From Atopobium sp. oral taxon 416 (GTDB lineage Bacteria; Actinomycetota; Coriobacteriia; Coriobacteriales; Atopobiaceae): DNA of 64,000 nucleotides. The stretch covers positions 1,612,001 through 1,676,000 of the forward strand of contig NZ_CP072380.1 in NCBI RefSeq assembly GCF_018128285.1, given 5' to 3'. How positions within the stretch are numbered: position 1 is the stretch's first letter; each line of letters begins with the position of its first letter. Position numbers and translations under genes: made by a program. The notes below the pieces were generated by a model. That model was not told the origin of the DNA. It was given only the letters and a program-made list of their open reading frames with translations, and did not search any database. This document shows positions 1 through 64,000 of the stretch, in pieces.

Positions 1-1749
1 CGGGTGGTCTCTGCCTTTGAAAAGTCAGATACCCCTGAGCGTTCACTGGTGATCGGATCGGTCGCGGGCATTGAAATACCGCTTGAACGCAATGGTCTGG
101 ACGAGCTCTTTGCGGCCTGCGGCGTCTCTCACCTGGTGGCCGTCTCCGGAGGGCACCTCGTGGTTGTTGCAGGAGTTATCGCGGCATTGCTCGAAGACGC
201 ACGGCTCTCGAAGGTCCACAAGATGGTGATCGGCCTGATAGCCAGTGGCCTCTTTGTACTGTTCTGTGGAGCGCCGGTGTCTGCACTCAGGGCATGGTGC
301 ATGAGTGCGATAGCCTTGATGGGTGAGATCTTAGGGAGAAGAAGCCACAGCCTCAGCTCGGTGAGTTTTGTCGCACTGTGCTTTGCTTTGGTCGACTCGG
401 GGGTAACCGCTCAGCTAGGTTATCTTCTGAGTGTCTCTGCGGTGGTGGGCTTGTGCCTCTTCAGCAGCTACAGCCTCTATCTGCTCGATAGGTTGGTGCC
501 ACGTATCGGGTATATCCGAAGGTTTTCACCCCGGTTTAACCGTTCATTGAGATGGATTGAGAGCGAGGTGCGTGCAACGTTGGCTTCGACGCTGACCGCG
601 CAGGCAGTGACCGTTCCGATCTGTCTCGAGACTTTCGGGACACTTTCGCTGATCGCTCCGGTGGCCAACATCCTGATTACCTTGCCCTTTACGGTCCTGA
701 TTGCCTTGGGTATGCTCGCGGCCTGCTTCGTCCCGTTTCCAGCGCTTTCCTCACTGGCACTGAGGGGAGCCGATGGGGCTGCGGGTTTTGCAGTGTGGGT
801 GCTCGATGGCCTCAAACGCGTTCCCTATGCGAGCCTCGAGATCCAAGGTGTAGGTGTATGGATTGAGCTCGTCGCACTTGCAGCCTTTATACTTCTGATT
901 GTGCTGTGGCCGACGATGCATGCGCACGTGTGGCGCAGAGTCGTGCCTGCGCTTTGCCTGATTGTCCTCGCGGTGATGATCCGCTACCGCTGGTTCGCTC
1001 CGGCGCGGCTCGTGGTGCTCGATGTGGGACAGGGGGATGCGATCTTGGTGCAGGAAGGTCCCTCGGCAATTCTGATCGATGCGGGTCCGCAGGAATCACT
1101 CTTGGCCCCGTTGGAACGGCTGCATGTCGAACATCTCGATGCGGTGATCCTGACGCATCTGCATGAGGACCATACCGGTGGACTGGCAGAGTTGAAAGGA
1201 AGCATCGGGGTGGATCAGGTCTATGTGGCCAACGGGGTGAAAAATCACATGAGCCGACAGCTGCAGGAGACCGTCCAGGCGGTGAGCGGCAGAGAGGCAC
1301 AGGAGCTTACGACAGGAGCAAACCTGACTGAGCAGCACTTTCACCTCAAGATGGTCTGGCCTAAACAACCGGTTGCCGGTGATGAGAATGGAGATTCGAT
1401 CGAACTGCTGCTGGAATATCAAAACGGCGCTGCCCATTATCGGGGGCTTCTGACCGGGGATGCGGAGGAAGAGCAGCTGGCGCAGATAGAGCAACAGGTA
1501 GGTGACATCGACGTGCTGAAAGTCGGGCACCATGGCTCTGAGGTCTCCATCAACGAGGAAGAAGCGCACCGACTCTCTCCGGAACTCGCGCTGGATTCTG
1601 CCGGAGAAGGGAACAAGTATGGGCATCCCGCGCAGGAATGTGTTGATACACTCGAGAGCGCCGGGGCGAAGTTTTTGTGCACCAAGGATGTGGGCTCAAT
1701 TACGGTAAAGGCAAACAAAGACAGTATTGCGGTGTACACCGAGCGCTAA
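1..1749 (+). CDS. comEC: ComEC/Rec2 DNA-uptake channel, 5' truncated by window edge
   Basis: Membrane channel that passes single-stranded DNA into the cell during transformation. The frame is open from base 1, so the true start lies upstream and the N-terminal OB-like part of the family is missing. About 582 codons remain, against 700-800 in full ComEC. The competence-domain signature VAVSGGHLVVVAG lies near residue 46, followed by many hydrophobic segments to about residue 330. A metallo-beta-lactamase-like domain follows with LDVGQGDA (about 340), THLHEDH (about 385) and VGHHGSE (about 508). The gene is followed after 39 bp by holA, a common arrangement. No frameshift is seen, so the gene looks intact within the window. 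Confidence 0.93.
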   Translation, partial: RVVSAFEKSDTPERSLVIGSVAGIEIPLERNGLDELFAACGVSHLVAVSGGHLVVVAGVIAALLEDARLSKVHKMVIGLIASGLFVLFCGAPVSALRAWCMSAIALMGEILGRRSHSLSSVSFVALCFALVDSGVTAQLGYLLSVSAVVGLCLFSSYSLYLLDRLVPRIGYIRRFSPRFNRSLRWIESEVRATLASTLTAQAVTVPICLETFGTLSLIAPVANILITLPFTVLIALGMLAACFVPFPALSSLALRGADGAAGFAVWVLDGLKRVPYASLEIQGVGVWIELVALAAFILLIVLWPTMHAHVWRRVVPALCLIVLAVMIRYRWFAPARLVVLDVGQGDAILVQEGPSAILIDAGPQESLLAPLERLHVEHLDAVILTHLHEDHTGGLAELKGSIGVDQVYVANGVKNHMSRQLQETVQAVSGREAQELTTGANLTEQHFHLKMVWPKQPVAGDENGDSIELLLEYQNGAAHYRGLLTGDAEEEQLAQIEQQVGDIDVLKVGHHGSEVSINEEEAHRLSPELALDSAGEGNKYGHPAQECVDTLESAGAKFLCTKDVGSITVKANKDSIAVYTER

Positions 1750-1788
1750 AACAGGGACAATGGATCCCAGAGATTTGAGGAGTGAAGA

Positions 1789-2808
1789 ATGCCGAGAAGC
1801 AGCAATCTGTTACGTGCATACATCGTGTTAGGCAATAACGAGATCAAGCGCTCTGATACAGTGAGCCACCTTAAAAAATATGTGAAAGACTCTCTTGCAG
1901 CCTTCAACCTGGACGAGATGGATGCCCGTGGCGATTTGGAGCCGCAGACCCTCAAGACGAGCCTCGAAGCGCTGCCGGTGGGTGACAAATATCGGTTGGT
2001 GATCGTCCACGACGCGCAGAAGCTCTCCTCACGGGTACAGAAGATGCTCCTTGATTATCTCGATAACCCCAATGAGGGCAGTGTCCTGTTGCTTGACGCC
2101 TCAGTTCCCTGTGAGGAGGAGAGCCGTAAGAAGGATGCCTTTGTAAAGTCCAAGCTCTACAGCAAAATCAAGAAGATGGGCCCTGAGGCTACTATCAATT
2201 GTCCGACACCGAAGCCTTGGGAGATGCCAAAGGCGGTCCAAACCAAGTTGGCCCGTAAGGCCAAAACAACGATCGATCCCGATGCAGCGCAGGAGCTGGT
2301 CAAACGGCTGGGGACCAATATGTCGCTGTTAAGCAGCGAGCTTGAGACGCTTAAGAACCTCGCACAGGAACCGGGCCACATCCGTCTGCAGGACGTCACT
2401 GATAATGTCGTGAGAATCGTGGAACCCACGCCGTGGGATCTGGCGGATGCGATGTGTGAGCGCAATCTTAAGAAGTCACTTGAGCTGTTGGCGCAGATGA
2501 AGACCTCAGTGGGACCGGGAACCATAGCCTATCTGACGGGACGCGTGAAAGAGCTCATCTGCGCAAAGAGCCTGGAGGAGCGCGGTGAGAGTAGCGCTCT
2601 GGCCAGCGAGCTGCATAAGCAGTCCTGGCAGGTGAAAAACTATACGCGGTGGGCACGGAAGTTCTCCCGTGAGGAGCTGGTGGCAGCCCTGAAAGCTTGC
2701 GCTCAAACAGACCGCGCAATCAAGAGCGGATCAGATGTCCGCAATACCCTGATCACTTTGCTTGCGAGTATCTGCAGAGAACCGAGCCAGACTACCTACA
2801 ATTGCTAA
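1789..2808 (+). CDS. holA: DNA polymerase III delta subunit
   Basis: Clamp-loader delta subunit, which opens the beta sliding clamp so it can be placed on DNA. The protein is 339 residues, close to the usual size. An ATPase-like N-terminal domain (LVIVHDAQKLS near residue 68) is followed by the helical lid and collar domains. The ATG follows a GAGGAGTG ribosome site by about 6 bases. It sits directly after comEC and converges on rpsT. The stop codon abuts the remains of an ISL3-type element, so any native terminator of holA may have been displaced. Assignment rests on overall sequence character and the comEC-holA-rpsT order. Confidence 0.88.
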   Translation: MPRSSNLLRAYIVLGNNEIKRSDTVSHLKKYVKDSLAAFNLDEMDARGDLEPQTLKTSLEALPVGDKYRLVIVHDAQKLSSRVQKMLLDYLDNPNEGSVLLLDASVPCEEESRKKDAFVKSKLYSKIKKMGPEATINCPTPKPWEMPKAVQTKLARKAKTTIDPDAAQELVKRLGTNMSLLSSELETLKNLAQEPGHIRLQDVTDNVVRIVEPTPWDLADAMCERNLKKSLELLAQMKTSVGPGTIAYLTGRVKELICAKSLEERGESSALASELHKQSWQVKNYTRWARKFSREELVAALKACAQTDRAIKSGSDVRNTLITLLASICREPSQTTYNC

Positions 2809-2814
2809 AAAGGT

Positions 2815-3738
2815 GCTCTTCGCTACTTATGGTGGTTAGCACTCCTGCATCCCCTTGAGCACGTGGCACCCGGACAGCCCAGATTCTGCCGACGGGAGGC
2901 TTCGGCTCTAAGGTGCGATATGGATGCTTAAAGCAGGTATGCTGGCAAGGCTCTTTAAGAGGTCCCAGGGGGCTTAGAGACGAAAGGGGGCTCTTCGATG
3001 TCTGGTTTGAGGGGCGCAGATGAGCGCAGGACGTGCTGCATGTAAGGGTGGCACACAGGAAGGGCCAGGCAAGTGGTGAGCCCGGTCTGCCACAGGCGCT
3101 GTAGCACCTGTGGCAGATACGAGAGGACCTCGTGGCATCTCGACATCTGGCAATACGAGACGACCGTACACTGCACAGTGCTAAGTGCCCCTAAGGACAG
3201 TGTGCCTGCCGCAAGGATACCCTGAAAGGTCCGTCCAAAGACGCATCACGGCGCTCTTTGAGGCCCAGCTGATAAGGGATGGTACTCTTTGGCATGAGCG
3301 TTGTGACCATAAGCCTCTGCACGAGACAGCCCACGCGCATATGGAGGCTGCTTAGCAGAGCCGTCGCCGAGGTAAGGGATGCAGCAGACTACTCCGTAGT
3401 CGTGCGTGTGGGTACAGATGACACCGCCAAAAAGTGCGACCAAAGCTGTATCAGCATCATGGCTGACCTGGACCGCCAGCGCGCCATCACGGAAGACAAA
3501 GGACAAAGGTGGCACAGGCAGGCTTTGAGATGAGCTTAAAGGAGCACGCAGGGGGACAAGACGGGAGTCTTAGAGGTCATACGCGATATGGCTTAAGGCA
3601 TGGCCCAGCCAGCAAAAAGCGCTGCCAGGGGCTTCAGGAACACCAGATACTTCAGGACGAGGATCTTCCACTGGAAAACTCAACTTCTCGGCCCAGAGAC
3701 AGCTGGCCTGTGCTACCCACGAGAGACGTCGAAGAGCC
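2815..3738 (+). mobile_element. ISL3-type insertion sequence, copy 1, internally deleted
   Basis: The left end (GCTCTTCGCTACTTATGG) and right end (ACGTCGAAGAGCC) match those of the two other copies near 39465 and 42975. The interior aligns with the copy at 42975 but skips about 450 bp around 3600, joining the middle of the transposase to its last 100 bases. The coding frame also carries a TGA at 3223-3225 and further frame breaks. No transposase can be made. The element fills the whole gap between holA and rpsT. No convincing 8-bp target duplication remains: the flanks are A-rich but not identical. Confidence 0.85.
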
Positions 3739-3797
3739 AAAAGAAAGGTACCGCCAGCACGCGATGCCCTCTAACCTGTTCGTCTGAAGCGATATAC

Positions 3798-4064
3798 TTA
3801 CTTCTGAAGGGTATTCACAAGCTTTTGGACACCAGATTTGCGCTCAGCAGCTTGGTTCTTGTGGATGATGCCCTTGGAAGCTGCCTTGTCGAGCTTGCGG
3901 TTTGCAATGCGAGCAACCTTCTGAGCTTCCTCAGCGTCACCGTTCTCGACAGCGACACGGACCTTCTTTACATAGGTCTTGAGCTCGGATCTGACTGCTT
4001 GATTGCGGACGCGTGCCTTCTCGGCAGTCTTGATACGCTTCTTCTGAGACTTGATGTTTGCCAC
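3798..4064 (-). CDS. rpsT: 30S ribosomal protein S20
   Basis: Small basic protein that binds 16S rRNA early in 30S assembly. The 88 residues match the family length. The start MANIKSQKKRIKTAEKAR is typical of S20, and lysine and arginine are frequent throughout. The ATG follows a GAAAGGA ribosome site. It is transcribed alone on the minus strand, divergent from lepA, with which it shares a 220-bp promoter region. Confidence 0.97.
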   Translation of the reverse strand: MANIKSQKKRIKTAEKARVRNQAVRSELKTYVKKVRVAVENGDAEEAQKVARIANRKLDKAASKGIIHKNQAAERKSGVQKLVNTLQK

Positions 4065-4152
4065 GACGAAGTTCCTTTCAGTGCAAAACTATGAGACCTC
4101 TTCTGGGCTTGAAGTGGGGTTCAAAACCCGGACACGGCGAGGTCAGACAATC

Positions 4153-4158
4153 AGTATA
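4153..4158 (-). promoter_or_regulatory. rpsT promoter, extended -10
   Basis: On the minus strand the sequence TGCTATACT gives an extended -10 (TATACT with an upstream TG), about 90 bases before the rpsT start. No good -35 is visible at 17 bases. Inferred from sequence only. Confidence 0.45.
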
Positions 4159-4169
4159 GCAGATTCAAT

Positions 4170-4199
4170 TTGGGTATTTTATAGGTACTTTGGTAAGAT
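4170..4199 (+). promoter_or_regulatory. lepA promoter candidate
   Basis: TTGGGT at 4170-4175 and TAAGAT at 4194-4199 are 18 bases apart. This would give an 80-base leader to lepA that contains the stem-loop at 4224-4247. Confidence 0.4.
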
Positions 4200-4223
4200 A
4201 GAGGCCATCAAACAAAATTTCAT

Positions 4224-4247
4224 AGGCCGTCCGTATATGGGCGGCCT
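4224..4247 (+). other. Stem-loop in the lepA leader
   Basis: AGGCCGTCC pairs with GGGCGGCCT (9 bp, one G-U pair) around a 6-base loop. No U-tract follows, so it is not a clear terminator. Its place in the leader allows a role in RNA stability or attenuation. Confidence 0.5.
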
Positions 4248-4285
4248 AACTTTCGGTAGTTCAGAACGACTGAGTAAGATGACGT

Positions 4286-6100
4286 ATGACGAAAAAAATT
4301 GACACTTCGCATATCAGAAACTTTTCCATTATCGCCCACATCGACCACGGCAAATCGACGATCTCCGACCGTATCCTGGAGCAGACTCACACGGTAGCCG
4401 AGCGGGACATGACAAACCAGATCCTGGACTCAATGGCGATCGAGCAGGAGCGCGGCATCACAATCAAGTCGAATGCCGTGCGCGTCATGTACGATGCGGA
4501 CGATGGGGAGCAGTACCTCCTCAACCTGATCGACACGCCGGGACACGTGGACTTCAGCTATGAGGTGTCACGCTCCCTTTCTGCCTGTGAAGGGGCGTTG
4601 CTGGTCGTTGACGCGACGCAGGGCGTTGAAGCGCAGACTGTCTCCAATGCGAACCTCGCGATGAATGCGAATCTCGATATCATCCCGGTCATCAACAAGA
4701 TCGACCTGCCTTCCGCACACCCCGAGGAAGTCAAACAGGAGATTGAGGATGAGCTCGCGATTCCGGCGGATGACGCCGTGCTTGTCTCCGGCAAAACCGG
4801 GGAGGGTATCCACGACCTGCTGGAGTCAATTGTCTATCTGATTTCACCGCCCAAGGGAGACCCAGATGCTCCGCTCAGGGCCCTCATTCTGGACTCATAC
4901 TTCGATGAGTACCGCGGCGTGGTGGCGACGGTGCGCGTCTTCGATGGTACGATCAAAAAGGGTGACAAGTTGAAGATGATGGCACTGGGGGACACGTTTC
5001 TGTGTGACGGTGTCGGCTGCAAGCGCCCAAAGGAGACCCCACTTGACGAACTCGACGTGGGTGATGTGGGCTACGTGGTGACCGGCCTCAAGGATCCGGA
5101 GATGGTCCGTACGGGCGACACGATCACCGACGAGGAGCGCCCGACGGCGAAGGCCTGCCCAGGTTACCGTGAGGCAAAGCCGATGGTGTTTGTCGGCCTC
5201 TTCCCGATCGATACGAAGGGCTTTGAGAACCTGCGCGACGCACTGGAGAAGCTCAAGGTCAATGATCCGTCGCTCGTGTGGACTCCGGAGAACTCTGTAG
5301 CGTTAGGCTTCGGCTTCCGTGTCGGTTTCCTCGGTATCCTACACATGGAGGTCGTCAAGGAGCGCCTCGAGCGGGAGTTTGGACTCGATCTGATCGCAAC
5401 GAGCCCCTCAGTGGAATACCACGTATATAAGACCGATAAATCGATGGTTTCGATCACCTCACCGCAGGATCTGCCAGGTCCGACGCAGATCGACCACATC
5501 GAGGAGCCGTATCTCCACGCAAAGGTGATTGTTCCGCCTGACTATATGGGCGCAGTGATGCAGCTGATCGTTGATCACCGCGGTGAGACGACCGACATGA
5601 TCTATCCCTCTTCGAAGACCGTCGAGCTGCACTTCGATATCCCGCTGGCAGAGCTGATCCTCGATTTCTTCGATCAGCTGAAGAGCCGCACCAAAGGCTA
5701 CGCCTCGCTCGACTACGATATGGGGGAATATACTACCTCTGACCTGGTACGGCTGGATATCCTGCTTGCCGGTGAGCCGGTCGACGCCCTCTCCTTCATC
5801 ATTCACCGGGATAAGGCGTATACAATGGCGAGAAGCTTGTGCGACAAGTTGAAGGAGATGATCCCACGCCAGCAGTTTGACGTCGCAATCCAAGGTGCCA
5901 TCGGCAACAAGATCATCGCCCGATCCACTGTGAAGGCAGTCCGTAAAGATGTTCTGGCGAAGTGCTACGGCGGCGATATCACCCGTAAGCGTAAGCTCCT
6001 AGAGAAGCAGAAAGAGGGCAAGAAACGCATGAAGGCAATCGGTAAGGTCGATGTGCCGCAGGAGGCCTTTCTGGCTGTGCTAAAGGTGGATGGCCAGTGA
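4286..6100 (+). CDS. lepA: Elongation factor 4 (LepA)
   Basis: Ribosome-binding GTPase that can back-translocate stalled ribosomes. The 604 residues fit the family. GTPase motifs occur in order: AHIDHGKST (G1, about 17), ERGITIKS (switch region), DTPGHVDF (G3) and NKIDLP (G4). EF-G-like domains follow, then the LepA-specific basic C-terminal domain ([16 protein letters not shown]). The gene opens a run with dusB, whose GTG start overlaps the lepA TGA by 4 bases, so translation of the two is probably coupled. Confidence 0.97.
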
Positions 6101-7146
6101 CAACAAAAGAACTTCTTGCAACCTATGCTGAAGGTGCCGGCCTCTCGCCGCTGCCCCGACCTTTTCCGTGCAAAGGCAGCCTGAAAGAGCGGCTAGCTCA
6201 AGCCGGGTACCTGATGGCGCCGATGGCGGGCGTCAGCAACAGCGCTTATCGACTGATAGCGAGATGCGGAGGGGCAGGCCTTGCCTATACAGAGATGGTC
6301 TCCGTGGCAGGACTGCACTTCAACAGTCAGAAGACCTGGGATCTGGTGCTGCCCGACGAGGCCGAGCCTGACATTGCAGTGCAGCTCTTCGGCTCCAAGC
6401 CCGAACAATTTAGAGAAGCTGCTGCGACGGTCAGCGAACATCTCGGCAACAGGCTTGTCCTGATAGATATCAATATGGCCTGCCCAGCCCCCAAAGTCAC
6501 CCGCAAAGGGGAGGGCTCTGCGTTGATGGAGAATCCTGAGCTTGCACAGGAGCTTGTACGTGCCTGCCGTGAGGAAACGGATGCACCGGTGACCGCAAAG
6601 ATCCGCAAAGGGTTTGCCAAAGGTGAAGAGACTGCGCCGGAGTTTGCCCGGGCACTTGAGCAGGCGGGCGTCTCCGCAATCGCAGCCCATGGACGGACCG
6701 CACACCAGCTCTATCGAGGTCAAGCCTCCTGGGAGGCAATCAAACATGTCGTCGAGGCGATCTCGGTGCCGGTGATCGGCTCCGGCGATGTGATGAGTGG
6801 CGAGACTGCACGCACAATGCGAGAGCAGACCGGCGTCACCGCAGTGATGGTCGCACGGGGCAGCTATGGCGACCCCTGGATCTTCCACGATGCGCAAACA
6901 GGTAACAACAGAACCCCCAGCGTGGAGGAGCGACTCAACGCCTTTGCGCTGCAGCTACGCCTGCTGCAGGCGACCGGAGCGCATCTCGCACGGGCTCGGT
7001 CCTTAGCAGGTTGGTATATCAAAGGGTTTCCCCATGCCGGAGCTTGGCGGGAGCGTGCGATGCACTGTGAATCGCTCGATGACTATCTGGACTACATCGA
7101 TCAGCTGAAAGCCTCCTATGGCGCCTATGGCGAAGAGGTTGACTGA
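6097..7146 (+). CDS. dusB: tRNA-dihydrouridine synthase
   Basis: Flavin enzyme that reduces uridine to dihydrouridine in tRNA, using NADPH. It has 349 residues. Visible motifs are the FMN-binding start [12 protein letters not shown] (about 37), the catalytic cysteine in [18 protein letters not shown] (Cys near 129), [13 protein letters not shown] (about 195) and GSGDV (about 228). The start is a GTG overlapping the lepA stop, with no better start downstream. Membership of the Dus family is clear. The B subtype is inferred from the motif spacing and because this looks like the single Dus of an actinobacterium. Confidence 0.87.
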
Positions 7147-8395
7147 GGTGGCCCACAGTTGGGAGGAGCGCTACCACCTGTCGGACGCTCAGGCACTCTA
7201 CCTCCATATCCCGTTCTGTGCCCGCAGGTGCTTCTACTGCGACTTCTGCTCAGCGGCGAGCCACACTGACAACCCTGCACTTGAGCGCTATATAACTGTC
7301 GCGCTGAGTGAGCTGCAAGCCCTTGAGCACGAAGGCCTACTCGATTCATGCGCAACCGCCTATATCGGTGGGGGCACTCCCAGTCTGATGGGGGAAAGAC
7401 TCATCCCGCTGATTCAGGAAGTCCGGGCATGCTGCACCGGTGAATTCACCAGTGAAGCCAACCCCGATTTTGTGACGCCTGAACTTCTACAGGAATACCG
7501 AAAAGCCGGGCTCACCCGCATCTCCTTTGGGGTGCAAAGTACCAGTGACCAGGAATTGCACGATCTGGGACGTATCCACGATGAGCGAACCGCGCTTCAG
7601 GCTCTGAAGTGGGGCCAAGAGGTAGGCCTCACTGTTTCAGCAGACCTCATGTGCGCCATTCCGGATCAGACCAGCAAAAGCTGGCAGACGAGCCTTAAGC
7701 AGGTCCTCTCAACCGGCATTGAGCACCTGAGTGTCTATCCCCTGATGATCGAGGAGGGGACGGCCTTCGGGCGCCGGTATGGGGTCGAGGATTATCCCTC
7801 CTGGAATAACCCGGATGTCCAGGCGATGCGGATGGAGGAGGCTGCCAAGGTGGCAGGCCCTTTCGGCTTTCATCGCTACGAAGTCGCCTCCTACGCCAAG
7901 CCAAGATATGAGTGTGCGCACAACAAGATCTATTGGACCGGATTGCCCTATCTTGGAGTGGGATGCGCGGCGTCTGGCATGGTGACAAGAAAGGGGTATG
8001 CACGGCTGCGCCGCGTTTACCCGCAGCTGCCTCAGCTGGAAAACGACGCATTCCGTATCCGCCTGACCAATACGACAAAGATCGAGGATTACCTTCACCT
8101 CACCCAAGCGTGTGATCTCCACTTCGATATTGAAGCCCTCACGGCGCGTCAGACACTCGCCGAAGATTTGATGCTCGCCTGTCGCATGCAGAAGCCACTC
8201 GACCCTATATTGGTCTCATATGCCCGAGACGAGTTGGGCGATACCTTTGATACTGCCGTGCATAGAGAGCAGGCAGAAGGGCTTCTGAATGAGAGGTTGA
8301 AGCCGACCCATCAAGGGTGGCTTTTGGGCAATGAGCTCTTCAGCCACATGTGGGATTTGGCCGGAGATAGGCAAACACAGCTCATTTCCGTGTAA
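7118..8395 (+). CDS. hemW: HemW-like radical SAM heme chaperone
   Basis: Radical SAM protein of the coproporphyrinogen oxidase-like family. HemW members bind and deliver heme and are not oxidases. The iron-sulfur motif is CARRCFYCDF near residue 34, with GGGTPSLM near 86 and SFGVQS near 135. The length, 425 residues, is slightly above the usual 380-400. The ATG at 7118 overlaps dusB by 29 bases. ATG 7130 or a GTG just after the dusB stop are alternatives that would shorten the N-terminus. It often neighbours lepA and heat-shock genes, as here. HemN is less likely because the HemN-specific N-terminal part is absent. Confidence 0.87.
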   Translation: MAPMAKRLTEVAHSWEERYHLSDAQALYLHIPFCARRCFYCDFCSAASHTDNPALERYITVALSELQALEHEGLLDSCATAYIGGGTPSLMGERLIPLIQEVRACCTGEFTSEANPDFVTPELLQEYRKAGLTRISFGVQSTSDQELHDLGRIHDERTALQALKWGQEVGLTVSADLMCAIPDQTSKSWQTSLKQVLSTGIEHLSVYPLMIEEGTAFGRRYGVEDYPSWNNPDVQAMRMEEAAKVAGPFGFHRYEVASYAKPRYECAHNKIYWTGLPYLGVGCAASGMVTRKGYARLRRVYPQLPQLENDAFRIRLTNTTKIEDYLHLTQACDLHFDIEALTARQTLAEDLMLACRMQKPLDPILVSYARDELGDTFDTAVHREQAEGLLNERLKPTHQGWLLGNELFSHMWDLAGDRQTQLISV

Positions 8396-8451
8396 TTATT
8401 TAGGTTTTCTGACGTGAAGCGGTATTGTTAAGAGTAACTGTGGTGAGTCTA

Positions 8452-8472
8452 TCTACTGTAAAGAACAGTAGA
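8452..8472 (+). terminator. Stem-loop after hemW
   Basis: TCTACTGT and ACAGTAGA form a perfect 8-bp stem with a 5-base loop, followed by TTTTC. A weak intrinsic terminator is possible. It also lies 35 bases before the first dnaJ, so it could instead be a leader element of that gene. Confidence 0.5.
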
Positions 8473-8506
8473 TTTTCTGATATGTGAACATGAGGCAGGA
8501 GACTGT

Positions 8507-9634
8507 ATGCCTTCGATGAACGACAAAGACTACTACAAAATACTCGGAGTCTCGAGCGACGCATCGACGGACGAGATCCGCAAAGCGTTCCAGCAGAAAG
8601 CCCGCAAGTATCACCCTGACGTAAACAAGGCGCCTGACGCGGAGCAGAGGTTCAAGGAGATCTCTGAGGCCTATGCAGTGCTCTCGGATCCCGATAAACG
8701 TCGCCGCTACGATGCGATGCACTCCGGTAGCGTGTTTGCCTCCCAGGGAGCTTCCGCTCCGGGAGCCGGCTACGGTGGACCTCAAGGCCAGGATCCGTTC
8801 TGGGACTTTGAGCAGTCCTACTGGGGTTGGCCCTTCGGTGGTATGGGCCAGCGCAGGCAGCAGAAACGATCGCGCTCCTTTAACCCAAAAGCGGGCTCAG
8901 ACTTTGTCTATCACATCGATTTGGATGCGGCGACTGCAAAAAAGGGCACCAAGCGGGGCATCACCTACCAACACTACGTGCAGTGCCAGAATTGCCACGG
9001 CCACGGCTCAGTAGTTTCCGATCACCCCGAAACTTGCCCGACCTGCGGTGGCACCGGCCATATCAGCGTCGACCTGGACAGCCTCTTTGGGTTCGGTGAG
9101 ATGGACATGGTGTGCCCGGAGTGCGAAGGCACTGGCAGAGTCGTCGTCGACCCCTGCCCCGCTTGCGGCGGCACCGGCCGTGTGCTTGCGGCTTCCGAGG
9201 TCGTTGTGATGATTCCACCGAAGTCCCACGACGGCGACGAAGTGCGGATCAAAGGCATGGGCAATGCGGGAACCAACGGAGAGGCCTCCGGTGACTTCGT
9301 CCTGAGAGTCGGAGTCCCGACCGAGCGTCTCGCCCCGCGTCAGGCTGTGGGCTTTCAGTTCCTGGGCTTTGACATACCCTTCCTGATTCTCTCGTTGATC
9401 GCAGACGTGTTTGCCGCGCTTGCCCCCTTCATTATTGTGCTTGCTGCAGTCGGCTTCCTGTTGATTCTGACCGGAGGCTCACGTCCGCACAACTCGAAAT
9501 GGTGGAACAATGCGGGCACTGCCACGATGAACGGAGTGCTGAAGGGACTCTTTGTGGCGATCTTGATTGTGGCGATGGTGTCATGCACCTCGAGCTTCGG
9601 TTCAACGGGTTATAGTACAAGAGTGCATATTTAG
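8507..9634 (+). CDS. DnaJ-family co-chaperone with hydrophobic, membrane-anchored C-terminus
   Basis: It begins as a normal DnaJ: a J-domain with HPD in [10 protein letters not shown] (about residues 8-72), a glycine/aromatic linker, and a cysteine-rich zinc domain with CQNCHGHG, CPTCGGTG, CPECEGTG and CPACGGTG (about 159-225). The first C-terminal beta domain follows (to about 275). The usual second peptide-binding and dimer domain is then replaced by a hydrophobic stretch (about 285-322), a short polar loop and another hydrophobic segment (about 345-363). It therefore looks like a J-protein held in the membrane. The gene is 375 codons and lies just ahead of a second, conventional dnaJ. Its partner DnaK is not in the window. 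Confidence 0.85.
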   Translation: MPSMNDKDYYKILGVSSDASTDEIRKAFQQKARKYHPDVNKAPDAEQRFKEISEAYAVLSDPDKRRRYDAMHSGSVFASQGASAPGAGYGGPQGQDPFWDFEQSYWGWPFGGMGQRRQQKRSRSFNPKAGSDFVYHIDLDAATAKKGTKRGITYQHYVQCQNCHGHGSVVSDHPETCPTCGGTGHISVDLDSLFGFGEMDMVCPECEGTGRVVVDPCPACGGTGRVLAASEVVVMIPPKSHDGDEVRIKGMGNAGTNGEASGDFVLRVGVPTERLAPRQAVGFQFLGFDIPFLILSLIADVFAALAPFIIVLAAVGFLLILTGGSRPHNSKWWNNAGTATMNGVLKGLFVAILIVAMVSCTSSFGSTGYSTRVHI

Positions 9635-9694
9635 AGAATTGAGCAGCTCAAAGCTGGGTACATTTGAAAAGGATGTCTCTTTTTCAAAATCATG

Positions 9695-9719
9695 AGGGGC
9701 GCGGGGGTGCGTCCCTTTT
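9695..9719 (+). terminator. Intrinsic terminator between the two dnaJ genes
   Basis: AGGGGCGC pairs with GCGTCCCT (8 bp, one G-U pair) around a 6-base loop, and is followed by TTTC. It would end the first dnaJ transcript 30 bases before the second dnaJ. Confidence 0.6.
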
Positions 9720-9745
9720 CGTTTGTGTGTGGGAGAAGGTTGTTC

Positions 9746-10888
9746 GTGAGCGCGAAGAAAGATTATTACGAGGTTTTGGGCGTAGACAAAAACGCTGATG
9801 CGAAGACCATCAAGCGGGCGTTTCTGAAGAAGGCGCGAACCTTACACCCTGATGTGAACAAGGCCCCCGATGCAGAGGAGCGCTTCAAGGAGGTCAACGA
9901 GGCCTATGCGGTGCTCTCCGATGAGCGGAAGCGCGCCAACTATGACCGCTACGGCACTGCGGACGGGCCAAATGGGTTTGGCTCCGACTACGTCGATATG
10001 TCCGATATCTTCAACGGTTTCGGTATGGATGATATCTTCTCTTCGTTCTTCGGCGGAAATCCCGGGCACGGTACTACCCGTACGCGCGACATGCGCGGCC
10101 GCGATATGAGTGTGACATTGCACATCAGCCTGGCTGAGGCAGCGCGCGGCACCCATAAGACGATCTCCTATGAGCGTATGGCCCCCTGCGATGACTGCCA
10201 CGGCACCGGCACCGGTCCTGGTGGCAAGGTGGTTGACTGCCCGACATGCCACGGCACCGGCCACGTCACGACGGTTCAGCGTACGATCCTAGGACAGATG
10301 CAGTCGACGATGGCCTGCCCTAAGTGCAGTGGCACCGGCAAAATCGTCAGCAATCCCTGCGAGACCTGCAACGGCACTGGCCGTACTCCATCACATGAGT
10401 CGGTCCGCATCGATATCCCTGCCGGTGTGCACTCCGGCCAGACTATCACGGCCAAAGACAAGGGCGAAGCCGGTATCAGAGGTGCCGCGTGTGGCAACCT
10501 ACTGATCCAGATCCAGGTCGATAAGGACGAACGGTTCGAGCGCCAGGGTGATGACCTCTACACGGTCGTGGAGATCGACGCCCTCGATGCAATCCTGGGC
10601 TGTGAGAAGACCCTCGACGGTATTCTGCCCGATGAAAAAGTCACCCTTAAGATCCCAGCTGGTACGCAGCACAGCGACCAGATCAGGATCGATCGCTGCG
10701 GGATGCCGAGAATGAACTCGAATGCCCGCGGCACTATGGTTGCGGTTGTCCGCATTAAGGTGCCAGACAATCTGAATAAAGAACAGATGGATGCAATCAG
10801 AGAGATTGTGAAAGACCGCGAAGGCACAGCTGCCAAGAAGACGGCGAAGAGCAAACGTGGCAGCAAGCATCCGTTTGGTAAGCGGTAA
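9746..10888 (+). CDS. dnaJ: Chaperone protein DnaJ
   Basis: Co-chaperone that delivers unfolded protein to DnaK and stimulates its ATPase. It has the J-domain with HPD ([11 protein letters not shown]), a glycine-rich linker with [10 protein letters not shown], and four CxxCxGxG zinc repeats ([32 protein letters not shown]). Both C-terminal beta domains and a lysine-rich tail follow. I chose the GTG at 9746 ([13 protein letters not shown]). A GGAGAAGG ribosome site lies 7 bases ahead, and the in-frame ATG at 9692 falls inside a terminator stem. The length is then 380 residues, normal for DnaJ. The J-domain closely resembles that of the preceding gene, so the two are tandem paralogues. The stop overlaps the mtaB ATG by one base. 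Confidence 0.94.
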
Positions 10889-12165
10889 TGGCAGCGTCTG
10901 TGGTCCCCAAGGTAGCCTTCGTCAATCTCGGTTGCCGCGTCAACCGCGTCGAGATCGACTCAATCGCCGCACACCTGGAGAAAGCCGGGTGCGCGATCAC
11001 GGCTCCCAAAGCGGCCCAAGCCATCGTCGTCAATACCTGTGCGGTCACCGGAGAAGCGGAAGCCAAGACCAGAAAACAGCTGCGCCGCGCTGCTCGACTC
11101 GCGCAGCACCCCCAGGTCTTTGCGACCGGCTGCGTTGCCAACCTCTTCTCTGATGAACTGTCTTCACTTGCGGAAAATATTGAAGTTATACAGCAGAAGG
11201 ATACGGTGGCGCAGCGCGTCCTCGACTATCTAGGTGTGCCTGATGTCGAAACGCATCGGGTAGCAGATACCTCAGTGACGCCGACGGGCAGAGCCCGCCC
11301 CGGCATCAAAGTGCAGGACGGCTGTGACAACCGCTGCAGCTTCTGTATCGTGTGGAAAGCCCGCGGTAAGGGACGCTCGGCCGATGTCCAAAAAGTACTC
11401 AATCAGGTGAATGACGAACTGGCACGCGGTGCTCAGGAAATAGTGCTCACCGGCATTAACCTCGGCCGTTACCACAGCGTGGATGGACAGGGACACGAGC
11501 TTTTCCTACCGGATCTGATGGAGCTGATCCTTCAAGAGACGCCGATCGCCCGCCTCAGGCTCTCCTCGATTGAGCCACCTGATGTGGACGAGCGGCTCAT
11601 CTCCGTTATGAGAGAACACCCAAGCCGTATTGCGCCTTTCCTGCATATCTGCCTGCAGTCAGGCTGTGATGCCGTCCTGCGCCGCATGAAGCGCCCATAT
11701 AGCGCCGGACAGTATCGGGAGCGCGTCGAGATGCTGCGGGCGCAGGTGCCCTCACTCGCACTCGGCTGTGATCTGATCGTGGGATTCCCCGGGGAAACTG
11801 ACGAGGAATTCGAGGAGTCCTATGAGTTCTGCCGTGAGATGCACTTCGCTAAGATGCACATCTTCCGTTACTCAGAACGCCCCGGCACCATCGCTGCGGA
11901 GCTTCCTGACCAGGTACCGCCCCAGGTGATGAGCGCACGGGCAGCGAAGATGAAAGAGCTTGCAAACTCAATGCGGCATGCGGAAGCAGAGAAGCTGGTA
12001 GGCACTCAGCAGGACCTTCTGATCGAGGGCGCTGGCCAAGGCATTACTGCTGGCTTGTTCGAGGTGAAGGTCCCAGACAGCTGGGGCGCTGATCGCTTCG
12101 TGAGGGCCACGATACAGGCGGTGGAGGATGACGGTGCGCTCGTCGCGGCGAGAGCACCGCACTGA
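10888..12165 (+). CDS. mtaB: tRNA (N6-threonylcarbamoyladenosine-37) methylthiotransferase
   Basis: Radical SAM methylthiotransferase that converts t6A to ms2t6A at position 37 of ANN-decoding tRNAs. It has the UPF0004 N-terminal domain with NLGCRVNRVE, the SAM cluster motif CDNRCSFC (about residue 147) and a TRAM-like C-terminus. The length is 425 residues. MtaB rather than MiaB or RimO is indicated by the NLGCRVN start, and because clear miaB and rimO genes lie elsewhere in this window. It is coupled to dnaJ by TAATG overlap. Confidence 0.88.
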   Translation: MAASVVPKVAFVNLGCRVNRVEIDSIAAHLEKAGCAITAPKAAQAIVVNTCAVTGEAEAKTRKQLRRAARLAQHPQVFATGCVANLFSDELSSLAENIEVIQQKDTVAQRVLDYLGVPDVETHRVADTSVTPTGRARPGIKVQDGCDNRCSFCIVWKARGKGRSADVQKVLNQVNDELARGAQEIVLTGINLGRYHSVDGQGHELFLPDLMELILQETPIARLRLSSIEPPDVDERLISVMREHPSRIAPFLHICLQSGCDAVLRRMKRPYSAGQYRERVEMLRAQVPSLALGCDLIVGFPGETDEEFEESYEFCREMHFAKMHIFRYSERPGTIAAELPDQVPPQVMSARAAKMKELANSMRHAEAEKLVGTQQDLLIEGAGQGITAGLFEVKVPDSWGADRFVRATIQAVEDDGALVAARAPH

Positions 12166-12211
12166 GGTCACCGGTGCTGTATCCAATGAAATGTCAGAGC
12201 GGGGTTTGAGG

Positions 12212-12239
12212 TTGCGGGCACAGCGTAACCCGGTATCCT
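12212..12239 (+). promoter_or_regulatory. phoH operon promoter candidate
   Basis: TTGCGG and TATCCT are 16 bases apart, about 38 bases before the phoH ATG. This is consistent with the 110-bp gap after mtaB. Confidence 0.4.
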
Positions 12240-12276
12240 TAGATATACAAATTTGAAACATCAACCGAGGAGGAGC

Positions 12277-13242
12277 ATGGAGCCGACGTACGTTCGTCTC
12301 ACAATCCCTGATTCCTGCGATCCCACGTTGGTTATGGGTCCACAAGATTCTCTGCTGCGTTTAATCGAGCAGTCAAGCGATGCAGTCATCACGGTGCGAG
12401 GGAATGTGGTGAACCTCGAGGGAACCCCTGAGGAGGTCGACCGCCTGACCGCGATCTTTACGCATCTGATCGAGTTGGTGGAAGCAGGACAGCTACCGGA
12501 TGAGGCTGATGTCAACTACGCGATGTCGGGCGACCATGCAACCACCACGCTTCCCAAAGTCAATGCCAGCCCACTTCTGGTGACTGCAACCGGCAAGACC
12601 ATACGGCCGAAGACCAAAGGACAGCAGGCCTACTGCGCCATCGCGGAAAATCACCCGATTATCTTTGCATTGGGTCCCGCCGGTACCGGCAAGACGTATC
12701 TGGCGATGGCAATGGCGGTCGCAGCATTGCGGCACCACGAAATCGAGCGTCTTGTGCTGACGCGCCCGGTGGTTGAGGCAGGGGAGTCCCTCGGCTATCT
12801 GCCCGGCACCCTGGAGGAGAAGATCGACCCCTACGTGCGCCCGCTCTACGATGCGCTCTTTGAGATGGTGGGCCATGAGACGGCGCTGCGGCTGATCGAA
12901 GAGGGCGTTGTCGAAGTCTCACCCTTGGCCTTCATGCGTGGGCGAACCTTCAACGATTCCTTTGTGATCCTCGACGAGGCGCAGAACACAACCCCAGGAC
13001 AGATGAAGATGTTCCTCACGCGCTTAGGCTTCAACTCCCGCTTAATCATCACCGGCGACCTCTCACAGCGCGATGTTCCCGGCTTCGGCGGCATCGAATC
13101 CGCGGAGCACATCCTGAAGGGCATCCCTGAGATTGCCTTTGTCCACCTCAAGACCGAAGATGTAGTGCGGCACTCGTTTGTTGCGAAGATCGTCGCAGCC
13201 TACGATAGGGCAGAGGCAAAGGAGCGCGTCCGTGAAGCATGA
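12277..13242 (+). CDS. phoH: PhoH-like ATPase
   Basis: Cytosolic P-loop ATPase often linked to RNA metabolism. Walker A GPAGTGKT lies near residue 133 and Walker B DEAQN near 232, with a fingerprint TRPVVEAGESLG between them. The ATG at 12277 follows GAGGAGGAG. An upstream TTG lacks a ribosome site and was rejected. The length of 321 residues is typical. It is followed by ybeY, which overlaps it, and then dgkA, era and recO. This conserved order links it to ribosome and RNA quality control. Exact substrate unknown. Confidence 0.92.
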   Translation: MEPTYVRLTIPDSCDPTLVMGPQDSLLRLIEQSSDAVITVRGNVVNLEGTPEEVDRLTAIFTHLIELVEAGQLPDEADVNYAMSGDHATTTLPKVNASPLLVTATGKTIRPKTKGQQAYCAIAENHPIIFALGPAGTGKTYLAMAMAVAALRHHEIERLVLTRPVVEAGESLGYLPGTLEEKIDPYVRPLYDALFEMVGHETALRLIEEGVVEVSPLAFMRGRTFNDSFVILDEAQNTTPGQMKMFLTRLGFNSRLIITGDLSQRDVPGFGGIESAEHILKGIPEIAFVHLKTEDVVRHSFVAKIVAAYDRAEAKERVREA

Positions 13243-13735
13243 GTTTGACATAGGCTGCGACGAGGGTACCTCGCTCGCGTTGGATCAACCCGAGATTGAG
13301 CGGATCGGCACCGTTGTGCTCGACCAGCAGGGGGTGAAGCGCCCCTGTTTCGTCTCGCTTTCTGTCGTCACCGACAAGCACATGCAGAGGCTGAACCATG
13401 AGTGGCGCCAGGTGGATGCCCCCACCGACGTCTTGTCACTCGAGTGCGAGCGCCCCGATGATCCTGATTTAGGTGAAGGGGAACCCTGCGAGCTCGGGGA
13501 CATCGTGTTGGCGCCCGCCTATATCGAGCGTCAGGCACGCAGATTCTACACCACACCGGCGGATGAGACCCGTCTGCTGTTTGTCCACGGTATGCTTCAC
13601 CTGTTAGGGTATGACCATATACAGGAGGCAGATGCACACAGGATGCAGGCGTGTGAGGATGTGCTACTTGCACAGCTTCCCACTGACCACACGCTCAGCC
13701 ATGTTGTGCTCGCGAGGCATCGGGAGGACGCATGA
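13232..13735 (+). CDS. ybeY: Endoribonuclease YbeY
   Basis: Metal-dependent single-strand endoribonuclease acting in 16S rRNA maturation and ribosome quality control. The zinc-site signature HGMLHLLGYDH is present near residues 117-127. I chose the GTG at 13232 with GGAG 7 bases upstream. It overlaps the end of phoH by 11 bases and gives 167 residues, the normal length. The longer frame from 13178 would run deep into phoH. The stop overlaps the dgkA ATG (ATGA). Confidence 0.94.
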   Translation: MKHEFDIGCDEGTSLALDQPEIERIGTVVLDQQGVKRPCFVSLSVVTDKHMQRLNHEWRQVDAPTDVLSLECERPDDPDLGEGEPCELGDIVLAPAYIERQARRFYTTPADETRLLFVHGMLHLLGYDHIQEADAHRMQACEDVLLAQLPTDHTLSHVVLARHREDA

Positions 13736-14109
13736 TACCCGGTCAGAAGAACAATCATCCAACGTTTCGGAGAAGCTTTCTGTTCGCGATACAGGGGTTT
13801 GTATATACCCTCAAGACTGAGCGCAACATCAAGGTAATGCTCGCTGCCGCTATCGCGGTAGTGATCTTAGGGTTTGTGTTCCACCTCGACGTTGCGAGTT
13901 GGGCGATTGTCCTTTTGTGCTGCGGCTGCGTGACCTGCGCCGAGCTTATGAACACCTCTATCGAGACCGTCGTCGACCTGGTCTCACCGGAGTACCACCC
14001 CCTAGCCGGACACGCGAAGGATATCGCAGCGGCAGGGGTCTACATCATGTCAGTCTTTGCCGCTATCGTCGGCCTCATCGTCTTTATCCACGCTATTTTC
14101 TTTGCCTGA
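13732..14109 (+). CDS. dgkA: Diacylglycerol/undecaprenol kinase family protein
   Basis: Small integral membrane kinase, 125 residues, with three hydrophobic helices. The family signature is visible as CAELMNTSIETVVDL followed by HPLAGHAKDIAAAG. Gram-positive members phosphorylate undecaprenol to recycle the cell-wall carrier lipid, and the gene position between ybeY and era is typical. Substrate preference cannot be read from the sequence. Confidence 0.9.
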   Translation: MIPGQKNNHPTFRRSFLFAIQGFVYTLKTERNIKVMLAAAIAVVILGFVFHLDVASWAIVLLCCGCVTCAELMNTSIETVVDLVSPEYHPLAGHAKDIAAAGVYIMSVFAAIVGLIVFIHAIFFA

Positions 14110-14118
14110 GGGGGCTCA

Positions 14119-15039
14119 ATGCCAGAGGAACAAGGACACACCAAACCCTTCAGGAGCGGATTCGTCTCCCTGATCGGGCGTCCCTCAGTAGGGAAGTCCA
14201 CGCTCGTCAATGCCTGTATGGGTGAAAAGCTCGCAATTACGTCCCCGGTGGCCCAGACCACAAGAAAGCGGTTACGTGCGGTGATCACCCGAAAGGATTT
14301 CCAGCTGGTCCTCGTGGATACCCCGGGATTGCATAAACCAAAAGACGCGCTCGGTAAAGAGCTCAACAAGGTTGCCTTGGGTGAGCTTGCCGACATCGAC
14401 GCGATCGCGTTCCTGATCGACGCCACCAAGCCAGTCGGAAGAGGCGATGCCTGGATCGCCGAGCACATTGAAGCCTCCCACACTCCCTTCAAACTTCTCG
14501 TTATCACCAAGGCGGATAAGGCCAGCCAAAAGATCATCGAGAAACAGATCGAGTCTGCCAAAAAGTTGGCGCACTTCGACGATGTGCTTGTCGTGAGCGC
14601 CCAGGAAAACTTCAATGTTGACGCTTTCATCGACACGCTTGCGGCGCATCTGCCGGAGGGACCGCACTGGTTCCTTGAGAATATGGATAGCGACGCCTCG
14701 GATGAGGATCTCATAGCGGAGTTCATCCGTGAGAAAGTGCTCCTCAATACGCGGCAGGAAGTGCCCCATGCGGTGGCCATCAAGGTCGACGATATCGAAT
14801 GGCCGAAGAGCAACCGTATGAACATCACAGCGACGATCTTAGTAGAGCGTAAGGGTCAAAAAGCGATTCTGATCGGACGCGGGGGGTCCATGATCAAAAA
14901 GATCGGGACCGATGCCCGGTACGATCTGGAGAAGCTCTTCCATGCAAAGGTTTTCCTCTCGCTACGCGTGAAGGTTCAGCCTGACTGGCGGCGCGATCAG
15001 ACAGAGATCCGGGAACTCGGCCTTGAGGCGGAAGAGTAG
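14119..15039 (+). CDS. era: GTPase Era
   Basis: GTPase that binds the 3' end of 16S rRNA and assists 30S maturation. G1 is GRPSVGKST (about residue 17), G3 is DTPGLHKP and G4 is TKAD. A C-terminal KH domain contains the loop GRGGSMIKKIG. The 306 residues match the family. It lies between dgkA and recO with short spacers (9 and 2 bases), so it is probably cotranscribed from phoH onward. Confidence 0.96.
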   Translation: MPEEQGHTKPFRSGFVSLIGRPSVGKSTLVNACMGEKLAITSPVAQTTRKRLRAVITRKDFQLVLVDTPGLHKPKDALGKELNKVALGELADIDAIAFLIDATKPVGRGDAWIAEHIEASHTPFKLLVITKADKASQKIIEKQIESAKKLAHFDDVLVVSAQENFNVDAFIDTLAAHLPEGPHWFLENMDSDASDEDLIAEFIREKVLLNTRQEVPHAVAIKVDDIEWPKSNRMNITATILVERKGQKAILIGRGGSMIKKIGTDARYDLEKLFHAKVFLSLRVKVQPDWRRDQTEIRELGLEAEE

Positions 15040-15041
15040 CC

Positions 15042-15791
15042 ATGGCCGGCAGGCGCACCCTCCACACGGAGGTGATGGTCTTAAGGAAGACGAAGCTCTC
15101 AGAGTCTGATCTGATTCTGACATTGATGGCAGCCGATGGGGAACAGATCCGTGCAGTAGCCAAAGGAGCCCGCAAGCCGGGCAACCGCTTTGCCTCCCGA
15201 CTCGATATGTTCTGCGACTCTGATGCGCTTATCGCCAAGGGCAGGAACTTGGATATCGTAACGGAAGCCTCGCTCATCGATCCCCACGTGAAGCTGCGTG
15301 AGGATCTGGACCTGATGGCCGGTGCCAGTGCCTTGGCAGAGCTCGGGGAATACACCTGCTACGAGAACGTGGAGGATCCCTTCGTCTTTGCGATCCTCAA
15401 GGCAGCTTTCTCAACCTTGGAAGGTCTTACAGGCCTATCACAGATCGATCTTTTGGTTGCAGCCTTCACCTTCAAAGTGCTCGCGCACCAAGGCTGGAGG
15501 CCGGAGCTTGAGCGCTGCACCTCCTGCGGGGAGCCCGATGTGAGCTTCTTTTCAGCCCGAATGGGCGGGACGCTGTGCGCTTCCTGTGCCCGTGAGATCT
15601 CAGGAGCTCATGAGCTTACCCCACAGCAGTTGGGGAGGCTCAAAGCCCTGCTCACCGAAAGATTTTCCACGTTGCTGGTAACACCGATCGACAAGGGGAC
15701 CGCACGTTTCCTGTTCTCCCTGGCCCATGAATGGGCTACGGCGCACCTCGATACAAGGCTGCGCAGCTTTGAGTTTATGCGCGGGTTATGA
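15042..15791 (+). CDS. recO: DNA repair protein RecO
   Basis: RecFOR pathway protein that helps load RecA on single-stranded DNA coated by SSB. An N-terminal OB fold (HTEVMVLRKTKLSESD) is followed by a helical domain with a zinc-binding pair of cysteine motifs, CTSCG and CASC (about residues 164-185). The 249 residues are normal. The ATG lies 2 bases after the era stop, so the genes are coupled. Confidence 0.93.
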   Translation: MAGRRTLHTEVMVLRKTKLSESDLILTLMAADGEQIRAVAKGARKPGNRFASRLDMFCDSDALIAKGRNLDIVTEASLIDPHVKLREDLDLMAGASALAELGEYTCYENVEDPFVFAILKAAFSTLEGLTGLSQIDLLVAAFTFKVLAHQGWRPELERCTSCGEPDVSFFSARMGGTLCASCAREISGAHELTPQQLGRLKALLTERFSTLLVTPIDKGTARFLFSLAHEWATAHLDTRLRSFEFMRGL

Positions 15792-15940
15792 TGGTCTACA
15801 GATTTTGGCTACGTCGCTGCTCGTAGGTCTATCGCATGTGCTAAACTATCTGACTTGTCAGTACCTCGTACTTAGCCAGCCGTTCATGCCAGACGCCGGT
15901 CCCAGTTCGAGGCGAATCAAATATTTTGAAAGGTGGTTGT

Positions 15941-16219
15941 ATGGCAGTCAGCAAAGAGCGTAAAGCAGAGCTCATCAAGCAGTACGGCAAGAATGAGCAC
16001 GACTCCGGTTCTGCAGAGGTGCAGGTAGCGCTTCTCACTGAGCGCATCAAGGGTTTGACCGCTCACATGAAAACCCATCAGAAGGATTACCACACCCGCC
16101 GTGGTCTGCTGATGCTCGTAGGTAAGCGTCGTCGCCTTCTAGGTTACATCAAGAACAAGGATGTTGAGAACTATCGTTCCCTCATCAAGAACCTGGGCAT
16201 CCGCGACAACGTTCAGTAA
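15941..16219 (+). CDS. rpsO: 30S ribosomal protein S15
   Basis: Binds the central domain of 16S rRNA. The start [16 protein letters not shown] and the core [19 protein letters not shown] are standard for S15. The ATG at 15941 has GAAAGGTGG just upstream. The product is 92 residues. The 149-bp gap after recO probably holds its promoter: TAAACT at 15842 is preceded by TG, but no good -35 is seen. pnp follows, the widely conserved rpsO-pnp order. Confidence 0.97.
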
Positions 16220-16238
16220 GGTAAGGTAAGTATCTAGG

Positions 16239-16266
16239 AGGGCACCTAAGAGTGAGGTGCCCTTTC
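16239..16266 (+). terminator. Attenuator/terminator between rpsO and pnp
   Basis: AGGGCACCT and AGGTGCCCT form a perfect 9-bp stem with a 7-base loop, followed by TTTC. It is the first of four stem-loops between rpsO and pnp. Confidence 0.65.
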
Positions 16267-16274
16267 GTATGTGT

Positions 16275-16344
16275 GCACGCCTGAAAGCGTGCGGTGTGTT
16301 ACAAGAAACACACCTCGACGGCCCACCTGCGATGGGGCAGGTGG
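16275..16344 (+). promoter_or_regulatory. Three consecutive stem-loops in the pnp leader
   Basis: Perfect stems follow each other: GCACGC/GCGTGC (16275-16292), GGTGTGTT/AACACACC (16293-16314) and CCACCTGC/GCAGGTGG (16323-16344). The last ends 15 bases before the pnp ATG. In enterobacteria the pnp leader is a processing and autoregulation site. A comparable role here is inferred. Confidence 0.6.
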
Positions 16345-16358
16345 AGATAAGGGGAACT

Positions 16359-18602
16359 ATGAAAGTAACCCATGAATTCGACCTGTATGGCAAGCACTAC
16401 GCGCTGGAGACAGGAGAACTGGCGAAACAGGCAACCGGCGCTGTGCTCGTGAAGGCGGGGGATTCGACCGTACTCGTAACCGCGGTCGTCTCAAAGGAGC
16501 GCAAAGACTACGACTTCTTCCCGCTGACCGTCGATTTCATAGAGAGAATGTACTCCGTGGGCAGAATCCCCGGAGGCTATCTGAAGCGCGAAGGACGCCC
16601 GAGTGAGAAGGCGACGCTCACGGCCCGTATGATCGACCGTCCGCTGCGCCCGTCCTTCCCGGAAGGCTTCAGAAACGAAGTTCAGATCGTGGCAATGCCG
16701 CTCGTTGCGGATCAGATCGATCCGGTTGACACGATCTGCGTGATGGCCGCTTCTGCGGCGCTGACCGTCGGTGGCGTGCCCTTCGAGGGACCGCTGGCCT
16801 GCGTCAGAATCGGCCGCAATAAGGAGACCGGCGAGTTTATCGTGAACCCGACCTATGCGCAGCGCAAGAACTCCGATCTCGATCTCGAGCTCGGTGGCTC
16901 TTCGACCTACATCTCCATGTTGGAGGCCGGCGCCGACGAGATCTCTGAGGACGATATGCTGGCAGCCATGGCCTTCGGCCAGGAAGCCATCGCCGCCTTC
17001 TGCGAGCAGGAGAAGATCTTCTTCAAGAAGGTTCAAGACGCTAACGGCCCATTCCCGGAGCACGACTATGAGCTCGACGGGCCGATTCCCGAGGTCCACG
17101 ACCGCGTCTTTGCCCACTACGACGAGATGAGCGCCGCACTCAGAGATGTCGACAAGGCTTCCCGCCTGGAGAAGGTGGAGGCGCTCAAGGACTCCATCAC
17201 TGCAGAGTTCACCGAGGACGAGCAGGAAGAGTGGAGCCGGGCAATCCCGGTCGAACTCAAGGGCCTCGAGAAGCACGCAATGCGCCGCATGGTCGTCGAG
17301 ACCGGCGAGCGTGTCGATGGCCGTACCGCGACTGAGGTCAGACCTCTTATGATCAAGCCGGATTACCTGCCGCGTGTCCACGGCTCCGGCCTCTTTCAAC
17401 GTGGTCAGACTCAGGTGCTCTCTGTCTGTACCCTGGGCATGCTCAACGAGTGGCAGCGCCTCGACACGATCGAGCCGGTTGAGGGCAAACGCTACATCCA
17501 CCACTACAACTTCCCGCCGTACTGCACCGGTGAGACCGGCCGTATCGGTTCCCCGAAGCGCCGTGAGATCGGCCATGGCAACTTGGCTGAGCGCGCGCTC
17601 AAGCCGGTTATCCCCTCTGCGGAGGAGTTCCCGTATACGATCCGCGTCGTTTCCGACGTAATGGAGTCCAACGGTTCCTCGTCGATGGCATCGGCCTGCG
17701 GCTCTACGCTCGCACTGATGGACGCCGGTGTCCCCATTAAGCGCCCGGTCTCCGGTGTCGCTATGGGTCTCATCCAAGAAGAGGGCAAGACCGTCGTTTT
17801 GACCGACATCCAGGGTCTCGAAGACTTCCTGGGCGACATGGACTTCAAGGTCACCGGCACCACCAAGGGTATCACTGCGATGCAGATGGACAACAAGGCC
17901 ACCGGCCTCACACCGGAGATCCTGCGTAAGGCACTGATGCGGGCGCACGAGGGCCGTATGTTCATCCTGGACGCGATGACCGACGCAATCCCGGCACCGC
18001 GCGAGCACTTAAAGCCCAGCGCGCCGCAGATCATCAGCCTGCACATCCCAACGGATAAGATCCATGATGTTATCGGCTCCGGCGGCAAAGTCATCCGCAG
18101 CATCCAGGAGGATACCGGCGCTACCGTCGACGTCGAGGAGGACGGCACCGTCCTCATCTCTGGCCTCAATGGAGCGGGGGAGGCAGCCGCTGAGCGTGTC
18201 GAGCAGATCGTGAAGGTTCCGGAGGTCGGCGAAGAGTACACCGGACGCGTTGTGGGCATCCAGCCCTTCGGCGCTTTCGTTGAGCTGCTCCCGGGCAAAG
18301 ACGGCCTGCTGCACATCTCCCGCGTTGCTAAGGGTAGAGTCGGTAAGGTTGAGGACGTCCTGAACATCGGCGACGAGGTCAAAGTTAAGGTCATCGACGT
18401 TGACGAGCACGGCAAGATCAGCCTGGACCGTCTGGACAAGCCTGGGACTTTGCACCAAGCCCGCTCCGGCCAGAGCTATGATCATCGCGAACATGAGGGA
18501 CATGAGCGCTGCCGCCACACCCGTCACCCAGGCGACAACGGCCACCGCACCCCTGAAGGCAGGATCCACGGCCATCAGCCCCGCCGTCACCACGAGGCGT
18601 AA
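16359..18602 (+). CDS. pnp: Polyribonucleotide nucleotidyltransferase (PNPase)
   Basis: Phosphorolytic 3'-5' exoribonuclease. Two RNase PH-like domains flank a helical domain. A KH domain (HDVIGSGGKVIRSIQ, about residue 565) and an S1 domain (YTGRVVGIQPFGAFVELL, about 627-695) follow. I chose the ATG at 16359, where the protein begins MKVTHEFDLYGKHYALETG; the longer frame to 16257 runs through the leader stem-loops. The 748 residues include an unusual histidine- and arginine-rich tail after residue 695 (for example EHEGHERCRHTRHPG). Over this tail the opposite strand reads as a hydrophobic, membrane-like peptide. The core enzyme is intact. Confidence 0.95.
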   Translation: MKVTHEFDLYGKHYALETGELAKQATGAVLVKAGDSTVLVTAVVSKERKDYDFFPLTVDFIERMYSVGRIPGGYLKREGRPSEKATLTARMIDRPLRPSFPEGFRNEVQIVAMPLVADQIDPVDTICVMAASAALTVGGVPFEGPLACVRIGRNKETGEFIVNPTYAQRKNSDLDLELGGSSTYISMLEAGADEISEDDMLAAMAFGQEAIAAFCEQEKIFFKKVQDANGPFPEHDYELDGPIPEVHDRVFAHYDEMSAALRDVDKASRLEKVEALKDSITAEFTEDEQEEWSRAIPVELKGLEKHAMRRMVVETGERVDGRTATEVRPLMIKPDYLPRVHGSGLFQRGQTQVLSVCTLGMLNEWQRLDTIEPVEGKRYIHHYNFPPYCTGETGRIGSPKRREIGHGNLAERALKPVIPSAEEFPYTIRVVSDVMESNGSSSMASACGSTLALMDAGVPIKRPVSGVAMGLIQEEGKTVVLTDIQGLEDFLGDMDFKVTGTTKGITAMQMDNKATGLTPEILRKALMRAHEGRMFILDAMTDAIPAPREHLKPSAPQIISLHIPTDKIHDVIGSGGKVIRSIQEDTGATVDVEEDGTVLISGLNGAGEAAAERVEQIVKVPEVGEEYTGRVVGIQPFGAFVELLPGKDGLLHISRVAKGRVGKVEDVLNIGDEVKVKVIDVDEHGKISLDRLDKPGTLHQARSGQSYDHREHEGHERCRHTRHPGDNGHRTPEGRIHGHQPRRHHEA

Positions 18603-19010
18603 AGAACAGGACATGCGATAAGCGTGTCTCTAGGTGCGTACTGACAGAAGAGCCAGAAGGCGAACGTTAAGCTTTTCGGCTCTTCTTTATATGCCGCCCT
18701 TACGTGTTGTGGTACCGAAACGAGTGCGGGCACACTTTTCGATTGAGTACACTCAAGATCAGTACTTGAACGAAAGCTGTGCCAATACAGCAGTGTTTCG
18801 GCGCTACGGTTTTTGAGTGGCACTTTGTCTCAGCGGTACCTCTCGTATGTGATGTGGGTACTATAGAATATATAAGAAATATATTGAGCTGTTTTATCCG
18901 TCATCTCTATCTTCTTTTCAGAAGGGTACGTGGCCTGGCAGATAAACCGATGTTGACCACGAAGTTGTATGACCATCACTGGACACGTTGAAAGGAGCTT
19001 GTAAGTCTCT
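18603..19010. other. Intergenic region between pnp and rnj
   Basis: About 400 bp with no supported gene. It holds the pnp terminator, a short inverted repeat TTGAGT/ACTCAA at 18743-18756, and a possible -10 TATAGAAT at 18862 without a clear -35. Short frames here look like chance. Confidence 0.6.
18647..18691 (+). terminator. Terminator of rpsO-pnp
   Basis: AGAAGAGCC pairs with GGCTCTTCT (9 bp) around a 23-base loop, followed by TTTA. The usual end-of-operon form. Confidence 0.7.
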
Positions 19011-20672
19011 ATGGCAAAAACGAAAAGCCAGCCCCTCAGGATCATTCCGCTCGGGGGCTTAGATGGTATTGGCAAAAATATGACCGCATTCGAATACGGT
19101 GGCGACATGGTCCTGGTGGATGCGGGCATTATGTTCCCGGATGACGATATGCCCGGCGTCGACTTGGTGCTTCCGGACTACACGTATGTGCTGGAGCACG
19201 AGGACGAGCTGCGCGGCATTATCGTGACCCATGGCCACGAGGATCACACCGGTGCGTTGCCGTATCTTCTGAAGGACCTGAACCACAAAGCCCCGATCTT
19301 CTCGAGCAAGCTGACCCTCAAACTGATCGAAAGCAAGCTCGAAGAGCACAATCTCGCTAAACAAGATTACCGTGAGGTGCACGATGGAACCAAGATCGAG
19401 CTCGGAGCCTTTGAGATTCATTTCTTCTCGATGACGCACTCGATCCCGGCAACCTTAGGGTTATACCTGCGTACGCCTGCAGGCTCAGTCCTGCACACCG
19501 GTGATTTCAAGCTGGATCAGACCCCGATCGACGGGGTCCGTCCGGACTATGCCGCGATCAACCGTTTCGCGACGCGTGGGGTAGACCTGTTGCTCTCTGA
19601 CTCCACAAATGCGACCGTTCCGGGCTTCACGCAGTCTGAGGCTGCGGTAGGACCGGCGCTGCGCCATATCATTAAGAATGCCCCCGGTCGTGTCTTTGTG
19701 GCGTCCTTCTCAAGCCACATCCACCGGCTGCAGCAGATCTGTGATGCCGCAGTAGCTGTCGGCCGCAAAGTCGTCGTGACCGGCCGCTCGATGGTGCACA
19801 ATACGCAGATCGCCCGTGACCTCGGCTACCTTAAGATCCCGGATGAGGACATCATCGACGCCTACGATGTGGACGAGATCCCCGACGAGAAGATCGTCGT
19901 GATGTGTACGGGCTCACAGGGAGAACCACTCTCCGCACTGTCCCGGATGGCGAACGGGGAGCACAAGTCGCTTTCGATCCACGAGGGCGACACAGTGATC
20001 ATCTCCGCTAAGCCGGTCCCGGGCAACGAGAAATCCGTCCAGGGTGTCATCAATTCGCTCTCCAAGATCGGCTGCCATATCTTTGATAGAAACAATGCGC
20101 TGGTCCACGTCTCCGGCCACGCCTCTCAGGAAGAGCTCAAGCTGATGCTCGCGATGGTGCATCCGCGCTACTTTATGCCGGTCCACGGCGAGGCCGTGCA
20201 CCTGAGAACGCATGCGAAACTGGCGCGTCAGATGGGCATCCCTGAGGACCACATCTTTATCCTCGATAATGGGGACACGCTCGAGATGCGCCGCCACCGC
20301 GTGAAGCGTGGACCTTCGGTCGACTCCGGCGTGATCTACGTCGACGGGGGTTCTGTCTCCGATGCGGACCCAGTGGTCCTGCGCGACCGCAAGCGCCTCG
20401 CCTCTGACGGTATCGTCACCTGCGTCATCACAGCCTCGAGCCGGAACCACAAAGTGGAAGATGTTAATCTTTCGAGCCGCGGGTTCTCGGCTGCGAATGA
20501 CGATAAACTGGTAGAAGGCGCCTTGGATGCGGTACGTACCGCGGTCAATAAAATCTCAGACCATGCCGCGCTCGACGCGATGCGCAAGGCGGCCAGAAAT
20601 GGTCTTTCTAACTATCTGTGGAACAAGACGCACACGAGACCCATGGTCATCCCGGTAGTGTTGGAGGTATAA
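19011..20672 (+). CDS. rnj: Ribonuclease J
   Basis: Metallo-beta-lactamase and beta-CASP ribonuclease with 5'-3' exo- and endonuclease activity in mRNA decay and rRNA maturation. The zinc motif HGHEDHTGALPY lies near residue 75, the TGDFKLDQTP region follows, and HGEAVHLRTHAKLA marks the C-terminal part. The length of 553 residues is standard. The ribosome site AAAGGAG is unusually far (15 bases) from the ATG, yet no other start fits. The stop is directly followed by the ftsK ATG. RNase J, RNase Y and PNPase all lie within 15 kb here. Confidence 0.95.
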   Translation: MAKTKSQPLRIIPLGGLDGIGKNMTAFEYGGDMVLVDAGIMFPDDDMPGVDLVLPDYTYVLEHEDELRGIIVTHGHEDHTGALPYLLKDLNHKAPIFSSKLTLKLIESKLEEHNLAKQDYREVHDGTKIELGAFEIHFFSMTHSIPATLGLYLRTPAGSVLHTGDFKLDQTPIDGVRPDYAAINRFATRGVDLLLSDSTNATVPGFTQSEAAVGPALRHIIKNAPGRVFVASFSSHIHRLQQICDAAVAVGRKVVVTGRSMVHNTQIARDLGYLKIPDEDIIDAYDVDEIPDEKIVVMCTGSQGEPLSALSRMANGEHKSLSIHEGDTVIISAKPVPGNEKSVQGVINSLSKIGCHIFDRNNALVHVSGHASQEELKLMLAMVHPRYFMPVHGEAVHLRTHAKLARQMGIPEDHIFILDNGDTLEMRRHRVKRGPSVDSGVIYVDGGSVSDADPVVLRDRKRLASDGIVTCVITASSRNHKVEDVNLSSRGFSAANDDKLVEGALDAVRTAVNKISDHAALDAMRKAARNGLSNYLWNKTHTRPMVIPVVLEV

Positions 20673-23339
20673 ATGCCCGCGCGGCGCAAAAGTCAAACTG
20701 TAAAGAAAAATGCCGAACGCGCTGCCAAACCGCAAGTCCAACATCTGGAGCCTTCCGTCATCGAGCCTTCGGTCAAAGAGGATATCTTGGCCGTCGTGCT
20801 CTGTGTCGTAGCGGTGATGATGGTGGTGTCGCTGGTCTCTCCAACCAGCGCATATCTGACCGCTACCGTGGGGCACGTCCTAGACCTCCTCTTTGGGGTC
20901 GGGGCAATACTCTGCCCGGTAGCCCTTGTGGCCTATACCGTGATGCACTTTGTGACGCACGACCAAGTGAAGTCCCGCCGCATTGCCTTAAGCCTTATCC
21001 TGGTGGTGCTGGCGGTGCTCTCACTTCTCTCCGTCAATATGGGCGTGCGGGAGACCCAGCCGATGCTCGTCTTTGAGGAGACCTATGCCACCCATGCGGG
21101 CGGCTACGTCGGGGGCGCCCTCGCATGGTTTCTCCTGACCTTTGTGGGCCGCATTGTCGCCAATGTGGTGCTGACCGGTCTGCTCGTGACCGCAGCTCTG
21201 ATCGGTGGCCTCTCCTTCAGAAAGATCGGGAAAGGTGTCGCCACACAGGTGAGCAAGGCAAAGGAGCGCCGCAGCCAATCCACTCCCACCTATGCGGCTG
21301 GCGGTGCCTCCGACGATCCGATCGACGAGCTCTTTGCGGATGGGGAGGACCCCGAGTCGGTCGCTCCGACCCAGCTGTTCCCGACAAACGCTGAGGGCAA
21401 GACCACCTATCTCGGCAGCCGAAAGACCACAGTCCTCAAGCGTGACAAGAAGATGGATGAGCCTACAATTGAGATGCAAAAGCCTGCCCAGAAGCAGAAG
21501 CGCCATCCCCGTCTCTCGTTGCTGCACCGTGAGCCGGCGCATGAGGTAGAGGATACGAATACAGCTGAAGCTCAACCTGACGGGGGCCTCAACGCGACGG
21601 TTACGGTTCCCACAGACAAGGACGGCGAGGTGACCGAAACCTACAATGCGGTTCCGGCCTTTCTGCGCAATGCTGCAAGACAGGATACTGATCAGCCTAC
21701 ACCGGCAAAGACGCTCAAGCGGGGCGCCAAAGCCCCCAAGCCGCACAAGCGGGGAGCTGTTGCTGCAGGCGTCGCTCCGATAGAGCCGATTGTGAAGGCT
21801 CCCTCGGGAATTCAGCCGGCTTCTGCAGGCTCTAAGGGCATCACGCCTGCGAGCAAGAGCACCGATAAAGAGGAGCTGCCTCCGCTCTCACTTCTGGAAT
21901 CAAACCCGGATTCTGCAACGTCAATGAGCTCAAGCGAGGAGTTGAGGGAGACAGCGCAGAAGCTGCAGGAGACCTTAGCCGAGTTCAAGCTCAAATCAAA
22001 GGTGGTCGGCTGGGTCTCAGGGCCTCTGGTCACAACCTTCAAGATCTCAATGGGCGAAGGCGAGCGCGTCAATAAGATCACGAACCTGGAGGACGATATC
22101 GCCCTCGCATTAGCGACGACTTCAGTGCGTATCTTTGCGCCGATCCCGAAGACCTCGCTGGTTGGTATCGAAATCCCGAACAAGAAGCGCCAGAGCGTCT
22201 GCTTGGGCGACGTGCTACCCTATGCGAAGGGCAAATCTCCGCTTGAGGTTGCCTTCGGCCGCAATACGGAAGGGCGCCCGATCACCGTCGATATCGCCAA
22301 ACTGCCGCACCTACTGGTCGCCGGCACCACCGGTTCCGGCAAGTCAGTGCTTCTGAATTCCATCATCGTCTCGATGCTGATGCGCGCGACGCCGCAGCAG
22401 GTCCGCATGATCATGATCGACCCCAAGCGCGTGGAGTTCACCGGCTATAACGGATTGCCGCACCTCTATGTCCCAGTCGTGACTGATGCGCACCAGGCCG
22501 CAGGGGCACTGCAATGGGCGGTCTCCGAGATGGAGCGGCGCCTTCGGGTCTTCGAGCACTACAAGGTGCGTGACATCAAGAGCTTCAACCGCAACCTCGA
22601 GTTGGGCAAATGGGCGGATATGGAGCATCCCCCTGAGCACATGCCCTATTTCGTGATCGTAATCGATGAGCTGTCCGATCTGATGATCATCGCCCGCAAG
22701 GAAGTCGAAGCTTCAATCGTTCGTATCGCTCAGTTGGGCCGTGCAGCGGGCATCCACCTGATCGTGGCGACGCAGCGTCCCTCTGCGGATGTCGTAACGG
22801 GCCTTATCAAGGCCAACATCGACAACCGTGTGGCACTGGCGGTCGACTCTGCGGTCAACTCCCGCATCATTTTGGATTCCACCGGCGCAGAGCGTCTGCT
22901 CGGCGCAGGCGATATGCTCTATAAGCTCAGAGGCCGCTGTGCGAAACGTGCCCTTGGTTGCTACGTCTCCGACGACGAGATCGAGGCGGTCGTGAGCTTC
23001 GTGAAAGAGCACTTCGATGCGGATCTGCACTCGGAGATCCTTTCTGCCGTGACCCCGGGCCAGATGACTGACCAGGACGGCGCAGGAGTGCATGAGGACG
23101 ATGACCCGCTCATGTGGGAAGCCGCACAGCTCGTGGTGGACTCCCAATTGGGCTCCACCTCAGGTCTGCAGCGCCACCTCAAAGTGGGCTATGCCCGTGC
23201 CGGCAGAATTATGGATATGCTTGAAGACAAGGGGATTGTGGGTCCTCCTGACGGTTCAAAGCCCCGTGAGGTGCTGATGGACCAGGCAGAGCTAGAGGAA
23301 CTACGTATTGCTGAAGAGAAGTATCAGGAGGTAGAGTAG
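20673..23339 (+). CDS. ftsK: DNA translocase FtsK/SpoIIIE
   Basis: Septal ATPase that pumps chromosome ends into daughter cells. Several N-terminal membrane segments (about residues 30-185) are followed by a long charged, proline-rich linker (to about 410). The motor has Walker A GTTGSGKS near 550 and VIDELSDLMI near 667. A winged-helix gamma domain (GSTSGLQRHLKVGYARAGRI) lies at the C-terminus and should read KOPS-type sites. The length is 888 residues. It is tightly joined to rnj (0 bases) and to the RodZ-like gene (1 base). Confidence 0.95.
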   Translation: MPARRKSQTVKKNAERAAKPQVQHLEPSVIEPSVKEDILAVVLCVVAVMMVVSLVSPTSAYLTATVGHVLDLLFGVGAILCPVALVAYTVMHFVTHDQVKSRRIALSLILVVLAVLSLLSVNMGVRETQPMLVFEETYATHAGGYVGGALAWFLLTFVGRIVANVVLTGLLVTAALIGGLSFRKIGKGVATQVSKAKERRSQSTPTYAAGGASDDPIDELFADGEDPESVAPTQLFPTNAEGKTTYLGSRKTTVLKRDKKMDEPTIEMQKPAQKQKRHPRLSLLHREPAHEVEDTNTAEAQPDGGLNATVTVPTDKDGEVTETYNAVPAFLRNAARQDTDQPTPAKTLKRGAKAPKPHKRGAVAAGVAPIEPIVKAPSGIQPASAGSKGITPASKSTDKEELPPLSLLESNPDSATSMSSSEELRETAQKLQETLAEFKLKSKVVGWVSGPLVTTFKISMGEGERVNKITNLEDDIALALATTSVRIFAPIPKTSLVGIEIPNKKRQSVCLGDVLPYAKGKSPLEVAFGRNTEGRPITVDIAKLPHLLVAGTTGSGKSVLLNSIIVSMLMRATPQQVRMIMIDPKRVEFTGYNGLPHLYVPVVTDAHQAAGALQWAVSEMERRLRVFEHYKVRDIKSFNRNLELGKWADMEHPPEHMPYFVIVIDELSDLMIIARKEVEASIVRIAQLGRAAGIHLIVATQRPSADVVTGLIKANIDNRVALAVDSAVNSRIILDSTGAERLLGAGDMLYKLRGRCAKRALGCYVSDDEIEAVVSFVKEHFDADLHSEILSAVTPGQMTDQDGAGVHEDDDPLMWEAAQLVVDSQLGSTSGLQRHLKVGYARAGRIMDMLEDKGIVGPPDGSKPREVLMDQAELEELRIAEEKYQEVE

Positions 23340-23340
23340 C

Positions 23341-24627
23341 ATGCCACGTCCGCGTTTCAGCGAAATGCTGTCCCAGCGTCGTCACCAGTTAGGCCTCACC
23401 ACGGCACAGGCTGCAGATGATCTGAAGTTCAAAGAGCGGGTGCTGGTCGCCCTCGAGGCGGGTGATTTTGACTCGATCCCTAAGGGAGGCTATGCCCAGG
23501 GATTGGTGGCGACCTATGCGCGCTACCTCGGCCTCGATGAGCAGGAGGTCGTGTACGAGTTCAACCACGACCAGCGGGTGTACCGCCACAGCCAGCAACT
23601 TGCCCGCAGCAGGCGTGCCCACTATCCGCAGGGGAGACTGTATACCTCCCGGGTGCCGCAGCATGCCCGTCGCAGCGCTTCCTCCTATGACCGGCAGCGT
23701 CAGGATTCCTTCTATGACCCTTCCGCAACTATCCAGATGCGTCCGGTCTCGCACAGCTATCAGGACGATATGCGCTACGACCAACAGGCACAGCCGTACC
23801 GCGCGGCCAGCACCGAGTCTGCCCGTGATTATTCCCGCAATGTCGCAGCCCGTATGCGGCCTGCGATGGACCAGCTGGATCAGGACCGGCGTACACGCCA
23901 GAGACGCACCCAACATAGGAAGCGTCCGAAACAGTCCCTGTCGGAGACACTGGCCCAGCAGAATACCTTCTGGATCGTCATTATCGTCGGCTTACTTCTC
24001 ACCATCCTCATTATTTACAGCGTCAGCTCCTGCGTGAGCCGCACCGCCGGAGGTGATGACAACACAAGGCAGACCGTGCCGGTGACTAAGACCGAGGTTG
24101 ACAACAGCAACGACCAGTCACAGGACAACAGCGCGCAGGTTGCACAGGATACGTCTTCGAATGACCAGAACAAGGACAACGGCGACGATGCCCACCCGAG
24201 CGTCGTAGTAAGCGTCAAAGGCGGCGGAAGGTCCTGGGTCGAGGTTACGGTCGACGGGTCAAGTCAGGTGGCGCAGACCGTCAGTGGTCCTTGGTCTCAG
24301 ACCTATAACCCGAGCGAGTCGATGACCATCCAGGTGGGGAATGCCTCTGCCGTGACGGTCACGAAGAACGGTCAGACGCAGAACTTTGATGCGAAGGCCT
24401 CCGGCGTGGGGACGATGACCATCAAGGCGGAAGTATCAGGCGACAGCAATTCAAGCTCTGACCAAAACAAGCAGAGCAACAACTCATCGAGCAGCGCCGC
24501 GAATGCGACATCGCCGACCAAACAACAGTCGGCACAGAACACCCAGAGCAACGCTGCTGTGACGACCACAACCCAGAATGGGACAGCAAACTCTACTGCG
24601 AGTACCTCGAACGGACGCAGCCAATAG
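23341..24627 (+). CDS. RodZ-like helix-turn-helix membrane protein
   Basis: The N-terminus (about residues 5-75) is a HTH_25 domain (SEMLSQRRHQLGLTTAQAAD), the cytoplasmic fold that binds MreB in RodZ. A basic, glutamine-rich linker and one transmembrane helix (about 203-225, FWIVIIVGLLLTILIIYS) follow. An extracellular DUF4115-like beta domain (VVVSVKGGGRSWVEVTVDG, about 288-362) comes next, and the last 65 residues are rich in Ser, Asn, Gln and Thr. This architecture and its place after ftsK suggest a role in cell shape or division. Whether MreB is present cannot be seen here. RodZ-like is therefore a family call, not a proven function. Confidence 0.85.
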   Translation: MPRPRFSEMLSQRRHQLGLTTAQAADDLKFKERVLVALEAGDFDSIPKGGYAQGLVATYARYLGLDEQEVVYEFNHDQRVYRHSQQLARSRRAHYPQGRLYTSRVPQHARRSASSYDRQRQDSFYDPSATIQMRPVSHSYQDDMRYDQQAQPYRAASTESARDYSRNVAARMRPAMDQLDQDRRTRQRRTQHRKRPKQSLSETLAQQNTFWIVIIVGLLLTILIIYSVSSCVSRTAGGDDNTRQTVPVTKTEVDNSNDQSQDNSAQVAQDTSSNDQNKDNGDDAHPSVVVSVKGGGRSWVEVTVDGSSQVAQTVSGPWSQTYNPSESMTIQVGNASAVTVTKNGQTQNFDAKASGVGTMTIKAEVSGDSNSSSDQNKQSNNSSSSAANATSPTKQQSAQNTQSNAAVTTTTQNGTANSTASTSNGRSQ

Positions 24628-24663
24628 CAGAGCGATGAGCCGCAACAAAGATAATCAATCGGA

Positions 24664-24686
24664 CCCCGCACGCAGCGCGTGCGGGG
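24664..24686 (+). other. Perfect GC-rich stem-loop between RodZ-like gene and rimO
   Basis: CCCCGCACGC and GCGTGCGGGG form a 10-bp perfect stem with a 3-base loop, without a following U-tract. It could be a terminator without U-run or an RNA stability element. Confidence 0.6.
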
Positions 24687-24721
24687 TGCTGTGCGATAGG
24701 TGATTGAGAGAATAGTTGAGT

Positions 24722-26089
24722 ATGGACAGCAGTGCCACAACGCCAACCACAGTACAGGCACCACAGGGCCGCGTACTGTTTATTACCTTGGGTTGTGCGA
24801 AGAATGAGGTGGATACCGACCGCATGCGGTCGCTTTTGGAACGCGCAGGGTTTGAGGAGACCGACGAGGCAGACGACGCCGACGTCGCGCTGATCAATAC
24901 CTGTTCATTTCTGGCTTCTGCCACCTCAGAGTCGATCGAGACGACCCTGGAGTTGGCACAGGAAGCGACCGATGCCCAAACTCTCAAGCTCCCGATCATC
25001 ATGTGCGGCTGTGTCCCCTCCCGCTACGGGGCGGATCTGCCCGATCAACTGCCTGAAGTGGCAGCCTTTGTGCGGGCAGAGGATGAGGATTCGATTGTGA
25101 GCACCGTTTGCAAGATACTGGATAAGCCGCAGCCGAAGACTGCCAATGTGCTCGATGCGAGTGCGCTGCGTACGGTTGAGGGTACGAGCGCCTATGTGAA
25201 GATCTCAGAGGGCTGCGATCGCTACTGCGCCTTCTGCGCGATCCCCTATATCAGAGGGCACTACCACTCCAGACCGGAAGGCGAAATTGTAGGCGAAGTC
25301 AAATCCTTACTAGAAGGCGGCGTGCGTGAGATCGTCTTGATCGGACAGGACACTGGTATCTGGGGCAGCGACTTCGATGATCCAAAGAAGACCTTAGCCT
25401 GGCTGGTGCGTCAGGTGGCAGAGGTTGTGCGTCCCTATCACGGCTGGGTCAGAGTCCTCTACCTGCAGCCGGAGGGCATAACCGACGAGCTGATCTCTAC
25501 GATCAGGGATACCCCGGAAGTGTTGCCCTACATCGATATCCCAATCCAGCACTGCTGCGCAACCGTGCTGCATCGCATGGGCAGAAAAGGTTCCGCAGAA
25601 GAGTTCAAGAGACTCTTTGCGAGGGTGCGCCGTGAGATCCCAGGCATGGTCTTGAGGACCACCGCACTCACCGGTTTTCCAGGGGAGACGGATGAGGAAG
25701 GGGAGGAGATGCTCGACTTCCTGCAAGAGGAGGAGTTTGACTACACCTCGGTCTTCCCATACTCCCGTGAAGAAGGAACCAAAGCCTACGATATGCCCAA
25801 TCAGGTACCCGAGGAAGTCAAGCAGGAACGTGCGCAGCGTCTGATCGATTTGGCTGAGCAGATGGGATTTTCTGCCACTGCAAGCCATATCGGGGAGACC
25901 GCAGACGTTATCATTGACGGTATCGAACAGACCGATAAGGGGCCTGAACTGATCGGCCACACCTGGTTCCAGGCGCCGGACTCCGACGGTGCGGTGCACA
26001 TCGAATCCGGTGAAGCTACGGTCGGAGACATTGTGAAGGTGAAGCTGACGGACAGCTTTGCCTATGAGATGGTAGGAGAGCTCATTTAA
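24722..26089 (+). CDS. rimO: Ribosomal protein S12 methylthiotransferase
   Basis: Radical SAM enzyme that methylthiolates an aspartate of ribosomal protein S12. The protein reads FITLGCAKNEVDTDRM near the N-terminus, has the cluster motif CDRYCAFC (about residue 165) and a C-terminal TRAM domain. LGCAKN is typical of RimO, in contrast to MiaB and MtaB. The ATG at 24722 was preferred over TTG 24716; neither has a strong ribosome site. The length is 455 residues. It precedes pgsA and pncC, a conserved order. Confidence 0.93.
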   Translation: MDSSATTPTTVQAPQGRVLFITLGCAKNEVDTDRMRSLLERAGFEETDEADDADVALINTCSFLASATSESIETTLELAQEATDAQTLKLPIIMCGCVPSRYGADLPDQLPEVAAFVRAEDEDSIVSTVCKILDKPQPKTANVLDASALRTVEGTSAYVKISEGCDRYCAFCAIPYIRGHYHSRPEGEIVGEVKSLLEGGVREIVLIGQDTGIWGSDFDDPKKTLAWLVRQVAEVVRPYHGWVRVLYLQPEGITDELISTIRDTPEVLPYIDIPIQHCCATVLHRMGRKGSAEEFKRLFARVRREIPGMVLRTTALTGFPGETDEEGEEMLDFLQEEEFDYTSVFPYSREEGTKAYDMPNQVPEEVKQERAQRLIDLAEQMGFSATASHIGETADVIIDGIEQTDKGPELIGHTWFQAPDSDGAVHIESGEATVGDIVKVKLTDSFAYEMVGELI

Positions 26090-26101
26090 GGAGACTATAG
26101 G

Positions 26102-26743
26102 ATGCCCACAGAGCAGCAGAACAAGCAGCAGGACAAAGAGCTTGAACGCAAGGAGCCAAAGCCGCACCGCAGGTGGACCGCGGCAAACATCGTGACGGTG
26201 ATCAGGATCTTCCTGATCCCAGTGTGGTACGCAGTCGCAATGATGAATCCGATCTCAGTGCAGGGTGAGTTTTCTCCCTCACTTCTGGGGGTCGCTATCT
26301 TCTACATCGTGCTTGCCCTGACCGATAAGCTGGACGGCTATCTGGCCCGCAGCCGCAACGAGGTCACGACCTTTGGCAAGTTTTTGGACCCGATCGCGGA
26401 CAAGCTCGTCGTGGTCTTTGCTCTGGTCTTCCTCTTGCAGATCAATCTGACCGATGCGCTGCTGCTCCTGATCGTCATTGCCCGTGAGTTCTTGGTTGCC
26501 GGCCTCAGGATGGTCACCGCCTCCAAAGGCGTCGTGGTCGCTGCAAGTAACCTCGGCAAGGCCAAGACCTTCACGACGATGGCCGGCATCTCGGGCATGC
26601 TCTTAGTGCGTTGCCTGCCGCCTGAGGTAGGCCTCACGGTGGTCCTGCCCCTGAGCCTGACCCTTTTGGTTGTGGCAATGATACTCACCCTCTGGTCGGG
26701 TATAGATTACTTTGTCAAGTGCTGGAAATACTTAGCGGATTAG
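26102..26743 (+). CDS. pgsA: CDP-diacylglycerol-glycerol-3-phosphate 3-phosphatidyltransferase
   Basis: Integral membrane enzyme making phosphatidylglycerolphosphate, the committed step to phosphatidylglycerol. The CDP-alcohol phosphatidyltransferase motif is complete (DKLDGYLARSRNEVTTFG, then DPIADK, about residues 77-103), with several hydrophobic segments after it. There are 213 residues and an AAGGAG ribosome site. A second family member lies on the minus strand at 51714. This one matches PgsA better in its position between rimO and pncC. Confidence 0.93.
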   Translation: MPTEQQNKQQDKELERKEPKPHRRWTAANIVTVIRIFLIPVWYAVAMMNPISVQGEFSPSLLGVAIFYIVLALTDKLDGYLARSRNEVTTFGKFLDPIADKLVVVFALVFLLQINLTDALLLLIVIAREFLVAGLRMVTASKGVVVAASNLGKAKTFTTMAGISGMLLVRCLPPEVGLTVVLPLSLTLLVVAMILTLWSGIDYFVKCWKYLAD

Positions 26744-26757
26744 GTGAGTGATGATAT

Positions 26758-27288
26758 ATGGCTAAATCCTTAGGTGATATGAAACTTCCTTCCTGCCAGG
26801 AGCAGTATTCGCTGGCAGAGGAGTTGGTACACACGGCGACTGACAGGCACGTAACCGTGGGCACCGCGGAGTCCTGCACCGGTGGCCTTGTCGCAGGCGC
26901 TATCACGGACGTCCCCGGCTCCTCTGAGATGCTGCGCGGTGGCGTCGTGAGTTACGCGATTCCCGTGAAGCATGCGGTTTTGGGCGTCTCGAACGAGATC
27001 CTCAACAAACCGGGTGTGGGCGCCATCTCCTCTGAGTGCGCCGAGCAGATGGCGGAAGGCGCCAGAAAGGTGCTGGAACCTACCTATGCGGTCTCCATTA
27101 CCGGGATCGCGGGCCCGGGTGGCGAAGAGCCGGGCAAGCCGGTGGGCACTGTATGGTTCGGCCTTGCCGGAGACAGGATTGAGACCACAACCGAGCTGCA
27201 CACCTTCTCGGGTACCCGTCCCGAGGTGCGCAACAAGGCGGTCTATGTAGCCTTGCAGCTGTTGCTTAAGGCCGTCAAAAACGCCTGA
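26758..27288 (+). CDS. pncC: CinA C-terminal-type nicotinamide-nucleotide amidase
   Basis: Deamidates nicotinamide mononucleotide in NAD recycling. The 176 residues contain only the CinA C-terminal domain. The signature TAESCTGGLVAGAITDVPGS holds the catalytic serine, with SITGIAGPGG further on. The N-terminal MoCF domain of full CinA is absent, which is common. The gene ends 160 bp before recA, the cinA-recA order known from many Gram-positives. Confidence 0.92.
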   Translation: MAKSLGDMKLPSCQEQYSLAEELVHTATDRHVTVGTAESCTGGLVAGAITDVPGSSEMLRGGVVSYAIPVKHAVLGVSNEILNKPGVGAISSECAEQMAEGARKVLEPTYAVSITGIAGPGGEEPGKPVGTVWFGLAGDRIETTTELHTFSGTRPEVRNKAVYVALQLLLKAVKNA

Positions 27289-27313
27289 TAATCACCTCAT
27301 TTGAGGCACATAG

Positions 27314-27347
27314 CACCTCCTCTGTCAGATCGGTGACAGAAGGGGTG
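27314..27347 (+). terminator. Long stem-loop between pncC and recA
   Basis: Two 14-base arms (27314-27327 and 27334-27347) pair with one mismatch and one G-U pair around a 6-base loop (inner stem CTGTCA/TGACAG). No U-tract is present. It probably separates pncC from the SOS-controlled recA. Confidence 0.6.
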
Positions 27348-27388
27348 AGCTCGTTGTCAGTTTCTTGTGCTAGCGTAGCAGGGAGGAA

Positions 27389-27417
27389 TTGACAACGAAC
27401 GTTTGTTCGTATAGGAT
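27389..27417 (+). promoter_or_regulatory. recA promoter with LexA box in the spacer
   Basis: TTGACA (27389-27394) and TAGGAT (27412-27417) are exactly 17 bases apart. Inside the spacer lies CGAACGTTTGTTCG (27396-27409), which fits the Gram-positive LexA box CGAAC-N4-GTTCG with both half sites perfect. LexA binding would cover the whole promoter. Confidence 0.88.
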
Positions 27418-27450
27418 AGCTGCGACACAACCATTCAGAGGAGCTTGTTC

Positions 27451-28560
27451 ATGGCAAAGAGGCATGGGAACTACGAGGCCCACGAGAAAACCTATGGCGC
27501 AGAGCGCGACAAGATGGTTGAGGCTACGACCGCAGAGATCGAAAAGCGGTTCGGCAAGGGCTCAATCATGCGCTATGGGGATGGCGGACCTGACTTAGAG
27601 ATCGGAGCGATTCCGACCGGCTCCCTTGCGCTCGATGCAGCCTTGGGCATCGGCGGCGTCCCCCGTGGACGTATCGTCGAGATCTACGGCCCTGAATCCT
27701 CCGGCAAAACGACGCTGTCCCTGGAAATCCTCGCTGAGGCCCAGGCGATGGGCGGTGTCGTGGCATTTATCGACGCGGAGCACGCGCTCGATCCAGGCTA
27801 TGCAGCCCACATCGGTGTAGATATTGACGATATGCTGATCTCTCAGCCGGATACCGGTGAGCAGGCGCTTGAGATCTGCGATATGCTCGTGCGCTCCGGT
27901 GCGATCGACGTCGTGGTTATCGACTCCGTCGCTGCGCTGGTCCCGCGTGCAGAGATCGAAGGTGAGATCGGTGACGCCACGGTCGGCGCACAGGCACGGC
28001 TTATGAGCCAGGCGCTACGTAAACTTACAGGCTCTCTGGCAAAATCCAAGACCACCTGCATCTTCATCAACCAGTTACGCGAGAAGATCGGTGTGATGTT
28101 TGGCAACCCGGAGACGACCCCGGGCGGCAGAGCCCTCAAGTTCTTCGCCTCGGTGCGTATGGACATCCGCCGTATCGACACGATCAAGCAGAACGGTAAC
28201 ATTATCGGCAACCGTGTCCGCGTGAAGGTCGTTAAGAACAAAGTTGCCGCCCCGTTCAAGCAGGCTGAGTTTGACATTATGTACGGCACCGGTATCTCCA
28301 AGGAAGGCTCCATTCTGGATATGGGCGTCGACTATGGGATTGTCAACAAATCCGGCGCTTGGTTTACCTATGAGACCGAACGGTTGGGACAGGGCAGGGA
28401 AGCTGCCAAGCGTTTCCTGCGCGAGCATCCCGATCTGGCCAAGGAGATCGACCACAAGGTGCGCGTCGCCTGTGGGCTGATCAAGGACGACGATGAACCG
28501 GTCGGCGAGCCTGTCGTGGATGAGAAGGAAGACAAGAGCAAGACCACAGAGAGCGCGTAG
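27451..28560 (+). CDS. recA: Recombinase RecA
   Basis: Forms filaments on single-stranded DNA, drives strand exchange and triggers LexA self-cleavage. Walker A GPESSGKT lies near residue 81, with [19 protein letters not shown] at the DNA-binding loop region. I chose ATG 27451 with AGAGGAG 8 bases ahead; an in-frame TTG two codons earlier was rejected. The length is 369 residues with an acidic C-terminus. recX follows after 5 bases, so the two are probably cotranscribed under LexA. Confidence 0.98.
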
Positions 28561-28565
28561 CTGCT

Positions 28566-29264
28566 ATGCGCAAGCAATCCCATCAGTCCCATACGCATGC
28601 AGCGGGCGATTTTACCTGGGAGGTGAGCTACCCCTCTAAACAGGCTTCCGGATTTTCCCAGCGTAAACCGACCGCCACAATCGAGGTGGATGAGCGCAAG
28701 CTCTATGTCCCGGTTGAGGTGGCGCGCCGGCTGGAAAAGTATGAGAAGAAAGTCTCATTCCCCATATCTTCACTCGCTGAGCTGGTCGAGGTTATCGATC
28801 AAGCTGAGCACACCTGCGCCTGGGAAAAGATCATCTCGCTCGTGAACCGGCGCGACTATACGAGCTTTGAGCTAGAGAAGCGCCTGCACCTCAGAGGGTA
28901 CACCGAGGCTGTTGTGCATGAGAGCGTGGAGAAGGCTTCGAAGACTCATCTGGTGGATGACAGACGCTTTGGGCGTCTCTTCGTGGAATCCAAAATCCGC
29001 CTCGGTTGGGGCAAACGGAAGATCGCCTTAGAGCTCAAGAAGCGCGGATTGGTGCCAGAAGAGATCGAGGGCTGGCCGGAGGCGTTCTTCCCAGAAGACG
29101 ATCAGTATACACACGCGTGCCAGCTGCTGGAGCACAAAACCCTGCGTCCCCCTCATCGGTATCAGAAGGCGGTGCGTTTCCTGGTAGGGCGTGGTTTTTC
29201 CTATGGCACCGCGATGCGGGCCGCAGCCACGGCAGCTGAGAATGATTCCGACAGTGAGCTCTGA
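28566..29264 (+). CDS. recX: Regulatory protein RecX
   Basis: Modulator that caps or inhibits RecA filaments. The three-helix repeats are visible, for example SLVNRRDYTSFELEKRLHLR, SKTHLVDDRRFGRLFVES and KIRLGWGKRKIALELKKRG. An N-terminal extension of about 95 residues precedes them. The length is 232 residues. It lies 5 bases after recA, the usual partner, and no own promoter is seen. Confidence 0.9.
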   Translation: MRKQSHQSHTHAAGDFTWEVSYPSKQASGFSQRKPTATIEVDERKLYVPVEVARRLEKYEKKVSFPISSLAELVEVIDQAEHTCAWEKIISLVNRRDYTSFELEKRLHLRGYTEAVVHESVEKASKTHLVDDRRFGRLFVESKIRLGWGKRKIALELKKRGLVPEEIEGWPEAFFPEDDQYTHACQLLEHKTLRPPHRYQKAVRFLVGRGFSYGTAMRAAATAAENDSDSEL

Positions 29265-29337
29265 TTCTGTCGCAGTATTTGTTTCCGTACTGGTGCGGAT
29301 GTTTTGGGCAATTTTAGGCCCGTATGCCCGTTAGAGT

Positions 29338-29366
29338 TTGACAGTCAATCGTGCACAACATACGAT
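29338..29366 (+). promoter_or_regulatory. rny promoter with long leader
   Basis: TTGACA (29338-29343) and TACGAT (29361-29366) have a perfect 17-base spacer. The expected transcript would carry a leader of about 190 bases before the rny ATG. No known riboswitch fold was recognised in it. Confidence 0.7.
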
Positions 29367-29562
29367 TAAAAGACCATCTGTGGTTTTTCACGTCTGCGGA
29401 AGCGATTCTGTCAGGTGTTTTAATAAATATTTTTATTTGAAAAATTATTGGATTGGCGTCTGGCTCGAAGACGTAGCCGAGTGGTCGTGACATACCTCTT
29501 GGATGGTAGCACCTGTGTACCTTTCCTTCATTAAATTGATCATGTGCTATTGAGGAGTCACA

Positions 29563-31113
29563 ATGGGGATTGTTTTACTGATCGTTGGATTGGCGGTGGG
29601 AGCTGCCATCTGTTATATTGTCGTCACCAATCAGAGCAATGATCGGGTACAGGACGCAAAGCGACAGATTGAGAGCGCCAAAAGCCAAGCAAAGCAGATA
29701 ACAGATGAGGCCAAAAAGGCTGCAGACACTTCCAAGAAGGAAGCGATCCTCGAGGCGAAGGAGAAGATTCTCCAGCTTCGGCAGACCTCAGAGGCCCAAG
29801 ACAAGCAGCGTAAAGACGAGATCCATATGCTCGAAAATCGCCTGGTACAGCGTGAGGAGTCCCTCGACAGGCGCAACGATTCACTCGATCACCGCGAGCA
29901 TCAGCTTTCTTCCTTCCAGGGACAGTTGGACCGCAGAAAGAACGATCTGGATAAACTTGAATCCAAGAAGACCGCAGAGCTGGAGCGTATCGCCTCTCTC
30001 ACGAAGGATCAGGCACACGACGAGCTCTTGAACAAGGTGCGTAAGGAGAGCGTCGGCGAAGAAGCCAAGATCCTGCGTGACTCTGAGCAGCGCGTACGCG
30101 CCCAGGCTGACAAGACCGCCCGTGAGATTGTCTCCACCGCTATTCAGCGCTGCGCGGCAGACCAGGCCGGTGAGATCACCGTCGCCACGGTTCACATCCC
30201 TTCTGATGACCTGAAAGGCCGCATCATCGGCCGTGAAGGCAGAAACATCCGTACCTTCGAGCAAGTCTCCGGGGTCTCCTTGGTTATCGACGACACCCCG
30301 GAAACGGTTGTCCTCTCGAGTTTTGACCCGGTCCGCCGTGAGACGGCACGCGTAGCACTCGAGAACCTGATCGCTGACGGCCGTATCCACCCCGCCCGCA
30401 TCGAGGAGATGTACAAGAAGGCAGAGTCCCTGGTGCAGGAACGCGTCCGCGAGGCAGGCGAGCAGGCGGCCTTCGATACCGGCATTCACGACCTGCACCC
30501 GGAGCTGATCAAGACCTTAGGGGCCCTGCGCTACCGTACCTCCTATGGCCAAAATGTCCTGCAGCACTCTATTCAGGTGGCGGCGCTCTGCGGCGTTATG
30601 GCATCCGAGCTCGGTATGGATCCGGCCCCTGCAAAGCGTGCCGGTCTCCTGCATGATATCGGCAAGGCCATCGACCACCAGGTTGAGGGGCCGCATGCAG
30701 TGATCGGTGCAGACTTAGCGAGACGTTACGGCGAGAAGCCGGAGATCGTCCACGCAATTGAGGCACACCACGCTGACATTGAGCCCAACACAGTGCTCGA
30801 TGTGCTCGTACAGGCCGCTGACGCGATCTCCGCCGCCCGCCCGGGTGCCCGCCGTGAATCTGCGGAGAACTACATCAAGCGCCTGGAGAAGCTTGAGGAG
30901 ATCGCCAATGCCCACGAGGGCGTCGAGCGTACCTACGCGATGCAAGCCGGCCGTGAGCTCCACGTGATGGTCGAGCCGGAGAAGATCTCCGACGCGCAGG
31001 CTACCGTCCTCGCACACGATATCGCCAAGCAGATCGAGGACGAGATGGAGTATCCGGGGCAGGTCCGCGTCGTGGTGATCCGTGAGTCCCGTGCGATCGA
31101 TACCGCAAAGTAG
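29563..31113 (+). CDS. rny: Ribonuclease Y
   Basis: Membrane-anchored endoribonuclease that starts mRNA decay. An N-terminal transmembrane helix (about residues 2-22) is followed by a long coiled coil rich in Lys, Glu and Gln (about 25-180). A KH domain with [12 protein letters not shown] (about 222) and an HD domain with HDIGKAIDH (about 364) come next. The 516 residues match the family. The next gene, a GHKL-type ATPase, begins 3 bases after the stop. Confidence 0.96.
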
Positions 31114-31116
31114 ACG

Positions 31117-32226
31117 ATGAGCAAAAATACCCATGAAGATTTGGCTGCTTTCCTTGTCCGCAGCGGGCAGGGAGAGCAGTTAAGCGTTGAAGAGAATTTA
31201 GGTGAAGGCTTTGTACGCCTGAGGGTCGCCGAAGCGGAGCGTCGGCAGGCAAAGGATGATATCCGCTGCGTTGAGGATGCGGAAATCGAGCTGCTGCGCA
31301 ACGCCTACGACGCCAGGGCTTCCACAATACTCATCGCCACGAATCTGTCTGACGGCAAGCGCAGTCTCACCGTGGTGGACGACGGGGACGGGATTCCCCA
31401 GGACATGTGGGAGCGGGTCTTTGAGGCGCGCGTCACCGGCAAGCTCAAGAGCGTGCACGTGGATACCTATGGGATCCACGGAAGAGGCATGGCGCTCTAT
31501 TCGATCCGTGAGAATGTGGAGCAAGCCCGGGTAGTTAACTCCGGTACAAGCTTGGGTACTTCAATACAAGTGGTCTTCGACACGCAGAAGATCCCCGAGA
31601 AGAAAGACCAATCGAGCTGGCCGGAGCTTGCCCCCAATGAGGGCGGGAAGGTCCACATTGTGCGTGGCCCCCACAACCTGATCCGGTGCGCCTGTGACTT
31701 TTGCCTTGCGGCTTCACGGCGCTGCTCGATCTTTATCGGCTCTGCCGCAGAGGTCATTGCCGCAGCGATTCGCTATACGCCCTTGCCCCAAGGCTCTGCC
31801 TCTGAGCTCATGGGCGTGAAGCTCAACGAGCTGCCCCTGTTGACCCGATTGAAGCTCGCGAGTAACGCCCACGAGCTCGCCGAGGTCGCAAACTCGCTCG
31901 GTCTTACGATCTCCGAACGTAGCGCACAGCGTATCCTTACCGGGCAGATCGAGCCGGCACCGGATGTCTATACGTACTGTACACACGCAAAACCAGCCAT
32001 TGAGACACCCTCACCACTCAATCCACCTCGCCGGAGCGCCAACCTTGAAAAAGATCGACGTGGACTCAAGCTCAGCCCCGAGGATCGGGAGGCCTTCGAG
32101 AAACTGATGGAGAAAGACTTCGCCTATTTGGAGGAGCGCTATTACCTCCATCTGAACGGAACGCCGACGGTTCAGCTCACATCAGGTAAAGTTACGGTCA
32201 CGTTCCCGTATCGTAAGGAAGATTAG
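31117..32226 (+). CDS. GHKL-type ATP-binding protein of unknown function
   Basis: The first half has the Bergerat ATP-binding fold. Its motifs are an N box ELLRNAYDAR (about residues 57-66), a G1 box VDDGDGIP (about 87) and a G2 box GIHGRGMALYS (about 118), as in MutL, Hsp90, gyrase B and histidine kinases. No histidine-kinase phosphoacceptor, transducer or Hsp90 middle domain is recognisable. After it comes a cysteine cluster, CACDFC (about 190-195) with another cysteine nearby, which could bind metal. A helical segment and a charged C-terminus complete the 369 residues. The gene is sandwiched between rny and spoVS-miaB with only 3 bases after rny, pointing to an RNA- or translation-related role. 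The function is unknown. Confidence 0.75.
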   Translation: MSKNTHEDLAAFLVRSGQGEQLSVEENLGEGFVRLRVAEAERRQAKDDIRCVEDAEIELLRNAYDARASTILIATNLSDGKRSLTVVDDGDGIPQDMWERVFEARVTGKLKSVHVDTYGIHGRGMALYSIRENVEQARVVNSGTSLGTSIQVVFDTQKIPEKKDQSSWPELAPNEGGKVHIVRGPHNLIRCACDFCLAASRRCSIFIGSAAEVIAAAIRYTPLPQGSASELMGVKLNELPLLTRLKLASNAHELAEVANSLGLTISERSAQRILTGQIEPAPDVYTYCTHAKPAIETPSPLNPPRRSANLEKDRRGLKLSPEDREAFEKLMEKDFAYLEERYYLHLNGTPTVQLTSGKVTVTFPYRKED

Positions 32227-32243
32227 GGGATGCGTGATCCGTA

Positions 32244-32274
32244 TTGAGGGTACTTTGTGGTAAAACCATATAAG
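32244..32274 (+). promoter_or_regulatory. spoVS promoter candidate
   Basis: TTGAGG (32244-32249) is followed by CATATAAG, giving a -10 at 17 (CATATA) or 19 (TATAAG) bases. It lies in the 106-bp gap before spoVS. Confidence 0.4.
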
Positions 32275-32332
32275 GTATGTAGGGGCGCCTGAGTCCACTA
32301 CATAGTGTTGAAACTCAACAGGAGTTAAAAAC

Positions 32333-32644
32333 ATGGATTTTCTTAAAGTCTCTAGCAAGTCGTCTCCGGCATCCGTCGCAGGTGCTATCGCAGGCATGGT
32401 TAAAGATGGAGCTTCCGTCACGATGCAGTGTGTCGGTGCCGGCGCGGTGAACCAAGCCGTGAAGGCGGTCGCGATTGCTCGGGGCTTTCTGATCCCCACA
32501 GGCGTGGATATCTCCTGCGTGCCAACCTTCTCCGAGATCGAGATCTCGGGTCAAAGCCGCACCGCGATCCGTATCGCGGTCTGTGTGCACAAGTTGGACC
32601 CACCCCAGCTTTCTCAAGATATGCCCTCTGATACAAGGAAATAG
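32333..32644 (+). CDS. spoVS: Stage V sporulation protein S family protein
   Basis: Small Alba-like protein; family members in sporulating bacilli affect coat assembly and septation. The sequence LKVSSKSSPASVAGAIAGMV and GAGAVNQAVKAVAIARGFL is strongly typical. It has 103 residues, about 15 more than usual, the excess lying in the C-terminus (LDPPQLSQDMPSDTRK). A clear AGGAG ribosome site precedes the ATG. miaB starts 5 bases later. No other sporulation genes are present in the window. Confidence 0.93.
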   Translation: MDFLKVSSKSSPASVAGAIAGMVKDGASVTMQCVGAGAVNQAVKAVAIARGFLIPTGVDISCVPTFSEIEISGQSRTAIRIAVCVHKLDPPQLSQDMPSDTRK

Positions 32645-32649
32645 GTAGT

Positions 32650-34023
32650 ATGCAACAGTATCGAGAACTGGTAGGGAAGACCTATCAGGTGACAACTTTC
32701 GGTTGCCAGATGAATTTTGCCGACTCAGAGCGCGTCTCGGGCCTTCTGGACAGCTGTGGCTGCATCCAGGTAGATTCTATCGATCAGGCCGACATCGCAG
32801 TGTACATGACGTGCTCAGTGCGTGAGGGGGCCGATACCCGGCTCTATGGGGTCGCCTCCGGAGCCGTGAGCGCTCCGACGCCGCCCTCAGGCAGGCGCGT
32901 GATCGCCGTGGGAGGCTGCGTAGCACAGCGCGAAGGAGCCGAGCTGAAAAAGCATATCCACGCAGTCGATGTGGTCTTCGGTACCGCAGCGCTAGCTTCC
33001 TTACCCACGTTGCTCTGTGAGGCATTCGATAAGGACGACAACGACAAGCACGTGCTCGTGGATACCGAAGAGGACCCCTCCTACTCTCCAACCGATCTAC
33101 CCTCACACCGTGCAAGCCGCTTCCACGCCTGGGTGCCGATCATGTCCGGCTGTGACAACTTCTGTACCTACTGCATCGTCCCGTATGTGCGTGGGCGTGA
33201 GCGCTCCCGCACCATGGAGTCCATTATCACCGAATGTGAGTTTCTGGTAGCCGACGGGGTCCGTGAGATCACCCTACTGGGCCAGAATGTCAATTCCTAC
33301 GGTAAAAATATCTACGGGAAGCCCTGCTTTGCGCAGCTGTTGCGTGAAGTCGGGAAGACCGGGGTCGAGCGTATCCGTTTCACCTCCTCAAATCCGAAGG
33401 ATCTGAGCGACGAGGTGATTGCAGCCATGGCAGAAACGCCGGCAGTGATGCCGCACCTGCACCTGGCGGTGCAGAGCGGTTCCACCCGTATCCTCAAAGC
33501 GATGAATAGAAAGTATACGAGAGAGCAGTACCTCGCCCTCGCACGGCGCCTGCGTACGGCGATGCCCGATCTGGCCCTCTCCACTGACATTATCGTCGGC
33601 TTCCCCGGAGAGACCGCAGGGGACTTTGAACAGACGCTCTCTCTGGTCAAAGAGGTGGGTTTTGACTCCGCCTTCACCTTCATCTATTCTAGACGTCCGG
33701 AAACTCCGGCAGCCAAACTCAAGGATAATACGCCTCACAGCGTGATTCAGGAACGGTTTAACCGGTTGGCGAAGCTGGTCACCGATCTCTCCCATGCATC
33801 CAACGAGAAGGACTTTGGGAAGCTCTCAGAGGTGCTTGTGGAGGGTCCCTCCAAGAAGAATCCGAAGGTGCTCGTAGGTCACAGTCAGAAGAACCAGACA
33901 GTGCTCTTTGATGGGGTAGCAGGGTGGAGCAGCGCTGATCTGATCGGCAAGATCGTGGATGTACGGGTCAATGAGGTGAAGTCCTGGTACCTCAAGGGCT
34001 CTGTCGAAGGTGAGCCTCGGTGA
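32650..34023 (+). CDS. miaB: tRNA-2-methylthio-N6-dimethylallyladenosine synthase
   Basis: Radical SAM enzyme that adds the methylthio group to i6A37 of tRNA. TFGCQMNFADSERV begins the UPF0004 domain, the cluster motif is CDNFCTYC (about residue 167) followed by PYVRGRERSR, and a TRAM domain ends the protein. The length is 457 residues. It overlaps miaA by 4 bases (GTGA), so the two steps of ms2i6A synthesis are coupled. Confidence 0.96.
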   Translation: MQQYRELVGKTYQVTTFGCQMNFADSERVSGLLDSCGCIQVDSIDQADIAVYMTCSVREGADTRLYGVASGAVSAPTPPSGRRVIAVGGCVAQREGAELKKHIHAVDVVFGTAALASLPTLLCEAFDKDDNDKHVLVDTEEDPSYSPTDLPSHRASRFHAWVPIMSGCDNFCTYCIVPYVRGRERSRTMESIITECEFLVADGVREITLLGQNVNSYGKNIYGKPCFAQLLREVGKTGVERIRFTSSNPKDLSDEVIAAMAETPAVMPHLHLAVQSGSTRILKAMNRKYTREQYLALARRLRTAMPDLALSTDIIVGFPGETAGDFEQTLSLVKEVGFDSAFTFIYSRRPETPAAKLKDNTPHSVIQERFNRLAKLVTDLSHASNEKDFGKLSEVLVEGPSKKNPKVLVGHSQKNQTVLFDGVAGWSSADLIGKIVDVRVNEVKSWYLKGSVEGEPR

Positions 34024-34946
34024 AAGGGGGCAAGGTCCTTGCAATCGTTGGACCGACCGCCTCAGGGAAAAGCGCATTAGCTGACAAAGTCGCTGCCCAG
34101 CTTCACACCAGTGAGATCTCTATTGACGCAATGCAGGTCTATCGCGGCATGGACATCGGGACCGCTAAGACCCCAGTCGCTGAGCGGGTCTGCCCACTGC
34201 TGATGGTGGATATGGCGGATATCGTCGACAACTATTCGGTGCAGCTCTTTCAGACACAGGCAAGAGAATACATCGACAAATTGCAGGCGGATGATCAGCT
34301 GCCGGTACTCTGCGGAGGGACCGGGCTCTATCTCGATGCGGTGATTGACGATATGCGCTTCCCCAAAGGGCAAACCGACTCAGCAGCACGCAAAAAGTAT
34401 GAGGCCCTCGCAGAAAAAGAGGACGTAGAAGCGCTCTACACACTCTTACAGGAGCGCGATCCGGATTCCGCTGACATAATCCACCCCCACAACATCAGAC
34501 GCGTTATACGCGCTCTGGAGATGCTCGATGAGGGGAAGAGCTACGCCACCCAACACAAGGGGTTGTACAAACGCGCTTCGTGGTACCAAACGCAGATCTA
34601 TGGGATCGCAATGGAGCGCGAGCGACTCTACAGAAGAATCGATACGCGCGTCGACGCTATGTTCGATGAAGGTTTAGTTAAAGAGGTTAAAGGCTTAATG
34701 GATCAAGGGCTCGCCTCAGCGCTGACGGCGCTCCAGGCGATTGGCTATAAAGAAATCGTAAGCGCACTGAACGGTGAGATTACATTGGATGAGGCACGCA
34801 AATTGATTAAAAAGAATACCCGGCATCTGGCGAAACGCCAGCTTTCCTGGTTCCACCGCGATCCCCGCGTGAATTGGCTCGATCTTGACAAAATGACAAG
34901 CGATGAGGCAGCTGAGCAAATCATCGCAGCCGTAGGGGAGTGGTGA
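34020..34946 (+). CDS. miaA: tRNA dimethylallyltransferase
   Basis: Transfers the dimethylallyl group to A37 of UNN-decoding tRNAs, producing the substrate of MiaB. The P-loop is GPTASGKSA (about residue 10) and the DAMQVYRGMDIGTAKT region follows (about 38). The start is GTG within the miaB stop. The length is 308 residues, normal. hflX follows after 3 bases, the conserved miaA-hflX order. Confidence 0.95.
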   Translation: MKGGKVLAIVGPTASGKSALADKVAAQLHTSEISIDAMQVYRGMDIGTAKTPVAERVCPLLMVDMADIVDNYSVQLFQTQAREYIDKLQADDQLPVLCGGTGLYLDAVIDDMRFPKGQTDSAARKKYEALAEKEDVEALYTLLQERDPDSADIIHPHNIRRVIRALEMLDEGKSYATQHKGLYKRASWYQTQIYGIAMERERLYRRIDTRVDAMFDEGLVKEVKGLMDQGLASALTALQAIGYKEIVSALNGEITLDEARKLIKKNTRHLAKRQLSWFHRDPRVNWLDLDKMTSDEAAEQIIAAVGEW

Positions 34947-34949
34947 GCC

Positions 34950-36269
34950 ATGGCTGAGCGCTGCACACCGACCAGCACCAAGCCAGAACCTGAGAAAGCG
35001 ATCATCGTAGGCGTCGATACCCACACCTCTGAGTGGTCAGTGGATGAATCTCTGGCTGAGCTTGAACGTTTGGTTCAAACCGACGGAGGTGTGGTTGTCG
35101 CCCGGATCACGCAGCGTTTGGAGACTCCGAATCCCTGTACGTTTGTCGGCGCCGGAAAAGCGGAGGAAATTACGCAAACGGCCCAGGCACTCCAAGCGCA
35201 ATTGGTGGTCTTCGACGACGAGTTAACGCCTTCACAGCAATCAAACCTCGAGCATGTGGTCGGTTCCAAGATCAAGGTGATCGACCGTACTGCGCTCATC
35301 CTCGATATCTTCGCAGCACACGCTACGACCAAAGAAGGACGCCTCCAGGTGAACCTCGCGCAGGCGGAGTATCTGTTACCGAGACTGCGCGGTATGTGGA
35401 GCCACTTGGTGCGTGAGCAGACGCGCGGCGGTATCGGAGGCCGGTTCGGTATGGGCGAATCTCAGCTTGAGGTCGATAGACGTTTAGTCAGAAAACGCAT
35501 CTCTCACCTTAAACAAGAGCTCAAGACTTTGGATAAGCAACGCAAAACGCAGTCGAAGGCGCGCTGGAAATCCGGTATCTATCGGGTCGCTCTGGTGGGC
35601 TATACGAATGCCGGAAAGTCGACATTGCTGAATGCTCTGTGTGGTTCGGACGTCTATGTACGCGATGAGCTCTTTGCGACGCTTGACCCGACGACACGCA
35701 CGATTGAGTTACAAGAGAGCAGAAAGATCACGATCACTGACACGGTCGGCTTCATTCAGAAGCTGCCGACGCTGTTGGTTGATGCTTTCCGGACGACCTT
35801 GCAGGAAGCCATGAATGCGGATCTGCTGCTTGAGGTCGCTGACGCCTCAGATCCCCATGCCCTGAAAGAACTGAATGTCGTTAACCAGACCTTGAAAGAG
35901 ATCGATGCTGATAAGATCCCACGGCTCGTTGTCCTGAACAAATGTGATCTGGTAAGCGATACAGATCTGCACAATCTGTTGTGCCACTATCCACAGGCTG
36001 TCTGCATCTCAGCCCTTCAAAAGAAGGGGTTGCGTGGCTTGCTCTACCACATTGCTCAGGAGGCTTCCAGAGGCGATGTGAGCATGACGGTTGGAGTGCC
36101 GTATAACAAGGGAATCCTGATGAGCATGCTGCATGAGCGCTGCCAGGTGATCCATGAGGAATATAAGGATAAGGGCCTACAAGCAACAGCAAAGATCCCG
36201 ATAAGGCTCAAGAAGGTCTTTGAGCCTTATCAGGTAGACGCAGGTTCAATAGCAAGCGCTGAGCCTTAG
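34950..36269 (+). CDS. hflX: GTPase HflX
   Basis: Ribosome-associated GTPase that splits stalled 70S ribosomes and helps ribosome recycling under stress. The N-terminal HflX domain (ARITQRLETPNPCTFVGAGK) and the GGIGGRFGMGESQLEVDRR signature are visible. The G domain has GYTNAGKST (about residue 217), DTVGFIQ and NKCD. The length is 439 residues. This is the last gene of the long plus-strand block before the IS-damaged zone. Confidence 0.95.
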   Translation: MAERCTPTSTKPEPEKAIIVGVDTHTSEWSVDESLAELERLVQTDGGVVVARITQRLETPNPCTFVGAGKAEEITQTAQALQAQLVVFDDELTPSQQSNLEHVVGSKIKVIDRTALILDIFAAHATTKEGRLQVNLAQAEYLLPRLRGMWSHLVREQTRGGIGGRFGMGESQLEVDRRLVRKRISHLKQELKTLDKQRKTQSKARWKSGIYRVALVGYTNAGKSTLLNALCGSDVYVRDELFATLDPTTRTIELQESRKITITDTVGFIQKLPTLLVDAFRTTLQEAMNADLLLEVADASDPHALKELNVVNQTLKEIDADKIPRLVVLNKCDLVSDTDLHNLLCHYPQAVCISALQKKGLRGLLYHIAQEASRGDVSMTVGVPYNKGILMSMLHERCQVIHEEYKDKGLQATAKIPIRLKKVFEPYQVDAGSIASAEP

Positions 36270-36288
36270 AAATCTAAAACAGGAGCTG

Positions 36289-37612
36289 CTATAAGATCAA
36301 CGACCGAGCAACCAAGATAATGGGCTGGTGCACGATGTAGAAAAAACAACGTGTACCGGTCCATAAATTGTAACGGTCGACATTTATTAAGCTCAACCTT
36401 AAAGTTAGCCGAGATGTTCCTGAGGGGATAGGCCAAACAGGGCGAGAAACACTACCACAAAGATGATTGCGGCGGAATAAACCCTGAAGATGAATGTGAA
36501 AGCGCTCTAAGAGGGCGCGGAGCAGCGTACAGGCGCCGATACAGAACATGATCCCGAAGCTAATCGGATATCTAACAGTCTAGATAACGGGTGATAGTGT
36601 ACCTACGTCGAGCTGCGAAGGCTTGTATCGGCCACCATCGTATGGCGAACCACTCCTGCAGTTCCAGGCCACCTATCACGGGCTTGGTTGACCCAAAAGA
36701 GCTAGACCTACCAGTTAAGGTAGCTTTTGCATGTTGACCTTGGATATGTCGGTGAGGTACCAGAGGTAGCATTTGAGCCACAAGCAAAAGATTGTTCAGG
36801 AAAGCCCATGTTCTCGAGGCAGATACGCTCTACCGCATCAGCCCTGTAGGGCTTAAGAAGCCACTGTGAGCGCGCGCCTTGCCGTAGAGGATCGTGGCAC
36901 CCTTCTGAGGGTTCTAAGGGCATCCTTTAGTTCTTTTCGTGGATGGCTTGCCATGGCTACATGCTACAGTGACCGGGTTTTTGTGGGCATCTATCGCTAA
37001 AGCGATGCAGAGGAGCTGCGCCGACAAGCTGCGCTTGCTCGCCTGTCTGAAGGTGTGGGGAAGATCGGTGTCAGCGATGTTAGGTCTCATTGAGGCAGGC
37101 GCGCTTGCTGAGGATGATTCTGTCTTGGTAGCCATCGACTGCCTAGAAAACCCTCTGCCTTTACTCCCAGGTTGTCTGGTGGGTGATGACTTCCTCGGCT
37201 ATGAGCCCAAAGGCATGCTGTAGCGCATGAGGTGGATGAAGAAGACCCATCTCGCTAGCTCATAGCAGGTGTGCTTAAAGACAGCTCCCGTAAGCGAGCT
37301 GTAGCTGCAACCGCACGCAGGGCAACTTCTCCTCTAGACAGCAGTTCTGTTAGAAAAAGGCTACAAGCAGGTAGTGCAGAGACCGGTGAGAGTTATTGCG
37401 TGAACAGGCGCACATCACACCGGCGATAAAGAGGAACGCCCAGAAGATGCTCACATGCCAAATATCGATGAGGGGGGGAACCAGGGGAGCAACAACCCGA
37501 AGATGTATCTCAGGTCATAGGTGTCGCGGAAGCACATCATCGATATCACAGAGACACCCCGCAAGGTATTGAACAGGCTGAGACGGTTCTGTCTCTTAGT
37601 TTTTGTGTTCAT
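36289..37612 (-). pseudogene. DUF1624-type membrane protein gene, split by an IS remnant and frameshifted
   Basis: The 5' part (37612 down to about 37385) reads MNTKTKRQNRLSLFNTLRGV, then CFRDTYDLRYIFGLLLPWF. After a frame change in a run of seven C (plus-strand G at 37471-37477) it continues DIWHVSIFWAFLFIAGV. The 3' part (about 36560 to 36289) reads CIGACTLLRALLERF and later FFYIVHQPIIL, also with frame breaks. Both pieces match the pattern of the heparan-alpha-glucosaminide acetyltransferase-like DUF1624 family, in which LxxLRG and a final LxHQP are typical. About 820 bp of IS remnant separate them. Family recognition is from memory. Confidence 0.6.
36570..37385 (-). mobile_element. Degraded IS remnant (IS1595-like transposase fragments)
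   Basis: In broken minus-strand frames, fragments recall a DDE transposase: ARWVFFIHLMRYSMPLGSIA (about 37250), ALAIDAHKNPVTVACSHGKP (about 36990) and GFPEQSFACGSNATSG (about 36800). Several stops and frame changes interrupt them. The ends could not be fixed, since no clean inverted repeats or target duplication were found. The IS1595-type label is tentative. Confidence 0.5.
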
Positions 37613-37617
37613 ACGGA

Positions 37618-38286
37618 CTAATTATTGAATGAGCGGATCAGCGCGGTAACTTTGCCCAGAATGCGGGGATTGTCAGCATAGACAGGCTCCATGGTGTCGT
37701 TTTCTGGCTGCAAACGGATCCGTTCCTTCTCACAGTAGAAGGTTTTGACCGTAGCACTGTCATCGATCAGAGCAACGACGATCTCCCCGTTGTGAGCCTC
37801 CTGCTCTTCCTTAACGACAATGTAGTCCCCATCAAAGATCCCGACGTTGATCATCGACTCACCGTGAACCTTCAAGATAAAGGAACTGGAATCCCCGACG
37901 ATACTTGTCGGCAGTGTCATGTGCTCTTCGACATTCTGCTCTGCGAGGATTGGCCGACCTGCGGCGACGCGTCCCACGACCGGCAGGCTCATCATGTTGC
38001 GATCGGGATCCTCGACCACCTGTGCCAGGGGCTGGCTTTCCTGTTGCGCAGCTGATTTCTGTTCGGATTCATCGGGGACAACCTCGATTGCGCGAGGCTT
38101 CTTGGACTCACGTTTGATGTAGCCGCGGTCCTGCAACACAGTCAAGTACATGTGGACGGTGGACGGGGAAGCAAGCCCAACCGCTTTCCCGATCTCTCTG
38201 ACTGAGGGCGGGTAGCCATGGTTCTGGGTGTAGGAGCAAATGAAATCGTATATTTGCTGCTGACGTTTGCTTAGCTTGTCTCTCAT
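37618..38286 (-). CDS. lexA: SOS repressor LexA
   Basis: Represses DNA-damage genes and cleaves itself when RecA filaments form. An N-terminal winged helix (KLSKRQQQIYDFI through SVREIGKAVGLASPSTVHMY) is followed by a linker and the S24 peptidase domain. The scissile Ala-Gly lies in VAAGRPIL (about residue 108), the catalytic serine in HGESMIN (about 141) and the lysine in SATVKTFY (about 179). The length is 222 residues. A GAGGAG ribosome site precedes the ATG. Its promoter region carries three LexA boxes, so it is autoregulated. Confidence 0.97.
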   Translation of the reverse strand: MRDKLSKRQQQIYDFICSYTQNHGYPPSVREIGKAVGLASPSTVHMYLTVLQDRGYIKRESKKPRAIEVVPDESEQKSAAQQESQPLAQVVEDPDRNMMSLPVVGRVAAGRPILAEQNVEEHMTLPTSIVGDSSSFILKVHGESMINVGIFDGDYIVVKEEQEAHNGEIVVALIDDSATVKTFYCEKERIRLQPENDTMEPVYADNPRILGKVTALIRSFNN

Positions 38287-38312
38287 AGCTGCTCCTCGCC
38301 TACTTTTTCCAT

Positions 38313-38341
38313 ATCATACGGGAAAATATGGCTCATTGCAA
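38313..38341 (-). promoter_or_regulatory. lexA promoter
   Basis: On the minus strand TTGCAA (38341-38336) and TATGAT (38318-38313) have a 17-base spacer, about 27 bases before the lexA ATG. The -35 overlaps LexA box 3. Confidence 0.75.
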
Positions 38342-38352
38342 ACAAATGTTCT
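38339..38352. promoter_or_regulatory. LexA box 3
   Basis: CAAACAAATGTTCT, two mismatches to CGAAC-N4-GTTCG half sites. It covers the lexA -35. Confidence 0.7.
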
Positions 38353-38359
38353 ATTTGAG

Positions 38360-38389
38360 TTGACACAAACATATGCTCGTCCATACTAA
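38360..38389 (+). promoter_or_regulatory. Divergent SOS promoter facing away from lexA
   Basis: TTGACA (38360-38365) and TACTAA (38384-38389) are 18 bases apart on the plus strand. LexA box 2 fills the spacer, the same layout as at recA. It points at the small frame starting at 38474. Confidence 0.7.
38366..38379. promoter_or_regulatory. LexA box 2
   Basis: CAAACATATGCTCG, two mismatches, one in each half site. It starts exactly 27 bp after box 3. Confidence 0.65.
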
Positions 38390-38392
38390 ATA

Positions 38393-38406
38393 CAAACATT
38401 TGTTCG
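38393..38406. promoter_or_regulatory. LexA box 1
   Basis: CAAACATTTGTTCG, one mismatch to the palindromic consensus. It starts exactly 27 bp after box 2. Confidence 0.8.
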
Positions 38407-38473
38407 AATCGACTTTTCGTGTGACAACACTTTGATATAACGATTATCGCGAAACACAAGGGAAGGTGAACAC

Positions 38474-38569
38474 ATGATGAGATGTGGCGAGTATGAATTA
38501 TCCCTAGCAAGCCCAATCTGCATAGCTGTGCTCGACAGGCCCACTGTAGGGCATCCCATTGAGGTATAG
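38474..38569 (+). pseudogene. 5' fragment of an SOS-controlled small gene divergent from lexA
   Basis: An ATG at 38474 with a GGGAAGG ribosome site opens 31 codons (MMRCGEYELSLASPICIAVL at the start) and stops at 38569 where IS-derived sequence begins. It lies 85 bases downstream of a LexA-boxed promoter. A LysM-like C-terminal fragment in the same orientation reappears at about 40416-40477, just before nrdR. The two are best read as the ends of one gene interrupted by about 1.85 kb of IS debris. In many Gram-positives the gene divergent from lexA encodes a LysM division inhibitor (YneA). The equivalence is inferred. Confidence 0.5.
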
Positions 38570-39460
38570 CTGACAGCTAAACACATCTGAAAGATCTTCT
38601 CCCGGCGAGGCGTTGCGTTCCTTACGTTGTGGTAGTTTCCCGCCGACACGACCTACCGAGGCGATAGTGAACTACCACATGACATATGCCGACAGCTTTA
38701 TGGCTGCCACCTTGAGGCTAGCAGGGGATACGCGCAGCTTAGCACCTGCCGAGTACCGTCCTTTTCTGTCCCGGGACTTCGCTACGTATCCGCCAAAGGT
38801 TTGCCTATGGTGCAGATCTGTGCGCTTCAGGTGTGACGGGTGCAACCGCGACGGCGTCCAAAGATAGCTCTGTCTTGCCTGCGGCAGAATCTTTACCCCT
38901 GCAGTCGGGCACTGTCTTCTATTCAAGGCAACTGCCTGTCTTAGAAGGGGCGATGGTTTTGCTGAAGATCCTTAAGCAGTAAGAGCAAGGCGGCATGCAC
39001 CTGTGACACCAGACTCCTTTGTAGTAGAGGGCACCATGCTCTCACATAAGGTGTGGCTCGACGAGACCTCACTGTCCGCTCGATTCTGCCGAGCGTGTCG
39101 GTTCTCCAAAAACAAAGATCTGCATAGGTGCTACCGCAGACGTGCACAGGGTCACAGAAGGAGGGGTGCAACAAGACGAGCTGGAAAAGGACATAGGATA
39201 CCCTCTGAGGTCATAGCACAAAAGGGTCCGTGCTCGTGTACGACACCCTGGGCCTTAGGGAAGCGATGATTAATTCCCAATAATGTGCCAAAGAGGATCA
39301 GCCACGTGGCCTTTCGCAGCCGGCATGGGCATTAATCATCGTTTCCTTAGGAGTAAAGTGCACGGCGCTAAGGCATGCTGCTGAACAGCGACGATCCCTA
39401 AGGCATGGTCAGCTAGGAGTGCAACCTACTCAAGAGTCTCCCGAGGTCTCACAGCAAATT
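38570..39460 (+). mobile_element. Degraded IS remnant (unassigned, IS1595-like hints)
   Basis: Frames are broken throughout. A zinc-ribbon-like piece (CLWCRSVRFRCDGCNRD, about 38805-38855) is followed by VVEGTMLSHKVWLDETSLS (about 39020-39076), which resembles the first DDE region of IS1595-type transposases. Further pieces read DLHRCY and LVYDTLGLREAMI-like strings. Near the end is an imperfect inverted pair at 39253-39274 and 39331-39351. Ends are not defined. Confidence 0.45.
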
Positions 39461-39463
39461 TAG

Positions 39464-40418
39464 GGCTCTTCGCTACTTATGGTGGGTAGCACTCCTGTAT
39501 CCCCTTGAACACGTGGCGCCCGGACGGAAGGATTTTGCCGGCGGAAGGCTTCGGTCCTAAGGCGCGATATGGATGCTTAAGGCAGGTATGCTGGCAAGGC
39601 TCTTTAAGAGGCCCCATGGGGCTTAGGGACGAATGGGAGCTCTTCGATGTCTGGTTTAAGGAGCGCAGATAAGCACAGGGTATCCTGCATGTGGGGGTCG
39701 CGTACTGGGAGGGCCAGGTGGTGGTGAGCCCCTGTATGCCATAGGAAGTGCGGCACCTGTGACACGTGCGAGAGGACCTTGTGGCATCTTAGCATCTGGC
39801 AATACGATACGATCGTGCACTGCGCGCTGCTAAGGGCCGACTGCCCCAAAGACGGCGTGCATGCTTGCAGGATGTCCTGGGAGGTGCGGCCGAAGACGCA
39901 CTTCTCGAGGCGCAGCTGATAAGTGATGGCGCTCTTTGGCATGAGCGTGGCGGCAATAGCGTATCTGGTGCACGAGACAGCCCACGCGCATATGGTGCCT
40001 GCTGAGCAAGGCGGTATCGCAGGCAAGGGATGCCGCCGACTACTCCGGCATCGTGCGCGTGAGCATAGACGACACCGCCAAAAGGCGCAACCAAAGCTAC
40101 ATCAGCATCATGGCCAACCTCGACCACCAGCGCGCCGTGGCCGTCACGCAGGGCAGGGACAAGGGGGCCTTAGGCAGGCTCTGAGACGAGCTTAAGGAGC
40201 ACGCAGGGGACAGGGAGAAGGTCCAGAAAGTCACGCGCGACATGGCTTTAAGGCATACTCGCTGGGAGTCTCCGAGATGCCCCAGGCCGCACAGATTGTG
40301 GACAGCTTCCATGTGGTGCAGCTCCTGAACGTGAGGTGCGCAGAGAAGCGCGAGTCCGCCAAGAAGCACAAGACAGCTTGCGCAGACGAAATACATATGG
40401 CTCAAGAAGAGGGAGGTG
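39464..40418 (+). mobile_element. ISL3-type insertion sequence, copy 2, right end lost
   Basis: The left end GGCTCTTCGCTACTTATGG and about 950 bp match the copy at 42975. The alignment stops near 40418, within the transposase, where LysM-like coding sequence begins. The transposase is broken by a small deletion near 39905 and by other frame changes. Unlike copies 1 and 3, it keeps TGG rather than TGA at the position of their shared early stop (39878-39880). No right inverted repeat remains. Confidence 0.8.
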
Positions 40419-40477
40419 CTCGATTCACACAACTCCATATCGGCCAGAAATTGGTGATTCCGGTCACAAATAAGTAA
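40416..40477 (+). pseudogene. 3' fragment of a LysM-domain gene
   Basis: The last codons read TQLHIGQKLVIPVTNK and then TAA. L-x-I-G-Q-x-L-x-I-P is the end of a LysM peptidoglycan-binding motif. It lies directly after the truncated ISL3 copy and 116 bp before nrdR. It is interpreted as the tail of the lexA-divergent gene whose head is at 38474. Confidence 0.55.
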
Positions 40478-40535
40478 AGTGTATGAACATATTTTTAAGG
40501 CAGCGTTAATTTTTCTTGGATAGCGCGCCAAAACG

Positions 40536-40556
40536 CCTCCATGTGGCCTCCATGTG
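40536..40556. repeat. Direct repeat upstream of nrdR
   Basis: CCTCCATGTG occurs twice with an 11-bp period, about 40 bases before the nrdR ATG. A protein-binding site is possible; chance is not excluded. Confidence 0.35.
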
Positions 40557-40593
40557 ATATGTTTAATGAGCTGTAAGAGCACAGGGAGGCACT

Positions 40594-41040
40594 ATGCGCT
40601 GTCCAAGGTGCGGATGCGAGGACTCTAAAGTTATCGATTCTCGACCTTCGGAAAATGATGCGATTAGGCGTCGGCGTGAATGCGTTCGTTGCCACTATCG
40701 CTATACAACCTATGAGCGTCTTGAAGAAACACCGCTGATGGTTGCAAAAAAGGATGGTACTAAAGAGACCTTCGACCGGACGAAACTGCGACGGGGTTTA
40801 ATTCGCGCAACCGTGAAACGCAATATCCCCGTGGAAAAACTTGATGTGTTGATTGATGATATCGTGTCGGAATTGCGCGACAAAGGAGTATCTGAGGTTC
40901 CCTCCAAGGAAATCGGCGAAATGGTCTTAAAGCGGCTTCTGAAGCTTGATAAAGTAGCCTATGTGCGGTTCGCTTCAGTGTACCGAGACTTTAAAGATAT
41001 CGATGAATTCAGCGAAGAATTGAGGAGTCTTTCTCAATGA
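40594..41040 (+). CDS. nrdR: Transcriptional repressor NrdR
   Basis: ATP/dATP-sensing repressor of ribonucleotide reductase genes. An N-terminal zinc ribbon with CPRC (residues 3-6) and CVRC (31-34) is followed by the RRRECVRCHYRYTTYERLE signature and an ATP-cone domain (about 48-135). The length is 148 residues. dut overlaps the stop by 4 bases, so the two nucleotide-pool genes are coupled. Its neighbourhood with lexA fits a damage-response setting. Confidence 0.96.
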   Translation: MRCPRCGCEDSKVIDSRPSENDAIRRRRECVRCHYRYTTYERLEETPLMVAKKDGTKETFDRTKLRRGLIRATVKRNIPVEKLDVLIDDIVSELRDKGVSEVPSKEIGEMVLKRLLKLDKVAYVRFASVYRDFKDIDEFSEELRSLSQ

Positions 41041-41486
41041 ACCAAGAGCACATAAAACTGCCGATCGTTCGCCTCGATAGGTCTGTATCGCTTCCACAGT
41101 ATGCCTATGAGGGAGATGCCGGGCTTGACCTCCACTCTGCGGAGGATGTCACGCTGCGCCCCTTTGAACGCTGCCTTATCTCGACAGGATTAGCGGTTGC
41201 GGTCCCGGAGGGCTATGCGGGCTTTGTACAACCAAGAAGCGGCCTTTCCTTAAGAACCGGGCTATCCATGGTGAACACTCCCGGCCTCGTGGATTCACAC
41301 TACCGCGGCGAGCTCAAGATCTGTGCGATCAATCTTGATCCCAACAATGATATTGAAATTACTAAAGGCGAGCGCATTGCGCAGCTCGTAATCCAGCGCG
41401 TTGCCGCTGTTGACCTTATCGAGGTGCAGGAACTCGATGAAACCGACCGCGGCGAAGGTGGCTTCGGATCCTCAGGTACAAATTAA
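41037..41486 (+). CDS. dut: dUTP diphosphatase
   Basis: Hydrolyses dUTP to dUMP, keeping uracil out of DNA. All trimeric dUTPase motifs are visible: GDAGLDLHS (motif 1), PRSGLSLRTGL (2), VDSHYRGELKI (3), RIAQLVIQ (4) and RGEGGFGSSG (5). The length of 149 residues is standard. The start ATG lies within the nrdR stop. Confidence 0.96.
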   Translation: MNQEHIKLPIVRLDRSVSLPQYAYEGDAGLDLHSAEDVTLRPFERCLISTGLAVAVPEGYAGFVQPRSGLSLRTGLSMVNTPGLVDSHYRGELKICAINLDPNNDIEITKGERIAQLVIQRVAAVDLIEVQELDETDRGEGGFGSSGTN

Positions 41487-41496
41487 TATTCGTTAT

Positions 41497-41538
41497 CTCA
41501 ACGGCTATATGGTAATGATCGATCATATAGCCGTTGAG
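41497..41538 (+). other. Perfect 15-bp stem-loop between dut and the purine permease
   Basis: CTCAACGGCTATATG and CATATAGCCGTTGAG pair perfectly around a 12-base loop. No U-tract follows, and it ends 50 bases before the permease start. It does not match the purine riboswitch consensus. Terminator, operator or RNA stability element are all possible. Confidence 0.65.
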
Positions 41539-41587
41539 TATAGTTAGGCCTTGTTGTCTATTAGAAGAAAGGGAGGGGATTTTTTCG

Positions 41588-42901
41588 ATGGAAGAGTTTT
41601 TTAAACTCAAAGAGCGCGACTCTTCAGTTGCTCAAGAAGCACGCGCAGGTCTTACGACATTCCTTGCAATGGCCTATATTATCGTCGTCAACCCAGGACT
41701 GATGGTGATTGCAGGCGTTCCAGTTAACGCGGCAGTAACTGCTACGTGCATCGGTGCAGGCATCATGACCATCCTCATGGGCCTCTTTGCGAACCGCCCG
41801 GTCGCTTGTGCTTCCGGCATGGGCATCAACGCAGTGGTTGCGTTCACCCTGACCGCTATGACTGACGGTGACTGGCACGCCTCAATGGCTGTCGTCTTCG
41901 TCGAGGGCGTCGCAATTCTGCTGCTCGTCCTGTGTGGTCTCAGAGAGGCGATCATGGATGCAATTCCGATTCCGCTTCGTCACGCTATCTCTGTCGGCTT
42001 AGGTCTCTTCATCGCAATGATCGGCCTCAAAGACGGTGGCATCATCGTCGCCAATGACTCCACGATGGTGGCGCTCGGTCAGGTCATGAGCCCAACCTTC
42101 GTCGTAGGCGTCATCTCCATTGTCGCAACGCTGATCCTCTATGTGGCTGAGGTCCCTGGTTCTCTGCTCCTCGGTATCCTGATTGCCGTTATCGCCGGTA
42201 TTCCTTTGGGTGTCACCCAGGCCCCAACCGGTGTTGTCTCTCCGCTTGACTTCTCCAGCTTCGGTGCACCGTTCCAGACTGATGCAAACGGCATCGCAGG
42301 CATCGTAAAGGTCCTCACCACACCAGTGCTTCTGGTCTTCGCGTTCTCGCTCATGATGTCCGACTTCTTTGACACGATGGGTACTGCAATGGCCGTTGCT
42401 AAGCAGGGCGACTTTCTGAATAAGGATGGCTCCGTTGAGAACATCAAGGAGATCCTGATCGTCGACTCTGCAGCAGCAGCTGTGGGTGGTTTCATCGGTG
42501 CTTCCTCCATCACGACGTTCGTTGAGTCTTCCTCCGGCGCCGCTGACGGTGGCCGTTCCGGTCTGACTTCTGTCTTCACCGGCATCCTCTTTATCATCGC
42601 GGCTTTCTTTGCACCGCTGATCAGCGTTGTAAGTTCTGCGGCAACCTGCGGCGCACTGGTTATGGTTGGCTACCTGATGATGAACGATGTTGTCGACATC
42701 AACTGGACCGACATCACCGAGGCATTCCCGGCATTCATGATCATTGCCGGCATCCCAATGACCTACTCCATCTCCAATGGTATTGGCTTTGGCTTCATCA
42801 CCTATGTGATTGTTTCCCTGATCGCTGGCAAGGCCAAGGACATCAAGCCCCTGATGTGGATCTCCGCCATTGCCTTCCTGATCTACTTCTTGATCGTCTA
42901 A
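41588..42901 (+). CDS. NCS2 purine permease, AzgA/PbuG type
   Basis: Proton-coupled uptake of hypoxanthine, guanine or adenine. The N-terminus MEEFFKLKERDSSVAQEARA followed by GLTTFLAMAYIIVVNPGLM is the hallmark of the AzgA-like subgroup. About 12-14 hydrophobic segments follow, with SDFFDTMGTAMAVAKQGDF and SSITTFVESSSGAADGGRSG as conserved substrate-site regions. I chose ATG 41588 after AAAGGGAGGGG; an upstream TTG runs into the stem-loop region. The length is 437 residues. The exact purine is not deducible. Confidence 0.9.
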   Translation: MEEFFKLKERDSSVAQEARAGLTTFLAMAYIIVVNPGLMVIAGVPVNAAVTATCIGAGIMTILMGLFANRPVACASGMGINAVVAFTLTAMTDGDWHASMAVVFVEGVAILLLVLCGLREAIMDAIPIPLRHAISVGLGLFIAMIGLKDGGIIVANDSTMVALGQVMSPTFVVGVISIVATLILYVAEVPGSLLLGILIAVIAGIPLGVTQAPTGVVSPLDFSSFGAPFQTDANGIAGIVKVLTTPVLLVFAFSLMMSDFFDTMGTAMAVAKQGDFLNKDGSVENIKEILIVDSAAAAVGGFIGASSITTFVESSSGAADGGRSGLTSVFTGILFIIAAFFAPLISVVSSAATCGALVMVGYLMMNDVVDINWTDITEAFPAFMIIAGIPMTYSISNGIGFGFITYVIVSLIAGKAKDIKPLMWISAIAFLIYFLIV

Positions 42902-42934
42902 TGGTGTGGCAACTGATTCCATCGATCGTGAGCA

Positions 42935-42972
42935 AAGCAGCTTCCTGGTTATATCGGGAAGCCGCTTTTTTT
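42935..42972 (+). terminator. Terminator of the purine permease gene
   Basis: AAGCAGCTTCC pairs with GGAAGCCGCTT (11 bp, one mismatch) and is followed by a run of T. An ISL3-type element has inserted at the end of this T run. Confidence 0.8.
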
Positions 42973-42974
42973 GG
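42967..42974 (+). repeat. Target-site duplication, left
   Basis: TTTTTTGG, identical to 44335-44342 on the other side of ISL3-type copy 3. Confidence 0.75.
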
Positions 42975-44334
42975 GCTCTTCGCTACTTATGGTAGGTAGC
43001 ATATCTGCATCCCCTTGAGGGCGTGGCCTTTAAACGGCAGTATTTTCCCCAACAGGAGGCTGTGTTCTGGAGGTGCGATATGGATATTCAGGCAGGGATG
43101 CTAGCAAGGCTCTTCGAGAGGTCGATGGGACTCAGCGACGAATGGGAGGTCTCCGACGTCTGGTTTAAGAAGCGCGAGGAAGCGCAGAGCGAGCTCCATG
43201 TGAGGGTCGCGCACAGGAAGGGCCAGGCAGTGGAATGCCCTGTCTGCCATAGGATGTGCAGCACCTACGACACGCGCGAGAGGACCTTGTGGCATCTCGA
43301 CATCTGGCAGTACGAGACCATCGTGCACTGCGCCGTGCCCAGGGCCGACTGCCCCAAGGACGGCGTGCATGCCACAAGGATGCCCTGAAAGGTGCGCCCG
43401 AAGACGCACTTCACAGCGCTCTTCGAGGCGCAGGTGATAAGTGATGGCGCTCTTTGGCATGAGCGTGACGCCGGTCGCGCAGCAGCTGCACGAGACAGCC
43501 CACGCGCATATGGCGGCTGCTGGGCAAGGCCGTCGACGAGGCGAGGGATGCCGCCGACTACTCGGATGTCGTGCGCGTGGGCATAGACGACACCGCCAAA
43601 AGGCGCAACCAGAGCTACATCAGCATCATGGCCAACCTCGACGGCCAGCGCGCCGTGGCCGTCACGCAGGGCAGAGACAAGGGCGCCTTAGGCAGGCTCT
43701 GCGCCGGGCTCGAGGAGCACGGAGGGGACCGGGCGAAGATCCAGGAGGTCACGCGCGACATGGCCGAGGCATACTCGCTTGGCGTAGCTGCAGAGATGCC
43801 CCAGGCCACACAGAGCGTGGACAGGTTCCATGTGGTGCAGCTCCTGATGAGGGCGATCGACCCTGTGAGGTGCCAAGAGCGGCGCGAGTCCGCCTCGAAG
43901 CGCCGGCAGCTCGCAGGGACGAAGTACCTGTGGCTGAAGAAGAAGGAGTCGCTCACAAAGCGCCAGCGGAGGCACGCGCCTGCCAGATGGGAGAGGCGCT
44001 GCAGGACGTCTACTCATGCGCAGACAGACAATCGGCGGCCAGGGCCCCAGAGCGCCTCTGCTCGTGGATGGCGCACTCTGCCGTGGCCGAGATGAAGAGT
44101 GTGGCGAAGACCCTCAGGAAGGAGCGGGAGGGGGTCCTGAACTGGTGGAAGAGGGGATCTATCAACTCCTTCCTGGAAGGGCTCAACTCCGTCGTCCAGT
44201 CGGTCCGCAGCATCGCCAGGGGCTTCAGAAGCATCGCCTACTTCAGGACAATGATCTTCCTCAGGCTAGGCCGTCTGGACTTCACGGCCCAGAAGAAGCT
44301 GGCATGCGCTACCCACTAGAAACGTCGAAGAGCC
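42975..44334 (+). mobile_element. ISL3-type insertion sequence, copy 3, complete ends
   Basis: About 1360 bp with imperfect terminal inverted repeats (left GCTCTTCGCTACTTATGG, right ending ACGTCGAAGAGCC; 19 of 26 positions match) and an 8-bp duplication TTTTTTGG. Ends, size and 8-bp duplication all fit the ISL3 family. Its single transposase gene is broken, so it could move only with a transposase supplied in trans. Confidence 0.9.
43080..44319 (+). pseudogene. ISL3-family transposase, interrupted
   Basis: The product would be about 410 residues. The N-terminal zinc-finger region reads well in one frame from ATG 43080 (ECPVCHRMC, then TLWHLDIWQYET) until an in-frame TGA at 43386-43388, where copy 2 has TGG. 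The frame then shifts near 43437 (to MALFGMSVTPVAQQLHETA), again near 43505 (to IWRLLGKAVDEARDAADY, then VGIDDTAKRRNQSYISIM), and once more near 43975. The intact C-terminus ends SIARGFRSIAYFRTMIFL and stops at 44319. The breaks near 43437 and 43505 are present at the same bases in all three copies of the window. Confidence 0.85.
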
Positions 44335-44342
44335 TTTTTTGG
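44335..44342 (+). repeat. Target-site duplication, right
   Basis: TTTTTTGG, the partner of 42967-42974. Confidence 0.75.
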
Positions 44343-44539
44343 TACCTATAAAGAGATCATTTGCGCAGGTAAATACCCTTTTTTCTTACGTGTACTGTAG
44401 GAGAGAAGGCGCCTCTCTTGAGGGGAATTCCATATCGACACTTTATGGAGACAAAATAATTGTCTGTCGTCTGAAAATAATACCGGTTTACTGGGAAAAA
44501 GTTTTACTAATAGAACTTATCAGCAGGGGAGAAGAGATA

Positions 44540-45493
44540 ATGGCAGATACGCAGAAAGTACTCGACACGGTAATCATCGGTGCAGGCCCGGCAGGCTTAA
44601 CCGCAGGGATCTATGCGCAGCGCGCACTGTTGTCAAATGTAATCCTGGAGCAGGAGGCTGTTGGCGGACAGATCGTTTTGACTGACACGGTCGATAACTA
44701 TCCGGGCATCCCACACGCCAATGGCTATACGCTTGCAGATTCCATGCGCAAACAGGCGGAGGACTTAGGGGCAAAAATCGTCTCTGAACAGGCCGTTTCC
44801 ATTACCAGGGATCCTGAGACAAACCTTTTTACCACGAAAACGGCTGAGAAAACCTATGTCTCAAAAATTTTGATTGTAGCTGGGGGAGCCACGCCCCGGA
44901 AAGCAGGTTTTGAGGGTGAGGATCAGTTCGCAGGCCATGGTGTATCCTACTGCGCAACCTGTGACGCGATGTTTTACCGCAACAAGCCGGTCTATGTGGT
45001 CGGTGGCGGCAACTCAGCGGCTGAGGAAGCCCTGTTCCTAACTAAGTTCGCCTCTAAGGTCATCATAGTCATCAGAAAGGACCATATGCGCGCTCAGGCC
45101 TCCGTACAGCGTCAGCTTGAGGAGAACGACAAGGTTGAGATCAGATACCTCACGAGCGTCGTTAAACTCGAGGGTAACCAGTTGGCGACTGAGATCACGC
45201 TCAAGCACAACGATACACAGGAGACCTATAGTGAGAGTTATGAGGAAGGTGGATTCGGCGTCTTCGTCTTTGTCGGTAGAGTACCAGCGACCAACCTGAT
45301 CAAGGATATGGTCGATGTGGATGACCACGGCTATGTGAAGAGTGATGAGGCGATGAGCACGAAGACACCGGGACTGTTTGTCGCCGGAGACATCCGTCAG
45401 AAGATGCTGCGTCAGATTGTAACTGCAACCGCAGACGGCGCCATCGCCGCAACATCAGCGGCCGCATACTTGGGACAGCACATCGCATCATGA
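44540..45493 (+). CDS. trxB: Thioredoxin reductase
   Basis: FAD enzyme passing electrons from NADPH to thioredoxin. An FAD-binding GAGPAGLTAGIYAQR lies at about residue 14, the redox-active disulfide CATC at about 137-140, an NADPH-binding GGGNSAAEEA at about 155 and GLFVAGDIR near the end. The length of 317 residues matches low-molecular-weight TrxB. The ATG at 44540 follows GGGGAGAAGAGAT; a GTG much further upstream lies in the IS flank and was rejected. The 200-bp region after the IS probably holds its promoter, but no clear hexamers were found. Confidence 0.93.
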   Translation: MADTQKVLDTVIIGAGPAGLTAGIYAQRALLSNVILEQEAVGGQIVLTDTVDNYPGIPHANGYTLADSMRKQAEDLGAKIVSEQAVSITRDPETNLFTTKTAEKTYVSKILIVAGGATPRKAGFEGEDQFAGHGVSYCATCDAMFYRNKPVYVVGGGNSAAEEALFLTKFASKVIIVIRKDHMRAQASVQRQLEENDKVEIRYLTSVVKLEGNQLATEITLKHNDTQETYSESYEEGGFGVFVFVGRVPATNLIKDMVDVDDHGYVKSDEAMSTKTPGLFVAGDIRQKMLRQIVTATADGAIAATSAAAYLGQHIAS

Positions 45494-45613
45494 AATAGTT
45501 GTGGGAGGGACTGAATTAACCGGTCTCCCCCGCCGTTTTTATAGATGTACGATAATATATGTTATGTAAAGTAAGACGTTATGAGCGATACTGAGCCCTC
45601 TCCTTCTGCTTAC

Positions 45614-47251
45614 CTATTTAGACTTGTCAGAGGGGCTCTCAGAGCCTGAGTCAGGTGATACAGCATCAGTTGTAACAAAGGCTTGCGGCCGACAGAGATC
45701 AGTGAGCTCCTGTTCGGCGCTTGCCAGATTGGAACGGTTAATCAACACGGTGATCGTGTCCGTCGGTTCCAGAACCGTGCCGCCCTGTGGAGCGATCTTG
45801 GCACCGGCGCGCTCAACCAAAATCACGTGCGTGTTGTTCGGCCATGGAATATCTCTGATAGCCTTACCGGCGGCTAGGCTGTTCAGTGTCACGTTGTAGG
45901 TACGCATTGACACGCCGTGCAGCTTCTTCAGCTCTGCATCTCCTGGCAAGGTTCCCAAAAGGTTCTTTAAGAGGTGCTCGTAGAACGGATCCACATCGAG
46001 CAGGTTGGCAGTCACGAAGGCCAACATGGAGACGATGCTGACGGACAAGAGCGTATCCAAGCTGCCGGTCAGCTCAAAGACGAGGACAATTGCGGTAACC
46101 GGAGCCCGCACCACACCCGCAAACAGGCCTGCGATACCCAGGTAGATGAAGTTCATCATATACATCTCAGAGACCCCGAAGAAGCCTAAAATGCGACAGA
46201 ACAGGGCTCCTGAGAGCGAACCCATAACAACAAGTGGGAACAGCGTGCCGCCCGGGGCGCCTGAGGCAAAGGAAATCGTCGTAAAGAGGTACTTCCCCAC
46301 CAGCAGGAAAATAATTGTACCGATTGACAAGGCATAAGGATTCTGGAGGCGCTCGATGATTGCATCGCCGCCGCACATGAGGTCCGGCGCAGTAAACGCG
46401 ATAATACCGGCCAGTGCGAATGGGATCGCGATTCTGGTATACGGCACATAGCTGTGGATCTTACCGTAGAGTTTCTGGCACCCGAACATCCCCTTGTTGT
46501 GCAGGGCTCCCAAGAAGCCACAGTAAATGCCCATGAGAATAACGAGAACATAGTTTGGGGTGTGCGGCAGATTGTTCACGATCAGCTGGAAGTTGAGGGT
46601 TGGCCGCATACCCAAGACCTGTGAAACTAAAAAGTCTGACACCACGGCAGATGACATGGCGGTCATAACGAGAGAAGCTGAAAAGACCTTATGGATCTCC
46701 TCGACCGCGAAGAGCACACCGGTAAGCGGCGCATGAAAGGCTGCGGCCATACCTGCGGCGGCGCCGCAGGTCACAAAGAGACTTTCGATGTCCCGATCCT
46801 TGTGGAAGAGCTTTGAGACCGCTTTACCGGACATACCGCCGAGCATAACCGAGGGACCCTCACGCCCCAAGGAAAGGCCGCCGAAGCAGCACAGGGTCCC
46901 CTCCACGAACTTGGTCCACATGACCTTATACCAGGGCATATCGAGGCGTCCGATCGCTTCGGCGTCGGTCTGTGGAATGCCGGAGCCTTGGGTATAGGGC
47001 TCGTAGAGCATGAGCTTACCGACGATGAAGACCAAGGCAGCCAACACGACAAACCAGAGGACGATGAAGAAGAGGTTGCTCTGTGCCCACGACGTAATCG
47101 CACGCATGGCGCCTTCCGCCCACGAGAGCACCCGACGGTACAGGACAACCGCGGCTCCCCCGGTCAGACCGACCAGGGCGCCTTCAAAAACGAGCTTTGC
47201 CTGTGCGCTGCGAGAAAATCGCTCAGTTAAGGGCTGCTGCTTCATGCTCAT
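45614..47251 (-). CDS. ClC-family chloride channel or H+/Cl- antiporter with TrkA-C-like domain
   Basis: Membrane protein with about 10-12 hydrophobic segments carrying the three anion-path motifs: GSGIPQ (about residue 91), GREGPSVMLGG with the gating glutamate (about 131) and APGGTLFPLVV (about 337). After about residue 445 a cytosolic TrkA-C-like domain follows (NVTLNSLAAGKAIRDI, then LEPTDTITVLINR). The length is 545 residues. Of the two start ATGs (47251, 47245) neither has a clear ribosome site. It stands alone downstream of apt on the minus strand. Whether it is a channel or an antiporter cannot be told. Confidence 0.9.
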   Translation of the reverse strand: MSMKQQPLTERFSRSAQAKLVFEGALVGLTGGAAVVLYRRVLSWAEGAMRAITSWAQSNLFFIVLWFVVLAALVFIVGKLMLYEPYTQGSGIPQTDAEAIGRLDMPWYKVMWTKFVEGTLCCFGGLSLGREGPSVMLGGMSGKAVSKLFHKDRDIESLFVTCGAAAGMAAAFHAPLTGVLFAVEEIHKVFSASLVMTAMSSAVVSDFLVSQVLGMRPTLNFQLIVNNLPHTPNYVLVILMGIYCGFLGALHNKGMFGCQKLYGKIHSYVPYTRIAIPFALAGIIAFTAPDLMCGGDAIIERLQNPYALSIGTIIFLLVGKYLFTTISFASGAPGGTLFPLVVMGSLSGALFCRILGFFGVSEMYMMNFIYLGIAGLFAGVVRAPVTAIVLVFELTGSLDTLLSVSIVSMLAFVTANLLDVDPFYEHLLKNLLGTLPGDAELKKLHGVSMRTYNVTLNSLAAGKAIRDIPWPNNTHVILVERAGAKIAPQGGTVLEPTDTITVLINRSNLASAEQELTDLCRPQAFVTTDAVSPDSGSESPSDKSK

Positions 47252-47344
47252 ACCACTTCAATATCTTGTATCGAGTTGGATGTTTTTTGGATCTCTATAG
47301 AGCATACGCCTCTAGGCGTCAGGATTTAATGCTGTCGATCAGGT

Positions 47345-47881
47345 CTAGTCTACCTTGACCAAGGTGTAGACCTCTTTGTTGCCGCAGGCCTTCGCGATAG
47401 TCTCACGTGGATGGAGATACGTAAGCTCGAGCATGAAGGAGAAGCCCTCGACGCGTGCGCCGGATTGCTTGACGAGCTCAGAGGTTGCTACTGCGGTGCC
47501 GCCGGTTGCCACTAGGTCATCGACGATCAGGACGCGGTCGTCCTTGTTGAGCGCGTCCTTGTGGATCTGCAGCTCATCGGTGCCGTACTCGAGTGCATAG
47601 GTCTGAGAGTAGACCTCACGCGGAAGCTTGCCTGGCTTACGAGCCGGCACAAAGCCTGCGCCCAGGCGATATGCGACCGGAGCTCCGACCAAGAAGCCAC
47701 GTGCCTCAGCGCCGACGACCTTGGTGATACCCTTGCTGATAAAGTGGTCAGTCATATCATCAATGGCGGCAGACATACCCTGCGCATCAGCAAAGAGCGG
47801 CGTGATGTCCTTGAAGATGACTCCTCGCTCCGGGTAGTCGGGGATGCTTACGATCAGCTTCTCATAATCGATCTTGGACAC
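47345..47881 (-). CDS. apt: Adenine phosphoribosyltransferase
   Basis: Makes AMP from adenine and PRPP in purine salvage. The PRPP loop VLIVDDLVATGGTA is present near residue 118, with the family start FKDITPLFAD and EARGFLVGAPVAYRLGAGF. The start is GTG with an AAAGGATC ribosome site. The length is 178 residues. It follows the MerR gene by about 20 bases, so probably shares its transcript. Confidence 0.94.
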   Translation of the reverse strand: MSKIDYEKLIVSIPDYPERGVIFKDITPLFADAQGMSAAIDDMTDHFISKGITKVVGAEARGFLVGAPVAYRLGAGFVPARKPGKLPREVYSQTYALEYGTDELQIHKDALNKDDRVLIVDDLVATGGTAVATSELVKQSGARVEGFSFMLELTYLHPRETIAKACGNKEVYTLVKVD

Positions 47882-47901
47882 AGTGGATCCTTTCTTCTTG
47901 G

Positions 47902-48678
47902 TTAGGACTTGCTCTCATGAGACATGGGTTTTCCGGCATCGTCCACATCCATATCCTTAAACGCAGCTTGAAGCATACGTCTTATCAACGTATCACGAAT
48001 CGTATCTGTGAGCGCCAACATCTCATTAACAGCATCAGCAAACTCCCGCTGCTGTGAGGCGGAAGGCTCGTTGCCCTTCTTCGCGTAGAGCGTGCCTAAA
48101 GACTGCTCGAACATGCCTTCCTCACGGTTGGCGGCAAACGCGTACATACGCAGATTGCGCGGGCCGATGCCATAGTGACGCAGGCGTGACGCACATCTGA
48201 TTATTTTAAAATCTTTCCCGTCTACCAGGTCACGGCCATGGGGGGATTTTTTCAAAACAATAATACCGGCGTCAGCGAGCTGCCTCACAAAACTTACAGG
48301 GGCGCCCGTTAACTCCGGCATCTTATCGATCGGGTGTAATTTATTAATTGTCTCCTGATCATCTTGGGGGATCGCAACCTGCGTGGCTCCCGGCTCCGCA
48401 AAGCTTCGCTCGGGGCTCACGCTCTCCCCTCTGTCCTGCCGCTCCAGCTCCTCTTTTATCACACTCAAGGGTAAAAAGCGCGTCTTCTGTAGATAGAGGA
48501 TCGTCTCAAGCCGCTTGACATCCCGCGGTGAGTAGAGACGGTATCCGCCCGGTGTACGGGCAGGATTCAGGAGTCCTTCGTCCTCAAGGTAACGTACCTT
48601 TGAGACCGAGAGATCGGGGTACCGATTTTGTAGGCGTTTCACTACCTTGCCGATAGTAAGATATCCTGCATCGGTCAT
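47902..48678 (-). CDS. ftsR: MerR-family regulator, FtsR-like
   Basis: An N-terminal MerR winged helix (LTIGKVVKRLQNRYPDLSVS, then KVRYLEDEGLLNPARTPGGY) with RYL and GYR signature residues, then a helical effector or dimer part. I chose ATG 48678, which lies just after the stop of the FHA gene; the longer frame would overlap that gene. The length is 258 residues. In mycobacteria and corynebacteria a MerR protein next to GarA (FtsR, Rv1828 type) activates ftsZ. The same pairing with an FHA gene is seen here. Function is inferred from this synteny. Confidence 0.78.
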   Translation of the reverse strand: MTDAGYLTIGKVVKRLQNRYPDLSVSKVRYLEDEGLLNPARTPGGYRLYSPRDVKRLETILYLQKTRFLPLSVIKEELERQDRGESVSPERSFAEPGATQVAIPQDDQETINKLHPIDKMPELTGAPVSFVRQLADAGIIVLKKSPHGRDLVDGKDFKIIRCASRLRHYGIGPRNLRMYAFAANREEGMFEQSLGTLYAKKGNEPSASQQREFADAVNEMLALTDTIRDTLIRRMLQAAFKDMDVDDAGKPMSHESKS

Positions 48679-48685
48679 ACAGTGC

Positions 48686-49120
48686 TTACGCTCCGGTCTC
48701 GATACGGGAAGTAATCCGGTTCGTATGGAAGACGAGGCGAAAGGTACCGATCTGTACCGTGGACCCATCCTTCAAGAAGGTTTTGTTGATGATTGCGCCG
48801 TCAACCCAGGTGCCGTTGAGTGAGCCCAGGTCAGTGATGATCACGACGTCAGATTTGAGAGCGGTCAAGTCGATCACTGCATGATGGCGCGAGACGGTCA
48901 TATCGTTCAAACAGATGTCATTTGAGGGATCACGCCCCAGCGTGATCTTGTCCTTATCAAGCTCAAATGTCTCCCCTGTCTGAGGGCCTTTGACTATGGT
49001 TAAGGAAGGGTTGGTGTACGGGGATCCGCCCATCAAGTCCGGAATGGTGGCGTCATTGTCTGGCATACGGAAGATTTGAGTCTGATCGGGGGCCTCGTTA
49101 TTGTTGTGAGGTTGTTGCAT
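48686..49120 (-). CDS. garA: FHA-domain protein, GarA-like
   Basis: 144 residues, of which about 45-140 form a forkhead-associated phosphothreonine-binding domain with ITLGRDPSNDICLNDMTVSR, then RHHAVI and DLGSLNGTWVDG. The N-terminal tail has DQTQIFR at residues 12-18. It aligns with the phosphorylated TTSVFR segment of mycobacterial GarA, where kinase action on the threonine closes the FHA domain and controls 2-oxoglutarate and glutamate enzymes. The ATG at 49120 follows AAGGGATAGG. It directly precedes the MerR gene. GarA function is inferred. Confidence 0.8.
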   Translation of the reverse strand: MQQPHNNNEAPDQTQIFRMPDNDATIPDLMGGSPYTNPSLTIVKGPQTGETFELDKDKITLGRDPSNDICLNDMTVSRHHAVIDLTALKSDVVIITDLGSLNGTWVDGAIINKTFLKDGSTVQIGTFRLVFHTNRITSRIETGA

Positions 49121-49163
49121 ACCTATCCCTTCAAAGCAATTTCGTATTATCCCTATTCTAACG

Positions 49164-49544
49164 CTAACGACACGCAATGCAGGCAATCTCAACGCGCGCA
49201 TTTAGAGGAAGTTTTTGCACCTCCACCACCGAGCGCGCCGGCGCGGGTCTGCCAAAGCGCTTTGCATAGACTCTGTCCATTGCCTCAAAATCATTCAGAT
49301 CGGTGAGATATACCGTGGTCTGGGCCACATCGGTGAGAGTCAAATCAATTGTGGAAAGGATGTTGGCAGTGATATCGAGCTCTCGCTCAACCTGCTGCGC
49401 CACATCGTCGGACACGAGCTTCTCGTTGTCGTGCTCTTCGACCGGGAGCTGCCCTGAGACGAAGATAAAGCGACCAGCGGTCGTTCCCTGGGAGGAGGAT
49501 CCGAGGGCTTCCGGGACATGCCGGGCATTGACAGCATATTTCAT
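49164..49544 (-). CDS. ridA: RidA-family reactive imine deaminase
   Basis: YjgF/YER057c/UK114 fold. Members hydrolyse reactive enamine/imine intermediates from amino acid metabolism. Visible motifs are the start MKYAVNARHVPEALGSSSQG, FIFVSGQLPVE, and the end APARSVVEVQKLPLNARVEI, which includes the substrate-binding arginine. It has 126 residues. It lies between a GcvT-like gene and the FHA gene on the same strand with short gaps. Confidence 0.92.
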   Translation of the reverse strand: MKYAVNARHVPEALGSSSQGTTAGRFIFVSGQLPVEEHDNEKLVSDDVAQQVERELDITANILSTIDLTLTDVAQTTVYLTDLNDFEAMDRVYAKRFGRPAPARSVVEVQKLPLNARVEIACIACR

Positions 49545-49569
49545 AGGGAGATCACTTTCTCTTGGGCAT

Positions 49570-50451
49570 CTATTCTTGGACGGTCAGGGCACGGGCCCCG
49601 ATGTAGTCGTTCTCGTGACGCAACAATCCCTGACGCATCAGATCGTGTTTGGAGGCCTCATGGGGCTTTGCCTCGCTGAGCGGCGCCAGATACTCCAGGT
49701 TCTCCGCGGCAACCTGTGCGGCAGCAGTGAGACCCACTGGCGTCAGGGTATTGAAGGAGAGCAGTGAGCAGAACATCACGGGTGCCGACTGTGGGGGTAC
49801 CAATAGTATCAGACTCGGCCGATCGTTGATGCGCATGTTGATAATGAGGGCCGGGATGTGGTTATCGAGCAAGGCGTCGTGTACCTGGTTCGTCTCCGGT
49901 ACGGCAGAACCGTCCTTTAGATAGTCTGAGAGGATCTCTGAGGCCGCCTCACCCCACAAGAGGAGCGGCGTCAGGCTCTGACTCACCTCTTCCATCTCAA
50001 GCCCCTGATAGGGCGCGAAGCCGTTCTGATTGATGTTTGCAACAAAGTTGAGCCAAGCCGCGAGAATATCCCCGGAAGCGCTGATATCCCACAGCACGTA
50101 CTCCTGATCCCCGGTGCGAGCAACGAGCGGGATTGAGGCGATCCTGCTGTCCCCCAGAAGAACCGGCTCAAAGGCGCACTCCCCGACTCCGAGCTTCTGA
50201 CCTGCGCAGGTCGCTTCGATAAAGCTCTGAGCGACCGGTCCGGAGAGACGCACGGAATAGCACCCGGACAGGTCGGTGAGTCCAGTCCCGTGTCTCAGCG
50301 CGGTGTATTCTTCACCCTGATTCTTGTAGGCAAGGGCCACTTTGGTGCCCTCTTTCACAAAACCGCCGAGTGTCGCGCCCAGTGCCAGCTCTTCATAAGC
50401 CAACACAGAGAGGTTGTCAGACATCTCTGTGTTCTTAGTATCTCCACTCAT
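49570..50451 (-). CDS. GcvT-family (aminomethyltransferase-like) protein
   Basis: About 293 residues with the folate-binding GcvT/YgfZ fold pattern: LAYEELALGATLGGF, EYTALRHGTGLTDLSGCYSV and a later GLEMEEVSQSLTPLLLWG. It is shorter than true glycine-cleavage GcvT (about 360), and no other glycine-cleavage genes are near. It may be a folate-binding protein with another role. The ATG at 50451 has GAAAGGA 9 bases ahead and overlaps the dacA end by 17 bases, so it is coupled to the carboxypeptidase. The specific function is not assignable. Confidence 0.65.
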   Translation of the reverse strand: MSGDTKNTEMSDNLSVLAYEELALGATLGGFVKEGTKVALAYKNQGEEYTALRHGTGLTDLSGCYSVRLSGPVAQSFIEATCAGQKLGVGECAFEPVLLGDSRIASIPLVARTGDQEYVLWDISASGDILAAWLNFVANINQNGFAPYQGLEMEEVSQSLTPLLLWGEAASEILSDYLKDGSAVPETNQVHDALLDNHIPALIINMRINDRPSLILLVPPQSAPVMFCSLLSFNTLTPVGLTAAAQVAAENLEYLAPLSEAKPHEASKHDLMRQGLLRHENDYIGARALTVQE

Positions 50452-51631
50452 GGACAACATTCCTTTCGATAGGGAAACAGATGGGGATACCGGTATCAGC
50501 AGCGGTTTTGGGGTGCGGGTTGGTCGTAATAAAGAGTATCTCGGCAGCCTGCCGGTCCCCTTGCTTCCACTGTGTTGTTTGATATAAGCTCCCCGGCACC
50601 GCGATCGAGACATCGACCGCATGGGATTTTTCGGATGTGATATCCCCGTGGTTGGGCCATACATAGCCTGATGCCGGAGCAACAGCTACAACATCTTGTA
50701 TCCAACCTACAATATTTGCATCACGAACCGTGGCAATACGGACGCCGGGGACGATGAAGGTTCGCTGGTGATCGGTACTATAGGTCCAATCGATCAGAGT
50801 TTTAGTGTCATTGAAGCGGCCTTGGCGGGTCTTGCAGCCCATCACGCAGGTATAGATACGGGTAGAGCCCCGCTGACAGGCCCCCAAGAATGTTGTCTCA
50901 TCTTCTACCGCGCCGGTTTTGATACCAAGCATACCGGGGACGCTATTTAAGAGCGTATCGCTTGACCTTAACGTCCTGGTCTGTTTTGTCTTTTTGTGCC
51001 CGCGTGTGGTGGTCACCGTGACTTTTACGGAGGCCTGTTTCACAGTCTGCGCTATCAGCGGATAGTTTGTGAGCGCGTAGCGTCCCATCGTCACCAGATC
51101 GCGAGCAGAGGAATAGTGGTTGTCCTCTTTGAGCCCAGTGGGATTGACGAAGTGGGTGTTGTCCATTCCCAGCTCCTGGGCCTTCTGGTTCATTGCATCG
51201 ACAAAGGCATCCCGGGAGCCATAGGTGGCCAGCGCGAGCTCTTCGGCGGCATCGTTTGCGGAATAGACGAGCATTGCGGAGAAGAGCTCTCTGAGGGTCG
51301 GGGTATCCCCTTCCTGGTATCCCGCAATCGAAGCTCCACTCTCCAACGTAATCTTTTGGCAAGTGAACGTAGAGTCCATGTCGGGATTCGTGTCGAGCAC
51401 CACCATCGCGGTCATGACCTTCGTAATGGAGGCGGAAGCCAGGTGGTCGTCCTCATTGGTCCCCCAGATCTCCTGTCCTTCTGAATCGACGATGATCGCA
51501 GAGCGGGCCTCACTCAGGCTCGGGGCATCCTTCGTCTCTGCCGCCTGCGCCTGAGTGCTACCCGGGAGCGCGAGCAGGGCACACACGAGACAGGCGATGA
51601 GACAGATAAGTAAACGTGGTTTGCGGATCAC
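50435..51631 (-). CDS. dacA: D-alanyl-D-alanine carboxypeptidase (PBP5/DacA type)
   Basis: Low-molecular-weight penicillin-binding protein trimming the terminal D-Ala of peptidoglycan stem peptides. An N-terminal signal peptide (LLICLIACLVCALLALPGS, cleavage near AQA) is followed by the active-site SITK motif in SASITKVMTAM (about residue 68), SAN in YSANDAAEE (about 126) and KTG in GIKTGAVEDE (about 230). The start is GTG with a G-rich ribosome site. The length of 398 residues fits the family. Confidence 0.92.
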   Translation of the reverse strand: MIRKPRLLICLIACLVCALLALPGSTQAQAAETKDAPSLSEARSAIIVDSEGQEIWGTNEDDHLASASITKVMTAMVVLDTNPDMDSTFTCQKITLESGASIAGYQEGDTPTLRELFSAMLVYSANDAAEELALATYGSRDAFVDAMNQKAQELGMDNTHFVNPTGLKEDNHYSSARDLVTMGRYALTNYPLIAQTVKQASVKVTVTTTRGHKKTKQTRTLRSSDTLLNSVPGMLGIKTGAVEDETTFLGACQRGSTRIYTCVMGCKTRQGRFNDTKTLIDWTYSTDHQRTFIVPGVRIATVRDANIVGWIQDVVAVAPASGYVWPNHGDITSEKSHAVDVSIAVPGSLYQTTQWKQGDRQAAEILFITTNPHPKTAADTGIPICFPIERNVVHEWRY

Positions 51632-51713
51632 CGATCCCCCCCAGCACGAGACGAGTGGAATAGAGCACCTGTGGTTGTAGATAGTATTGGCGCGACAGGT
51701 GCAGAGATGCTGC

Positions 51714-52451
51714 CTACTGATTCTTCTGGTCCTTCTTTTCGGCTAATACCTCATTGCGGATACCGATACCGATCTTGGTATAGGAGATCGCGGTGATCGT
51801 CGAGAAGATGATGCCGATATAGACGCAGTAGATACCCGGCGCCATCGGAGTGCTGTTCAAGCCGGGAAGCCAGGAGACTGTTACCCAGCCCAAGCCCGGG
51901 AGGACCGGGAAGTTGACCAGCAGATCGACGAAGCCGAACATCAGAAAGGCCGTTGCGACCTTACCGGAGAAGATAACGTCAACCGGGCGCTTCCTGAAGC
52001 GCTGCAGATAGATGATACCAGCAGCGAGGTAGGCATCACGGCCGATAATGAAGACTGCGATCCACACAGGGATGTCGCCGGCGATCACAAGGCCAAGGAC
52101 ACCCGCAAACAACAGTACACGGTCCATCACCGGGTCTGCGATCTTACCGACCCAGCTCACGGTCTGGGTGCGGCGGGCGACTTGTCCATCCAGGAAGTCG
52201 GTAACGCAGGCGATTGCATAGCAGACGAGACCGACAACGCGGTTCCCATGGGACGCAAAGATACACAGGAACACGATGGTCAAAATAAGGCGGCACAGAG
52301 TGATCAGGTTTGCGACCGTGAATACCTTATCGGAAGGATTGTTAGGGGTTCCGACCGGGTCAGTCGTGGTACCTGCGCTCTGTTTTGCAAAGGTTTCCGG
52401 CGCAAGGTGCGCTTTTGCTTTTTCAGCTAGTGTAAGTTTCTTCTTCGACAC
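51714..52451 (-). CDS. CDP-alcohol phosphatidyltransferase family protein
   Basis: Second member of the phospholipid synthase family in the window. The catalytic motif is complete: DFLDGQVARRTQTVSWVG followed by DPVMDR (about residues 87-113), in a protein with about six hydrophobic segments. The N-terminus (about 40 residues) is polar and Lys-rich, and the C-terminus is charged. The length is 245 residues with a GTG start. It could make a different phospholipid than pgsA, or be a cardiolipin or PGP synthase paralogue; the sequence does not decide. It heads the minus-strand run with dacA, GcvT-like, ridA, garA-like, ftsR-like and apt. Confidence 0.85.
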   Translation of the reverse strand: MSKKKLTLAEKAKAHLAPETFAKQSAGTTTDPVGTPNNPSDKVFTVANLITLCRLILTIVFLCIFASHGNRVVGLVCYAIACVTDFLDGQVARRTQTVSWVGKIADPVMDRVLLFAGVLGLVIAGDIPVWIAVFIIGRDAYLAAGIIYLQRFRKRPVDVIFSGKVATAFLMFGFVDLLVNFPVLPGLGWVTVSWLPGLNSTPMAPGIYCVYIGIIFSTITAISYTKIGIGIRNEVLAEKKDQKNQ

Positions 52452-52478
52452 TTGATCCGCCCTCTTAGAGTTTCCAGA

Positions 52479-52507
52479 TTTATAAGTATCCCTTCCATAC
52501 TAACGAA
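52479..52507 (-). promoter_or_regulatory. Promoter candidate 1 of the phosphatidyltransferase operon
   Basis: Minus strand TTCGTT (52507-52502) and TATAAA (52484-52479), spacer 17. Confidence 0.45.
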
Positions 52508-52517
52508 TGGCCCGATT

Positions 52518-52546
52518 TTTATAAAAAATTATGCAAAACTCTTCAA
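52518..52546 (-). promoter_or_regulatory. Promoter candidate 2 of the phosphatidyltransferase operon
   Basis: Minus strand TTGAAG (52546-52541) and TATAAA (52523-52518), spacer 17, in an AT-rich stretch. Confidence 0.5.
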
Positions 52547-52679
52547 GATTATTCGTAACAGTAGATGGGCGGTAGAGGGTAGCGCATAAACGGTAAGGTG
52601 TAACCTTCACCGAAGAGTCTCTTGATCCGCCGGTGCAGCTTATATGGCACCCCAGGGGACACCTGTCTAATCATTCGCT

Positions 52680-53348
52680 CTATCGGATTCTGGGTTCGAT
52701 GCCCTGAGCTATTCCTGCCGCTCCGCTTGGCTCTAGCGGTTTTCTGAGCCATTCAAACAGCTCATGGCCCTGATACGCTACGATGCTTTTGCCTTCGTCG
52801 CCCTTCCCAGTCATAAGAAGCCTTACCCGGTCTCCAAGCCATGCTGGTTGGCATTGACTTTCTTTGCGAGGACAGGTCCTCTTCGGTCGTGTTGGCCAAA
52901 TCTTGGTAGAGGTACTTAGATAAGGTGTCAAAGAATATCCAAGCCGTCCGGACCGACGCTTGCAATGGGTTCGACGAGCGGCATCAGCTGAGGTGTTGGT
53001 GGCTATAGCTACTCCGTCGCCGACGCTTTCCTCAACCTCAGCAAAGATCGCCCTCCTTGCGGCTAGATCCTCTGTGGTAGACTCAAGAACAAAGTCGACA
53101 CCTTGAAACACTGTGAGATTGTCCCTCGAAGGGGTAATACGGGCTATGATATCCTCTTTGGGCTCACGGAGCATACTGTTGGCCTCAAAGGTCTCCAGAT
53201 CGTGTGTGAGCGCTTTCACACCAATGTCTAGGCCCAGCGCTTGGGTCCTTCCCAGAAGGTGCACCTCATAGCCACACAGAGCAAACTGCAGGGCTGTTGC
53301 ATGTCCCATCGTTCCCGCGCCGATTACCTATACATTTTCAACATTCAT
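52680..53348 (-). pseudogene. 3-hydroxyacyl-CoA dehydrogenase family gene, decayed
   Basis: The ATG at 53348 with a GGAAGG ribosome site starts MNVENV, then an in-frame TAG occurs at codon 7, then the NAD-binding start VIGAGTMGHATALQFALCGY continues. FQGVDFVLESTTEDLAARRA and VAIATNTSADAA follow as expected for the N-terminal domain. After about residue 125 the expected THFWNPP-type region is replaced by out-of-frame sequence, so at least one frameshift is present. The C-terminal domain is not recognisable down to 52550. It probably once encoded a 3-hydroxybutyryl-CoA dehydrogenase-like protein. Confidence 0.7.
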
Positions 53349-53400
53349 GTATGTTTGCCTTCCACAATTTGACCGTCAGCTTATAGGTGATACATGTAGG

Positions 53401-53420
53401 TCCGCTGTACAGACAGCGGA
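53401..53420. other. Stem-loop or operator upstream of the patatin gene
   Basis: TCCGCTGT and ACAGCGGA, perfect 8-bp inverted repeat with a 4-base spacer, between the decayed dehydrogenase gene and the patatin-like gene. Confidence 0.45.
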
Positions 53421-53565
53421 ACTGCCTATGCTTGTCTGTTACTATCCTCTCAGGCATACTCAATCAAAATAATATGGAAACTCCTCACGGCAACTGATAG
53501 CGAAGATGGGTGGCATAGAGTACCGTACTAGCGAGAGTGTTTAAACCCTTCAATAAGGAGTGTCT

Positions 53566-54507
53566 ATGGGCAGAATTGATGGCGTCGGTGTCGCCTTTTG
53601 TGGCGGTGGATTTCGTGCGTTTGCGGAGGTTGCCGCACAGGAAGATATGGAGAAGCACAAGATCCCGATCGGGGCCGTCGCAGGCACCTCGATGGGGGCT
53701 TTGGTCGCGGCGCTTGTAGCTGCCGGCCTTCCCTCAGAGCGTGTGGCAGAGCTTCTGATCGAACTCGACAAGATGGTGGTCGATCAGCAGGTCTTGAAGG
53801 TCGGCCTTCGCAACGTTGCCTCTATCATCGGTACCCACGGCATGATCGACTCAGACACGTTGGAGCCACTCGCCATGCATATTCTGGATGAGGTGGGAAT
53901 CCATACCTTTGCGGACTTTAAGCTCCCGATCGCAATCTGCGCGGTGGACGTCGTCGGCGGAGACCTCTTCATCTTTACTAATGACGCAGAGCTGTTCAAG
54001 AGCGAAGAGGAAAACTCCTGGCACGTGATCTGCAATGATCAGCTCGATGCCGCCAAGTGCGTGATGTGCTCCGCGTCCTATCCACTCGTGATCTCCCCCA
54101 CCACCTATGTAGGCCACACCTTTATAGACGGTGGCTGCCGCATGAACCTCCCTACACCGCTCTTTGACCGCTCTCAGGTCGATGCGGTGGTCGGGGTCGG
54201 TATGATCCGCAAGAGCCGCTCCATCAAGGACATGCAGCCGCTTACAATCGCACAGCAGACGATCAATATCGGCGCCAACCAGCTGGACCGTATCTATGCC
54301 CAGATCGCGGATATCTACATCAACCTGCCCGTGCTGGGCGATGACGCTTTCCAGGCAGGCACCGGCAAAGAGGTTATCGAGCAAGCCCGCCAGATGATCG
54401 CGGACCACCCGATCGATTGGTCGGTGGCGCAGCCGTCGACCTGGACCGCAATGCGCAGAGCCGCCATCGATACGCTCTCGAAAATCGTGCGTAGAACGCA
54501 GGGCTAA
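53566..54507 (+). CDS. Patatin-like phospholipase family protein
   Basis: Serine acyl hydrolase fold. The oxyanion stretch CGGGFRAF lies near residue 10, the nucleophile elbow GTSMG at 41-45, and the catalytic Asp in DGG (FIDGGCRMNLP, about 188). The length is 313 residues, with no signal peptide or membrane segment, so it is cytosolic or peripheral. ATG 53566 follows AATAAGGAG; a GTG two codons earlier overlaps that ribosome site. Bacterial relatives of this short type have few known substrates, so lipid hydrolysis is a family-level inference. Confidence 0.87.
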   Translation: MGRIDGVGVAFCGGGFRAFAEVAAQEDMEKHKIPIGAVAGTSMGALVAALVAAGLPSERVAELLIELDKMVVDQQVLKVGLRNVASIIGTHGMIDSDTLEPLAMHILDEVGIHTFADFKLPIAICAVDVVGGDLFIFTNDAELFKSEEENSWHVICNDQLDAAKCVMCSASYPLVISPTTYVGHTFIDGGCRMNLPTPLFDRSQVDAVVGVGMIRKSRSIKDMQPLTIAQQTINIGANQLDRIYAQIADIYINLPVLGDDAFQAGTGKEVIEQARQMIADHPIDWSVAQPSTWTAMRRAAIDTLSKIVRRTQG

Positions 54508-54560
54508 GTTCTACAACGCCTCTATAACCTGATGTATGGCGTGGATTACAGCATAAACCA

Positions 54561-54596
54561 TACGGGCCCCGGAGTGTTCGTGCTCCGGGGCCCGTA
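54561..54596. terminator. Perfect 14-bp stem-loop between convergent genes
   Basis: TACGGGCCCCGGAG and CTCCGGGGCCCGTA pair perfectly around an 8-base loop, 54 bases after the patatin gene and 37 bases before the end of glgP. There is no U-tract, but the place between converging genes fits a two-way terminator. Confidence 0.7.
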
Positions 54597-54632
54597 CGTC
54601 GTACAGTGGGCTTCAGTTAGAGACAGTGTGTC

Positions 54633-56894
54633 TTAGAGATGCCAGATATCCTTGTTATACTGGCGGATGGTGCGATCAGAGGAGAAGTCACCGGCCTGTG
54701 CGATGTTGACCAGGGATTTCTTGAGCCAGGACTCACGGTCTTCGAAATCTCTCAAGACCAGCTCCTTCTTCTGGATGTACTCTTCGATATCGAGCAGCGC
54801 CATGAACCAGTCCTTGTTCGCCATATCGTCGTGCAGGCGCTGCAGGCGTCCCGCATTGCCGAGAGCCATGAAGGACGGGTTGGTGATAAAGTCAACGAGC
54901 AGCTTGATGCCCGGCTTCTCGTAGTAGTCATGCGCGTGGTAGGCATTCTCAGCGTATAGGTGCTCGACCTCCTTGGAGGAGGTACCGAAGGTGTAAATGT
55001 TGCCATCACCGACAAGGTCCGCGATCTCGACGTTAGCACCGTCAAGGGTGCACAGCGTTACGGCGCCGTTGAGCATGAATTTCATGTTTGAGGTGCCGGA
55101 AGCCTCTTTGGAGGCCAGGGAGATCTGCTCGGAAATATCCGCTGCCGGGATCACACGCTCTGCGGCGCTCACGTTGTAGTTCTCGATCATGATGACCTGC
55201 AGGTGCGGGGACACGACCGGGTCCGCCGCGATCCAGCGGGAGAGCATGAGGATCAGGTGGATGATGTCCTGAGCGATCGTGTAGGCAGGAGCTGCCTTGC
55301 CACCGAAGATGATCGTGATCGGATGGGGCGGAATGTTGCCGTTCTTGATGTCAAGGTACTTCCAGATGATGTAGAGCGCGAGCATCTGCTGACGCTTGTA
55401 CTCGTGAATACGCTTCACCTGGACGTCGATGATCGCGTCCTCAGGGATGTGGACACCCTGGTTCTTCCAAATGAAGTCACGCATGCTGATCTTGGCCTTG
55501 TCCTTTGCATCGTCCAGACGCTGCAGGACGGAGTCATCGTCCTTATAGGCCATAAGCCCGGTGAGGTCGCAGGTGGTGCGCCAGTCGGTGCCGATCACGT
55601 CGTCGAGCACGCTTGAGAGCGCAGGGTTGCAATCCATAATCCAGCGGCGGAAGGTGATGCCGTTAGTCTTGTTGGAGAACTTCTCCGGATACATCTCATA
55701 GAACGGATGCAGCTCGGTGTCCTCGAGGATCTTGGTGTGCAGTGCGGCAACGCCGTTGATCGAGAAGCCATAGTGGATCGCCATGTGTGCCATGTGGACA
55801 GCGCCGTCGCGGATGATTGCGACATCCGGGTTGTCACCGTATTCCTTCTTCTCGAGCTCGTCGAGCTTTTCGATGATCTCAGCGATGCGCGGGGAGACCG
55901 TCTGCAGGCTCTTGAGCGGCCATTTCTCCAGGGCTTCGGCCAGAATCGTGTGGTTCGTGTAGGCGACCATATTCTTAACGATGGAGACAGCCTCATCGAA
56001 GTCAAAGCTGTGCTCGTCGACGAGCAGGCGGATGAGCTCCGGGATAACCATCGAGGGGTGCGTATCGTTGATGTGGACAACTGCGTAGTCAGGTAGATCG
56101 TGCAGGTTGCTGCCGCGCTCTTGCGCCTCATCGATGATGAGCTGCGCAGCGTTGGAGACCATGAAGTACTCCTGATAGACGCGCAGGAGTCTGCCGGCAT
56201 CATCGGAGTCATCCGGATAGAGGAAGAGTGTGAGGTTCTTCTTGATCGCGGTCTTGTCAAAATCGATTGAGTTGGGCGGAACCAGGGAATCGTCGACGCT
56301 CTCCAAATCGAAGAGGCGCAGACGATTCTTGGTGGTGCGCTGATAGCCCAGGACGTCGATATCGTACAGGCAGGACTTCACAGAAAAGCCACCGAACTGG
56401 ACGGTATAGAATTTCTCGTCCTTCACGAGCCAATCCTGACGATCGAGCCAGGTATCCGGCTCTGCCGCCTGCTGCAGGTCGATGAATTTCTGGTGGAACA
56501 GGCCGTAGTGCCAATTGAGGCCGATACCGTCACCCGGAAGACCGAGCGTAGCGATAGAGTCGAGGAAGCAGGCTGCAAGGCGACCGAGGCCACCATTGCC
56601 AAGCGAAGGTTCGACTTCACATTCCTCTACGGCGCCCAGGTCGTGGCCCGCTGCAGCGAGTTGTGACTTCACGTCGTCGTAGATACCGAGCTCCAAGAGA
56701 TTGTTGGTGAGGAGCCGGCCAATCAAAAACTCTGCGGAGAGGTAATACAGACGGCGCTTGCCATCATTTAAAGGCATCACCGCGGCGTGCTCACGAACGA
56801 GATCCTCGAGCATCGTACAGATGGTCGGATTGTCAAGTTCGGCGAGCGGACGGCCAAACTTCTCCTGAGAGCGTGCTTCAAGATCGATCTTCAT
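54633..56894 (-). CDS. glgP: Glycogen/maltodextrin phosphorylase
   Basis: PLP enzyme releasing glucose-1-phosphate from alpha-1,4-glucans. The protein reads NGGLGRLAACFLDS (about residue 103), HINDTHPSMVIPEL (about 283) and the PLP-lysine region EASGTSNMKFMLNGA (Lys about 604). With 753 residues it is about 50 shorter than E. coli enzymes, a known short form. ATG 56894 was chosen with GGAGG upstream; a TTG further up lacks one. It is the last gene of the minus-strand maltodextrin group. Confidence 0.95.
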   Translation of the reverse strand: MKIDLEARSQEKFGRPLAELDNPTICTMLEDLVREHAAVMPLNDGKRRLYYLSAEFLIGRLLTNNLLELGIYDDVKSQLAAAGHDLGAVEECEVEPSLGNGGLGRLAACFLDSIATLGLPGDGIGLNWHYGLFHQKFIDLQQAAEPDTWLDRQDWLVKDEKFYTVQFGGFSVKSCLYDIDVLGYQRTTKNRLRLFDLESVDDSLVPPNSIDFDKTAIKKNLTLFLYPDDSDDAGRLLRVYQEYFMVSNAAQLIIDEAQERGSNLHDLPDYAVVHINDTHPSMVIPELIRLLVDEHSFDFDEAVSIVKNMVAYTNHTILAEALEKWPLKSLQTVSPRIAEIIEKLDELEKKEYGDNPDVAIIRDGAVHMAHMAIHYGFSINGVAALHTKILEDTELHPFYEMYPEKFSNKTNGITFRRWIMDCNPALSSVLDDVIGTDWRTTCDLTGLMAYKDDDSVLQRLDDAKDKAKISMRDFIWKNQGVHIPEDAIIDVQVKRIHEYKRQQMLALYIIWKYLDIKNGNIPPHPITIIFGGKAAPAYTIAQDIIHLILMLSRWIAADPVVSPHLQVIMIENYNVSAAERVIPAADISEQISLASKEASGTSNMKFMLNGAVTLCTLDGANVEIADLVGDGNIYTFGTSSKEVEHLYAENAYHAHDYYEKPGIKLLVDFITNPSFMALGNAGRLQRLHDDMANKDWFMALLDIEEYIQKKELVLRDFEDRESWLKKSLVNIAQAGDFSSDRTIRQYNKDIWHL

Positions 56895-56971
56895 GCGAAA
56901 CCGAACCTCCAATAGTCGTAGGTGTCAGGAAGACTAAAAGATGGGGACCAATATGCGCGGCTTCCAAAATC

Positions 56972-58492
56972 TTATTGAGGAAGCTCGGGACCCTTCGCGT
57001 CAGGAATCCGGAAGTAGGTGTAAGTCAGATCGGTGAGCTCCTGCTCGATAGCCGGTGTAATTGCACCCGGGAGCATGCGCCAACGCCAGTTGGCACCGAC
57101 GGTTGAGGGCACATTGATGCGGGCGGAGTTGTCCAGTCCGAGCAGGTCCTGCATGCGGTAAATGCAGGTATCACTGACGGAGGCTGCGACCGCACGGTCG
57201 ATCGCCTGCGCGATATTCTCGTCCTCGCTCATGTGCAGGTAGTGTGCAGCCGCCTTGCGGACCTTCGGTGTGGCGGAATCCTTGAACCAACCCACCACTG
57301 TCTCGTTGTCGTGCGTCCCTGCATAGGCAACGGTGTTCTCGGAGTAGTGATGCGGCAGATCGAAGGAATCGCTGTCAGAATCCAGAGAGTCAAACCCGAA
57401 CTGCAGGATCTTCATACCCGGGAACCCAGTGTGCTCACGCAGCGCGATAACATCCGGCGTCATAAAGCCCAGGTCCTCTGCAATGATTGGCAGATCACCG
57501 AGCTTCTCTTTTGCGGCGTCAAAGATCGCCTCTCCAGGGCCTTTGACCCATTTACCGTAGCTCGAATCAGGTGAGCCAAACGGAACCGCCCAATAGGCGG
57601 CAAATCCGCGGAAGTGGTCGATGCGCAGGATGTCATACAGTGACAGGCTTGCTTGCAGGCGCTCAATCCACCAGCTGAAGCCATCCTTCTTCATCTGCTT
57701 CCAGTCATAGATGGGGTTGCCCCAGTATTGGCCGGTGTCAGAGAAGACATCGGGCGGGGTGCCTGCAACGCAGGTCGGCGTCCCGTCCTTATCGGTGCAG
57801 AACATCTCAGGAGCTGACCACATTTCGACGGAGTCACGGGATACATAGATGGGGATGTCACCGATAATGAGGATACCGTGGTCGTTGGCGTACTTTTTGA
57901 GGCGCTTCCAGTCCCGATAGAAGAAGTACTGAGTCATGCGGTGGTACTGCATGTCGTCTTCATGCTTGGCGCAGAGCTTTGCGCTCTTTTTGCCGCGCTT
58001 GCGGTACTCTTTAGGCCACTCATAGTACGCGTGGAGCTCAAATTGCTCTTTGATGGTCATGAACTCGCAGTAGGGTTCAAGCCAGGAAGCGTTCTGCTTG
58101 CAGAACTCCTCATAGTCCTCAGGCGGATCGGCGATAAAGCGCGGCAGTGCACGCTCGAGGATGGCGCGATGCTTCTGAAACAGCTCACCGTAGTCGACTG
58201 TATCCATACCCATGTGGCCGATCGGTAAGGCTTCGAGATCCTTCTTCGTCAGATACCCCGAATCCAGGAGATCCTCAAGATCGATGAAGTATGGGTTACC
58301 CGCGAAGGCGGAGAATGATTGATAGGGAGAATCACCAAAGCTCGTTGTGGTCAGTGGCAGGACTTGCCAATAGCGCTGATGGGTACGAGCGAGAAAATCA
58401 ATGAATTCGTAAGCCTCACGTCCGAACGTGCCGATCCCCACAAAGCCCGGAAGCGACGAGACGGGCATGAGTACGCCACTTGCTCTCACCAT
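56972..58492 (-). CDS. malQ: 4-alpha-glucanotransferase (amylomaltase)
   Basis: GH77 enzyme that transfers maltosyl and longer glucan units, making chains suitable for the phosphorylase. Visible family pieces are SLPGFVGIGTFG, WQVLPLTTTSFGDSPYQS (about residue 43), the nucleophile region LRIDHFRGFAAYW (about 293), the acid/base region IIAEDLGFMTPDV (about 340) and YAGTHDNETVVGW (about 390). The length is 506 residues from ATG 58492 with GGGGGAGG upstream. It lies 77 bases ahead of glgP, with which it is probably cotranscribed. Confidence 0.95.
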   Translation of the reverse strand: MVRASGVLMPVSSLPGFVGIGTFGREAYEFIDFLARTHQRYWQVLPLTTTSFGDSPYQSFSAFAGNPYFIDLEDLLDSGYLTKKDLEALPIGHMGMDTVDYGELFQKHRAILERALPRFIADPPEDYEEFCKQNASWLEPYCEFMTIKEQFELHAYYEWPKEYRKRGKKSAKLCAKHEDDMQYHRMTQYFFYRDWKRLKKYANDHGILIIGDIPIYVSRDSVEMWSAPEMFCTDKDGTPTCVAGTPPDVFSDTGQYWGNPIYDWKQMKKDGFSWWIERLQASLSLYDILRIDHFRGFAAYWAVPFGSPDSSYGKWVKGPGEAIFDAAKEKLGDLPIIAEDLGFMTPDVIALREHTGFPGMKILQFGFDSLDSDSDSFDLPHHYSENTVAYAGTHDNETVVGWFKDSATPKVRKAAAHYLHMSEDENIAQAIDRAVAASVSDTCIYRMQDLLGLDNSARINVPSTVGANWRWRMLPGAITPAIEQELTDLTYTYFRIPDAKGPELPQ

Positions 58493-58576
58493 AGTGACCT
58501 CCCCCTTTTGTGTATTTGCGCATCTACGAGTTGGCATAATTACACGATTCCGTGATGTTACATATAAGAATCCCCT

Positions 58577-58602
58577 GCCCCATTCGCAAATGCGAATGGG
58601 GC
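58577..58602. other. Perfect stem-loop between the ABC ATPase gene and malQ
   Basis: GCCCCATTCGC and GCGAATGGGGC, 11-bp perfect stem, 4-base loop. It separates the transporter part from malQ-glgP on the minus strand. No U-tract in either direction. Confidence 0.6.
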
Positions 58603-58638
58603 TTACATCTTGTTGGTATTACAAAAAAGGGATTAAAC

Positions 58639-59841
58639 TTAGTTGATAAGGCTGTTCGTGGTCGTCTTATCGAAGAAGTGGATGGCATTCGGCTCAAACT
58701 TGAAGGAGATCTTTGCACCGTCCGCAAAGGATCTGCCACTGCCGCTTTCGAAGTCGATGGTCGGGATGACTAAAATGAAGTCATAACCCTCGACGCTGGC
58801 ATGGACATGGACGGTGGAGCCCATCAGCTCGGACACGTCGATGGTAGCGGTAAGGGTACCTGGATCGCCTGCATCAGCAAGCTGCATCTGCTCAGGACGG
58901 ACACCTGCAGTGACATCCATGGTGTTGATGCCATTTGCAGCAAGCGCCTGGCAGGTCTCAGGAGAGACCTGGATCGTGCTTCCCAAAGCATCAAGCTCAT
59001 AAGAAGAACCATTCTTTACAAGATGACCGTCGAAGAAGTTCATCTGAGGGACGCCAATGAAACCTGCGACAAAGAGATTCTTCGGCTTATTAAAGACCTC
59101 CTGCGGGGTACCGATCTGCTGTACTACGCCGTCCTTCATAATGACGATACGGTCGCCAAGCGTCATAGCTTCAGTCTGGTCGTGCGTGACATAGACGAAG
59201 GTTGCATTGATGCGCTTACGAAGCTTGATGATCTCAGCACGCATCTGATTTCTGAGCTTTGCGTCCAGGTTGGAGAGCGGCTCGTCCATCAGCAGGACCT
59301 TAGGATCCCGGACAATGGCGCGGCCGATTGCGACACGCTGACGTTGACCACCGGAAAGCGCCTTCGGCTTACGGTCGAGATACTGGGTGATGCCCAGGAT
59401 CTTTGCAGCATCGCGGACCTTCTTGTCGATCTCGTTCTCAGAAACCTTGCGGAGCTTCAGCGGGAACGCCATATTATCGTAGACAGTCATATGAGGATAA
59501 AGAGCATAGCTCTGAAAGACCATAGCGATATCGCGGTCCTTCGGGGCAACCTCATTCATAACCTTGCCGTCGATCTTGAGAGTACCTTTTGAGATGCTCT
59601 CGAGGCCAGCGACCATACGCAGAGTCGTGGATTTGCCACAGCCAGATGGGCCGACCAGAACGACAAACTCGCGGTCTTTGATATCGACGTTGAAGTCATC
59701 TACTGCGACGACGCCCTCATCGGTAATCTTGAGGTTATTCTTCTTCTCTGGCGCTTCGTCTTTTTTCTTACCGCGATGCTTCTTCTCCTTCTCCGTATTC
59801 GGATAAATTTTTGTAATATGCTCCAGGGTGACTTCTGCCAT
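58639..59841 (-). CDS. msmK: Sugar ABC transporter ATPase, MsmK/MalK type
   Basis: ATPase subunit for oligosaccharide import. Walker A GPSGCGKST lies near residue 66, the signature LSGGQRQRVAIGRA near 163, Walker B VLLMDEPLSNLDA, and the H-loop in YVTHDQTEAM. A C-terminal TOBE-type regulatory domain follows. Between the A-loop region (ITKIYPN, about residue 10) and Walker A sits an extra lysine-rich stretch (EKEKKHRGKKKDEAPEKK) that typical MalK/MsmK lack. ATG 59841 gives 400 residues. It lies downstream of the permease genes after a 150-bp gap with two stem-loops. Confidence 0.92.
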   Translation of the reverse strand: MAEVTLEHITKIYPNTEKEKKHRGKKKDEAPEKKNNLKITDEGVVAVDDFNVDIKDREFVVLVGPSGCGKSTTLRMVAGLESISKGTLKIDGKVMNEVAPKDRDIAMVFQSYALYPHMTVYDNMAFPLKLRKVSENEIDKKVRDAAKILGITQYLDRKPKALSGGQRQRVAIGRAIVRDPKVLLMDEPLSNLDAKLRNQMRAEIIKLRKRINATFVYVTHDQTEAMTLGDRIVIMKDGVVQQIGTPQEVFNKPKNLFVAGFIGVPQMNFFDGHLVKNGSSYELDALGSTIQVSPETCQALAANGINTMDVTAGVRPEQMQLADAGDPGTLTATIDVSELMGSTVHVHASVEGYDFILVIPTIDFESGSGRSFADGAKISFKFEPNAIHFFDKTTTNSLIN

Positions 59842-59863
59842 GGTTATTGAATCCTTCCATAAG

Positions 59864-59896
59864 TGCAGCCGGAATCTTGTTTCATTCGCGGCTGCA
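59864..59896. other. Stem-loop A between malG-type gene and msmK
   Basis: TGCAGCCG and CGGCTGCA, 8-bp perfect stem with a 17-base loop, in the leader of msmK. Confidence 0.5.
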
Positions 59897-59911
59897 TATC
59901 CTTGGTAAAGT

Positions 59912-59944
59912 CTCTCCGTAAAGGTTGTAGATCTAAACGGAGAG
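59912..59944. other. Stem-loop B between malG-type gene and msmK
   Basis: CTCTCCGT and ACGGAGAG, 8-bp perfect stem with a 17-base loop, 50 bases after the permease stop on the minus strand. Confidence 0.5.
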
Positions 59945-59992
59945 AGTTGAAGCAAAAACAAGTCGTACCGTTAGTCGTACAGAGTTGATGGC

Positions 59993-60859
59993 TTAACCCT
60001 TAACAGCACCAGCTGCAACACCCTTGATGATGTACTTCTGGCAAGAGAGGTAGAACACAATGACCGGGATGATAGCCATGAGGATGATTGCCATCGTGGC
60101 GCCCAGATCGACCGTGCCGTAGCTGCCCTTCAGGTATTGGATCTGAATTGGAATCGTACGGTACTTGTTGATGTCGAGCACCAAGTACGGAAGCAGGTAG
60201 TCGTTCCAGACCCACATAATCTCAAGGATACCCACAGAGATCATCGTAGGCTTGAGCATGGGCATTACCACCTGGAAGAAGGTGCGGACCGGACCGCAGC
60301 CGTCGATAGAGGCAGCTTCCTCAATCTCCAACGGGATGGAATGTACAAAGCCAACGAACATGAAGATTGCAAGGCCAGCGCCAAAGCCCAGATAGACGAT
60401 AGGAATCGTCCACGGGGTGTTGAGTCCCAAGGTATCCGCGGTCTTGGAGAGCGTGAACATGACCATCTGGAACGGGACAACCATTGAGAAGATGCAGAGT
60501 GCATAGATTATCTTGCAGAATGGGGAGTTAACGCGTGCAATGTACCACGCAGCCATGGAGCAGCAGATCAGGATCAGCGCGACGGAGAGTACCGTGATCA
60601 AGGCACTGTAACCGAAGGCCGCCCAGAACGGATAGTTACCGAAGGTCATACCGGTGACAAAGTTCGACCAACCAGCAAAGCTCTCTGCGGTAGGAAGTGC
60701 GAAGGTTTCAGTCTTAACATAGGTGTTCAACTTGAAGGAGTTGATGGTTACGCATACGATCGGCAGAACCCAAATGATACAAATAATGGTGAAGACGACC
60801 GTAAGGATATTCATGTGACGCTGCTCTGATTGGAGCGTCTCTGGTTGACTCGCTGCCAT
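59993..60859 (-). CDS. Sugar ABC transporter permease, MalG type
   Basis: Inner-membrane permease with six hydrophobic segments. The EAA loop that contacts the ATPase reads IEEAASIDGCGPVRTFFQVV (about residues 178-197). The length of 288 residues is normal. The ATG overlaps the stop of the preceding permease gene by one base (TAATG), so the pair is translationally coupled. Together with the MalF-type protein, the binding protein and MsmK it should form a maltodextrin importer; the substrate is inferred from malQ and glgP next door. Confidence 0.92.
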   Translation of the reverse strand: MAASQPETLQSEQRHMNILTVVFTIICIIWVLPIVCVTINSFKLNTYVKTETFALPTAESFAGWSNFVTGMTFGNYPFWAAFGYSALITVLSVALILICCSMAAWYIARVNSPFCKIIYALCIFSMVVPFQMVMFTLSKTADTLGLNTPWTIPIVYLGFGAGLAIFMFVGFVHSIPLEIEEAASIDGCGPVRTFFQVVMPMLKPTMISVGILEIMWVWNDYLLPYLVLDINKYRTIPIQIQYLKGSYGTVDLGATMAIILMAIIPVIVFYLSCQKYIIKGVAAGAVKG

Positions 60860-61767
60860 TATTGCTGCACCTCCCGACTACGGGTGTAACGAAGCTGAGC
60901 AAGGCCAAGTGCCGCGACCAGGATGAAGAAGATAACAGCCTTCGCCTGTGCAACGCCACGCAGAGCTCCCGTGCCTGAATAGAACGTGTTGTAAATGTTC
61001 AGTGCCATCATCTCAGTGGTGTTGATGGTCGTGCCATCTGCCAGCTGCTCATACGGCAGACCACCGGTCAAAGCAAGGTTTTGATCGAAGAGCTTGAAGC
61101 CGTTAGTCAGGGACAGGAACAGACAGATCGTGATGGAAGGCATAACGTTCGGGATGATGACCTTGAAGAGGGTCTGGCTTCTCGTTGCGCCGTCGATCTT
61201 TGCTGCCTCGATCATGTCCTCCGGCACTGCCTGAAGACCGGCGATGTAAATAATCATCATGTAGCCGATCTGCTGCCAGCACATCAGGATGATGAGACCC
61301 CAGAAACCGTAGGTGGTATTCAGAACGATTGAGGTGCCATACTGCTGCAGGATACCGTCGAAGATCATCGACCAGATGTAGCCCAGAACGATGCCGCCGA
61401 TCAGGTTCGGTGCGAAGAAGACCGTACGGAAGATGTTTGAGCCCTTGATGCCTTGGGTCAGCGCATACGCAACTGCAAATGCAATCACATTGATAAACAC
61501 CAACGAGACGATTGCAGTCAGCGCAGTATACCAGAATGAATGCTGAAATGAGATATCCGAAAAAGCCGCCGCATAGTTTCCGAAACCGATGAGCTTTGCG
61601 CCCGAAATAGTTCTGAACTGGCAAAAAGAAAGATAGATGCCTTGAATGAACGGCCAGACAAAGCCAATGATAAACGCAATGGTTACCGGTAAAAGAAAGA
61701 GCCACCAGAAGTGTCGCGTAGACCTGATCTGGGAACTCGGTTTAAAGGCTACACTTTTACTTTTCAT
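60859..61767 (-). CDS. Sugar ABC transporter permease, MalF type
   Basis: 302 residues with six hydrophobic segments and the EAA loop MIEAAKIDGATRSQTLFKVI (about residues 197-216). ATG 61767 was chosen with AGGGAG 8 bases upstream; a GTG three codons earlier sits inside that ribosome site. It lacks the large periplasmic loop of E. coli MalF, as usual for Gram-positive UgpA/MsmF-type permeases. A stem-loop lies between it and the binding-protein gene upstream. Confidence 0.91.
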   Translation of the reverse strand: MKSKSVAFKPSSQIRSTRHFWWLFLLPVTIAFIIGFVWPFIQGIYLSFCQFRTISGAKLIGFGNYAAAFSDISFQHSFWYTALTAIVSLVFINVIAFAVAYALTQGIKGSNIFRTVFFAPNLIGGIVLGYIWSMIFDGILQQYGTSIVLNTTYGFWGLIILMCWQQIGYMMIIYIAGLQAVPEDMIEAAKIDGATRSQTLFKVIIPNVMPSITICLFLSLTNGFKLFDQNLALTGGLPYEQLADGTTINTTEMMALNIYNTFYSGTGALRGVAQAKAVIFFILVAALGLAQLRYTRSREVQQ

Positions 61768-61794
61768 ATTCTTCACTCCCTGTGAGAAGGAGAA

Positions 61795-61825
61795 CGGAAT
61801 CGGGTGCGGGCTGCGCCCGATTCCG
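61795..61825. other. Intercistronic stem-loop between binding protein and permease genes
   Basis: CGGAATCGGG and CCCGATTCCG, 10-bp perfect stem with an 11-base loop. Its position after the binding-protein gene fits a known pattern in which such hairpins raise binding-protein mRNA over permease mRNA. Confidence 0.6.
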
Positions 61826-61846
61826 CAAATATTCAGAAGCTAACTA

Positions 61847-63169
61847 TTAACCATTCTCAATCTGATAGTTGTTAGCCCAGCCCTCAACGAATGCAGTCCG
61901 GAAGTTATCCCAGTTAGCGCCAGACTGATCTGCCGTGTAAGCGTTGAGTGCAGAGACGAGACCATTACGGTATTGGTCAACGTTCGGCTCGAAGTTGGTA
62001 ACCCAGTCCATGTTGTAGCAACCATTGTCGGTGTACTCGGTTGCCTTGGTCAGGAACTTGTTGGTGCCCTCAGGAGCATCAGTGTACGGTAGCGCGCCGA
62101 GTGCATCAACCATCTTCTGGCCGGCGTCAGGATCGGTGACCATCCAGAGCCAGAAGTCCATGGTGGCCTTTTTGTCCTCATCGGAAGCGTTATCGCTGAT
62201 TGCGAGGCGGTTCTCAGTGCCACAGTTCAGGCCGGCTTTGTCTTCACCTTCGACACCGCCGTAGTACGGAATGACCGTTGCGTTCGGCTGTGCCGCGATG
62301 ATGTCCTTATAGTCGAAGGAGCCGGAGAAGATGAAGGCAGCTTTGCCGTCAAGGAACTCGTTCTTAGGATCGTGTCCGCCCGTGGAGAGCGTAGACGGAT
62401 CCTCAGCTGCATTGTTGATAGCAAGGTCAAAGAGGTTCTTGTAGTTCGGCAGATAGGTGCCTTTGATCGTGGCAGGGCACTCTTTCCAGCCACCGTCGTC
62501 TCTGGACTCATAGAACAGCGGGAAGTTGGCAAGGTGGCCGGTGACACGCCAAGAAGCGGAGCTGTCAAGGTCGGTTGCAACGAAGGCATCAAAGCCAAGT
62601 TCGCTCGCCCTGCTGTGGATGTCCTCTACGACCGTCTTCAGGGAGTCAAAGTCCTTGATGTCGTCCATGTTGTGGCCAGCCCGCTTGATGAGGTCAGCAT
62701 TTACAACGATGCCGTAGTCCTCGTAGCACAGACCTGCACAGACCATCTTTCCATCATCGTCGTAGTAGGTGTAGTCCTGCGTGGAGAGTGCATTGTCAAT
62801 CTCAGTGCCCTTAAGATCCATAGCATAGGGGCTCCACTCTTTGACGCCAGCCATGGTACCGATGTTGAAGAGAGTTGGTGCCTCGGACTTATCCATCTCG
62901 GAGGTCAAGGTCTGCTCATAGGTGCCGGATGCTGCGGTCTGAACCTTAACCTTGACATCAGGGTACTTGTCCATGTAATCCCGGGCGAGCTGCTGTGCGG
63001 TGTCATCGAGCTCAGGCTTGAAGTTCAGCCAATAAACGCTGCCGGAACGATTCTTGTCAGGCTGCTGATTGTTGCTCGAAGAGCCGCCACCTCCGCAGCC
63101 GGCCAAACCTAGGCCAAGTGCTGAGACTGCACCCAATTTTAGGAAGTTCTTTCTTGAAATGTTACTCAT
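61847..63169 (-). CDS. Sugar ABC transporter substrate-binding lipoprotein
   Basis: Extracellular solute-binding protein family 1, 440 residues. The N-terminus MSNISRKNFLKLGAVSALGL leads to the lipobox LAGC, so the mature protein is lipid-anchored at that Cys. SRKNFLK resembles a weak twin-arginine motif. A Gly/Ser/Asn-rich linker follows, then the binding fold (ASGTYEQTLTSEMDKSEAPT, then AFIFSGSFDYKDII). ATG 63169 has GGGAGG upstream. It is the first gene of the transporter operon, so it is the most promoter-proximal. Confidence 0.92.
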   Translation of the reverse strand: MSNISRKNFLKLGAVSALGLGLAGCGGGGSSSNNQQPDKNRSGSVYWLNFKPELDDTAQQLARDYMDKYPDVKVKVQTAASGTYEQTLTSEMDKSEAPTLFNIGTMAGVKEWSPYAMDLKGTEIDNALSTQDYTYYDDDGKMVCAGLCYEDYGIVVNADLIKRAGHNMDDIKDFDSLKTVVEDIHSRASELGFDAFVATDLDSSASWRVTGHLANFPLFYESRDDGGWKECPATIKGTYLPNYKNLFDLAINNAAEDPSTLSTGGHDPKNEFLDGKAAFIFSGSFDYKDIIAAQPNATVIPYYGGVEGEDKAGLNCGTENRLAISDNASDEDKKATMDFWLWMVTDPDAGQKMVDALGALPYTDAPEGTNKFLTKATEYTDNGCYNMDWVTNFEPNVDQYRNGLVSALNAYTADQSGANWDNFRTAFVEGWANNYQIENG

Positions 63170-63191
63170 CGTCGTCCTCCCACTGCCGTCT

Positions 63192-63217
63192 ATTAGGTGG
63201 CGCTATTACCACCTAAT
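63192..63217. promoter_or_regulatory. Stem-loop in the leader of the binding-protein gene
   Basis: ATTAGGTGG and CCACCTAAT, perfect 9-bp stem with an 8-base loop, ending about 22 bases before the ATG at 63169. It could protect the mRNA 5' end, mask the ribosome site or act as a DNA operator. Confidence 0.5.
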
Positions 63218-63312
63218 TTTGTTTGCAGAGACAGCAGACGTGGATCTCTCGCGGGTGCCATCTCAGTTTCTAGCTTAGAAGAATCTACCTTAGAAGAACA
63301 GAAAAGAAGGAC

Positions 63313-63324
63313 TTGTTTAAACAA
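63313..63324. promoter_or_regulatory. Palindrome TTGTTTAAACAA, candidate operator
   Basis: Perfect 12-bp palindrome midway between the divergent genes. A candidate binding site for the GntR-type regulator at 63538. Confidence 0.45.
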
Positions 63325-63537
63325 CTTTTCACCGAGCGGTGTCCCTTTTCAGGTGAACGGTAAAAATGTAAGAAAGTAATATACTGGTAATCAGGCTCAG
63401 TTGCTGTATACATTCCTAAAATCGCTCAAGTTTTTGCCAACACGATTCAGAGGGGTTATGGCATATCCGGGGCCTCAGGCACACGGAGCTTTTGTCATAT
63501 CTAGAGTAGCGACGAGCTCTAGCAAAAGAAGGCGATC

Positions 63538-64000
63538 ATGCCAAAAAAGATTTTCGAGAGCATCTACCACGACCTGAAGGACAAAATTCAGCAAGGGACG
63601 TATTCGTATCAGGAACTGCTCCCTACTGAAGGTGAGCTGACAGAAATGTACGATTGCTCTCGAAACACCATACGTCGTGCGATTTCAGAGCTTGCAGATG
63701 ATGGCTATGTACAGCCTATGCATGGCCGAGGCGTACGCGTTATATGGCAAAAGGAAAACCATAGGGCACAAGGATTACTTGAGGGCACTGAATCCTTTCA
63801 AGAGTATGCGAAGAGAAATGGATTCGTCCCAAGCACAGAGGTCATATCCTTTGATGAGATAACGTGCAGCCCAGGCCTCGCACAGCGCTCCGGTTTTGCT
63901 AAAGGCATCAAGCTCATCCGCGTTGTCCGTGTGCGCTCACTGGACGGTATTGCTCGCCAGGTTGATACCGGATATTTTCTCGCTTCCGCTGTGCCGGGCT
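63538..64000 (+). CDS. GntR-family regulator, TreR/HutC type, cut by window end
   Basis: The frame is open from ATG 63538 to the end of the window (154 codons). The N-terminal GntR winged helix reads KIFESIYHDLKDKIQQGTYS, then LLPTEGELTEMYDCSRNTIR and HGRGVRVIW (residues 4-70). It is followed by the start of a UTRA effector domain (QEYAKRNGFVPSTEVI, then GIKLIRVVRVRSLDG). The sequence resembles trehalose-repressor-like proteins that bind sugar phosphates. Placed divergently from the binding-protein gene, it is the likely local regulator of the maltodextrin operon. Confidence 0.85.
   Translation, partial: MPKKIFESIYHDLKDKIQQGTYSYQELLPTEGELTEMYDCSRNTIRRAISELADDGYVQPMHGRGVRVIWQKENHRAQGLLEGTESFQEYAKRNGFVPSTEVISFDEITCSPGLAQRSGFAKGIKLIRVVRVRSLDGIARQVDTGYFLASAVPG

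Follow-up and report, generated by a model that had tools for sequence, protein, structure and literature searches.

The window, by which we mean the whole stretch of 64,000 nucleotides analysed here, comes from Atopobium sp. oral taxon 416, whose genome is assembled as one contig of 3.0 Mb. Two intact genes frame the locus of interest. The repressor gene lexA lies on the minus strand (37618..38286; NCBIfam TIGR00498, 223.8 bits with a cut-off of 110.95, together with the Pfam domains LexA_DNA_bind and Peptidase_S24), and nrdR lies on the plus strand (40594..41040; TIGR00244, 195.8 bits with a cut-off of 124.65). When this lexA was compared with named records, rumen MAGs and Olsenella and Atopobium species were the nearest, with Collinsella next. 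Upstream of lexA there are three LexA boxes, recorded without strand, namely CAAACAAATGTTCT (38339..38352, 52 nt from lexA), CAAACATATGCTCG (38366..38379, 79 nt from lexA, with 1 mismatch to the search pattern) and CAAACATTTGTTCG (38393..38406, 106 nt from lexA); the corresponding boxes of the congener L003 are located at 49, 77 and 104 nt. The probable promoter of a gene that has been lost here (38360..38387, plus strand) was found by eye, and its positions were checked: TTGACA at 38360-38365, a spacer of 16 nt and CATACT at 38382-38387. Its TTGACA aligns with the same hexamer in L003, L004 and L005. Besides, recA is within the window and has a box (ACGAACGTTTGTTCGT) at 27395. Since recA and lexA have both kept their boxes, the SOS circuit itself seems to be in place, and the boxes at this locus are probably retained because lexA represses itself through them.

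To the right of this promoter, an ATG at 38474, which is 187 nt from the lexA start and preceded by the Shine-Dalgarno-like GGGAAGG, opens a frame of 31 codons (38474-38569), so a start with a ribosome site behind the lexA-divergent promoter, as noted in a preliminary description of this DNA, does exist. The same description took all 31 codons as a gene fragment, but only the first 11 can belong to the host gene. At 38508 (CAAGCCC...) begins the left end of an IS, which is seen elsewhere in the genome between unrelated flanks, so the other 20 codons are read from the IS. The 5' stub is 11 codons and 1 base long (38474..38507, plus strand), with its breakpoint defined by the IS copies. With this length it offers no basis for matching by sequence, and it is identified as the start of a LysM gene by where it lies, by its promoter and by its ribosome site. 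As a spacing measure that is independent of the choice of start codon, we used the distance from lexA to the Gly of a conserved N-terminal motif in relatives; this is 178-272 nt (median 227), and the insertion point in the window is 221 nt from lexA. The start codons of the relatives are 163-230 nt from lexA, a range biased by construction because the start codon nearest 187 nt was picked in each of them.

The DNA that follows the stub was described as two different IS remnants. It is indeed IS DNA, but it contains three elements, including a palindromic repeat nested in the first IS. The first IS remnant (38508..39439, plus strand) has its left end and lacks its right end, and the homology to its copies stops at 39439. 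The copies in L113 and L114, which measure about 1.0 kb and have inverted ends, share ~95% identity with it over the main stretch, and three more copies have about the first 0.5 kb in common with 74-75% identity. The element is left unclassified, as a Pfam search of two frames in the window and three frames of copy L116 returned no match that could give it a family name. In 841 columns it has 24 private differences, while its two relatives have 19 and 18. The palindromic repeat, an insert of ~92 bp recorded without strand, occupies 39253..39351 including its flanking repeats, with CCTTAGG on either side, and copy L114 of the IS represents the empty site. Scoring of 40 out of 195 candidates revealed at least 32 other near-full copies of this repeat across the genome, and the one in the window is undecayed, with 97-99% identity to its best copies.

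Next comes a stretch of 24 bases (39440..39463, no strand) that is outside most copies of either element, and then an ISL3-family element (39464..~40424, plus strand), whose left end GGCTCTTCGC is present and whose last ~0.4 kb are missing. The six full copies inspected are 1371-1413 bp long, and 18-24 of 30 bases at their two ends are complementary, of which the remnant has the left end only. Its frame at 40277-40477 scores 21.0 bits with PF01610, below the cut-off of 23, and the transposase domain is found in a sibling copy at 43571-44095 (PF01610, 111.5 bits). In total, the genome contains 43 ISL3-type matching stretches, the window remnant included. Identity between the remnant and the 15 best other copies is 82.7-86.3%, compared with 90.3-94.2% between each of those copies and its own nearest neighbour. 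Compared with a consensus of these 15 copies, in which the window copy was left out, the remnant differs at 129 of 955 positions (13.5%) and the 15 copies at 4.7-9.1%. As both IS remnants have diverged from their kin, the loss of the gene is probably not recent and would be old when measured against IS turnover, an estimate that allows for an ISL3 element which may have been divergent already on arrival. The loss may be a property of the species, which is represented by one genome. A second ISL3-family copy of near full length (L146, 42969-44339), with no plus-strand frame of more than 292 codons, is located about 2.5 kb downstream of the remnant; the interval between the two contains nrdR as well as genes that look by eye like dut and a permease gene.

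After the ISL3 remnant, the end of a LysM gene appears on the plus strand (40425..40477), where LHIGQKLVIPVTNK and a stop codon are encoded at 40433-40477. This 3' stub, recognised by a C-terminal profile and by the spacing between its stop and nrdR, keeps about the last 14-17 codons, and the stop is 116 nt before nrdR (53-177 nt in 25 relatives). With an 11-residue profile built from the same 25 relatives, the stub obtains 24.4 bits, and the relatives obtain 20.0-33.1 bits on their own profile. A score of 24.4 bits was reached in neither of two shuffling controls, one with the plus strand of the 250 nt ahead of nrdR (0 of 5000) and one with both strands of the entire 2.1 kb (0 of 500). A C-terminal profile of 16 residues used earlier, which overlapped the IS, gave no significant match, as its best score in the region was 13.8 bits and shuffles had a mean of 9.6 and a maximum of 24.1. 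The 11-residue profile covers the part after the breakpoint only and was picked once the 16-residue result was known, so its shuffle count should be read jointly with the spacing and with the gene order of the family. The LysM end that had been reported in the same orientation just before nrdR is confirmed as an in-frame sequence with a match beyond chance, ending at 40477. Between this stub and nrdR, GCCTCCATGTG is tandemly duplicated at 40535-40556, and the duplication is missing in the aligned congeners L003 and L004.

To see the locus in relatives, we searched nrdR in 60 genomes (our own included), 55 of which matched, and took 30 loci, of which L003-L031 are the 29 relative ones. A LysM frame of 137-191 codons (with the start codon nearest 187 nt) is open between the divergent lexA and nrdR in 25 of these 29, and both congeners sampled (G001 and G002) are intact. 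The 26th is L009 of G013, from another genus, which has the LysM gene at C145:7974-8420 and nrdR another 1.85 kb away (G013:C145:8421-10268). The remaining three consist of L020, with a frame that has no LysM, and L028 and L031, with no frame. Generally, lexA-LysM-nrdR is the usual order in the sampled Coriobacteriales, and a literature search of limited scope found no paper on it. In a set of 80 named loci, whose groups were assigned from titles and ranks and which is not independent of the 29 because several genomes are common to both, 12 of the 13 loci from Atopobiaceae have the LysM gene, and so do 40 of the 41 of Collinsella type; the two misses (L042 and L079) have a contig edge beside lexA. 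The other 26 named loci come mostly from Clostridia; 13 of them satisfy the same filter for position, two more (L101 and L105) lie on short contigs with the gene next to lexA, and in one, the Coriobacteriales MAG L093, nrdR is present without a LysM match. Sister species without any LysM gene at this place, or end fragments that match different proteins, had been named beforehand as observations that would speak against a single broken gene; taken as a whole, the comparison does not bear this out, as both congeners and 26 of the 29 loci have the gene, though a few relatives are without it. The candidate explanation that two different genes stand at the two ends was rejected.

For the intact proteins, the proposal that the lexA-divergent gene is of the YneA type agrees with the profile results. 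Four of the 25 relatives were scanned; all four have a C-terminal LysM domain with PF01476 above its cut-off, and in all four the best NCBIfam family is YneA (NF010723), with 56.3, 53.5, 47.5 and 57.8 bits. None of the four is above the curated cut-off of 60 bits, so on these scores the protein is to be called YneA-like and not a YneA equivalog. Peak 19-residue hydropathy is 1.84-2.99 in the 25 relatives, which means at least one hydrophobic stretch in each of them, and the alignment reveals a conserved motif in the tail ahead of the hydrophobic segment, G-S-x-A-L followed by L-x-L-x-E-G-G. A LexA box is located upstream of all 25 genes, 47 boxes in total compared with 0.095 in shuffles, with at most one mismatch allowed to a pattern that was drawn partly from the window region.

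The intact relatives resemble YneA of Bacillus subtilis in being divergent from lexA, in having LexA boxes and in the succession of a hydrophobic segment and a C-terminal LysM domain. The N-terminal tail of YneA is probably shorter than that of the intact relatives. In Mycobacterium tuberculosis, nrdR presumably follows ChiZ / Rv2719c. As ChiZ is described in PMC6851548, it is likewise actinobacterial, with one transmembrane (TM) segment, a LysM domain and a gene near lexA; the likeness is one of description. Cell-wall hydrolase activity has been reported for ChiZ. By description again, SosA of Staphylococcus and DivS of Corynebacterium are lexA-linked SOS division inhibitors with one TM segment and no LysM (PMC6851548), a plan comparable to that of the gene without LysM in G018 and G089 (see below) and not to the present remnant.

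Taken together, we are highly confident that the locus is the remnant of a lexA-divergent LysM gene under LexA-box control, probably for a YneA/ChiZ-like SOS division inhibitor, which was hit by an IS at codon 11-12, received further elements and lost its membrane and LysM regions by deletion. In the history we propose, the IS would have inserted first at codon 11-12, further elements would then have arrived in or beside it, and a deletion would finally have run from inside the ISL3 element into the last codons of the gene. This order is the one that we infer, and there is no target-site duplication to compare because both IS remnants are without a right end. The preliminary description of a LysM gene cut in two by IS elements is right in that both ends remain, but the middle with the membrane and LysM regions was deleted and not merely interrupted. 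Neither an intact TM segment nor an intact LysM domain is present in this genome's copy, which consists of the first 11 and about the last 14-17 codons; as the relatives' proteins have 137-191 aa, about 80% or more of the gene is gone. The event is an ordinary and known kind of loss in a known kind of gene, but it is a clear one. A gene that is likely to act in a DNA-damage checkpoint has been lost naturally here within well-defined limits, and since the congeners are intact, the cost of living without the gene is open to comparison between close relatives.

As for the consequence, a study on B. subtilis reports that YneA needs both TM and LysM: without LysM the protein reaches midcell and division is unblocked, and TM mutations abolish both midcell localization and the division block (PMC13396833). 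By analogy, the remnant, which has no TM segment and no LysM core, should not act. A search of the source genome with the family profile gave no second LysM relative; its two best matches (E 0.028 and 0.82) fall within frames as long as 687 and 968 codons. SOS division arrest mediated by the LysM protein is thus likely to be lost in this strain, as predicted from the gene content.

Arrest might be kept through a different protein under LexA control, such as a small LysM-free membrane protein in the style of SosA or DivS, neither of which has a LysM domain (PMC6851548). We think this unlikely. It would fit with the sister genus represented by G018 and G089, whose lexA-divergent gene has the N-terminal motif and a hydrophobic C-terminal stretch and no LysM, and with a strict LexA-box pattern, MGAACANNTGTTYK, which has 10 matches at 7 sites compared with 1 in the control, although it was drawn partly from the lexA boxes. 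Besides the two sites at lexA, five genomic sites match it, such as L154 and L160. However, the 131-aa ORF at L154 has no strongly hydrophobic segment (peak 1.35) and no Pfam match, and a broad pattern, CRAACRNNYGTTCK, had 11 genome matches against 23 for the reversed control, a result below control, so the LexA regulon is not defined by it. Regarding the position of these two sites, the box at L154 (G000:C1:71850), CGAACATATGTTCT, starts 38 nt before the 131-aa ORF, and the preceding ORF is by eye like serS; the box at L160 (G000:C1:1954773), CAAACAGATGTTCT, has its start 136 nt ahead of a gene for a class A penicillin-binding protein.

Misassembly of the junction through confusion of the repeated IS copies is very improbable. 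Repeats are abundant, as the ISL3-type stretches number 43 with the one at this locus and the small repeat has at least 32 near-full copies, but the genome was assembled as one contig, lexA and nrdR flank the insert in the family order, and the ISL3 remnant (82.7-86.3%) and the first IS (~95%) both differ from their nearest copies, so reads are unlikely to have been confused between copies. Equally far-fetched is that the remaining frames are expressed and functional, since the 31-codon frame, which would give a 31-aa SOS peptide from the retained SOS promoter and ribosome site, is IS end for 20 of its codons, and the open 66-codon ISL3-LysM fusion frame at 40277-40477 keeps only the last LysM residues.

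We also counted the gene across the family with its profile (E 1e-5). It turned out that 122 of 140 family genomes match, and so do 92 of the 101 genomes of good quality (at least 90% complete, at most 5% contamination); these are counts of profile matches, for part of which the adjacency to lexA was checked. The nine good-quality misses are the source genome, G022, G024, G073, G034, G076, G080, G018 and G089. Neither lexA nor nrdR was recovered from G076, which is uninformative on the absence of the gene. In G022, G024, G073, G034 and G080 the lexA-nrdR gaps are 230-332 nt, too short for a LysM gene of usual length. By a pattern search, LexA boxes remain in four of these five gaps (G022, G024, G073 and G034) and not in that of G080, and four other genomes of the genus of G080 match the family profile. 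G018 (L020) and G089 (L162), two species of one genus, have longer gaps (605 and 602 nt), each occupied by an open frame in which the N-terminal motif is kept in part (AGTSAL ... VIDG) and a C-terminal hydrophobic stretch is present without LysM.

These cases suggest, tentatively and with slightly less than an even chance in our judgement, that Atopobiaceae repeatedly drop or remodel the SOS division brake and keep the lexA-nrdR pairing: the gene would be wrecked by IS here, absent as an ORF in G080 and three other genera, and turned into a LysM-free membrane protein in the two species sampled from one genus. G022, G024, G073 and G034 may share one loss event or may lack the gene ancestrally. 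If the pattern is true, the Atopobiaceae would be a natural test of the purpose of LysM and of the brake itself, and this wider pattern is a more interesting lead than the single locus. In another genome, the family profile matches a region with one in-frame TAA (G154:C173:3318-3797), possibly another broken copy.
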